Source: Planctomycetota bacterium (GTDB lineage: Bacteria > Planctomycetota > Phycisphaerae > Phycisphaerales > UBA5793). Taken from it: a stretch of 35,707 nt of DNA. Below the pieces are notes generated by a model. That model worked only from the letters and a program-made list of their open reading frames with translations, was not told where the DNA came from and ran no database searches. The translations under genes and the position numbers were made by a program. The stretch spans positions 1 to 35,707 of the forward strand of contig CAUJHZ010000009.1 of the NCBI GenBank assembly GCA_963205185.1. Reading direction: 5' to 3'. Within the stretch, counting starts at the first letter, position 1. Each line of letters starts with the position of its first letter. Positions 1 to 35,707 of the stretch are shown piece by piece.

Positions 1-289
1 GCGGCCGCACATCCTGCACGAGCGACTTGCTCGTACTGAGGTACGTCGTCAGCGCCGGATCATGCGTCTGCAGCACCGTGTCGCCCCAGGCGCTGCGCGC
101 ACTCGCCCCGAGAAGAACCGGAGCGAGGGCGCAGGCAGCCACCACTGAGGGGGCGAAGGATGCGGCGAGGGGTTGAAGCCAACGCCGCCGCCGCGATCCC
201 TTCACTGCAGATTCAGTGGAGGTCAGCGTGGGGGTCGTGGGGGTCATCGTGGGGGTCGCGGCGCGATGGTTCTTGTGACGTGCGTTCAT
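1..289 (-). CDS. Secreted protein of unknown function (gene Y, left copy), 3' end missing
   Basis: Unrecognised family. The ATG at 287-289 is preceded by a GAGGGA-like ribosome site. The frame stays open to the window edge (96 codons visible). The N-terminus is Thr/Pro rich, followed by a basic RRRR stretch and a hydrophobic segment ending in an Ala-rich SARSAWG motif, which looks like a long signal peptide with cleavage around residues 65-70. The mature part begins GDTVLQTHDPALTTYLS. It lies 142 bp downstream of gene X on the same strand, so the two may be co-transcribed. The right copy at 35416-35707 encodes the same mature N-terminus and differs mainly in the Thr/Pro region. Function cannot be assigned from the visible part. 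Confidence 0.7.
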   Translation of the reverse strand, partial: MNARHKNHRAATPTMTPTTPTLTSTESAVKGSRRRRWLQPLAASFAPSVVAACALAPVLLGASARSAWGDTVLQTHDPALTTYLSTSKSLVQDVRP

Positions 290-343
290 GACAATCCTCG
301 TTCCTGTCATCCGGGCTCCGCCCGATGCGAGCCCAACGTGCAG

Positions 344-396
344 ACCTCTCCCGGTGATCTCGATGCCCAGTGCGAGCCGGTGCGCGGAGGAGAGGT
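344..396 (-). other. Conserved long-arm inverted repeat between X and Y (left)
   Basis: The 8-base arms ACCTCTCC (344-351) and GGAGAGGT (389-396) are separated by 37 bases. The same pair is kept in the right copy (35308-35315 and 35353-35360). It lies in the X-Y spacer, shortly before the Y start. It could form a leader structure or attenuator in an X-Y transcript. The CCTCTCC-type arm could also pair with ribosome-site-like sequence. No U-tract follows, so a simple terminator is not supported. Confidence 0.35.
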
Positions 397-431
397 CCGT
401 GAGGACAGCGCGGCCGGCTCAACTGCTTGTG

Positions 432-1250
432 CTACGGCTCGACCGCCGCATCCCAGTAGGTCTCGACCGAGGCGAGCGAACTGTCCAGGCGACTGCTCGC
501 CTGCGCCACCTCCGTGCGGGCCCGTTCATTGCTGAGCAGCGTCGTCGTGCTCCCGCTCACCTGCTCGTTCCACTTGGCGCAGATGCGCTCTTCGTCGAGA
601 GCGTCGCGCAGCGTCACCAGATCCGAGTCGGTGCGCGACTCGACGAGGTGCTGCACGGGCAGTTCACGGAACACCGTGGCTCGATGAGCGCGGATGGCCG
701 TCAGGCGGGTGATCACCTCCGCCGCCAGGCCATCCACGCCGGCGTCGAAGACGCCATCGAGCGCGCTGTCGAGGCTGCGTCGATCGGAGTTCATCTCCGA
801 GCGCGCCGCAGCCAGGTCAATCAGATCCTGCTCGGTCCCCTTGCCCCGGCGCACGAGACGCTCGAGCGCCTCGTACTGCGCCTTGGACGCCCGCCAGTCC
901 GCTTCAACCACCGCCAGGGCCGTCCCGTGCTCCGTGAGATGGGTGCGCACCGCGCCCACCACCGCTTCGACGCCCAATTGGCTCGTCACCCCGGCCGCGG
1001 TCAGCGCCGACGGATCCAGGGCCACGCGCCGCAGCGTCGAATCGAGGGCAGGCTCAGTGAACATCAGAGCCCCGCCCGCCCACGCGGGCCGCAGCGACAG
1101 CGCCGTCGCCGAAGAGATGGACTTGGATGGAGCCCCGTTCGACGCGATGCGCGACGAGGCCGAGTGCACCGCCGCGGCGATGAGCACCACGAGAAGCGCG
1201 ACGGCGGCGGGAACCGTTACGAGATGACCGGATCGAAAGAAGCGTTGCAT
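432..1250 (-). CDS. Membrane-anchored helical protein of unknown function (gene X, left copy)
   Basis: 272 residues starting MQRFFRSGHL. The ATG is chosen because AAGGAG lies 7 bases upstream; an in-frame upstream ATG lacks a ribosome site. Residues about 11-30 form one hydrophobic segment (signal anchor or uncleaved signal peptide). The rest is Ala/Glu/Arg rich and predicted helical, with charged coiled-coil-like stretches around 120-170 and 220-265. There is a single Cys in the mature part (ERICAKW). No known domain is recognised. It is transcribed divergently from gspD and duplicated at 34453-35271 with about 94% identity, mostly conservative changes clustered in residues 35-55, so both copies look under protein-level selection. 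A link with secretion is suggested only by the shared regulatory region. Confidence 0.85.
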   Translation of the reverse strand: MQRFFRSGHLVTVPAAVALLVVLIAAAVHSASSRIASNGAPSKSISSATALSLRPAWAGGALMFTEPALDSTLRRVALDPSALTAAGVTSQLGVEAVVGAVRTHLTEHGTALAVVEADWRASKAQYEALERLVRRGKGTEQDLIDLAAARSEMNSDRRSLDSALDGVFDAGVDGLAAEVITRLTAIRAHRATVFRELPVQHLVESRTDSDLVTLRDALDEERICAKWNEQVSGSTTTLLSNERARTEVAQASSRLDSSLASVETYWDAAVEP

Positions 1251-1308
1251 GGCGATCTCCTTGCGGCACGAGTCCAAGCCGCGGACGCCTCGCCCGCGAC
1301 CCGTCTCC

Positions 1309-1336
1309 AATATACCGCCTGTGCATAGCGCCGCAA
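1309..1336 (-). promoter_or_regulatory. Promoter of gene X (left copy), -35 TTGCGG / -10 TATATT
   Basis: On the minus strand TTGCGG (1336-1331) and TATATT (1314-1309) are separated by 16 bp. A start near 1302 would give a leader of about 50 bases with AAGGAG before the ATG. The spacer contains CTATGCAC, and a second CTCTGCAC lies just upstream at 1350-1343, so the same 8-bp motif occurs as two direct copies 22 bp apart around the -35 box. The whole arrangement is conserved in the right copy. Confidence 0.6.
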
Positions 1337-1732
1337 GGGCATGTGCAGAGTTTACCCGGTGTCTATTACATGTTCAGCAACAGAGTGCGAACACGACCCG
1401 CCGCAACCGCCGCAAGTGCCCAGCCCGCCACGGCCTGCGCGAGGCCGCGCGTATTTAATACAGCGAATGGAACCGGGCAATTGATTCGCCGTCGAATCGG
1501 TCGCAAGTGCAGAGCTGCACACATCTTGCGCGCCGGAACGAAAATACCCGAAAAAGTCGAAAGAATCTTCTCGCCCCTGACCCGATCGGGGGAAGAAGAG
1601 CCTCCCGCGAAGGCCCGACGGCTCGCGACAGGCCCTCAATCCTGCGGCCATCTGGTTCTCTCGCCCCCCCGTGCAGAGTTCCGCCGGCCCCCAAGTGGTC
1701 TGTGCGTGCATAGCGCCGACGACACTCTGCAC
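1321..1732. promoter_or_regulatory. Cluster of six GTGCA(T/G)AG operator-like sites
   Basis: Seen directly: GTGCATAG at 1321-1328 and 1706-1713; GTGCAGAG at 1343-1350, 1507-1514 and 1671-1678; the complement CTCTGCAC at 1725-1732. The sites at 1706-1713 and 1725-1732 form an inverted pair inside a 27-bp block that is identical in the right copy although flanking bases have changed. Six copies of a near-identical octamer in 412 bp is far above chance. A dimeric regulator controlling both X and gspD is the simplest reading; its identity is unknown. Confidence 0.6.
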
Positions 1733-1794
1733 GCCATCTGCACAATCTTCCGCATCAATCGCCGAATCCCGCCCCCGGCGACCCCGCCATGCGG

Positions 1795-1809
1795 TATGAT
1801 CAACGCATG
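1795..1809 (+). promoter_or_regulatory. TATGAT -10 element placing a leaderless start on gspD
   Basis: TATGAT at 1795-1800 is followed by six bases and then ATG at 1807. A transcript starting the usual 6-7 bases after the -10 would begin at this ATG, giving a leaderless mRNA. No Shine-Dalgarno precedes any of the three early ATGs. No -35 hexamer is visible, which fits activation from the octamer pair 74 bp upstream. The TATGAT-N6-ATG string is identical in the right copy. Confidence 0.5.
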
Positions 1810-4077
1810 ACCTCCCGCTTCACCCGCCCCATGTCCCACCGCATCGCCCTCGCTTGCATACTCGCCGCCGCCGCCGGACTCAGCAACGCAGTCCCGGCGG
1901 GCGGCGCCATGAGCGCCGGAAGCGGCGCTGTGCAGGAAGCGCAGCCGCCCGGTGAAAGCATTCAGTTGCAGGGCGAGATCGACCTACCGCGTCTCGTCGA
2001 TCTCTGCGCCAAGAGACTCGATCTCACCATCGAGTACGACGCGACGGTCCTCAAGGGCAAGGTCACGCTGCGACTCACTGAGACACTCACCGATGAACAG
2101 CTCTGGGATCTGACGAATCGAGTCCTGGGACTGCGCGGGTTCACCACCGTCGGACTGCCCGGCGAAGACGGCCAGACGGTGCTGAGTGTGGTGCGGCTGG
2201 CCGATGCGGCCGGTCTGGCGCCGGCGACATCAACGGAAGAACTCTCCGACCGCGCCGGCTTCGTCGCGGTAGTGCGCCGCCTGAAGCACCAGAGCGCCAA
2301 GGACATCGTCGAAGGCCTCAAGGTCGTCCTCTCCAAACCTGGCGGATCCGTCGCGGCATTGGGTGAGGATCTGATCTTCATCGCCGATCTGCGTCCGCGC
2401 GTGGATGAGGCGCTGGCGGTGCTCAGTGAGATGGACCGGGCCGGGCACGATTCGATCGTGGAGCGCATCGAGCTGAAGCACCTCCCCGCCACCCGCCTGG
2501 CCGCCGTGCTCACTTCAGTCGCCGCGGCCCAGGACGCCGTCGAAGGTCACACGTCGACTGGCAAGGTCATCGCCGAAGCAGGCGACCGGGCGGTCGTTCT
2601 CATCGCGCCGGCTTCACAGGCCAATACATGGCGCGATCTCATCGAACGCTTCGACCAGCTTCCACCTGTCGAGACGCGCACCTACAGCCCGCGCTACTTC
2701 GGGCTTGATGAAGTCGCGGCCCTGATCGAGCAGACGGTCAAGCCCGCCGGCGCGGCCGGAGAGCAGTGGCGGCTGGTGCGCGATGAACTCACCGGCTCGA
2801 TCATCCTCACGGCTGCGCCCGATCAGCACGAGCAGACGCAGGCGCTTGTCGATCGCCTCAATGCCGTGCCCGTCGAGTCGCGGCGGCCGATGCGAAGTTT
2901 CCAGGTGCGCAACCGGCCGGTTGCGGAAGTGATTGGCGTGCTCGAGCGGCTGCTGAGCGCGGGGGTGATCACCGACGCCGCCGCTGCAGGCGAATCGCAG
3001 TTGAGTTCGACCAGTCTCGCGGACTCCGCCATTCCGCCCGATGCGCCACGCGCAGTGCCGGGCACCGAGCCCCGGCCAACGCCAGCCGAGCCCGCAAGCG
3101 GGCGCGACAGTGGAGCAGTGCACTCAGCCAAGCCTCAGCGCGACTCCGAAACACCCGCCCTCACACTCACGGCCGACGAAGCGACGAGCACGATCATCGC
3201 CATGGGCGATCCGCGGCTGCTCGACCAGGTGCGCCGGCTCATCGATGAACTCGATGTCCGCCAGCCGCAAGTCATGGTCGAGATCCTCATCGTCAGCCTC
3301 AGCGACAGCCAGACGCTCGATCTCGGCGTCGAACTGGAGAAGATCGAAGTCAGTGGAGACGTGCGCATCACGCTCTCCTCGCTTTTTGGTCTGAGCAGCC
3401 TCACCGATGGCATCCGCAGCGTCGGCAATGCGCGCGGCGGCAGCGCGCTGGTGCTCAGTCCCGGCGACTTCAGCGTCGTCGTGCGCGCCCTCGAGACGGT
3501 CAACGACGGCCGCTCGCTCAACGTGCCGCGCGTGCTGGTGAACAACAACCAGCAGGCGTCGCTCAACTCCGTGCTCCAGCAGCCCTTTGTGAGCATCAAC
3601 GCCTTTGACACGATCGCGACGACTTCGTTCGGCGGGACGCAGGATGCGGGGACGGTCGTCACCGTCAAGCCGCAGATCGCCGAGGGTGATCACCTCATCG
3701 TGGACTACTCGGTCACACTTAGCGCGTTCGTGGGTGAGTCGGCGGACCCGTCGCTGCCGCCGCCGCGCCAGGAGAACCGGCTGCAGAGCGTGGCGACGAT
3801 TCCCGACGGCTACGTCGTGGCCTTGGGGGGCATCGAGGTGACGAATCAATCAAAGGGCGTGTCGCAGGTGCCCGGCCTGGCGGGGATTCCCATCGTGGGC
3901 GAACTCTTCAAGAACCGCTCGCGCACCGAAAGCCGCAGCCGCTTCTACATCTTCATTCGCCCCTCGGTCCTCCGGCGCCTGGACTTCGAGGATCTGCGCT
4001 ACCTGAGCGAAGCGCCGATGGAAGCTAGCGGAATTGATGACGGCTGGCCCGTGGTCGAGCCGCGCGTGATTCACTGA
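1807..4077 (+). CDS. gspD: Type II secretion secretin GspD
   Basis: 756 residues. It forms the outer-membrane channel of the type II secretion system. A signal peptide with hydrophobic core ALACILAAAAGLSNA is followed by N-domains: an N0-like fold at about 50-130, then N1-N3-like repeats (LKHQSAKDIVEGL, IELKHLPATRLAAVL, FQVRNRPVAEVIGVLERLL). A Pro/Ser/Thr-rich insertion sits in the last N-domain around 395-450. The C-terminal secretin domain follows, with VPRVLVNNNQQASL, VTVKPQI and the signature VPGLAGIPIVGELFKNRS near the end. The ATG at 1807 is preferred over 1789 because of the leaderless promoter. It is the first gene of an operon running to 12119; gspE follows after 13 bp. An N-terminal fragment is duplicated at 33891. 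Confidence 0.95.
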   Translation: MTSRFTRPMSHRIALACILAAAAGLSNAVPAGGAMSAGSGAVQEAQPPGESIQLQGEIDLPRLVDLCAKRLDLTIEYDATVLKGKVTLRLTETLTDEQLWDLTNRVLGLRGFTTVGLPGEDGQTVLSVVRLADAAGLAPATSTEELSDRAGFVAVVRRLKHQSAKDIVEGLKVVLSKPGGSVAALGEDLIFIADLRPRVDEALAVLSEMDRAGHDSIVERIELKHLPATRLAAVLTSVAAAQDAVEGHTSTGKVIAEAGDRAVVLIAPASQANTWRDLIERFDQLPPVETRTYSPRYFGLDEVAALIEQTVKPAGAAGEQWRLVRDELTGSIILTAAPDQHEQTQALVDRLNAVPVESRRPMRSFQVRNRPVAEVIGVLERLLSAGVITDAAAAGESQLSSTSLADSAIPPDAPRAVPGTEPRPTPAEPASGRDSGAVHSAKPQRDSETPALTLTADEATSTIIAMGDPRLLDQVRRLIDELDVRQPQVMVEILIVSLSDSQTLDLGVELEKIEVSGDVRITLSSLFGLSSLTDGIRSVGNARGGSALVLSPGDFSVVVRALETVNDGRSLNVPRVLVNNNQQASLNSVLQQPFVSINAFDTIATTSFGGTQDAGTVVTVKPQIAEGDHLIVDYSVTLSAFVGESADPSLPPPRQENRLQSVATIPDGYVVALGGIEVTNQSKGVSQVPGLAGIPIVGELFKNRSRTESRSRFYIFIRPSVLRRLDFEDLRYLSEAPMEASGIDDGWPVVEPRVIH

Positions 4078-4090
4078 AGATGGAGGAAGC

Positions 4091-5551
4091 ATGCCGGTTG
4101 CTCCCATTGTGGATGCCGAATTCGTCGAGCGCATCGAGCGTGACTTTGCGCGGCGGCACCTCATCCTGGGGACCGGCCGTGAGGATGATGAACTCAAACT
4201 CCTCGTGAGTGAATCAACCAGTCGCGCCGCCATCCACAACGTCGGGACGTTCCTCCAGATGCGAGTCCGGCCGACAATCGAAGAGGCAGAACAGATCGCA
4301 CGCATGATCGACGAGGCGTATGCGCAGCACCGCAAGGCGGGTGGCTGGAACGGCGCTGCCGCCGGCGTCGATCGAAATGGCCAATCTGACGAGAGCTCAA
4401 TGGCCGTCGCCCGCTGGCTTGAGCAGGCGGATCGCGATCTGCTCAGCACGCAGGGCAAGGGGCCGGTCGTGCAACTCGTCGATGCGCTGCTCTTCGAGGC
4501 ATTGGGCAAGGGCGCCAGCGACGTTCACATTCAACCGCTGTCGGACCGGACCGTGGTGCGCTACCGCGTGGACGGCGTACTCCACGATGTTCACCAACTT
4601 ACGGCAGAGATGACCTCCGGCGTGGTCAGCCGCATCAAGGTCATGGGGCGCATGGACATCGCCCAGCATCGGATTCCCCAGGACGGGCGCGCGACGGTCA
4701 CCATTGGCGGCCGACCGGTCGATCTGCGCCTGAGCACCGTTCCGACGAGCTATGGCGAGCGTGCAGTCGTGCGACTTCTGGACAGCGCGCAGCAGTTGTG
4801 CGACTTTGAGCGCCTGGGGATGCGCGAGGATGTCGCTCAGGCGTTCCTTGCGCGCGCCACACAGAGTAACGGCATCATCCTCGTCACGGGCCCGACGGGC
4901 AGCGGCAAGACCACGACGCTCTACTCGACACTGCGCCGCACGGCTTCTCCGCAACTCAACATCATGACGATCGAAGACCCGATCGAGTACGAACTCTCGA
5001 CAGTCGGGCTGGCGGTGAGCCAGATGCAGGTCAACAGCAGAAAGGGCATCACCTTCCCGACGGGTCTGCGGCACATTCTGCGGCAGGACCCGGATGTGAT
5101 CATGGTCGGCGAGATCCGCGACGCCGAGACGGCTCGCGTGGCGATCCAGTCAAGCCTGACGGGGCACCTCGTCTTCTCGACATTGCACACGAATGACGCA
5201 CCGAGCGCTGTGACGCGTCTGGTGGACCTGGGTGTCGAGCCGTACCTGGTGAGCGCATCGCTTTCCGCGGTGCTCGCGCAGCGTCTCGTGCGCACGACGC
5301 ACCAGCCGTGCAGCGGGGCCGGCTGTGATGAGTGCTTCGGCACGGGATTGAAAGGTCGCACCGGCCTGTTCGAACTCATGCCCGTCGACGAGCGCCTGCG
5401 GCAACTGATCTGCGAAGGTGCGCCCCTGGCATCGATCAGAGCCGCCGCACGCGAAGCGGGGATGCGAACACTGGGTGAAGAAGGGCAGCGGCTGGTGGAT
5501 GAAGGCAGGACGATTCCGCTGGAAGTGCACCGCGTGGTGCAGATGGTTTGA
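4091..5551 (+). CDS. gspE: Type II secretion ATPase GspE
   Basis: 486 residues, cytoplasmic hexameric ATPase powering pseudopilus assembly. GGAGG sits 6 bases before the ATG. The N-terminal domain is short (about 1-110). Walker A GPTGSGKTT is at 267-275, followed by an Asp box (IMTIEDPIEY), Walker B-type DPDVIMVGEIRD and a His box (TGHLVFSTLHTND). The zinc-binding subdomain is reduced: only PC-x5-CDEC remains in place of the usual CxxC-x(n)-CxxC, while the second ATPase in this window keeps all four Cys. The reading frame is intact and followed immediately by gspF, so it is probably functional. Confidence 0.95.
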   Translation: MPVAPIVDAEFVERIERDFARRHLILGTGREDDELKLLVSESTSRAAIHNVGTFLQMRVRPTIEEAEQIARMIDEAYAQHRKAGGWNGAAAGVDRNGQSDESSMAVARWLEQADRDLLSTQGKGPVVQLVDALLFEALGKGASDVHIQPLSDRTVVRYRVDGVLHDVHQLTAEMTSGVVSRIKVMGRMDIAQHRIPQDGRATVTIGGRPVDLRLSTVPTSYGERAVVRLLDSAQQLCDFERLGMREDVAQAFLARATQSNGIILVTGPTGSGKTTTLYSTLRRTASPQLNIMTIEDPIEYELSTVGLAVSQMQVNSRKGITFPTGLRHILRQDPDVIMVGEIRDAETARVAIQSSLTGHLVFSTLHTNDAPSAVTRLVDLGVEPYLVSASLSAVLAQRLVRTTHQPCSGAGCDECFGTGLKGRTGLFELMPVDERLRQLICEGAPLASIRAAAREAGMRTLGEEGQRLVDEGRTIPLEVHRVVQMV

Positions 5552-5556
5552 ACGCG

Positions 5557-6798
5557 ATGGAACTCTGGCGCTACACGGCGGTGCGAACTGAGGCGGGACA
5601 GGCGCTGGCGCCCCGGCGCGGCGAACTCATGGCGGAGTCGGCCGTGGAAGTCCGGGCTTCGCTGCGCCGCATCGGCTGGCAGGTCATCGAACTGCGCCGG
5701 GCGCGCAAGCCGATTGTGCTGCCGATTCAACTGCGCCAGGCGTGGAACCGGCATCTTCGCCGGCGCCGCCTGGATCAACGCGCGGAGATATTCGAAGGTC
5801 TCTGTTCACTGCTCGAGTCAGGGCTGCCGCTCGTCGAGTGCCTTGAGGTGCTGGGTGAGGAGCGGCAGCGCTGGTCGGGTGGCTCGCGGCGACAGATGCT
5901 CGTCGAGTGGCGGCAAGCGATGCGCGGCGGCGCGAGTCCGGCTCAGGCCATGGCGCAGCACCCTTCGTGGTTCGACGGCATCGACTGCGCCATCGTCGAG
6001 TCGGGCCAGCATGGGGGCATGTTGCCGAGCGTGCTCAAACACATGGCTGAGCGGGAGGCGCGAGTCGACCAGTTGGGCCACCAGCTCGTTGCCGCACTCA
6101 CCTATCCGGCGATCATCACTGTCGCCGCCATCGGCGTCGCCGTGTTCCTGAGTGTGAAGACGCTGCCTGACCTGGCGAACCTGCTCACGACTGCGAGAAT
6201 CGAAGTACCCGCACTCACACGGTGGGTCATGGCAGGCGGTCAATTGGCGGCGCACTGGGGTGCGATGCTGCTTGCGCTTACTGTCATGCTCGCGGCAGGC
6301 GGATCTTTTGCTCTTCGCGCTGCGGTTCAGCGGTCGCCGCGTGTAGCGCGTATCGCTACTGCCTGCACGCCGCGCGTGCTTCGCACCTGGGCCGTATCCA
6401 GATTCGCCCAGAGCCTGGCGGACCTGCTTCGCGCCGGCGTGCCAGCCGTCGAAGCGCTGCGCGTGCTTTCGCCCACACTGCCCATCGCGCTCAGTCGCGT
6501 GGTGAAGGATGCCGCGGCAGAGATCGAATCAGGCGGCGATCTGGCGCAGGCGCTTGATGACCCGCTCTGGTTCTCACCGCAATTCAGGCGCTTGCTGCAC
6601 AGCGGCCAGGCGGCCGGCGAACTCGAGGCGGCCCTTGAACGAATGGCCCAGCGCGATCAGCGCCGCACGGAGCGGCAGATCAACCGGCTGGCGACACTTC
6701 TCGAACCTGCGGCGATTCTGGCGCTGGCCACTCTGGTCGGGACCGTCGTGCTCGCAGCAGTGCTGCCCCTCACGCGGCTCCAGGAGGTCTTGCGGTGA
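5557..6798 (+). CDS. gspF: Type II secretion inner-membrane platform protein GspF
   Basis: 413 residues from the ATG at 5557; a TTG at 5548 overlapping the gspE stop is an alternative start. Two GspF repeats (about 65-190 and 270-395) with LLESGLPLVECLEVL and LLRAGVPAVEALRVL, each followed by a transmembrane helix, plus a central membrane segment and a final one (AILALATLVGTVVLAAVLP). It anchors GspE and the pseudopilin machinery in the inner membrane. Its stop codon overlaps the gspG start in a GTGA arrangement, so the genes are translationally coupled. Confidence 0.93.
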   Translation: MELWRYTAVRTEAGQALAPRRGELMAESAVEVRASLRRIGWQVIELRRARKPIVLPIQLRQAWNRHLRRRRLDQRAEIFEGLCSLLESGLPLVECLEVLGEERQRWSGGSRRQMLVEWRQAMRGGASPAQAMAQHPSWFDGIDCAIVESGQHGGMLPSVLKHMAEREARVDQLGHQLVAALTYPAIITVAAIGVAVFLSVKTLPDLANLLTTARIEVPALTRWVMAGGQLAAHWGAMLLALTVMLAAGGSFALRAAVQRSPRVARIATACTPRVLRTWAVSRFAQSLADLLRAGVPAVEALRVLSPTLPIALSRVVKDAAAEIESGGDLAQALDDPLWFSPQFRRLLHSGQAAGELEAALERMAQRDQRRTERQINRLATLLEPAAILALATLVGTVVLAAVLPLTRLQEVLR

Positions 6799-7238
6799 TT
6801 CAGCGATCAACTCAATCTCGCCGCGGCATGACGCTCGTAGAGATCCTCGCCGTCGTCGTGATCCTTGGGCTCATCGCGACGACACTGCTTGTGGGCTTCT
6901 CGGGCACGTTCGGCAAGGCCAAGCACGAACTGGCCCGCAGCGGCATCGGCCTGCTCGCAGGCAAGGTCGAGACGTATCGCATCGAGAAGAGCGACTGGCC
7001 GAGCAACGAACTGGGCCTGGCCGCACTCAGCGCCCCGCACGCGACCCCGACCGCCTCGTACTTCGTGAATGCGGATCAGCTGACCGACCCGTGGGGGCGC
7101 CAGTACCTCTATGTGATGCCCGGCCCTGACGGCCATCCCTTTGAGATTCGCTCGTACGGAGCCGATGGGCAGCCGGGCGGAGAGGGCGAGAACGCGGATC
7201 TGTCTTCTGCGAATCTTCGAGGGAAGGCGGATCAATGA
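6795..7238 (+). CDS. gspG: Major pseudopilin GspG
   Basis: 147 residues from GTG with GGAGG seven bases upstream. Prepilin motif RRG|MTLVEILAVVVIL: Gly at -1, Glu at +5, long hydrophobic helix. The C-terminal part has the GspG hallmarks DPWGRQYLYVMPG and SYGADGQPGGEGENADL, the latter matching the conserved calcium-binding loop. It would be the main subunit of the periplasmic pseudopilus after cleavage by a prepilin peptidase, which is not in this window. Coupled to gspF (GTGA) and to gspH (ATGA). Confidence 0.96.
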   Translation: MIQRSTQSRRGMTLVEILAVVVILGLIATTLLVGFSGTFGKAKHELARSGIGLLAGKVETYRIEKSDWPSNELGLAALSAPHATPTASYFVNADQLTDPWGRQYLYVMPGPDGHPFEIRSYGADGQPGGEGENADLSSANLRGKADQ

Positions 7239-7729
7239 TCGCCGCAGATGCCAATCGTCGCTCGCGCCGTGGCTTCACACTTGTCGAGATGCTCGCCGTG
7301 GTGGTGCTTCTGGGGATGATCTCATCCGTCGCAGTGGTCTCGTTGAACCGAGCAGACGAGGCAGGCGCTTTGCAATCGGCACGCTGGGGCATTGTGAATC
7401 TCGATGCACAGGCCAGACTGGCCGCGCGAGCCGAAGGCGCTGCGGTCTTGATTCGCCTTCTGGATGGCGGTGCCCGTGCAGCTGCCAGCGTCACGCCCGC
7501 CTCCGAGGGAGGGTGGTCGGCTTCATTCGATTGCCCTCGTGCCACGTTTATTCGATTCTTCGAGGGAGATGGCGGACAGGAACTCGATGGCATTTTCATC
7601 GACCGAACCGGCCACAGTGCTGACGTGACAGTGCGGATCTCGAATTCGTCAGGTCGTTCGGAGAAGTGGTTCATCCGCGGTCTTACGGGCGAGATCAACC
7701 GGTTCAATTCGAGCGGAGGCCGGCCATGA
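7235..7729 (+). CDS. gspH: Minor pseudopilin GspH
   Basis: 164 residues. Prepilin motif SRRG|FTLVEMLAVVVLLGMISSVAVVSL with Glu at +5. The soluble part is beta-rich and matches GspH size. Order G-H-I-J-K and four-base overlaps on both sides support the assignment; sequence beyond the N-terminal helix is poorly conserved in this family. It probably links the GspG shaft to the tip complex. Confidence 0.85.
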   Translation: MIAADANRRSRRGFTLVEMLAVVVLLGMISSVAVVSLNRADEAGALQSARWGIVNLDAQARLAARAEGAAVLIRLLDGGARAAASVTPASEGGWSASFDCPRATFIRFFEGDGGQELDGIFIDRTGHSADVTVRISNSSGRSEKWFIRGLTGEINRFNSSGGRP

Positions 7730-8127
7730 ATTGTTCATCGCGCCGCGCCATGACATTGATTGAAGTTCTCGCCGCCACGGTTCTGCTGGCGATACTGGGA
7801 AGTGTGTGCGCTTTGATGCTGCGCAGTGTGCCGGTAGTCACCACGAAGACCGCGGCCGGCGCAACGTCCATTGACATGCCGGCGCTCGAACGCGCGGCTG
7901 ATGAACTTCTCTCGGATTCGAGCTTGCGCAAGCGCCTCATTGCCGATGCAAGTGCTGAACTGCGACTACCCTGGCCCGATGATCGGGCCTGGCAGTCGAT
8001 GCAGATTCGTCGTGTGGAATGCGAATCCACCGATGGCAAATCTGAGCATGCTTGGGTTGCGTTCTACTGCGACAAGTTGATCGTCTGGCGCCGCATCGAA
8101 TTGCCAAGAGAGAACCCGGCGCCATGA
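7726..8127 (+). CDS. gspI: Minor pseudopilin GspI-like
   Basis: 133 residues from the ATG overlapping the gspH stop. The prepilin motif is RRA|MTLIEVLAATVLLAILGSV: the residue before the cleavage point is Ala, not the usual Gly, while Glu +5 is kept. Length, the IEVLAA motif and position between H and J fit GspI, the core of the I-J-K tip. ATGA overlap with gspJ. Confidence 0.8.
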   Translation: MNCSSRRAMTLIEVLAATVLLAILGSVCALMLRSVPVVTTKTAAGATSIDMPALERAADELLSDSSLRKRLIADASAELRLPWPDDRAWQSMQIRRVECESTDGKSEHAWVAFYCDKLIVWRRIELPRENPAP

Positions 8128-8642
8128 AGCGACGCGGCATGACCATCCTGGAACTGCTTCTCGCCCTGGCGCTGCTTGGCGCTCTGTGCTCGCTGCTGAC
8201 TTCATGGCTTGTGACGGTTTCCCGGCTGTCGGCGGAGCACGGCCCGCGGCTCGAATGGCGATCGGCAGCGATGCGCGTTCTTGATGGGATCGGAGATGAT
8301 CTGGCGTGCGGGGATTTCGAAGCCGCCGCTCGCAATGCCAAGGCCAAGCCGCGCGTCGAAGTGCTGGAACCGGCGCGCCTTCGGATCCGCACTCGAAGCA
8401 CACTGACACAGTCTCCGGACAACGCCGGCTCTGGAATTCATGAGTACCGCTTCGACCGCACGGCTGAAACACTCGCAGTCACCATTACATCGACCAGGCG
8501 GCTCACATCAGAAACGGACCGGCAATTGCTCGGCAGCGTTGCCGATTGGCGCATCCAACTTGATGAGCAGCAGCACATCCTCACAGTGATGCTTGTCTCG
8601 CGCCACGGCGATACGCTGAGCAGGAGGTTCACATGGCCGTGA
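8124..8642 (+). CDS. gspJ: Minor pseudopilin GspJ-like
   Basis: 172 residues. Prepilin motif KRRG|MTILELLLALALLGALCSLL with Gly -1 and Glu +5. The soluble domain is divergent; assignment rests on size, the position after gspI and before gspK, and overlapping starts on both sides. Predicted partner of GspI and GspK in the pseudopilus tip. Confidence 0.8.
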   Translation: MKRRGMTILELLLALALLGALCSLLTSWLVTVSRLSAEHGPRLEWRSAAMRVLDGIGDDLACGDFEAAARNAKAKPRVEVLEPARLRIRTRSTLTQSPDNAGSGIHEYRFDRTAETLAVTITSTRRLTSETDRQLLGSVADWRIQLDEQQHILTVMLVSRHGDTLSRRFTWP

Positions 8643-9529
8643 CCTCTCTGAAACCGAGTCATCTCGGACCGCCTCGTCGCGGCGTGGCGCTCCTGCTCAT
8701 CCTGGCAATGATCGTTCTGATCATTCCAGTGGCGGTGGGATTCACGCAGCGATCTCTTCTCGCCGGTCTGGAGGAGCGGATCTCGGGGCAGGAACAGGTT
8801 GCCGACTCGATCCGGGCTCAGGTGGAATCCGGGTCGCTTCAGAACTGGCTTTCGACAGAATCGGGCAAAGTCGTTCTCGACGTTGAAGCAACGACTCCGC
8901 GCGTTGATGTGCTCGGTGAGCACTGGCAGTTCGATGATTGCACATACGAAATCCGCGTGACGGCGTGGGACCAGTGCGGCATGGCGTCACTGGGATCGAT
9001 CAAAGCAGGTTCGCCCCTGCGCGCGGCAATCCCAGGTGCCATTCTCGAACGGGTCAATGCAGCGGACATGCCTCAATCGGAGTCGCTCGGCTTGGATCAG
9101 TTCGGGCTTGATCCAATTGAACTCGATCGCTCTGTGCTGCGAAGCGCGTTTCCGGCGCCGGATGAGAGCGATGTACTCTCAGTTGGCGCCTGGATCGCGA
9201 CCCACCCTGTCGGCGAACATGGATCGATCAATGTGAACACGGCGCCGATACCGCTCATTGAAGCGGCTTTGGCGCGAGCCGGTCGTGGCGGCATTGAACT
9301 CATTCTCGCCGCGCGGCGCGAGGGACGGGTTGTGCCTCTGCCGGCCGTCGTCGTCGGCGAAGACGTTGGCGCGGACTCAACCTCCACCGTCCGGTTGGTG
9401 GGAGCGAGTGCCTGCTGGGCGGTCCGCATCGACGTCCGCGTGGGGCTTGCTCGCCGGTCGTGGCGGAGTGTCTACCGACAATCTTCCGGAAGATGGGAGT
9501 GCGTGCAGCGCCTTGTCATTCCCGACTGA
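8633..9529 (+). CDS. gspK: Tip pseudopilin GspK
   Basis: 298 residues; the ATG overlaps the gspJ end by 10 bases, with AGGAGG about 5 bases upstream. The N-terminus RRG|VALLLILAMIVLIIPVAVG lacks Glu at +5, as expected for GspK. It has the family motif GSINVNTAP followed by a helix-hairpin-helix-like region (IELILAARREG). It is somewhat shorter than proteobacterial GspK. Caps the pseudopilus together with I and J. Confidence 0.88.
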   Translation: MAVTSLKPSHLGPPRRGVALLLILAMIVLIIPVAVGFTQRSLLAGLEERISGQEQVADSIRAQVESGSLQNWLSTESGKVVLDVEATTPRVDVLGEHWQFDDCTYEIRVTAWDQCGMASLGSIKAGSPLRAAIPGAILERVNAADMPQSESLGLDQFGLDPIELDRSVLRSAFPAPDESDVLSVGAWIATHPVGEHGSINVNTAPIPLIEAALARAGRGGIELILAARREGRVVPLPAVVVGEDVGADSTSTVRLVGASACWAVRIDVRVGLARRSWRSVYRQSSGRWECVQRLVIPD

Positions 9530-10064
9530 TCCAATTCGATACTGGGCAAGACGCCGGGCCGCGGTCTTGATTGCCGGCGCGCTGGTGCTTTGCGGCTCAA
9601 TGGCATGGGCCTTGCGGCCCATCCGAATCCCACCGCCGCAGCATTCGAGTGTCGGACTGGCGGGCAAGGAATCTGCACCAGACTCGCAGACCGAGCACCG
9701 GGCCGACCCCGCGATTGATATCGCTGTCTTCGATGTCGACCTCTGGCACGCGGCCGAACCTCCGCCGATTGCGACCGTCGAAGCCGAGCCTCCCACCACG
9801 CCGCCGAATCTCGAACTCATCGCGATCGTGGCCGAAGGCGGCCACTATCTCGCGGCGCTCTACGACGCGACATCAGATCGACTGCACATCGCCGGCGCCG
9901 GCCAGTTGATCGGCTCACTTGAGATCGTCGCTGTGGACGCGGGCGGAGTTGAACTGCGCGGCCCGTCGAGGCGGTTCAGACTGACCATCAGGACGCTTGC
10001 CTCAGCCTTTGGCGAATCGGTCGATGAGGTGGTGCTGGCGCGGCATGACGAGGACGAGCCATGA
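9513..10064 (+). CDS. gspC: GspC-like inner-membrane protein with HR domain
   Basis: About 183 residues from the TTG at 9513; a GTG at 9468 is an alternative and no clear ribosome site decides. It has a basic ARRR start, one membrane helix (AAVLIAGALVLCGSMAWAL), a Pro/Glu-rich linker, then a small domain LELIAIVAEGGHYLAALY...GQLIGSLEIVAVDAGGVELRG. That pattern is typical of the homology region of GspC/PilP, which contacts the secretin N0 domain. It begins inside the gspK end and overlaps the next gene by ATGA. Function is inferred from topology and domain pattern. Confidence 0.7.
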   Translation: MSFPTDPIRYWARRRAAVLIAGALVLCGSMAWALRPIRIPPPQHSSVGLAGKESAPDSQTEHRADPAIDIAVFDVDLWHAAEPPPIATVEAEPPTTPPNLELIAIVAEGGHYLAALYDATSDRLHIAGAGQLIGSLEIVAVDAGGVELRGPSRRFRLTIRTLASAFGESVDEVVLARHDEDEP

Positions 10065-10987
10065 CGTCGCGGCCAACAGCCCCTGAACATCTCGTCTGGC
10101 CCACCGAGCGTTTCTTCTGGGGTGTGCTGGATGCCTCGGCGCTGCCCAGTCGCCTGGGCCGATCGCGGCCGGATCAGCAGCAACTCGGGTATCTCTTCGA
10201 GGAAATGCTCCCCTACCCCATCGAACACGTGCAGGCGGTGTATCTGCCCCAGCCGGGGCGGCGCTTCATCGCATGCGGCATCCTGCGTCCGCAATTGGAG
10301 CAGATCCCGGCGGCGACGCTCACACTTGGGCCGGAGAGCGCGCCTCCGGCCATCATCGGCGATGCTCAACTTGATTGCGGCCAGATCAATCTGCTCACCG
10401 GTCCGTTCGAACCCTCCGAGGTGCGGCGGCTGCGATGTGCCGCCGGGCGCGAAGCTGTGGTCATCGCTGCGGCGGCGCTGCTGATCCTGTGGATGGGTGC
10501 GCACCGACGCACGGACGCTCTGAAGACCGCGACAGCCGATCTGAACGCGATCCGAAGCGACGTCTACTCGAAGCTCTACGACGCCTCCGCGCCACCCTCG
10601 AATCAACCGCCGGAGCTGCGTCTCACCGCGGAATTGCGGCAGCTTCGCGCCACGCGTGCCAAACAGCTCGGATCGCTGCACCAGTTCGACGCCGCGCGCT
10701 GCCTCGAAGCGATCTTGAGCCACTGGCCCCGTGACCATTCCGAGCGTACCGAATCGATCAGCGTGACCTCGACATCAATGACGGTCACCGCAATGCTGCC
10801 CTCGGCAGAGCAGGCGCAGCGGTTTGCTGGCGCGTTCGCGACTGTCGCGGGATGGCAGTCAAGTCAGCCGCAGGTGGATTCGACTGGCGAGGGCGTCCGA
10901 CTCACACTCAGATGGCAGAAGACCGCTGAGAACGACGCGAACTCCCGGACAAGCATCGCGCAGATCGCGACGGGAGGCGGCCGATGA
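10061..10987 (+). CDS. gspL: GspL-like inner-membrane assembly protein
   Basis: 308 residues. A cytoplasmic N-terminal region of about 125 residues is much shorter than the actin-like domain of proteobacterial GspL. It is followed by one membrane helix (AVVIAAAALLILWMGAHRR), a helical stretch and a periplasmic ferredoxin-like domain (SISVTSTSMTVTAMLPSAEQAQRF). Position between the gspC-like and gspM-like genes with ATGA overlaps supports the call. It would couple GspE to the platform. The reduced N-domain makes a PilN-like role an alternative. Confidence 0.65.
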   Translation: MTSRPTAPEHLVWPTERFFWGVLDASALPSRLGRSRPDQQQLGYLFEEMLPYPIEHVQAVYLPQPGRRFIACGILRPQLEQIPAATLTLGPESAPPAIIGDAQLDCGQINLLTGPFEPSEVRRLRCAAGREAVVIAAAALLILWMGAHRRTDALKTATADLNAIRSDVYSKLYDASAPPSNQPPELRLTAELRQLRATRAKQLGSLHQFDAARCLEAILSHWPRDHSERTESISVTSTSMTVTAMLPSAEQAQRFAGAFATVAGWQSSQPQVDSTGEGVRLTLRWQKTAENDANSRTSIAQIATGGGR

Positions 10988-11511
10988 AATCCCGTAGGGC
11001 CGGCATCATCGGTGCCCTTTGCGTGACGGTGGTGGTGCTGCTCATCGCGCTCACCACGCGCCATGTCCGCCTTGCCAGCGACCGCTACGACGCGGCGGTC
11101 GAGTCATTCGAGGCGCTGCAGCGCGACGTCGCCGAACTCGTCGAACTGCGGGCTCAGCGCCAGGTCATCGCCTGGAAGCAGCGGCCGACGACGGATGTTC
11201 TCGCCGAAGTCAACGCGGCTCTGGTCGAAGCAGGTATCCTCTCGTCGCGCCTGCGCGGCATCGGCGAGGGCGCTGACACACCACTTGCCGGCCCGGGCGA
11301 GCAGAACCTGCCTTTGCGCCGCCAATCGCTCACCGTGAATCTCGAATCGCTGGCCCCGGCGGAGATCGGGAGGTTTCTGCACCACTGGATGCGCCTGCAG
11401 GATCAGTGGAGCGCCGATCGGCTCGAACTCATTCATCGGCGCGGAGAGGCGCAGAACGACACGTACGACCTGCGCCTCTACATCACCGCCGTTTACTATG
11501 CAGGAAGTTGA
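10984..11511 (+). CDS. gspM: GspM/PilO-like inner-membrane protein
   Basis: 175 residues: basic start, one membrane helix (GIIGALCVTVVVLLIALTT), a helical region rich in Glu/Ala/Arg, then a ferredoxin-like domain with QSLTVNLESLAPAEIGRFLHHW. This is the standard bitopic GspM/PilO plan. ATGA overlap with the gspL-like gene. Probably forms the L-M subcomplex of the platform. Confidence 0.68.
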   Translation: MKSRRAGIIGALCVTVVVLLIALTTRHVRLASDRYDAAVESFEALQRDVAELVELRAQRQVIAWKQRPTTDVLAEVNAALVEAGILSSRLRGIGEGADTPLAGPGEQNLPLRRQSLTVNLESLAPAEIGRFLHHWMRLQDQWSADRLELIHRRGEAQNDTYDLRLYITAVYYAGS

Positions 11512-11531
11512 CCTGCGGAATCGAGCGCCAC

Positions 11532-12119
11532 ATGAACGCCGTCGCTTATCGAACACTCCTGATCGCCGCGCTCGGGTGCGTGATGCTGGGCAGCGGATGC
11601 GCTGCTCCGCGCCCGGCCGGTCCGTACCAGAGCGTCTCCGCCGCGCAGCGCGACTCGATGCGCGCCCAAAGGCTCACAGCGGAGGCGGCGGAACTGACCG
11701 GTTCCGATCCGCAGCGGGCGGAGGATTTGCTGCGCGAGGCGCTCACCGCTGACCTCTACCACGGCCCGGCGCACAACAACCTCGGCGTCATTCACCTGCA
11801 GCGCGGGCAGCTCTACGAAGCTGCGAATGAATTCGAATGGGCACGCAAACTCATGCCCGGCCATCCCGATCCGCGGCTCAACCTGGCGTTGACGCTTGAG
11901 CGCGCCGGCCGGGTCGATGAGGCGCTGGCCGCGTGCGACTCGGCCCTGCAGGTCTATCCCGGGCACATCGCTTCCCAGCAGCAGCTCGCTCGCCTGCAAC
12001 TCCGCCATCAAAGAGCTGACTCCCGCACCGGCGATCTGCTCCGTGAGATCGTCATGCGCGGCACGAGTCCGCAATGGCAGGACTGGGCGCGTCAGCAGCT
12101 GCTCAGGTTGCCGCCCTGA
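11532..12119 (+). CDS. TPR lipoprotein at the end of the secretion operon
   Basis: 195 residues. Lipoprotein signal peptide with lipobox LGSG|C (Cys23). About three tetratricopeptide repeats follow (AHNNLGVIHLQRGQLYEAANEFEWARKL region, PRLNLALTLERAGRVDEAL, HIASQQQLARLQLRH). It begins 20 bp after the gspM-like stop, so it is the last gene of the operon. A TPR lipoprotein next to a secretin suggests a pilotin or PilF-like role in secretin insertion. That role is inference; the similarity is only to the general architecture. Confidence 0.8.
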   Translation: MNAVAYRTLLIAALGCVMLGSGCAAPRPAGPYQSVSAAQRDSMRAQRLTAEAAELTGSDPQRAEDLLREALTADLYHGPAHNNLGVIHLQRGQLYEAANEFEWARKLMPGHPDPRLNLALTLERAGRVDEALAACDSALQVYPGHIASQQQLARLQLRHQRADSRTGDLLREIVMRGTSPQWQDWARQQLLRLPP

Positions 12120-12124
12120 GGCGA

Positions 12125-12223
12125 TTACTTGGAGGTGCATCGACCGCGCCCCGTCTTGCGGAAGAGGTCCTTGCGCTTGAGCGCTTCTTGCAGGGCGTGG
12201 GCGAGCGTCAGCTTGCTCTGGCC
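12125..12223 (-). pseudogene. Decayed fragment of the winged-helix-like basic protein gene
   Basis: On the minus strand the frame ends SKLTLAHALQEALKRKDLFRKTGRGRCTSK and then TAA. This matches the intact protein at 27300-27743 at both ends (KLTLAQALQGAL and LLKRKDLFKRVGRGKYTAR), but about 35 residues between them are missing. The frame upstream is not similar. It is therefore an internally deleted, probably dead paralogue lying between the two convergent secretion clusters. Confidence 0.7.
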
Positions 12224-12612
12224 CCGGTAAGCCGCGATCCACCGAAAGCTTCCGATCGCCATCCAGGATCGGCCGGCGCGGAAGCGGGCGCTAAGCGGCC
12301 AGAGATGGCGCGCAGAGCTTGATGTCGCAACCGCCGAGCCGATCAGAGGGCATCGATCGGAGATTGTCTTAGGCCCCCGGGAGCGACCATATGAGATGGG
12401 TTTCAGTTCGGAGGGCTCAGATGGCATTGACACGATGCCCCGTATCCAATTGAGAGAAGTCCACCCATATGGGAGAGCTATCAATATCCTGGAGGCACCA
12501 GATCTGGACTCACTGTGACAGTTGCTTCAGGTGCAGCGCGCCCGTCGCATCGAACTGCGAAGCGACTTGGACAAGAACAAGGAGCGCTGCTGCACGAGCA
12601 CACCGGAATCGC
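12224..12612. other. Non-coding debris between convergent clusters
   Basis: No ORF with a credible start, composition or domain was found on either strand. The DNA looks less codon-structured than its neighbours and contains two CCATATG motifs near 12390 and 12465. It may be decayed remnant linked to the adjacent pseudogenes. No clear terminator hairpin with a U-tract was seen for either incoming operon. Confidence 0.4.
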
Positions 12613-12939
12613 TCACCACAGAACGCTCTGGCCGGCGGTGTCAATTCGGTAGAGCGCGATTCGCGTCGACTTGTCATCGAGACGAACGTAGCGGATCCGG
12701 ACAATGCGTAGTCGCTCTGCCCCCCGCGCTGGCTGTCCACACTCCTGGCACACCGCCAGTCCAGCGCGCTCACGGCTACACCCGCCAAAGATGAACTGCT
12801 CGGAGCCGCGGGGCTGATCGCGGTACAGCGCGTTCCATCAGCTGAAGCTGCCTGCCTTCTTGCGGGCTGCCGACCAGATCTGATAACCGTCTCGCGAAGT
12901 CGCCGTCTTGCGGAAGACACTATCGCGACCCGTGACCAT
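12613..12939 (-). pseudogene. Small ORF interrupted by an in-frame TGA
   Basis: ATG at 12939 has a strong GGAGGAAG site about eight bases upstream. It encodes 33 residues beginning MVTGRDSVFRKTATSRDGYQ, then TGA at 12840-12838, then 74 further codons in the same frame to the next stop. The downstream part has Cys-rich features (GGCSRERAG, VCQECGQ) and a charged, protein-like stretch (RLRIVRIRYVRLDDKSTR). It lies 76 bp downstream of the pilC-like gene on the same strand, so it could be the last gene of that operon. A nonsense-mutated gene, a sequencing error, or a short 33-residue gene followed by remnant are all possible. No family recognised. Confidence 0.45.
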
Positions 12940-13015
12940 GAGGATCTTCCTCCCCATTCGGCAAGAGCGTCTTCAGAAAACCGATGCTCACCGAAAGGTC
13001 CTCCTCGTGGCGAGA

Positions 13016-14224
13016 TTACCCCGCGACAACGCGGCTTGCCTGAAACAACGGCAGCATGATGGAAGCAGCGATGAATCCGATGATGCCGCCCATGATCATG
13101 ATCATACCGGGTTCAATGAACTGCGTTGTTGCCTTAAGAGCCTGGTCGTACTCGCGTTCGAGATGGTCTGCCAGTCGACCGAACACGGTGCCGAGTTTCC
13201 CTGACCGATCGCCGCAGTCGATCATTAGCGCGATTGGCTCAGGGATGAATCGGCATTCCAACAGCGGTGCAGACATGCGCTCGCCTCGCGTTGTTCTATC
13301 ACTTACCTCTTGCCACAACTCCTTGTAGCAGGCATTCGGGATTGCATCTTTCACGATGCCGAGGGCGTCAACCAACGGCACGCCGGTGTCCAGGAGCGTT
13401 GCCAGTGTCCGAAAGGATCGGCTCTGGTAGAGTGAGTTGAACAAGGGCGCCAGAATTGGCAATCGCACAACAGCGCGTGCGCACTGAACTCCTCCGAATG
13501 CACTGTGCCTGCAGATGTACCATGCGACGATGGGAATCGCGGTGCCCAGGAGCCAGAGGTACCAGTCCACGGTGAGACTGTGGCTGAGTCCGAGAAGCAT
13601 CCGTGTCGGCAATGGCAACACGGCGCTTCGCATGGAGAAGACTCGCTCGAATCTCGGTAGAATGACGGTCACGAGGAACACCGTGACCGCCGCGCACAAG
13701 CACAGCATGAACGCGGGATACATGACCGCGACTTTGACCTTCTTGATCGCCTCCAAGTCGCTGAGTTGGTACGCGGCACATCGCGTGAGGACCCGGCTCA
13801 TCGTGCCATTGAGTTCTCCAGCCCGGACGAGCGCCGTCACCGATGGCGGAAACGCTTGCGGGTGTTCTTCCAGCGCGGCTGAGAGAGGACGACCCTCTTT
13901 GATCGCCGTCGCGACTGCCTCGAGCATCTCTCGCACTCGAGGCTTGGATGACTGGCGGATGAGGCAATCGAGCGCTTCGCTGATGAGCATGCCCGTCTCC
14001 ACCATGACGGCCAGTTGTGACATCATCCATGCGGAGTCTGTCCTGGAGACTCTGCCTCCCCATCTGTGACTCCGTCCGCTCGTCGCGGCCTCCACTCCGA
14101 TGCGAACGACGAACAGATTGCGCTGACTGAGCATCAGTCCGGCCTGCTCGAGCGTCTCTGCGGCGATTCGGCCGGCAATCAAGTGTCCCGAGTCGTTCCT
14201 CGCTTCATAGGCGAATTCAGCCAT
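13016..14224 (-). CDS. pilC: PilC/GspF-type platform protein of the second system
   Basis: 402 residues, starting MAEFAYEARNDSGHLIAGRIAAETLEQAG, the normal PilC/GspF N-terminus. Two GspF domains (around 70-195 and 270-395) carry MVETGMLISEALDCL and LLDTGVPLVDALGIV, with membrane segments near 170-195, 220-240 and 370-395. Closer to the standard family pattern than the GspF at 5557. It is 21 bp downstream of the pilB-like gene, with AGGAG before the ATG. Inner-membrane platform for pilus or pseudopilus assembly. Confidence 0.93.
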   Translation of the reverse strand: MAEFAYEARNDSGHLIAGRIAAETLEQAGLMLSQRNLFVVRIGVEAATSGRSHRWGGRVSRTDSAWMMSQLAVMVETGMLISEALDCLIRQSSKPRVREMLEAVATAIKEGRPLSAALEEHPQAFPPSVTALVRAGELNGTMSRVLTRCAAYQLSDLEAIKKVKVAVMYPAFMLCLCAAVTVFLVTVILPRFERVFSMRSAVLPLPTRMLLGLSHSLTVDWYLWLLGTAIPIVAWYICRHSAFGGVQCARAVVRLPILAPLFNSLYQSRSFRTLATLLDTGVPLVDALGIVKDAIPNACYKELWQEVSDRTTRGERMSAPLLECRFIPEPIALMIDCGDRSGKLGTVFGRLADHLEREYDQALKATTQFIEPGMIMIMGGIIGFIAASIMLPLFQASRVVAG

Positions 14225-14245
14225 GTGACTTCGCTCCTTTTTCGC

Positions 14246-16075
14246 TCATGCCGCTGACCGCAGGCGCCTATCCGACTTGGTGAGTGCGGAGGACTTCTCC
14301 ACCGTCAGATCGGCGCGGGAGAGAAGCTCCACAACCCCGTCCAGACTGATGAATCCCCTGGCGACCTTCTGAAGCGCGTCCTGAAGCATCGACTTGCAAC
14401 CGACGGTCTGCCGCCAATCGGCCAGTGAGTTCGGGCCGGCGTCCACCAGCAGGCGGGCAAGAACACGTTCCTTGAAGGCGAGCAGTTCGAAAACTCCGAT
14501 TCGGCCGTGGTACCCGGTGCCGTGACAGCGCGGGCACCCTTGGCCCACGTACGCGGCTTCGATGAGAGCCGGGTCATCGATTATCCGGGCGAGCAGTACG
14601 CTCTGTTCAGGTGTTACGGCTCGAACGGCTCGGCAGTGCAGGCAGACGCGACGGACTAACCGCTGCGCCAAGACCGCCCGAAGGGTGGCTGCAACGAGAT
14701 ATGACTCGACGCCCATGTTGACGAGGCGAGGAATCGCGGTAAGCGCGTCATTGGTGTGGAGAGTGGAGAGGACGAGGTGACCGGTCAGTGCCGCCTCAGT
14801 GGCGAGTTTGGCAGTCTCGGCATCGCGAATCTCGCCGACCATGATGATGTCCGGATCTTGTCGTAGAAGCGATCGCAGAGCCTTCCCGAACGTGAATCCG
14901 GCGGCGGGATTGATCTGGAATTGATTCACGCCGCGAAGCCTTCGTTCGACCGGATCCTCCACAGTGCTGACATTCTGCTTGATCGAGGCAATGTCGGCGA
15001 GAGCGGCGTACAGAGTGGTGGTCTTGCCGCTGCCGGTTGGCCCTGTTACCAACACGATGCCGTGCGACTCACCGATAACCTTTCTGAACCGACCAAGATC
15101 GTCGGCATCTAGTCCCAGCACTTCGAGCCTCTTGATCGAGGCGCTTCGATCCGCAACGCGCATCACGACGACTTCGCCGTACTTCGAATTCATCGTCGAA
15201 ACGCGCAGATCGATCGCACGATCGGAGAGTTTCACGGTCATGACGCCGTCCTGGGGTAGCCGCCGCTCCGAGATATCCAAGCCGGCCATGATCTTGATGC
15301 GGCTCACGACCGCCGGGAGCATCCGCTGCGGTGGGCGGAGCCGCTCGACAAGCTCTCCATCGACTCGATAGCGAATTCGAAAGCCGACTTCATCGGGTTC
15401 AATGTGAATGTCACTTGCGCCCAGTGCTACCGCGCCCTGAATCGCATAGTTGACGAGCTTGATGATGGGTGAGTGAGTCGACTCGCTTTCCAGATCGGAC
15501 TCATCTTCAATCGCTTCCTCTATGACGGTCAGGTCATCGACGCTGATCTCGTCGAGGATTTCATCGAGGACGACGGATGCTGGGAGTTCGCCCGTGGTCG
15601 GCGCGCGGCTCTTGAGAATTGCATGACGCGCCTGGCGAATGTTGTCGCCCACCGCCGCAACCACTTCAATGGATCGGCCGCACCTGTGCGCCAACTCGTC
15701 TATCACGAACAAGTCCGTGAATTGTTCCACCGCGATTCGAAGAGAGTTCGGACTCGCAGAGAGCGGAAGCGCGTTGTGGCGCTCCAACAGATCGGCAGGT
15801 AAGCACTCCGCTACCCCTGGTTCTACCGAATCGACGGTGAGGGTCGCGAACTCGATTCCCAACGACTCCGCCAGCGCCCGGGTCATGTCTTCGGCGGTGA
15901 TGGCACCCGACTCCACAAGAATCTGGCCTAGCTGCTTGCGTTCGAACGACTCCGACTGAGCCCGAAGGGCTAACGCGAGCTGCTCATCCGAAATCAGACC
16001 CCGGCTTCGGAGCACCTCTCCGATTCGCGGGCGTCGGCCTGCGCCGGTCACCGGTATTGATGCACTGTCAGCCAT
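14246..16075 (-). CDS. pilB: PilB/GspE-type assembly ATPase of the second system
   Basis: 609 residues from the ATG at 16075, chosen for the GGAGGGGAG site just upstream; an in-frame start at 16111 would overlap the preceding gene. The N-terminal MshEN-type domain (RIGEVLRSRGLISDEQLALAL, GQILVESGAITAEDMTRAL) is a fold that in some relatives binds cyclic di-GMP. The ATPase core has Walker A GPTGSGKTT at 345-353, VEDPVERRLRGVNQ, DPDIIMVGEIRDAETA and TGHLVLSTLHTND. A full tetracysteine CLHC...CPRC zinc site follows. It is 32 bp downstream of the PilP-like gene. Confidence 0.95.
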   Translation of the reverse strand: MADSASIPVTGAGRRPRIGEVLRSRGLISDEQLALALRAQSESFERKQLGQILVESGAITAEDMTRALAESLGIEFATLTVDSVEPGVAECLPADLLERHNALPLSASPNSLRIAVEQFTDLFVIDELAHRCGRSIEVVAAVGDNIRQARHAILKSRAPTTGELPASVVLDEILDEISVDDLTVIEEAIEDESDLESESTHSPIIKLVNYAIQGAVALGASDIHIEPDEVGFRIRYRVDGELVERLRPPQRMLPAVVSRIKIMAGLDISERRLPQDGVMTVKLSDRAIDLRVSTMNSKYGEVVVMRVADRSASIKRLEVLGLDADDLGRFRKVIGESHGIVLVTGPTGSGKTTTLYAALADIASIKQNVSTVEDPVERRLRGVNQFQINPAAGFTFGKALRSLLRQDPDIIMVGEIRDAETAKLATEAALTGHLVLSTLHTNDALTAIPRLVNMGVESYLVAATLRAVLAQRLVRRVCLHCRAVRAVTPEQSVLLARIIDDPALIEAAYVGQGCPRCHGTGYHGRIGVFELLAFKERVLARLLVDAGPNSLADWRQTVGCKSMLQDALQKVARGFISLDGVVELLSRADLTVEKSSALTKSDRRLRSAA

Positions 16076-16107
16076 AGCACTCCCCTCCCGCGAGGATTCC
16101 ACTCGAC

Positions 16108-16644
16108 TCAAAGGGCGAGAGTGATCCTGTGGTTGCTGTCTCTCTCCAGTACGACCGCGCGAGGCTGAATCGAAATCACCCGGAATTCGTGGATGCGGTC
16201 GCCGATACCGAGTCGCCTTCCGTCGATGATGGCTTGCGGTTGAGGGCCGATGAGGACGCCCTGAAGTCTCAATTGCGGTTGTCGATGCTCTGCGGTGTCA
16301 GCCGTAGTGTGGGTAACTTCGTCAAGTCGCGCTTCAGGAGCACTGGGCGGTGTAGCCGCGGGAATGAACGCCCCCTCGCCCCAGGCGAAGACATCACGGT
16401 CAAGTTCCGTCGGCCACGACGCATTTGACTTCGTACCGAAGTCGGCGTACCGATGCTCCCGCCCGGATGATGGGTCGGTACGCATGACTTCTGATGCGTG
16501 AAGTCCTGCAGGCGCATCTGCGCGGATCGGAGATCTCAGCCGCGTGAGCCACAACAGGGCCGCAAGCACGCTCAGCAACCCAGCAAGAATGATTCGCCGT
16601 CGTCGAACGTTGGAAAGAAGGATTGTGCCTGCCTCGGTCACCAT
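16108..16644 (-). CDS. PilP/GspC-like protein of the second system
   Basis: 178 residues. One membrane helix (RRIILAGLLSVLAALLWLT), a long polar linker, and a C-terminal domain LRLQGVLIGPQPQAIIDGRRLGIGDRIHEFRVISIQPRAVVL. That is the GspC homology-region/PilP pattern and parallels the gspC-like protein at 9513. GGAGG lies about 8 bases before the ATG; the gap to the PilO-like gene is 3 bp. It would normally contact a secretin, but none is encoded in this second cluster. Confidence 0.72.
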   Translation of the reverse strand: MVTEAGTILLSNVRRRRIILAGLLSVLAALLWLTRLRSPIRADAPAGLHASEVMRTDPSSGREHRYADFGTKSNASWPTELDRDVFAWGEGAFIPAATPPSAPEARLDEVTHTTADTAEHRQPQLRLQGVLIGPQPQAIIDGRRLGIGDRIHEFRVISIQPRAVVLERDSNHRITLAL

Positions 16645-16647
16645 GAG

Positions 16648-17175
16648 TCATTCCTCCGCGCTGGGTTTCATGAGAGTTGCCAGACGCAGTTTGACTTCCA
16701 CCAGTGGGGACGGGCCGTCAATCGTTCGGCTGGCCCTGAATGATTCGACACGAAGCAGATACTCGCCCCGGGTCATGAGGCGGAGTGCGCCATACGCCGT
16801 TTCAGATGGGCACCGAAACGCGACTTCCATCTGGATGTGTTGCAGGTCGGCAAGATTCCCCATGATCGAAGTGGTGATTGCCTGATTCCGCACGCCCAAC
16901 GAATCCAGATCACCCGTCAACCTGGCCATCAAGTCGGTCAACTGCTCCTGGTCCGGCAATCGCTTGGCCTGCATCTGAAGTCTCTCATTCAACCTGCGCA
17001 GATTGGCAACCGAATCGTCCTTCGCTAATGCGTCTGTGAGCTGCACTTCGAGCAGGCGCAGATCCTTCAGCTCCGAGGCCTTGCCGCGCAACACCACGCT
17101 GCTCCACCCGGTAACGAGCATCGCGAGCGAAACCGATATCGCTATCCATCCAAACATTCGTGGAGCACGGATCAT
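16648..17175 (-). CDS. pilO: PilO/GspM-like inner-membrane protein
   Basis: 175 residues: short basic N-terminus, membrane helix (FGWIAISVSLAMLVTGWSSVVL), a coiled coil (about 35-85, SELKDLRLLEVQLTDAL, LRRLNERLQMQAKRL), then a ferredoxin-like domain. ATGA-type overlap with pilN upstream and immediate junction with the PilP-like gene. Expected to form the PilN-PilO dimer in the inner membrane. Confidence 0.75.
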   Translation of the reverse strand: MIRAPRMFGWIAISVSLAMLVTGWSSVVLRGKASELKDLRLLEVQLTDALAKDDSVANLRRLNERLQMQAKRLPDQEQLTDLMARLTGDLDSLGVRNQAITTSIMGNLADLQHIQMEVAFRCPSETAYGALRLMTRGEYLLRVESFRASRTIDGPSPLVEVKLRLATLMKPSAEE

Positions 17176-17792
17176 GGGATGCCTCCGGAAGCCTGAGGCA
17201 CTACCATCGAAAGATCAAAGTCGAACAAGATCGCAGAATTGTCCCCGATGTGACGGGTGCTATGCAGTTGGAGAGACACGAACCGTCTGCTTGCAGTCAC
17301 CTGACGCATGAACTCCCCTATAGCCGCGTCGGACATCGCTTCTCCGCGAACTTCGATGGCCGCGCCCCGATCGTGCGTTGCGGCCCTCGATCCGTTGACC
17401 TTCGGACCAGATTCGGACTGGGCGATCGGTGGCGACGTGATCACGAACTCGCGAAAGCGCAGATCAGCCGGCGCTAATTGGGAAAGGGCTGCGAGCACGT
17501 CCGTCGGCGACGGCGCTTCATCAAACTGGCTGATCAGTTTGTTCTTGTCGGAAAGTGAGTCCACCCGCTGCCGCAGTTCCTCAAGTGAGTCTGCATTCCG
17601 CTTGAGACCGGCAACCCGGGCGGAAGCCTTCTGCAACTCGACATTGAGCAACTTGATGCGTTGAACGATCAAACCGGAGAGGCACAGCATAATGAATCCA
17701 CAGAGAGCGCCTGCTACGACCCACCGGCGAATTCTGCGGCGCCTGGCGAGCTCTTCGATGCGACCATTGGGTAGGAGATTGATGCGGTTCAT
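17172..17792 (-). CDS. pilN: PilN-like inner-membrane assembly protein
   Basis: 206 residues from the ATG at 17792, beginning MNRINLLPNGRIEE. The INLLP motif is the conserved PilN segment that docks in PilM. Then a basic stretch, a membrane helix (WVVAGALCGFIMLCLSGLIVQ), a coiled coil (NVELQKASARVAGLKRNADSLEELRQRVDSL region) and a ferredoxin-like domain. Overlaps pilM and pilO by four bases each. Confidence 0.88.
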   Translation of the reverse strand: MNRINLLPNGRIEELARRRRIRRWVVAGALCGFIMLCLSGLIVQRIKLLNVELQKASARVAGLKRNADSLEELRQRVDSLSDKNKLISQFDEAPSPTDVLAALSQLAPADLRFREFVITSPPIAQSESGPKVNGSRAATHDRGAAIEVRGEAMSDAAIGEFMRQVTASRRFVSLQLHSTRHIGDNSAILFDFDLSMVVPQASGGIP

Positions 17793-18904
17793 GCAGCCAC
17801 ACTCCGAATCAACTCGTCGATGCCATACAGCGCGAGTCCCAGAGGGGCAAGCCAGCACTCCGGTGACACGTCCGGCCTCAGGCTGCGAAGCTTCGCTTGC
17901 ACCTGTGGCGCAAGAGCTTGAAGGGCGGGTTGGAGCGGAATCTCACAGCTCCGATTCAAAGCCAGGGTGAAGGCCTCCGTGAACCACCCGAGCCCCAGTG
18001 CAAATCCGCCACTCGGCCGGAATCGCCCTTCATGAGTTTGGGCAAGGTAATGCCGGCAGAGCGCGATTTCGCAGCTCATTCGCTCCGCAAGCTCGTCAAT
18101 CGTGAGACGCGCGCCGCGTGACAGGGGTGTGTGTGCCTTGCCCACAGAGCTGTCGGTCGCCACCCGACCCGCGTTGACAGACACGAGGTCGGTAGATTGG
18201 CCCCTGATCTCGGAGCCGATCTCACCGAGCTGCTCGAGAATCCGATCACACCCCGCGGGAACGTCTCGCACGAATACAGGGGAACCACCATAAGCCCCAA
18301 TGATTGTCGAGCGATGGATTCCGATATCCACAATCAGGGCCGACGAAGGCTCTGAGTGAGAGCCGGTCCGCAGGCATCTCGCTAATGCACCCGGTGCATC
18401 CTCAATCGCAACGACGGTGGCGCCGGCTGAATCGAGCGGCTGCATCCGAGCAGTGATATCGGCGACGAGCGCCGATACGGTCAGGACCTCGTGTCGGGCT
18501 TTGCCGTCTGCGGAGGATGCACCGACGTCGTAACAGGCGCACTTGATCTCGTCAAGAGAGCTCCGGGCGTCCTTGGCGATCTGCCAGTGGGCCGCGGCCG
18601 ACATCTCGTGCATCGGCATGGGTGGCAGCCGAAGCGAGCGATGTCGTACTTCTTCTCTCGGTAGCATGGTTGCGATTCCGCGACCACAAAACCGTCTCCC
18701 GCGCAAACACGCTTCGAGGCCCTCGCGAACAGCCGCGGCGGCTTCAATTGGCCGGCCGGCCTCATCCTTCGAGCGCAGTTGGTGCATGCTCCCCCGTATC
18801 GTCAGTCCGCGCCGCCCACTGCGCCGCACTTGCAGCATGCACAGGGCGTGTGTGTCCCAGACGCACCCGATCGGGCCGGTTCTGTATGCACGCGTACGCG
18901 ACAC
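17789..18904 (-). CDS. pilM: PilM-like actin-fold cytoplasmic protein
   Basis: 371 residues from a GTG start with GGGGAGG about five bases upstream. The N-terminal strand TGPIGCVWDTHALCMLQV replaces the usual phosphate-1 loop (IGLDIGTSSVK) and lacks the normal Gly/Thr/Ser residues, so nucleotide binding may be weak. Later ALIVDIGIHRSTIIGAYGGSPVFVRDVPAG and a C-terminal GLGWF and GLALYGIDELI fit PilM. It pairs with the PilN INLLP motif encoded by the next gene. Confidence 0.82.
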   Translation of the reverse strand: MSRTRAYRTGPIGCVWDTHALCMLQVRRSGRRGLTIRGSMHQLRSKDEAGRPIEAAAAVREGLEACLRGRRFCGRGIATMLPREEVRHRSLRLPPMPMHEMSAAAHWQIAKDARSSLDEIKCACYDVGASSADGKARHEVLTVSALVADITARMQPLDSAGATVVAIEDAPGALARCLRTGSHSEPSSALIVDIGIHRSTIIGAYGGSPVFVRDVPAGCDRILEQLGEIGSEIRGQSTDLVSVNAGRVATDSSVGKAHTPLSRGARLTIDELAERMSCEIALCRHYLAQTHEGRFRPSGGFALGLGWFTEAFTLALNRSCEIPLQPALQALAPQVQAKLRSLRPDVSPECWLAPLGLALYGIDELIRSVAA

Positions 18905-19150
18905 ATCAACCTCCCCGCCGCGTTGCCGCCACAGTGGGACAACAAAGTCGGCGATCTGACCGGCGCTTCAGCGGCGGGGCCACCGGCAACGTCGCGTCCA
19001 CATGGGGCATATCGGCACAGGCGTCGCCCCTAGATTAGCGGCGCGATTGGCGCTGGGTTGCCTTCCACCAGGAACCATTGAGTAGCGACGCAGCAATCAC
19101 GGTTCATGCGGTCTCCGATGAATCAAAACCCGCAGACAAGCGTGCATAAT
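18905..19150. other. Gap between GspH-like gene and pilM
   Basis: 246 bases without a supported gene. If pilM has its own promoter it lies here, but no convincing -35/-10 pair was found on the minus strand. No rho-independent terminator for the upstream gene is evident. Confidence 0.4.
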
Positions 19151-19678
19151 CTACTCAATCGTGACATCGCCGGAGACCGCATCAATGTGGAGCCATATGT
19201 CCTTATCAAGACACTTAAGGGAAATGCTCACGTCCGAAACCTCACCCAGTGCCCCTTGCCCGTCGAATGCGAGTACGTTGTCGCCCCCAAGGCTCAAGTC
19301 GCCCAAGGTCACCCCCGTCAGAGCAGACGCCCGCCCGCTGCCGTAGTGCACGTAGAAGTCCACACCGGTGGTCGTATTGGCCATGGGTGTGGTGGGTTTG
19401 GAGCTACGGGCGAGAAAATATGCATTTGCGGCGGAGTCGAACACGATAATACATGGATCCGCCGCTGCGCCCATTGATTCGATGCGGGCATGGTCAATAT
19501 CAGCCGCGAGGAGTTCGGCCGCCTGCCGCAGTCGCACCTGCCCGTCCTCCGACACGACCGGTATCACGAGCAGCGCGGCAATCGCCAAAACAGCCACAAT
19601 TATCACCGTCTCGACAAGTGTATAGCCCCGGGGCTGCATCGACGCATTTCCGTGTGCATACGGGAGAACAGCGTTCAT
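19151..19678 (-). CDS. GspH/FimT-like minor pseudopilin of the second system
   Basis: 175 residues from the ATG at 19678 (GGAG six bases upstream). Prepilin motif MQPRG|YTLVETVIIVAVLAIAALLVIPV: Gly -1, unusual Tyr +1, Glu +5. The soluble region (QAAELLAADIDHARIESMGAAADPCIIVF) fits the GspH/FimT family. It is divergent from the PilV-like gene across a 120-bp promoter region and heads the minus-strand cluster that includes PilM-N-O-P-B-C. Confidence 0.83.
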   Translation of the reverse strand: MNAVLPYAHGNASMQPRGYTLVETVIIVAVLAIAALLVIPVVSEDGQVRLRQAAELLAADIDHARIESMGAAADPCIIVFDSAANAYFLARSSKPTTPMANTTTGVDFYVHYGSGRASALTGVTLGDLSLGGDNVLAFDGQGALGEVSDVSISLKCLDKDIWLHIDAVSGDVTIE

Positions 19679-19798
19679 GGTGGACTCCAATCGGCGAGTG
19701 AATGTGATCGGTCTGCTCGGGGGGGCTGTCGGCCATTTGCAGCAATCGGCTAAAGTCGGTCTGCGATCTGCCGAATTGACAAAAAGAAGGGAGGCGGG
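19679..19798. promoter_or_regulatory. Divergent promoter region of the second pseudopilin cluster
   Basis: 120 bp between two divergent pseudopilin genes. Because both flanking genes start here, promoters for both strands must lie in or near it. An A/G-rich stretch (AAAAAGAAGGGAGG) near 19781-19796 provides the plus-strand ribosome site. TTGTCA on the minus strand near 19780 is a possible -35, but no good -10 at standard spacing was found. Confidence 0.4.
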
Positions 19799-20296
19799 GT
19801 GCGTCAACCTTGCGTCCGCTACGGTGCGAAGCGCCTTTCTGCTCGGAGCCGCGCATTCACGCTTGTCGAATGCGTGCTCGCGAGCGCGATCGTCGCGATG
19901 GCCGTGCTCGGAATCACCAACGCGATGGGCGCTGGTCATCGGCAACTCCAATCTGGGACCGAATTGCTCAAAGCCACGCGACTTGCGGAGAGCCTCATCG
20001 AGGAGGTTCGAGGTCGTCCCTACGACGGCACGGGCACCGGCCGGACGCTGTTGCACCTTGACGACTACGACGGCTTTGACGAGACGGCGGGCGCACTATG
20101 CGATTTCTCCGGGAATGCCCTTCCCGTCGAATACCAGGCATTCTCGCGACAATCGAAAGTCATGCCTTCCATGAAGACACTTGAAGATCTCGGTGGGGCG
20201 GTGGTGAACGGAAAGACGATTGTGGTCATCATCCGAGACTCACAGAATCAGATTCTCGTTGAATTGAGCTCGTTCATTGCGGAGTCTTTGCCATGA
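19799..20296 (+). CDS. PilV/GspI-like minor pseudopilin
   Basis: 165 residues from GTG with GGGAGG just upstream. Prepilin motif ARSRA|FTLVECVLASAIVAMAVLGIT: Ala at -1, Glu at +5. Its short helical and polar body (TELLKATRLAESLIEEVRGRPYDGTG) resembles PilV/GspI. ATGA overlap with the next gene. First gene of a plus-strand unit that continues into the signalling genes. Confidence 0.82.
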   Translation: MRQPCVRYGAKRLSARSRAFTLVECVLASAIVAMAVLGITNAMGAGHRQLQSGTELLKATRLAESLIEEVRGRPYDGTGTGRTLLHLDDYDGFDETAGALCDFSGNALPVEYQAFSRQSKVMPSMKTLEDLGGAVVNGKTIVVIIRDSQNQILVELSSFIAESLP

Positions 20297-20913
20297 CGCT
20301 CGGACAATGGACCATTCGAGGCGACAGAGTCTTGCCAGCCTTCACGCTGGTGGAGATGCTGCTCGCGCTGGCGATGAGTGCGGCAATCGGAACGATGGTT
20401 GTACTCATCCTGGGGGCGGCGGAGTCAGGTGTCTCGGCTGCGCACGATACGCGGCGAGAGGCGCTCGGGAGACTCGTGGTCGAGGAGAGGCTGGGGGAGG
20501 TCGCGCGGGAGAGTGCGATCATCCTCGCCCTCAGAGATGACCATTGCATAACTTGGACTGGCGACGGTACGCGCGACCAGATGGTCAACCTGTCTGAACT
20601 GCGGCGCATTCAATGGAACCCGGAGTCGCGCGAGGTCGTTGTGTTCGAGGCGCCAGGTTCACTGGATCCTGCCGATGACGTCTCATACTCGGTCTTTGAC
20701 GACTTTGAAGCGATTACGGACGCAGTGATCGGGTCTTCGGGTTTCCCTGCAAGGCGACTGCTCACCACCGTGACGAGTTGGAGCGCTGAGTGTGATAGTG
20801 CGGACATCCGGGCGGCCAGACTTGTTCGGATGCGCGTCGAGCTGAGCCTTCCCGATGGAGACGCAGTCGAGTGTATTGTCATCGCGGCGCTGAGGGGGTC
20901 ACAGCGCAACTAG
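20293..20913 (+). CDS. PilW/GspJ-like minor pseudopilin
   Basis: 206 residues. Prepilin motif VLPA|FTLVEMLLALAMSAAIGTMVVLIL: Ala at -1, Glu at +5, long leader of about 16 residues. The size and beta-rich body fit PilW/GspJ. Overlaps the upstream gene by ATGA; 63 bp separate it from the next gene. Confidence 0.8.
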   Translation: MTLGQWTIRGDRVLPAFTLVEMLLALAMSAAIGTMVVLILGAAESGVSAAHDTRREALGRLVVEERLGEVARESAIILALRDDHCITWTGDGTRDQMVNLSELRRIQWNPESREVVVFEAPGSLDPADDVSYSVFDDFEAITDAVIGSSGFPARRLLTTVTSWSAECDSADIRAARLVRMRVELSLPDGDAVECIVIAALRGSQRN

Positions 20914-20976
20914 CTGAATTCTCCGAGCGGGACGACTCACCTACGGAAGCAAGTGGTGGGTCTCTGGAGTTAAGCG

Positions 20977-22047
20977 ATGGGACGGATCGTACGAAGTCGT
21001 CGAGGTGCAACGCTACTACTTGCCCTGATGGCGAGCGGGATCGGACTCCTGCTCGGTCTGACCTTCTTGTCGCGCTCGACGACGGTCGTGGACGCTGCTC
21101 TCGTCGCCAACAGACATGCGCAAGCCCGGCAGATTTCCGATGCGGGCCTCCAACTTGCGATCGCGTCCGTGTCTGACCAAGGCGATTGGCGCAGTGGGCG
21201 CGCTCCGGGGCGATGGCTGAGCGACTACGAACTGTTCGGCGGGAGAGTGAGCGTTGAGGCGGATTTCGAGCCCGCAACGGATATCACAGATGCGTCGCCG
21301 GAAGACGCGAGCTTTGAACTGGAAGCCAGAGAACTGCCGACTCCTCCAATCAACCCACCCATGGCCGGAGTGATCGGGGGTTGGAACGTCTCGCGGACGG
21401 CGCTCCTCGAGACAGGACTGACCGTGCCTCGGATCGGTACTCGTGCAGACGGGTCGGCCCCGGACGGCGCCAACGTCGCGTTCATGACGTTCACCACCGC
21501 GGTCGATGGCTCAGCGACCCTCCGCCAGCAGCTGTCGATGCAGTTCGAGCCGTTCACCGCCTACCAGCTTAGAGTCGACGTCGATCCAAACGGAATCCCG
21601 CTGCTGGACTCGATTCTGACCATGCGCGTGATGGCGGACACGGCTGTAGTCGCGTCGAGCGACCATGCCTTCACTCTTCAGCTTCCAGCGATCCCGCCCA
21701 ATCTACCGCAAGCCCCATCGTCACCGGTCTCGCCACCGGAAGTGGAAGCGCTCTTCCAGTATCTGGACACTGGAGGTGGCGTGTTCGAGGCGACCCTGCA
21801 ATTCTCCACTGGCGACTCGCCGCCGGCCGGCGATGTGGTCATCGAGTTCTATGCGGAGTCACTCGGCCTCTCGAACGAGATCGAACTGGACAATGTCCGA
21901 TTCGGGATTGTCGAGTACGAGCCCCTCACACTTACCTCAATCGGAGAGTACGAGGGAGCGAACCACAAGATCACGGCAATGCTGATCGCTGTTCCCACGG
22001 GAGCCGGCACGTCGACGACTTCCATCCTTGTTTGGAAAGAGAACTAG
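20977..22047 (+). CDS. PilX/GspK-like tip pseudopilin with C-terminal lectin-like domain
   Basis: 356 residues; GGAG lies about 8 bases before the ATG. The N-terminus RSRRG|ATLLLALMASGIGLLLGLTF has Gly -1 but no Glu +5, as in GspK and PilX tip subunits. After about 100 residues it departs from GspK. From about residue 130 to 320 it shows a beta-sandwich pattern seen in secreted carbohydrate-binding-like modules: GGWNVSRTALLETG, DGANVAFMTF, LRQQLSMQFEPFTAYQLRVDV, then FEATLQFSTGD and a closing EIELDNVRFG. The likely job is a pilus-tip adhesin or substrate-recognition subunit; this is inferred from fold-like motifs and not proven. Confidence 0.7.
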   Translation: MGRIVRSRRGATLLLALMASGIGLLLGLTFLSRSTTVVDAALVANRHAQARQISDAGLQLAIASVSDQGDWRSGRAPGRWLSDYELFGGRVSVEADFEPATDITDASPEDASFELEARELPTPPINPPMAGVIGGWNVSRTALLETGLTVPRIGTRADGSAPDGANVAFMTFTTAVDGSATLRQQLSMQFEPFTAYQLRVDVDPNGIPLLDSILTMRVMADTAVVASSDHAFTLQLPAIPPNLPQAPSSPVSPPEVEALFQYLDTGGGVFEATLQFSTGDSPPAGDVVIEFYAESLGLSNEIELDNVRFGIVEYEPLTLTSIGEYEGANHKITAMLIAVPTGAGTSTTSILVWKEN

Positions 22048-22077
22048 GCCGGGCGGTCGGAAAGGCAGCATTCATCC

Positions 22078-24057
22078 ATGAGGCCGGACGCGATCAATTG
22101 GAGTGAGATGAAGGGTGGGCTGTCGACGGTCTATCTGCCCAAGGCGCAGTTGCACCGGACAGTCTGGCGCTGGATCGTGTTGCTACTGGCGCTTCAGGCA
22201 GTGTTCGCGGCCGGGGTGCTTTCGATCCTTGAATCTCCACTTGCCAACGCCAGCAGTCCTCGCGGCAATGCGGTGATCGCTGCATTGGCCGGTCTGACTG
22301 TCTCCAGCGTGGCGGCCGATCCGAGTCGCCTTCAGACGTCGCTTGAGGCACTCTGCACCCATCCGGCGATCGTTTACGCTGTGGTGCTCGACGGGGAAGG
22401 CAACGTCATCGCTCGAGGCAACGCCAGCGATGCATGGCGTGGGCGAGTCGAGACGTCCGCCACGCAGCGTTCGTCTCTGGGCGGTTGGATTCAAGCCTTG
22501 CTCGCCTCGGATCGACCTACGAGGTACGAGTCGGCGCTCGCCCCCGTCGCCGGCGCGGTCGGCGCGAGGTTCATCATCGGTGTAAGTGACTCAGCGTCAC
22601 ACAAGTCGCTGCGCTCCGGTCTGCTGGCCATTGGCCTGTCGCTTCTCGTCAGCGCAATCATCATGCTGCCGCTGGCGCGGCGAGAACTCCGTGCCTGGAC
22701 AGCTGGATTGCATGACTTGCACGCTGCAATTCGAGGCTTAGCCGCAGGGGCGATGCCCAAACCGGTCGCCGTCGGGGGGAACGCGGAGACGGGTTACCTG
22801 CAGCTGGCGTTCAATGACATGGCGGCCAGAATCGCCGCAAGCCGAAAGGCGCTCGAGGAGACCAATGCCGATCTTGAACGGCGCGTGGCGACTCGAACTG
22901 CGGAGCTTCACATCGCCAACACGAGTCTGTCCCAGGCGAATCGCGAATTGGAGGAAGTGACCGACACGGCCCTGCGGTTCACCGACGACGTAGCGCATGA
23001 GTTCCGAACTCCGCTCACGGTCATCATGGAGTACGCCTCAATGGCTGCCGACGGGCTGGCTGGCGAAGTGACGGACAAGCAGCACGAGTTCCTGGATTGC
23101 ATCGTCGATGCATCGACTGAGATGGCACAACTCGTCGACGACTTCCTCGACAGCGGAAAGTTGCGGGCGCGCAGCCTGCGAGTCGATCGTCGCCCTCTCG
23201 ATGTTGATGAGATCATCAAATCGAGTCGACAGTTGCTCGAACCGAGGGCGGCCAGCCGCAAGGTCCGGCTGGATTGGGGGATCGTCGACGGCCTGCCGCA
23301 AGTCTTCTGCGATCCCGATAAGGCTCGGCGAACAATCGTCAATCTCGTCATGAACGCCATCAAGTTCTCGCCGTCCGGCGGGACGGTTACGATTCGGGCC
23401 GATCGGGACGACGACAATCGGGTGCAATTCCGAGTGAGTGATCAGGGTCGCGGGCTGACACCGGAGGAAGTCCGCTCGCTGTTCACCCGTTTCCGCCAGG
23501 GGATTGAAGGTCAACGCAGCGCCTGCAAGGGCTTTGGCCTCGGACTCAACATCGTCCGCGATCTCGTCGCGATAAACCTGGGCACAGTTACCGTCGAAAG
23601 CACAGTGGGCGAGGGCAGCACCTTCGCATTCGACATCCCGGTGAGTGGGCTTCAGGCGATTCTGGATGCGTACTCGACGAGGCTGCACTCGTGCACCGAA
23701 CCGACCGAGTTTGCGGTGTTCGAGATCCGCTTTGAGCCGGTTCTCATTGACCCGTCGGATGCGCAATCGGCGCTCGACTCGGTACTCCGGCCCCTTGACC
23801 TGCAGCTCCCGGGAGGTGACGGCACCAGGGTGATCATCACAGAATGCCAAGACGCAACGGGTTGGAAGAGATCGTTGACTGCGGCGCTCGACGAGTGCAC
23901 GACGCGAGATGGTGAAGGAACGGACAGGGCCCTCGAAATCGTTCACGTAGGGTCGTGGCTGGCTCCGGCAGAGAGCTCCGCGATCCTAGCGGCCGCCATG
24001 AGAAGCGGCACGGAGGTACTCAATCATGAGGACAGTCATTCTCTTGGTCGACGATGA
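22078..24057 (+). CDS. Membrane sensor histidine kinase with unusual C-terminal extension
   Basis: 659 residues from ATG 22078; ATG 22108, with GGAGTGAG directly upstream, is a real alternative. Two membrane helices (about 29-50 and 183-203) flank a 130-residue extracytoplasmic sensor region. HAMP-like and coiled-coil segments follow (about 205-295). The HisKA box FTDDVAHEFRTPLTV has phospho-acceptor His307. The HATPase has NLVMNAIKFSPSGG, VSDQGRGL and GFGLGLNIV. After the ATPase, residues from about 520 on form an extra domain with EFAVFEIRFEP and LQLPGGDGTRVIITEC, resembling a degenerate GGDEF core. It begins 30 bp after the PilX-like gene and overlaps the next response regulator by 32 bp. 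Confidence 0.92.
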   Translation: MRPDAINWSEMKGGLSTVYLPKAQLHRTVWRWIVLLLALQAVFAAGVLSILESPLANASSPRGNAVIAALAGLTVSSVAADPSRLQTSLEALCTHPAIVYAVVLDGEGNVIARGNASDAWRGRVETSATQRSSLGGWIQALLASDRPTRYESALAPVAGAVGARFIIGVSDSASHKSLRSGLLAIGLSLLVSAIIMLPLARRELRAWTAGLHDLHAAIRGLAAGAMPKPVAVGGNAETGYLQLAFNDMAARIAASRKALEETNADLERRVATRTAELHIANTSLSQANRELEEVTDTALRFTDDVAHEFRTPLTVIMEYASMAADGLAGEVTDKQHEFLDCIVDASTEMAQLVDDFLDSGKLRARSLRVDRRPLDVDEIIKSSRQLLEPRAASRKVRLDWGIVDGLPQVFCDPDKARRTIVNLVMNAIKFSPSGGTVTIRADRDDDNRVQFRVSDQGRGLTPEEVRSLFTRFRQGIEGQRSACKGFGLGLNIVRDLVAINLGTVTVESTVGEGSTFAFDIPVSGLQAILDAYSTRLHSCTEPTEFAVFEIRFEPVLIDPSDAQSALDSVLRPLDLQLPGGDGTRVIITECQDATGWKRSLTAALDECTTRDGEGTDRALEIVHVGSWLAPAESSAILAAAMRSGTEVLNHEDSHSLGRR

Positions 24058-24436
24058 GCCTCGAATCACCGGGGCACTGATGCGACGGCTGGAAGCCACG
24101 GGGTATACGGTCAGGCACGCCATCAATGGTCTCGCCGGGGTCGAAGCGGCGGCGTTGGAGCGCCCGGATCTGATCATCATGGACATGCGCATGCCCGACA
24201 TCGATGGCTGCGAAGCATGTCAGCGAATCAGATCGCTCCCCGGATGCCATGACATCCCGATCGTCTTTCTCACGGCCAACGCGCAGGAAGCGAATCGAAG
24301 ACGGGCGATGGCTGTGGGGGCGGTGGCCTTCCTCTCGAAGCCCTTTCATAGCGCCGACGTGATCAAGGTCGTAAACACGGTTACCGCCTCCACGGGCGGC
24401 ATGCGAAACCAGAAGGAGGAGTCTGATGCAGCGTAA
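24026..24436 (+). CDS. Single-domain response regulator 1
   Basis: 136 residues, one CheY-like receiver. Acidic pair LLVDDEPR, phospho-acceptor Asp53 in IIMDMRMPDIDG, Thr in VFLTANAQ, Lys in LSKPF: all active-site residues are present. There is no output domain. Its start lies inside the kinase gene, so it is probably translationally coupled and a direct partner. The short tail GGMRNQKEE overlaps the next gene by 11 bases. Confidence 0.93.
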   Translation: MRTVILLVDDEPRITGALMRRLEATGYTVRHAINGLAGVEAAALERPDLIIMDMRMPDIDGCEACQRIRSLPGCHDIPIVFLTANAQEANRRRAMAVGAVAFLSKPFHSADVIKVVNTVTASTGGMRNQKEESDAA

Positions 24437-24839
24437 ACCATACAAGATCCTGATCATCGACAATGACGAGAGCCTGGTGAATGCCCTGGCGATCCGTCTG
24501 GAGGAGGCCGGACATGACTGCGTACGGGCATTCGCCGGCGTACAGGGAATCGCGGAGTTCAACGCTCAGGACATTGACTTGGTCATTACTGACCTCAACA
24601 TGCCACTCGGGACGGGGATCGATCTCGTTCAGGCCGTACGGCGCAAGTGTACCGTGCCGGTTGTGGTCATCACCGGCTATCGCGATGAGTTCCAGAGAGA
24701 GTTGCGCTCGCTGCGGAACGTTACCGTGCTGCGAAAGCCGTTCCGGGCCGCCGATCTCATCGAACTCATCGAATCGGAACTGCTGCTCACCGATCCGCGG
24801 TCGGACGCGAACTCGCGCGACTTGAAGCGGGCTGGATAG
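24426..24839 (+). CDS. Single-domain response regulator 2
   Basis: 137 residues, receiver only. Acidic pocket ILIIDNDES, phospho-acceptor Asp56 in LVITDLNMP, Thr in VVITGYRDEF, Lys in LRKPF. The loop after the phospho-site reads LGTGIDLV, differing from the MPxMDG norm. GGAGG lies upstream. Adjacent to two other stand-alone receivers, suggesting a phosphorelay or competing phosphate sinks. Confidence 0.92.
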   Translation: MQRKPYKILIIDNDESLVNALAIRLEEAGHDCVRAFAGVQGIAEFNAQDIDLVITDLNMPLGTGIDLVQAVRRKCTVPVVVITGYRDEFQRELRSLRNVTVLRKPFRAADLIELIESELLLTDPRSDANSRDLKRAG

Positions 24840-24862
24840 CCACAACGAGAAAGGACACGTCC

Positions 24863-25258
24863 ATGCATTCCAAGAAGAAAATCCTCATTGCCGATGACGA
24901 CACCCGACTCCTCCAAGCTCTCAAGGTGCGCTTGGAGGCGGAAGGATTCTCGGTCACCACGAGCCAGGACGCGTATCAAGCCGTCCAGTTGGCCCGCCAG
25001 GATCCGCCCGACCTGTTGTTACTGGACATCAACATGCCTGCTGGCAAGGGCTTCAGCGTGAAGGAGCGACTGGCAAACGTGCCCGAACTCTCCAAAGTGC
25101 CGGTGGTGTACGTCACGGGAGATACGTCTTCGGAAGTTGCGCAGGCAGCGGTTCGCTCCGGGGCGAGTGGCGTTGTCCGCAAACCGTTCAAGATCAGTTC
25201 ACTTCTGGATGTGGTCCTCACGGCTCTGGCTGAGCGCGATCATGAAAGAGCCGCCTGA
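24863..25258 (+). CDS. Single-domain response regulator 3
   Basis: 131 residues, receiver only. ILIADDDTR, phospho-acceptor Asp55 in LLLLDINMPAGKG, Thr in VVYVTGDTSS, Lys in VRKPFK. Preceded by an AGAAAGGA site and 23 bp after the previous gene. No output domain. Likely works with the upstream kinase and the following REC-HDOD protein. Confidence 0.92.
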   Translation: MHSKKKILIADDDTRLLQALKVRLEAEGFSVTTSQDAYQAVQLARQDPPDLLLLDINMPAGKGFSVKERLANVPELSKVPVVYVTGDTSSEVAQAAVRSGASGVVRKPFKISSLLDVVLTALAERDHERAA

Positions 25259-25272
25259 TTGCGGAGGCTGTT

Positions 25273-26994
25273 ATGCCGGACGTCCTGATCGTCGACGATG
25301 ACGCGATGTTCCGCGAATTGCTCGCGGAGCGATTACGCACCGATGGGCTGAAAGTGCGCCTCGCTCAGAACGGGAGTGAGGCTCTCGAGATCATCGTGTC
25401 GGAGCGACCGAACGCGATTGTACTTGACGTCTCGATGCCAGGCATGGATGGTTTGGCCACGTTGCACTCGATTCGCGGCACGCCGAGCATTGCGGACACT
25501 CCAGTACTCATCCTCACGGGGAAAGGAAGTCGCCAAAATGTCATCGAAGCAGCACATTTGGGAGTGGCGGGCTTTATTCTCAAGACGTCAGGCGCATTCT
25601 CGGACTTGCGGTCGCGCCTCCGCGCCATGCTTGCGTCGGTTCCGCTTGCGGAACCTCAGCAGTCCGAACCGGGACGGACCTCCCCTGATGCTGATGGAGC
25701 CAGCGGGGAACCTGCGGCCGGGAGAATCGAGGCGCCATTGTGCACTCGAGAAGAGGTCATTCAGATGGTCTCCCGAAGCCGGCAGATCAGAGCCATCTCT
25801 CCCGTCGCAGCAACAGTCGTCAAACTGACGAGCAATCCGCGCTGCGACATCGAGGACGTATCTCGGGCGATTACCAGTGATCCCGCGGTCGCGCTCAAAA
25901 TCCTCCGACTCGCGAATTCGCCGATATTCAACCGAGGCGAAGTGATCACCACCGTCACGAAGGCGGTCGTGCACATCGGGTTGAGCGAGATCCGCAACGC
26001 GGTGATGAATCTGTCGGTCGTGGACAACCTTGCGCAGGCAGCCTCGTCGACGTCCATTCATCCAGGTCTGTTCTGGGAGCACTCAATCGCCACCGCGGCG
26101 CTCGCGGCTGAATTCGCGAGGCGGGTTGAGCCCGATGCCGCCCCGACCGCCTTCATGACGGGTGTCCTCCACGATGTCGGCAAACTCATCCTGATGGACT
26201 GCCTGGGAGAGAAGTACGAATTGGTGCTAGCCGAGGCCGACCGACTTGGGATGCCGCTGCACACTGTTGAACGACGCCTGCTGGGCACAACCCATGCGGA
26301 GATCATGGAGCAGGTACTCAGCCTATGGAAGTTCGCCGCGGACTTTTCGGAGCCCATCATCCATCATCACGACTCGATCGAAGCGCTCTCGCGGCTCGAC
26401 GCTCAATCGCGTCGGCAGTGCGCGCGGCTGATGCTGGCAAACCGTTTCGTTCACGCGCTTCTGATCGGACAGAGCGGCAACGAACTGATCGAAGAGACTG
26501 AAGATTTGTGTGAGCTATTGCACTTCGACGCGGACGATATCCGTGCGTCCATTGACACGGCGCAGCAGCATGCGGATGAAGTGAAGCTCTGGCTGCTCTC
26601 AAACACGAGCAATGGGCCCTTGGAGCCATACCGGGCAAGCATTCAGCGTCGGATCGGGCGGACATATCAGATCCAATTCATGACAAGTAGCCCCAACCGT
26701 GATGCACTGGGCGTGTTCCTCGACCAGATCTCAGCAGCGCGCTCAGAGGCTCCACCCGATCTCGTCGTAATCCACGCTCGATCCACGGATGAGATGGCTG
26801 AACTTGAAGGACGGATGCAGCGACTATCGGGCATCTGGGGCACCGCGCCGAGGCCGCTGGTCATTTGCCAGCCGGATCGGCTGCGAACCAGCCTCGAAAC
26901 CCGCCCTCAACTGTCGGAAGCACGCCGGCTGCACCTGCCCGCGACCATTGGTCAGTTGCTTGAGGTTGTGGCGCTCTCTGCCTCCGCAGCCTGA
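25273..26994 (+). CDS. REC-HDOD response regulator
   Basis: 573 residues. N-terminal receiver (1 to about 118): VLIVDDDAMF, phospho-acceptor Asp52 in IVLDVSMPGMDG, LILTGKGS, and ILKTSG where KP is usual. After a Pro/Glu-rich linker, an HDOD domain (about 158-360) has SPVAATVVKLTSNP, AITSDPAVALKILRLANS and TGVLHDVGKLIL with an HD pair. The last 115 residues contain FMTSSPNRDALG, PPDLVVIHARSTDEM and RPLVICQPDRLRT, which look like a second, degenerate receiver without its phospho-site. Probable terminal output of the kinase cascade; HDOD proteins are regulators rather than proven enzymes. Confidence 0.9.
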   Translation: MPDVLIVDDDAMFRELLAERLRTDGLKVRLAQNGSEALEIIVSERPNAIVLDVSMPGMDGLATLHSIRGTPSIADTPVLILTGKGSRQNVIEAAHLGVAGFILKTSGAFSDLRSRLRAMLASVPLAEPQQSEPGRTSPDADGASGEPAAGRIEAPLCTREEVIQMVSRSRQIRAISPVAATVVKLTSNPRCDIEDVSRAITSDPAVALKILRLANSPIFNRGEVITTVTKAVVHIGLSEIRNAVMNLSVVDNLAQAASSTSIHPGLFWEHSIATAALAAEFARRVEPDAAPTAFMTGVLHDVGKLILMDCLGEKYELVLAEADRLGMPLHTVERRLLGTTHAEIMEQVLSLWKFAADFSEPIIHHHDSIEALSRLDAQSRRQCARLMLANRFVHALLIGQSGNELIEETEDLCELLHFDADDIRASIDTAQQHADEVKLWLLSNTSNGPLEPYRASIQRRIGRTYQIQFMTSSPNRDALGVFLDQISAARSEAPPDLVVIHARSTDEMAELEGRMQRLSGIWGTAPRPLVICQPDRLRTSLETRPQLSEARRLHLPATIGQLLEVVALSASAA

Positions 26995-27299
26995 AATGGA
27001 TTTCTGACACTGTGCTCACCGCGCAACGGGCTCGCTCTTCTTCAGCACCCGCCCCTAGGATGCCCGCGACCTTTCGGCCTGCGGCGCCTTCCCAGGTGCG
27101 TGTCGCTGATCCAGATCGTGCGAAAGGCAAAGCTTCTCATCGCCGTCCCCGCCGATAATCTTGTGGCGAATAAATCGTCGGGTGATGGCTCGTAACCGAC
27201 ATTCGGAGAGACGCTCACTGACACCCCACGCGTCAATGCGGAGCTGAGGAGTCTCTTGAGGCCCCGACAGGAACGTGAACGACCTGACCGGGTCGTAAA
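26995..27299. other. Gene-remnant region after REC-HDOD gene
   Basis: About 305 bases with no intact gene. On the minus strand near 27096-27131 a frame reads FRTIWISDTHLG, the exact first motif of metallophosphoesterases (D-x-H), but the frame runs into Arg/Gly-rich nonsense and stops. In another minus frame near 27215-27290, VRSFTFLSGPQETPQLRID is protein-like but unassigned. Both appear to be scraps of lost genes. Confidence 0.4.
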
Positions 27300-27743
27300 T
27301 CACCTCGCCGTGTACTTCCCGCGTCCGACTCGCTTGAACAGGTCCTTGCGCTTGAGCAGCGTCAGGTTGACCATCATCCGAAGGTTACTCGAATTCGACT
27401 TGTAGCCGGCCCGCTGCACGGCCTCGACGAGTTCGCCCACGCTCATGGTCTTGCCCTCGAGCGCCCCTTGCAGGGCCTGGGCGAGCGTGAGCTTGTTGGT
27501 GGCTCGGGTCGCGGCGGCCGCGGATCCGTGCCGGCGATGCGAGGCGGCACGTGTGCGGCGATGGCGCTTGCCGGTGGCGGCGCCCGCAGCCGCTTCGAGT
27601 TCTCCCAGTTCGCTTTCGACCTGTTCGAGTTCCTCAAGCAAGGCCGAGCGTTTAGCCTCCATGGCGTCGAAACGCGCGGAGCGGCGTTCGAGTTCGCCGC
27701 GTAGCTCGATGGTGGGGACGCGACTGAGATTGAACTTCGCCAT
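27300..27743 (-). CDS. Small basic coiled-coil / winged-helix-like DNA-binding protein
   Basis: 147 residues from the ATG at 27743 (GGAGGAAGG upstream). Three parts are visible. A coiled coil spans about 12-52 (SARFDAMEAKRSALLEELEQ). A basic Ala/Arg/His/Thr linker spans 55-88 (GKRHRRTRAASHRRHG). A C-terminal module spans 88-147 (KLTLAQALQGALEGKTMSVGE, AGYKSNSSNLRMMVNLTLLK, RKDLFKRVGRGKYTAR), predicted as a winged helix. It looks like a nucleoid-associated or histone H1-like protein. A deleted copy of its C-terminal part lies at 12125-12223, so the family has been duplicated. Exact family not recognised. Confidence 0.78.
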   Translation of the reverse strand: MAKFNLSRVPTIELRGELERRSARFDAMEAKRSALLEELEQVESELGELEAAAGAATGKRHRRTRAASHRRHGSAAAATRATNKLTLAQALQGALEGKTMSVGELVEAVQRAGYKSNSSNLRMMVNLTLLKRKDLFKRVGRGKYTAR

Positions 27744-28006
27744 GAGTGCCTTCCTCCTCGGTGCAGCGTTGTGCCAGATGAAGTGTCTTCTGCTGCACGC
27801 GAGCAAGGAGTACAGCAGGCCGCAAGCGGATCCAGAACGGACCGACTCATCTTAGCAGCCTTGAGGAGTAAAGGCATCAGCCATCCGCCGAGGACTGATC
27901 AGCTCTCACCACGGCGCACTGCGAGCGCGGAGGCACTGGGGGTGACTATGCACCGCCGCCCTGGGAAACCTCGGGCCGCATCAACGACGGGGGACCCCCG
28001 GCCTGC
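27744..28006. other. Gap between two minus-strand small genes
   Basis: 263 bases without a supported ORF. On the minus strand TAAGAT occurs near 27853-27858, about 110 bases upstream of the 27743 start, and is a possible -10 element for the basic protein gene. No matching -35 was found. Confidence 0.3.
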
Positions 28007-28228
28007 TCAATCCGGCTCCCGTATGTCCGGCAGCCACGAACCCGGCTCTTCCGCCTCGGACTCCCAGGGAGCATCCAAGCGCAGCCCCTTGATCTGAATG
28101 TCCAAGCGGGCCAGCTTCTTGAGTATCGTGGCGCGCCGGGCGCGGAGGAGTCCGAGGCGGCGCAAATTCCTTGGATCCATCGGCCTGGCCTTCTCGCGGT
28201 CGCTTTGACGTTTGCTGCTCCTCTTCAC
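28007..28228 (-). CDS. Small basic protein of unknown function
   Basis: 73 residues from a GTG at 28228 preceded by AAGGAGGTG at good spacing. The sequence is MKRSSKRQSDREKAR, then a helical LRRLGLLRARRATILKKLARLDIQIKG split by basic residues, then an acidic/Trp tail (DAPWESEAEEPGSWLPD). Lys/Arg-rich with an amphipathic helix and no known domain. It is next to another basic protein gene on the same strand, so a nucleic-acid-binding role is plausible but unproven. Confidence 0.6.
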   Translation of the reverse strand: MKRSSKRQSDREKARPMDPRNLRRLGLLRARRATILKKLARLDIQIKGLRLDAPWESEAEEPGSWLPDIREPD

Positions 28229-28690
28229 GGCACACCTCCTTCTGTGGGCCTCCAGCCCCGCCGGGCGGGCTGCATCGCGCCGCCGGGGGAACTCAGTTCG
28301 ACCAGACATGCGGGCGGGAGCGGCGAGAGGCCGCCTCGATTCCGACCGCAGGGGTACATAGACTGGAGTATGCACGGGTTGTCAGAGGATGGTGCGAATC
28401 GGGCCCGTCCCCGGCCGGTATGACCTGTGCAGAGCGGGGCGCCGCAGGTGCGGCCGTGCGTGCCACCGAGCCTTCCGTATGGGAACGGAAGGCGGTGCGG
28501 AACCTGGAGTTGTGCGGTCCCATCAATCGAAGCCTCGCGGCGTGCGGGCGCCGGCTCCTGGCTGAACCGAGCCCGCCGCAATACAACGGCCGCAAAGGGC
28601 GCTGCCGACTGCGCGGATTCTTGAGGATTCCTGGCAAAAATCCTCGCAACATGCCCTGTTCGCTGCGTTCGCCTTCTGGGAGATGACACC
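28229..28690. promoter_or_regulatory. Upstream region of the sigma factor operon
   Basis: 462 bases between divergent genes, with no supported ORF. Two details stand out. A perfect palindrome GAGGATT-N9-AATCCTC sits at 28623-28645, about 45 bases before the sigma factor start, and could be an operator or leader hairpin. The octamer GTGCAGAG, identical to the sites of the terminal repeats, occurs at 28427-28434. Clear -35/-10 elements were not found, which is expected if the ECF factor recognises its own non-standard promoter. Confidence 0.45.
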
Positions 28691-29275
28691 GTGGCCGTCC
28701 ACACCGAACCGGATCTCGCAGGCACTGTCACCGGCCTGCTCGATCGCATGAGAGGCGGGGACGCGGCGGCCAAGGACGAGCTCTTCGATCTCGTGTACGG
28801 CGAACTGCGCGATCTCGCCCGCTACCAGCTCGCCCGGGCCGGGCGATCGAACCGTCCCTTCGAGGGCACCGAACTCATCAACGCCGCCTGCGAGAAGCTC
28901 CTGGGCAAGTCCGGTCTCGACGCGGACAACCGCAAGCACTTCTTTTTTCTCTTCGGTCGGGCCATGCACGACGTCCTCATCGGGGAGAGCCGCAGGGCGG
29001 CAGCGATAAGGCGTGGAGGGCTTCTGCGCCGCACCCCGCTCGTGCAGATCGACGTCGACGGGCAAGCGACCTTCTGGCGGCGCGGCGATGTCCGCGAGGC
29101 GCTGACAGAGTTGCGGCGCTTCGACGCCGGAGCCGCACAAGTCATCGAGTTGCGGTGCTTTGCCGGCCGCACCATCGACGAGACTGCCGAGATGCTCAGC
29201 CGTTCGGTGGCGTCGGTGCGTCGCGACTGGTCCTACGCCAAGGCGTGGCTGGCCGAGCGATTGGGAGAATCCTGA
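28691..29275 (+). CDS. ECF-type RNA polymerase sigma factor
   Basis: 194 residues from GTG (GGGAG nine bases upstream). Region 2 is at about 20-90 (ELFDLVYGELRDLARYQLAR, FEGTELINAACEKLLG, HFFFLFGRAMHDVLIGESRRR-type). Region 4 is at about 130-190 (ALTELRRFDAGAAQVIELRCFAGRTIDE, then the helix-turn-helix AEMLSRSVASVRRDWSYAKAWL). The pattern is that of the planctomycete-rich ECF family encoded beside Ser/Thr kinases. The kinase gene follows 65 bp downstream, which suggests sigma activity is controlled by phosphorylation rather than by an anti-sigma factor; this is known for related pairs and inferred here. Confidence 0.92.
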   Translation: MAVHTEPDLAGTVTGLLDRMRGGDAAAKDELFDLVYGELRDLARYQLARAGRSNRPFEGTELINAACEKLLGKSGLDADNRKHFFFLFGRAMHDVLIGESRRAAAIRRGGLLRRTPLVQIDVDGQATFWRRGDVREALTELRRFDAGAAQVIELRCFAGRTIDETAEMLSRSVASVRRDWSYAKAWLAERLGES

Positions 29276-29340
29276 AGGATTCGCGCGGCCGCCGGGATTT
29301 TGTGCGCAGGTCCCCGGGCCGATTGCGGCTGTTCAGTGGC

Positions 29341-31545
29341 ATGTCAAGGGAAACGCGGGTGGTGACCCAGGAGTGGAACGAAAAGGCGATCTACCTGGCG
29401 GCGCTCGACCTCGAAGGGGACGACCGCGAGGCCTTTGTGCGCGGCGCCTGCCCCGACGGGGAGCGCTTCGATCGCATCATGGCCCTTCTCGCCCACGCCC
29501 AAGACACTTTTGATTCAAGTCACCCGCCACCAAACGAACCGGCTCGAGACGAAGCTCAGGGCCAGTTCATCGACGAGTTCCGCATCGTTCGCATGCTCGG
29601 CCAGGGCGGCATGGGCACGGTCTACCTTGCTCACGACACGGTTCTCGACCGCCAGGTGGCGCTCAAGGTCATCGCGCGCCACCTGACCCACTCGCCGCGC
29701 GCCCTGGATCGGTTCATGACCGAAGCCAAGGTCGCGGCCAAGCTCAAACACCCGGGAATCGTCCCGGTGTTCCGTTTCGGCTGCGATGGCCGGGACCAGT
29801 ACCTCGTCACCGAGTACATTGAAGGTCCGACACTCGCCGATGAGATCGCCGAGCACAGCCGGCGCGGTTTGCAGTCGACTCGGACGGAAGATGTGCGGCG
29901 CTGGCAGCACCACGCTGTCGAGCGGGCCGCCGACGTCGCCGAGGCGCTTGATCACGCCCATCGCCAGGGGGTGACGCACCGAGACGTCAAGCCGTCCAAC
30001 ATCCTCATCGACGCCAATGTCGGTCCGCGCCTGGCAGACTTCGGGATCGCACTGCAGGCGGAAGCAGGAACGAACTCCGATGTCGCAGCGACCACGCTCT
30101 CGCACGAAGTCCTGGGCAGCTGCTACTACATGAGTCCCGAGCAGGCCGCTGGCGGTTCGGGCAGGCTCGACCATCGAAGCGATATCTTCTCACTGGGCGT
30201 CGTGCTTTACGAGATGGTGACGCTCCGGCGTCCCTTTGATGGTGGGGACGTGAACACTGTGCTCCGCGCCGTCGAGACCCAGCAGCCCAAGCGGCCTCGT
30301 TCCATCGATCGCCGCGTGACTCGCGATCTTGAAGTGGTGATGCTCAAGTGCCTCGAGAAGCGCCCCGTCGACCGGTACCAGTCCGCGGCGCACCTCGCGG
30401 CGGATCTGCGCGCTGTGCTCTCAGGTCAGCCGATTCTGGCGCGTCCTCCCGGCCCCTTGCGGCGGGCGGTGCGGCTCATCCGCCAGCATCGCACCCTCTC
30501 CGTGAGCGTGCTGATTGTCCTCCTGGTCACCGCCCTGGCGGCGATGGCGATGACTCAGTTCCAGCGGCAACGGGCTCTGGGGGCATCCGTGTCCTTCGAA
30601 GTGCTTGGTGGCGCCGGCGGCGCCATACTCTCGGCGCGACGATGGAACAACGATGAAAGGCGTTACGGCAAGCCCATCGAGCTTGGCCGGCTATCGAGCG
30701 CCGCGGTCCGATTGACTCCGGGAGTCTACCGGTTCCTCGTTACCGACGGGCATGGCCGTTGGATCGAGTTCGAGGATGTGCTGGCGACGTCTTCGATGCG
30801 GCACTTCGCGCTGCGGTTGGATGGGCCAGCCGATCCCGTCGAGGGCATGGTCCGGTTCGATCCCGCAGAGGTGAGTTGGTCGGCTCCGGCGAGCTTTCAG
30901 GATCCGCAAACCGGAGAGAGGATGTCGGATCTGCCGCTCGACGGAGCCTTCTGGCTGGATGCGACCGAGGTGTCCAACAAACAGTACCGCCAGTTCGTGG
31001 AGGCCACTGGCGCGCCTGAACCGGTGTACTGGCAGCTGTTCGAGTCGTCGGAGATCGCTGATCTGCCGGTGACGGGCGTGAGTCGTGATCAGATGCTCGC
31101 GTACGCGCTGTGGCGGGGGAAGCGGTTGCCGACGATTTATGAGTGGCTCTTCGCGGCCCAGTATCCGGACGGCAAGGCACAACTGCTGCCGTGGGGTGGA
31201 GATCCCGACACGGCCCGGCTGGCAATCCCCTCGCCTGAAGCGCTCGCCGCCCAGCAGCACATCGATCCCGAGCGGCTGTTCGCGAACTATCGTGCATTCT
31301 GCTCACCGGTGGGAAGCCGCCCGGAGTTCGGCACTCCCACGGGTGTGCTGCACATGTTCGCCAACGTCCGCGAGATGACCTCCACCGTCGTGAACACGCC
31401 CTCGGGCACGTTGGCGGTGCTCGCGGGCGGGTGCTGGTCCAGCGATCCTCGCTCGCTCACGTGCATGGACGTGTCCACCTATCGGATGGATGCCGGCACA
31501 TTCGATCTCGGCTTCCGCTGCGCGCGGAGCGCCGAGCCGCGGTGA
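29341..31545 (+). CDS. Ser/Thr protein kinase fused to FGE-sulfatase domain
   Basis: 734 residues from the ATG at 29341; a GTG at 29302 is an alternative start. The N-terminal helical region (1-75) is typical of planctomycete kinases. The kinase domain (about 80-345) has LGQGGMGTVYLA, Lys109, HRDVKPSN with catalytic Asp215, DFG at 233-235 and SPEQA. A membrane helix at about 386-406 is followed by an external part: a PEGA-like beta region (about 415-500), then an FGE-sulfatase/SUMF1-type domain (about 530-732) with FWLDATEVSNKQYRQFVEATG, YALWRGKRLPTIYEWLFAAQ, FANVREMTST, AGGCWSSD and LGFRCAR. This external domain may sense a ligand. Active-site residues of the kinase are complete. Confidence 0.94.
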   Translation: MSRETRVVTQEWNEKAIYLAALDLEGDDREAFVRGACPDGERFDRIMALLAHAQDTFDSSHPPPNEPARDEAQGQFIDEFRIVRMLGQGGMGTVYLAHDTVLDRQVALKVIARHLTHSPRALDRFMTEAKVAAKLKHPGIVPVFRFGCDGRDQYLVTEYIEGPTLADEIAEHSRRGLQSTRTEDVRRWQHHAVERAADVAEALDHAHRQGVTHRDVKPSNILIDANVGPRLADFGIALQAEAGTNSDVAATTLSHEVLGSCYYMSPEQAAGGSGRLDHRSDIFSLGVVLYEMVTLRRPFDGGDVNTVLRAVETQQPKRPRSIDRRVTRDLEVVMLKCLEKRPVDRYQSAAHLAADLRAVLSGQPILARPPGPLRRAVRLIRQHRTLSVSVLIVLLVTALAAMAMTQFQRQRALGASVSFEVLGGAGGAILSARRWNNDERRYGKPIELGRLSSAAVRLTPGVYRFLVTDGHGRWIEFEDVLATSSMRHFALRLDGPADPVEGMVRFDPAEVSWSAPASFQDPQTGERMSDLPLDGAFWLDATEVSNKQYRQFVEATGAPEPVYWQLFESSEIADLPVTGVSRDQMLAYALWRGKRLPTIYEWLFAAQYPDGKAQLLPWGGDPDTARLAIPSPEALAAQQHIDPERLFANYRAFCSPVGSRPEFGTPTGVLHMFANVREMTSTVVNTPSGTLAVLAGGCWSSDPRSLTCMDVSTYRMDAGTFDLGFRCARSAEPR

Positions 31546-31584
31546 CTTGCCCTCTCACAACTCGAATCATTGAAAGGACGCGCG

Positions 31585-32118
31585 ATGCCTCAGCAGTGTC
31601 AGTTCCGCTTCTTGACGAGCCTCCATGCCTTCCCCGCCTGCGGAAAGAACTGGCCGGGCAGTTCCCTCGGCTCTCCGGCGACCGGAGGCGAGCCGGGAGT
31701 GGACGACCTGCCCCTCGACGAAACCGAGATCATCGCGAGGGCGCTGCTGGGATGGGCCGACGGGCTCGAAGCCGCGGCGCGTTCGCATGACTCCGATCTC
31801 TTCTCGAAGCTGATCACAGCCAGCGGCGACACGGAGACGGAGTGTCAGGCGGCGGCGATCGCCCAGTTCTTCAGTTCGATCGATCCGCTGCTCGCAGTGC
31901 TCGCCGCGCCTGACGTGCTGGATCGCATTGTCAGCTTCGATTCGCCCCAATCGGCCGTCTGGCTCGAAATCCTCCCCAAGATCCACATCATCGTGGGGCT
32001 GCTCCGCGATGAACAGGGCGCCGTGGCAACGTGGGACGTGGCCATCGCCTCCCCGTCCTCCGGACAGGTCTCGATCAAGGTCGCCATCGCCCTGAAGATC
32101 CGCGTCGAGCCCGCATGA
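31585..32118 (+). CDS. Unknown protein downstream of the kinase
   Basis: 177 residues from ATG 31585, chosen for AAAGGA seven bases upstream. The N-terminus (1-45) is irregular, with Cys, Gly and Pro. The remainder is helical then beta, with TEIIARALLGWADGLEAAARS, SIDPLLAVLAAPDVLDRIVSF and SPSSGQVSIKVAIALKIRVEP. No signal peptide or known domain. The stop overlaps the next start (ATGA), so it forms a coupled pair with the 405-residue protein and probably belongs to the sigma-kinase operon, 39 bp after the kinase stop. Confidence 0.72.
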   Translation: MPQQCQFRFLTSLHAFPACGKNWPGSSLGSPATGGEPGVDDLPLDETEIIARALLGWADGLEAAARSHDSDLFSKLITASGDTETECQAAAIAQFFSSIDPLLAVLAAPDVLDRIVSFDSPQSAVWLEILPKIHIIVGLLRDEQGAVATWDVAIASPSSGQVSIKVAIALKIRVEPA

Positions 32119-33332
32119 CTTCCCTGAGTACACATCGCCTGCTCGTTGATGTATCGCGCGGCATGCCGCGGGCCATCGGAGTGCGCGGCGGCGGTGTGTT
32201 GCGGGTGCTCCGGATACTCAACGCGACCGAGCCGGCGGTGTTCTTTCGGCGATTCGGCAGCATGGGCGCGGTTGCGGCCATCGGCTCGGCACCCTGGCCT
32301 GCCCAAGTTGAACTCGAGATGACCGTGGAGAACCGCGGGGCAAGCCCGTCGGCGACGATCATTGAGGGTGGTGACGACGGTTCCGAAGCCGGTAGCGCTC
32401 TGCCGTGGCAGCGCCTGGCTGCGATTGAACGGTGGCTCATTGAGCACGCTCCAACCGAGTCGCTCCGCCTCGACGCCGAGTTCTTTTACGGTATCGAGTG
32501 TGCGTTCAATCCGCGCTTCGTCCAGGAGCGGGGCCTGCCAGAAGCTGCCAAACGGAATCGCGAGGAAGTTATGGACGAGGTGGATGGATTCCTGGCCCGG
32601 CTCGTCGCGCGACTGGGCAGGCGACAAACTGGGGACGCCTTTCGTGACGGAGAAATCCACAGCGCTGACTGGCACGTGGGGCCAGTTCTTGATGAGCTCT
32701 TCAAGGGCCGATTCGGCAATGCGTCCGGGCACGAGCGCATGGCGGCGGCCGTGAGGATGTTTGCGAGGTTCGGAGCGGGCGAACTCGCCATGGACATCGC
32801 CGCCGGCCCCATGGGAGGTGAACTCGCGCTGCGCATGACCAACGGCGCGCCCAACGGACCGCTCGTGTTCGCTTTCGCGGAATACGCCCTCTACCGGCTC
32901 AACACGTCGCGAGGAGCCAGCGACAAAAGGATTTGGAGCGACGTGCTGCCCGGGTGCATCCTCGCGGCGGAGTTGTACCTGATGGCCTATCACCTGTTCG
33001 ATCGCGAGGGAGCGGTCAGTAAGGCGCTCTTCCGCGGCGATGCCGGCGGACCGCGGCCGCTTCTGAGGCGACTGGGGCGCCAGTGCGTGAACGAGCTCAT
33101 GCAGCGCTATCTCGAATTCGGATGTCACGGACAGCGGCAGTTACTCGAATCACGCTTGGCCGGTTTGCTGCGCAGTGCATTCGTACCCATCGAGCCCCTC
33201 GAACCTTTGGTTCCCAGGTCGCGTCGAGATCGCGTCATCCAAACCAGCGCGCACCGAAGCGGCGTGTTCACAGCGGTCTTTCCGGACCTGCCGGTGCTTG
33301 AGGTGCGAGCGCCGGGCCTGTCAGGCGCCTGA
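32115..33332 (+). CDS. Unknown 405-residue protein, last gene of the sigma-kinase unit
   Basis: 405 residues from the ATG overlapping the previous stop. Soluble, mixed alpha/beta, no signal peptide. Visible segments: STHRLLVDVSRGMPRAIGVRG, LPWQRLAAIERWLIEHAPTE, EVMDEVDGFLARLVARLGRR, a Gly/Ala/Met-rich core (GAGELAMDIAAGPMGGELAL), and LPGCILAAELYLMAYHLF. No family recognised. Coupled to the 177-residue protein; together they may be effectors or targets of the kinase, on position alone. The gene ends 58 bp from a convergent HTH gene. Confidence 0.72.
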   Translation: MTSLSTHRLLVDVSRGMPRAIGVRGGGVLRVLRILNATEPAVFFRRFGSMGAVAAIGSAPWPAQVELEMTVENRGASPSATIIEGGDDGSEAGSALPWQRLAAIERWLIEHAPTESLRLDAEFFYGIECAFNPRFVQERGLPEAAKRNREEVMDEVDGFLARLVARLGRRQTGDAFRDGEIHSADWHVGPVLDELFKGRFGNASGHERMAAAVRMFARFGAGELAMDIAAGPMGGELALRMTNGAPNGPLVFAFAEYALYRLNTSRGASDKRIWSDVLPGCILAAELYLMAYHLFDREGAVSKALFRGDAGGPRPLLRRLGRQCVNELMQRYLEFGCHGQRQLLESRLAGLLRSAFVPIEPLEPLVPRSRRDRVIQTSAHRSGVFTAVFPDLPVLEVRAPGLSGA

Positions 33333-33390
33333 GTGCTGACGCGACTAGAACACACCTCGCCTCCCGAACTCTGCTTGAGCAATGGGATCG

Positions 33391-33618
33391 TCAGCTGTCG
33401 GCGCTGGCGCGGCGAAGCGCGCCGCGGCGTTGCATGTCGTCCATGAGCCGGCGCCGGCCCTGATCAAGCCATCGCTCGATGTCCGCTCTTTGGAAACTCC
33501 AGTCTCCGTCAATGCGTTCCGCGGGAATGCAGCGTTGCTCAGCGAGCTGTTGGACGACCGTCTCCGGCAGGCGAAGGAGCGCGCTCAGTTCGGTGATCGT
33601 GCAGGTTCCGCGGCTCAT
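33391..33618 (-). CDS. Excisionase/MerR-like helix-turn-helix protein
   Basis: 75 residues with GGAGG six bases before the ATG. The sequence CTITELSALLRLPETVVQQLAEQRCIPAERIDGDWSFQRADIERWLDQ is the short winged HTH of the excisionase/AlpA-like family (HTH_17 type): a helix-turn-helix then the W-F-x-x-x-D-I-x-x-W-L signature. Such proteins act as DNA-bending excision factors or small regulators. It lies 12 bp downstream of the truncated gspD ORF and in the same direction, so it is probably expressed from the duplicated gspD promoter. Confidence 0.82.
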   Translation of the reverse strand: MSRGTCTITELSALLRLPETVVQQLAEQRCIPAERIDGDWSFQRADIERWLDQGRRRLMDDMQRRGALRRASADS

Positions 33619-33630
33619 CGGGCCTCCGTG

Positions 33631-33891
33631 TCAGCCCTTGCCCCAATGGCCTGAGGCGCACTTGGCGGAAGCAGGAGCGCCTCCCGGCCCTCGGGGGGAC
33701 GGGGCCAGGAGGCCTCGCTGCAACAAAGGGGTTCGCTGCTGGCGTTGCGTGTAGATCTGCTCCTCCGGCTGCGCCTCCTGCTCAGCGCTGCGACCGCTGA
33801 CATTGACGCCGCCGGTCGCTGCGGCCCGGCTGAGTCCGGCTGCGGCAAGCAGTATGCACGCGAGGGACATGGGGCGGGTGAGGCGGGTCAT
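33631..33891 (-). pseudogene. Truncated gspD start joined to unrelated sequence
   Basis: 86 codons from the ATG at 33891 (an upstream in-frame ATG at 33909 matches the 1789 one). Residues 1 to about 50 (MTRLTRPMSLACILLAAAGLSRA, then EQEAQPEEQ) align with the GspD signal peptide and early mature part. After that the sequence is unrelated, low-complexity and Pro/Gly/Arg rich (RGLLAPSPRGPGGAPAS) to a stop. All secretin domains are missing. It could be a dead fragment or a new small secreted peptide; promoter and signal peptide are both intact. Confidence 0.8.
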
Positions 33892-33897
33892 GCGTTG

Positions 33898-33903
33898 ATC
33901 ATA
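33898..33903 (-). promoter_or_regulatory. Duplicated leaderless-type -10 element (TATGAT)
   Basis: On the minus strand TATGAT is followed by six bases and the ATG at 33891, exactly as at 1795-1809. It would now direct transcription of the truncated gspD ORF and the HTH gene behind it. Confidence 0.48.
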
Positions 33904-33965
33904 CCGCATGGGAGGGTCGCCGGGGGCGGGATTCGGGGATCGGGGATGAAGATTGTGCAGATTGC

Positions 33966-34381
33966 GTGCAGAGTGTCGTCGGCGCTATGCACGCGGACGG
34001 CCTGCGGACCCTGCGGGACTCTGCACGGGGGACCGGTGGAGACTGCCGGAAGCCCGCGGCCTGAGCGCCGGTCCTGCGGCGTGCAGGGTCTCTGAACCGT
34101 CTCTTCTCCCCCGATCGGGTCAGTGGCGGGGAGGAATCTTCTCACTTTTTCGGGTATTTTCGTTCCGCAGCGCAAGGCGTGTGCAGCTCGGCACTTGCGG
34201 CCGATTCCGCGGCGGATCAATTGCCCGGTTCCATTCGATGTATTAATTACGCGCGGCCTCGCGCAGGGCTTGGCGGGCCCGGCACTTGCGGCGGTTCGCG
34301 ACGGGTCGTGTTCGCACTCTGTTGCTGAACATGTAATAGACACCGGCAAAACTCTGCACATCCCCTTGCGGCGCTATGCAC
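33966..34381. promoter_or_regulatory. Operator-like octamer cluster, right copy
   Basis: GTGCAGAG at 33966-33973; CTATGCAC at 33985-33992; CTCTGCAC at 34019-34026 and 34352-34359; CTATGCAC at 34374-34381. A sixth site corresponding to 1507-1514 is degenerate here (GTGCCGAG sense). The pair 33966-33992 is identical over 27 bp to 1706-1732 and lies at the same 74-bp distance from the start codon. The last two sites flank and enter the X promoter as direct copies 22 bp apart. Confidence 0.6.
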
Positions 34382-34393
34382 AGTCGGTATATT
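34366..34393 (+). promoter_or_regulatory. Promoter of gene X (right copy), -35 TTGCGG / -10 TATATT
   Basis: TTGCGG at 34366-34371 and TATATT at 34388-34393 with a 16-bp spacer containing CTATGCAC. Same geometry as the left copy, with only one changed base inside the spacer. Confidence 0.6.
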
Positions 34394-34452
34394 GGGGACG
34401 GGTCGCGGGCGAGGCGCCCGTCGGCCGGAACTCGTGCCGCAAGGAGATCGCC

Positions 34453-35271
34453 ATGCAACGCTTCTTTCGATCCGGTCATCTGGTGACGGTTCCCGCCGCC
34501 GTCGCGCTTCTCGTGGTGCTGGTCGCCGCGGCGGTGCACTCGGCCTCGTCGCGGCTGAGCTCGAGCGGCCCTTCACCCAAGTCGATCCCTTCGGCGGCGG
34601 CGCTGTCGTTGCGGCCGGCGTGGGCTGGCGGGGCTCTGGCCTTTACTGAACCCGCCCTCGATTCGACGCTGCGGCGCGTGGCCCTGGATCCGTCGGCGCT
34701 GACCGCGGCCGGGGTGACGAGCCAATTGGGCGTCGAAGCGGTGGTCGGCGCGGTGCGCACCCATCTCACTGAGCACGGCACGGCCCTGTCTGTGGTTGAA
34801 GCGGACTGGCGGGCGTCCAAGGCGCAGTACGCGGCGCTCGATCGTCTCGTGCGCCGGGGCAAGGGGACGGAGCAGGATCTGATTGACCTGGCTGCGGCGC
34901 GCTCGGAGATGAACTCCGATCGAAGCAGCCTCGATAGCGCGCTCGATGGCGTCTTCGACGCCGGCGTGGATGGCCTGACGGCGGAGGTGATCACCCGCTT
35001 GACGGCCATCCGCGCTCATCGAGCCACGGTGTTCCGTGAACTGCCGGTGCAGCACCTCGTCGAGTCGCGCACCGACAGCGACCTCGTGACGCTGCGCGAT
35101 GCTCTCGACGAAGAGCGCATCTGCGCCAAGTGGAACGAGCAGGTCAGCGGCAACACGACGACGCTGCTCAGTAACGAACGGGCCCGCACGGAGGTGGCGC
35201 AGGCGAGCAGTCGCCTGGACAGTTCGCTCGCCTCGGTCGAGACCTACTGGGATGCGGCGGTCGAGCCGTAA
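34453..35271 (+). CDS. Membrane-anchored helical protein of unknown function (gene X, right copy)
   Basis: 272 residues, same length as the left copy and about 94% identical by eye count. AAGGAG precedes the ATG. Differences cluster just after the membrane anchor (RLSSSGPSPKSIPSAAALS against RIASNGAPSKSISSATALS); the rest has isolated changes such as E to A or R to S. Hydrophobic anchor at 11-30, helical body, single Cys in ERICAKW, C-terminus SVETYWDAAVEP. Both copies are intact, so they may have overlapping or specialised roles. Confidence 0.85.
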   Translation: MQRFFRSGHLVTVPAAVALLVVLVAAAVHSASSRLSSSGPSPKSIPSAAALSLRPAWAGGALAFTEPALDSTLRRVALDPSALTAAGVTSQLGVEAVVGAVRTHLTEHGTALSVVEADWRASKAQYAALDRLVRRGKGTEQDLIDLAAARSEMNSDRSSLDSALDGVFDAGVDGLTAEVITRLTAIRAHRATVFRELPVQHLVESRTDSDLVTLRDALDEERICAKWNEQVSGNTTTLLSNERARTEVAQASSRLDSSLASVETYWDAAVEP

Positions 35272-35307
35272 CAGGAGCGGCTGAGCCGGGCCGCGCTGTC
35301 CTCACGG

Positions 35308-35360
35308 ACCTCTCCTCCGCGCACCGGCTCGCACTGGTCATCGAGATCACCGGGAGAGGT
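35308..35360 (+). other. Conserved long-arm inverted repeat between X and Y (right)
   Basis: ACCTCTCC at 35308-35315 and GGAGAGGT at 35353-35360, matching the left copy at 344-396 in arms and spacing. It sits in the 144-bp spacer before gene Y. Confidence 0.35.
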
Positions 35361-35415
35361 CTGCACGTTGGGCTCGCATCGGGCGGAGCCCGGATGACAG
35401 GAACGAGGGATTGTC

Positions 35416-35707
35416 ATGAACGCACGTCACACGAACCACGCGGCCGCATCGAATCATCCCACCTCCACCCTGACCCCCACGACCCCCACGCTGATCTCCA
35501 CTGAGGCTGCAGTGAAGGGATCGCGGCGGCGCCGGCGCTGGCTTCAACCCCTCGCGCCCTCAGTGCTGGCTGCCTGCGCCCTCGCTCCGGTTCTTCTCGG
35601 GGCGAGTGCGCGCAGCGCCTGGGGCGACACGGTGCTGCAGACGCATGATCCGGCGCTGACGACGTACCTCAGTACGAGCAAGTCGCTCGTGCAGGATGTG
35701 CGGCCGC
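35416..35707 (+). CDS. Secreted protein of unknown function (gene Y, right copy), 3' end missing
   Basis: 97 codons visible, cut by the window edge at the same codon as the left copy. It begins MNARHTNHAAASNHPTS, followed by a Thr/Pro stretch, RRRRRW and a hydrophobic segment ending SARSAWG, consistent with a signal peptide. The mature start GDTVLQTHDPALTTYLS is identical to the left copy. A GAGGGA-like site precedes the ATG. Function unknown. Confidence 0.7.
   Translation, partial: MNARHTNHAAASNHPTSTLTPTTPTLISTEAAVKGSRRRRRWLQPLAPSVLAACALAPVLLGASARSAWGDTVLQTHDPALTTYLSTSKSLVQDVRP

Follow-up and report, generated by a model that had tools for sequence, protein, structure and literature searches.

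Clustered octamers between gene X and gspD of a Planctomycetota bacterium: putative operators of a single locus

In a Planctomycetota bacterium, gene X and the divergent gspD, which heads a type II secretion operon, are separated by non-coding DNA in which a short word, GTGCA(T/G)AG, is repeated; the question is what the word does there. Six exact copies were found within positions 1321-1732 of the window, which is the whole stretch of 35,707 nucleotides analyzed, and a near-copy follows them. The initial annotation had read the word as a candidate motif of a new regulon. How type II secretion is regulated in planctomycetes appears to be little described, and a full-text search of one literature collection for Planctomycetes together with gspD, promoter and type II secretion yielded no paper. 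If the sites are real, they offer a concrete probe with which the first regulator of this secretion system, present in multiple copies, might be found in uncultured bacteria of the Phycisphaerales type; they would also exemplify how fast operators can turn over from one paralogous operon to another.

Octamers and predicted promoters in the X/gspD intergenic region

All of these sites lie in non-coding DNA of the X/gspD intergenic region, which is part of the left arm of an inverted repeat. The features of this arm and of gspD are as follows; G001 is the relative in which an orthologous region was found.

432-1250, minus strand: gene X, 272 aa, with an N-terminal membrane or signal segment
1309-1336, minus strand: predicted X promoter P1, TTGCGG (1336-1331), 16 bp, TATATT (1314-1309)
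1321-1328, plus strand: site 1, GTGCATAG (TGTGCATAGCGCCG); identical in the right arm, absent from the G001 ortholog
1343-1350, plus strand: site 2, GTGCAGAG; the same in the right arm, absent from the G001 ortholog
1363-1391, minus strand: predicted X promoter P2, TTCGCA (1391-1386), 17 bp, TAATAG (1368-1363)
1507-1514, plus strand: site 3, GTGCAGAG inside GTGCAGAGCTGCAC; lost in the right arm, which reads GTGCCGAG
1671-1678, plus strand: site 4, GTGCAGAG; retained where the repeat has drifted most
1706-1713, plus strand: site 5, GTGCATAGCGCCG; 13 bases common to sites 5 and 1
1725-1732, minus strand: site 6, GTGCAGAG; forms the inverted pair with site 5
1736-1743, minus strand: site 7, GTGCAGAT, a near-copy with one mismatch; present in both arms
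1795-1806, plus strand: predicted gspD -10 element, TATGAT, with the ATG directly after it at 1807 (leaderless-type start) and no clear -35; present in G001
1807-4077, plus strand: gspD secretin gene, heading the type II secretion operon and followed by gspE, gspF and gspG

Promoters P1 and P2 and the gspD -10 element were predicted from sequence and conservation; a consensus sigma-70 scan of the region gave no match. The octamers overlap or adjoin these elements. Site 1 is located inside the 16-bp spacer between the two P1 hexamers. Site 2 starts 22 bp after site 1, forming a direct pair with it, and adjoins the P1 -35 on its upstream side. Sites 5 and 6 make up a 27-bp block (1706-1732) whose end lies 74 bp before the gspD ATG, and site 7 starts 11 bp from site 6 in the left and right arm alike. 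The spacings are 11 bp (sites 6/7) and 22 bp (sites 1/2) in direct orientation, the others being 19 (inverted) and 35 bp. The six octamers, the direct pair over the X promoter and the inverted pair ahead of gspD were all found just as the initial annotation describes them.

Gene X had no match in Pfam or NCBIfam. Profile comparison by hhalign showed homology (probability 98.5%) between X and the X'' proteins, whose genes immediately precede gspD in sister species, which makes X a gspD-associated gene. The X family, which is unnamed, adjoins gspD in several planctomycete genomes and is a candidate accessory component of the secretion system.

Clustering of the octamer and its conservation between the repeat arms

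The whole window contains 14 octamers against 2.5 expected, and none of 100 shuffles got to 14. When positions 1251-1806 were shuffled alone, 0.022 octamers were expected, and six were reached in none of 4000 shuffles. Allowing any octamer with one twofold-degenerate position, at least six copies arose in 13 of 1500 shuffles (corrected P ~0.009). Since the octamer was chosen because it is conspicuous, this value of approximately 0.9%, under free word choice, is the fairer significance figure. The copies are clustered non-randomly, and significantly so, in non-coding DNA that separates two divergent genes; the cluster is a real, moderately unusual sequence feature.

It is possible, but doubtful, that the cluster has no regulatory role, having arisen fortuitously or from small local duplications (e.g., the GTGCATAGCGCCG common to sites 1 and 5) that a recent inverted duplication then copied. 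That about 1% of shuffles yield six of some one-degenerate octamer, with the word picked for its conspicuousness, speaks for such an origin. However, little flank is common beyond pairs of sites, and both orientations occur. The comparison of the two repeat arms also bears on this, and the corresponding features of the right arm are listed below.

33766-35707, minus strand: right arm of the inverted repeat (1.9 kb), 88% identical to 1-1947
33966-33992, no strand assigned: inverted pair of sites 5 and 6, 27 bp, identical to 1706-1732
34019-34026, minus strand: copy of site 4
34352-34359, minus strand: copy of site 2
34374-34381, minus strand: copy of site 1
34453-35268, plus strand: second copy of X

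The right arm retains five of the six octamers as well as the near-copy at site 7, so the proposed conservation in both repeat copies holds with one exception, the copy at 1507. Identical site columns between the arms numbered 47 of 48, compared with a mean of 37.9 for random octamers nearby (P = 0.002), and the survival of five or more intact octamers had a P of 0.015. The suggestion that the sites were kept while their surroundings drifted agrees with these column counts, but clear drift was observed only around 1671: this site alone sits in a truly drifted segment (50–62% identity between arms), and the remaining sites sit in stretches that are already 88–96% identical. A fortuitous cluster would fit the fact that the stretches holding most sites are 90% identical anyway; the retention of the 1671 site in a segment otherwise 50–62% identical argues against it. 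Gene conversion may homogenize inverted arms. Because most sites lie in approximately 90% identical stretches and gene conversion is possible, arm conservation constitutes moderate evidence.

The right arm carries the second copy of X and a truncated gspD start. As it drives the truncated gspD only, selection for secretion cannot act on its conserved sites, whose conservation may be explicable by gene conversion or recent duplication. A search of the bacterium's own genome found no third copy of the region. The window ends, 1-141 and 35567-35707, are inverted and identical over exactly 141 bp and then diverge; this exact identity fits a k = 141 assembly graph breaking within a larger inverted repeat, and the true repeat probably continues beyond the contig.

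The arm comparison also bears on a possible function in RNA, in which sites 4 and 6 would pair as a 10-bp stem (CGUGCAGAGU/ACUCUGCACG) in the gspD leader and control transcription or translation. The 10 bp are perfect in both arms despite a drifted loop. The folding was unremarkable (z = -1.85 and -1.18), however, and there was no Rfam match. Moreover, since the conserved -10 lies downstream of this segment, directly before the ATG, the stem would lie upstream of the main transcript. With sites 1, 2, 3 and 7 also left unexplained, we consider this function highly unlikely.

Distribution of the octamer in the genome and in relatives

Genome-wide analyses were pattern searches of the 4.55-Mb assembly (76 contigs). 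The octamer occurred 148 times, compared with 145 for the reversed control (coding and intergenic DNA pooled), and GTGCATAG alone occurred 17 times, compared with 55 for its control. Direct and inverted pairs with gaps of up to 32 bp were confined to the two arms, except for one pair with 13-bp spacing inside a coding gene that is duplicated; close pairs were found nowhere else in the non-coding DNA of the genome. The background counts and the lack of other non-coding pairs give no sign of a regulon built on the octamer. A genome-wide regulon controlled via GTGCAKAG pairs, as the initial annotation proposed, could point to the octamer cluster at two divergent promoters and to a weak second intergenic group before an ECF sigma factor/kinase operon (GTACATAG at 28354, GTGCATAC at 28368 on the minus strand and GTGCAGAG at 28427). 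Against it stand these counts, the restriction of pairs outside the arms to coding DNA of the duplicated gene, and the absence of the octamer before paralogous gspD operons described below; it is largely refuted and extremely unlikely. The frequency equal to that of the control also favors a fortuitous cluster.

When 60 relatives were searched for the region at the DNA level, chance matches alone were returned. A sequence-only model search across 120 relatives found one orthologous intergenic region, on contig C15 of G001. Its alignment keeps TTGCGG-16-TATATT (P1) and TTCGCA-17-TAATAG (P2, directed towards X, with a different spacer), GTAATTAATACA, and TATGAT abutting the gspD start codon. No octamer was present at its position in this ortholog, which is the only one found and represents one species. 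The initial annotation had named loss of the octamer in relatives that keep the promoters as evidence against its proposal, and this is the pattern in G001:C15; the absence is also what a fortuitous cluster would lead one to expect. The part most conserved between species (1305-1470 vs L093:26-190) comprises P1, P2 and GTAATTAATACA rather than the octamers.

One relocated GTGCATAG was found in the G001 ortholog (shuffle P = 0.027). The closest gspD relative (80% identity), on contig C37 of G003, has an X''-gspD operon, and the intergenic region before it contains an inverted pair of perfect TGTGCATAG (GTGCATAG), 66 bp apart, with one GTACATAG 25 bp ahead of the first word. The word occurs 16 times in the G003 genome, and the shuffle P of the inverted pair was 0.0005. 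Since about ten upstream regions were examined, the G003 and G001 values weaken to roughly 0.005–0.01 and 0.2, respectively. That this rare word independently forms an inverted pair before the gspD operon of a sister species argues against a fortuitous origin. Across 17 gspD upstream regions from a named genome collection, the octamer was at background density. An apparent enrichment of GTGCATAG on the gspD-bearing contigs of G001, G002 and G004 was rejected, the inspected copies being coding DNA.

The octamer was absent from the intergenic regions of four paralogous gspD operons (G001:C9, G002:C87, G002:C75 and G004:C28), which carry another word, TTGTGGATAA or a near form. Three X''-gspD promoters, L266 (G001:C9), L267 (G002:C75) and L269 (G002:C87), contain TGTGGATAA-N21-TTGACTT with identical spacing, and of the four TTGTGGATAA copies that the G002 genome holds, three precede gspD operons.

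The consensus of the DnaA box is TTATNCACA, and the sites might be degenerate elements of this kind, as TGTGCATAG resembles TGTGNATAA, from which it differs at one position. Such a relationship would be in line with the sister gspD operons, where TTGTGGATAA, an exact DnaA-box word, lies ahead of the promoter, with the promoter spacing and the G002 distribution given above. No octamer site in the window matched TTATNCACA exactly, however; the best, TGTGCATAG, had one mismatch, and most copies (GTGCAGAG) are off at two positions. In the bacterium's own genome, the TTGTGGATAA matches are single, without further boxes clustered around them. As the likeness was also spotted after the fact, we regard a DnaA-box origin of the sites as very unlikely.

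Putative local operators of X and gspD

The reading we favor, with a probability of about 0.5, is that a single sequence-specific DNA-binding protein, dedicated to the region of the divergent X and gspD promoters, uses the octamers as its operators. The chance that the octamers are real binding sites at all is likewise put at about one half, with chance or local duplication as the main rival. Six octamers and one near-copy, where ~0.02 would be expected, support operators, as do the site columns preserved between the arms, the placement of site 1 in the spacer of the conserved P1 and the GTGCATAG words upstream of gspD in G003 and G001. The preservation of the promoters but not of the octamer positions in the G001 ortholog counts against them, and so do the different word before paralogous gspD operons and the background density in other gspD relatives. 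As the sites turn over quickly between species, they would fit control confined to a single locus and not a regulon. Judged from sequence comparison, they are probably fast-turning-over, locus-private operators, and a regulon is not supported.

A protein bound at site 1, in the -35/-10 spacer of P1, and at site 2, upstream of P1 and downstream of the expected start of P2, would keep X from being transcribed. Bound at sites 4–7, approximately 67–133 bp upstream of the gspD promoter (a -10 whose -35 is not recognizable), it could also activate the secretion operon or tune its expression. Binding as dimers or as adjacent molecules would be in keeping with spacings of 19, 11 and 22 bp. The repressor geometry at X and the activator-compatible geometry at gspD are roles assigned from position. 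Co-control would make sense, given that gspD is partnered by X here and by its homolog X'' in sister species. The earlier idea of a regulator acting on X and the secretion operon is thus borne out as far as a clustered, operator-like set in a divergent region goes, and its action on the operon is deduced from where the sites lie.

Operator clusters controlled by one local transcription factor are a general bacterial arrangement in divergent intergenic regions. Here, similarly, clustered half-sites in both orientations extend over two divergent predicted promoters, one within a -35/-10 spacer and others ahead of a promoter that lacks a clear -35. Unlike in that arrangement, the octamer is not kept at its position in the single ortholog found. 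To our knowledge, the octamer matches no operator that can be named. Boxes of PhoB/OmpR-type response regulators are short direct repeats with 11- or 22-bp spacing, which is also the spacing of the direct repeats here at sites 6/7 and 1/2, respectively. The 19-bp inverted and 35-bp spacings differ from this pattern, and the response regulators within the window have receiver or HDOD domains only, with no DNA-binding domain.

No regulator gene was linked to the octamer sites. On the right arm (33391-33907, minus strand), the truncated gspD start, with an open frame of approximately 86 aa, is followed directly by a gene for a 75-aa HTH_17 (excisionase-like) protein, so the second copy of the gspD promoter may serve to express a small DNA-binding protein. 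Conceivably, though this is unlikely, a dedicated regulator of a new kind, which might be the HTH_17 protein (33391-33618, minus strand), recognizes GTGCAKAG and acts as a switch between X and the secretion operon; the gspD operons in the genus would then each have an operator word of their own (GTGCATAG or TTGTGGATAA).

A literature search for the octamer word returned unrelated papers only. Viral contigs contained no relatives of X and no match to the 27-mer, and their matches to GTACATAGNNTGGAGT are probably due to chance. The weaker group at 27946-28434, before the ECF sigma factor and Ser/Thr kinase pair, also includes GTGCATAG at 27946 on the minus strand, in addition to the GTACATAG, GTGCATAC and GTGCAGAG copies given above. 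The GTACATAGNNTGGAGT in this group is also present at G003:C37:89733.
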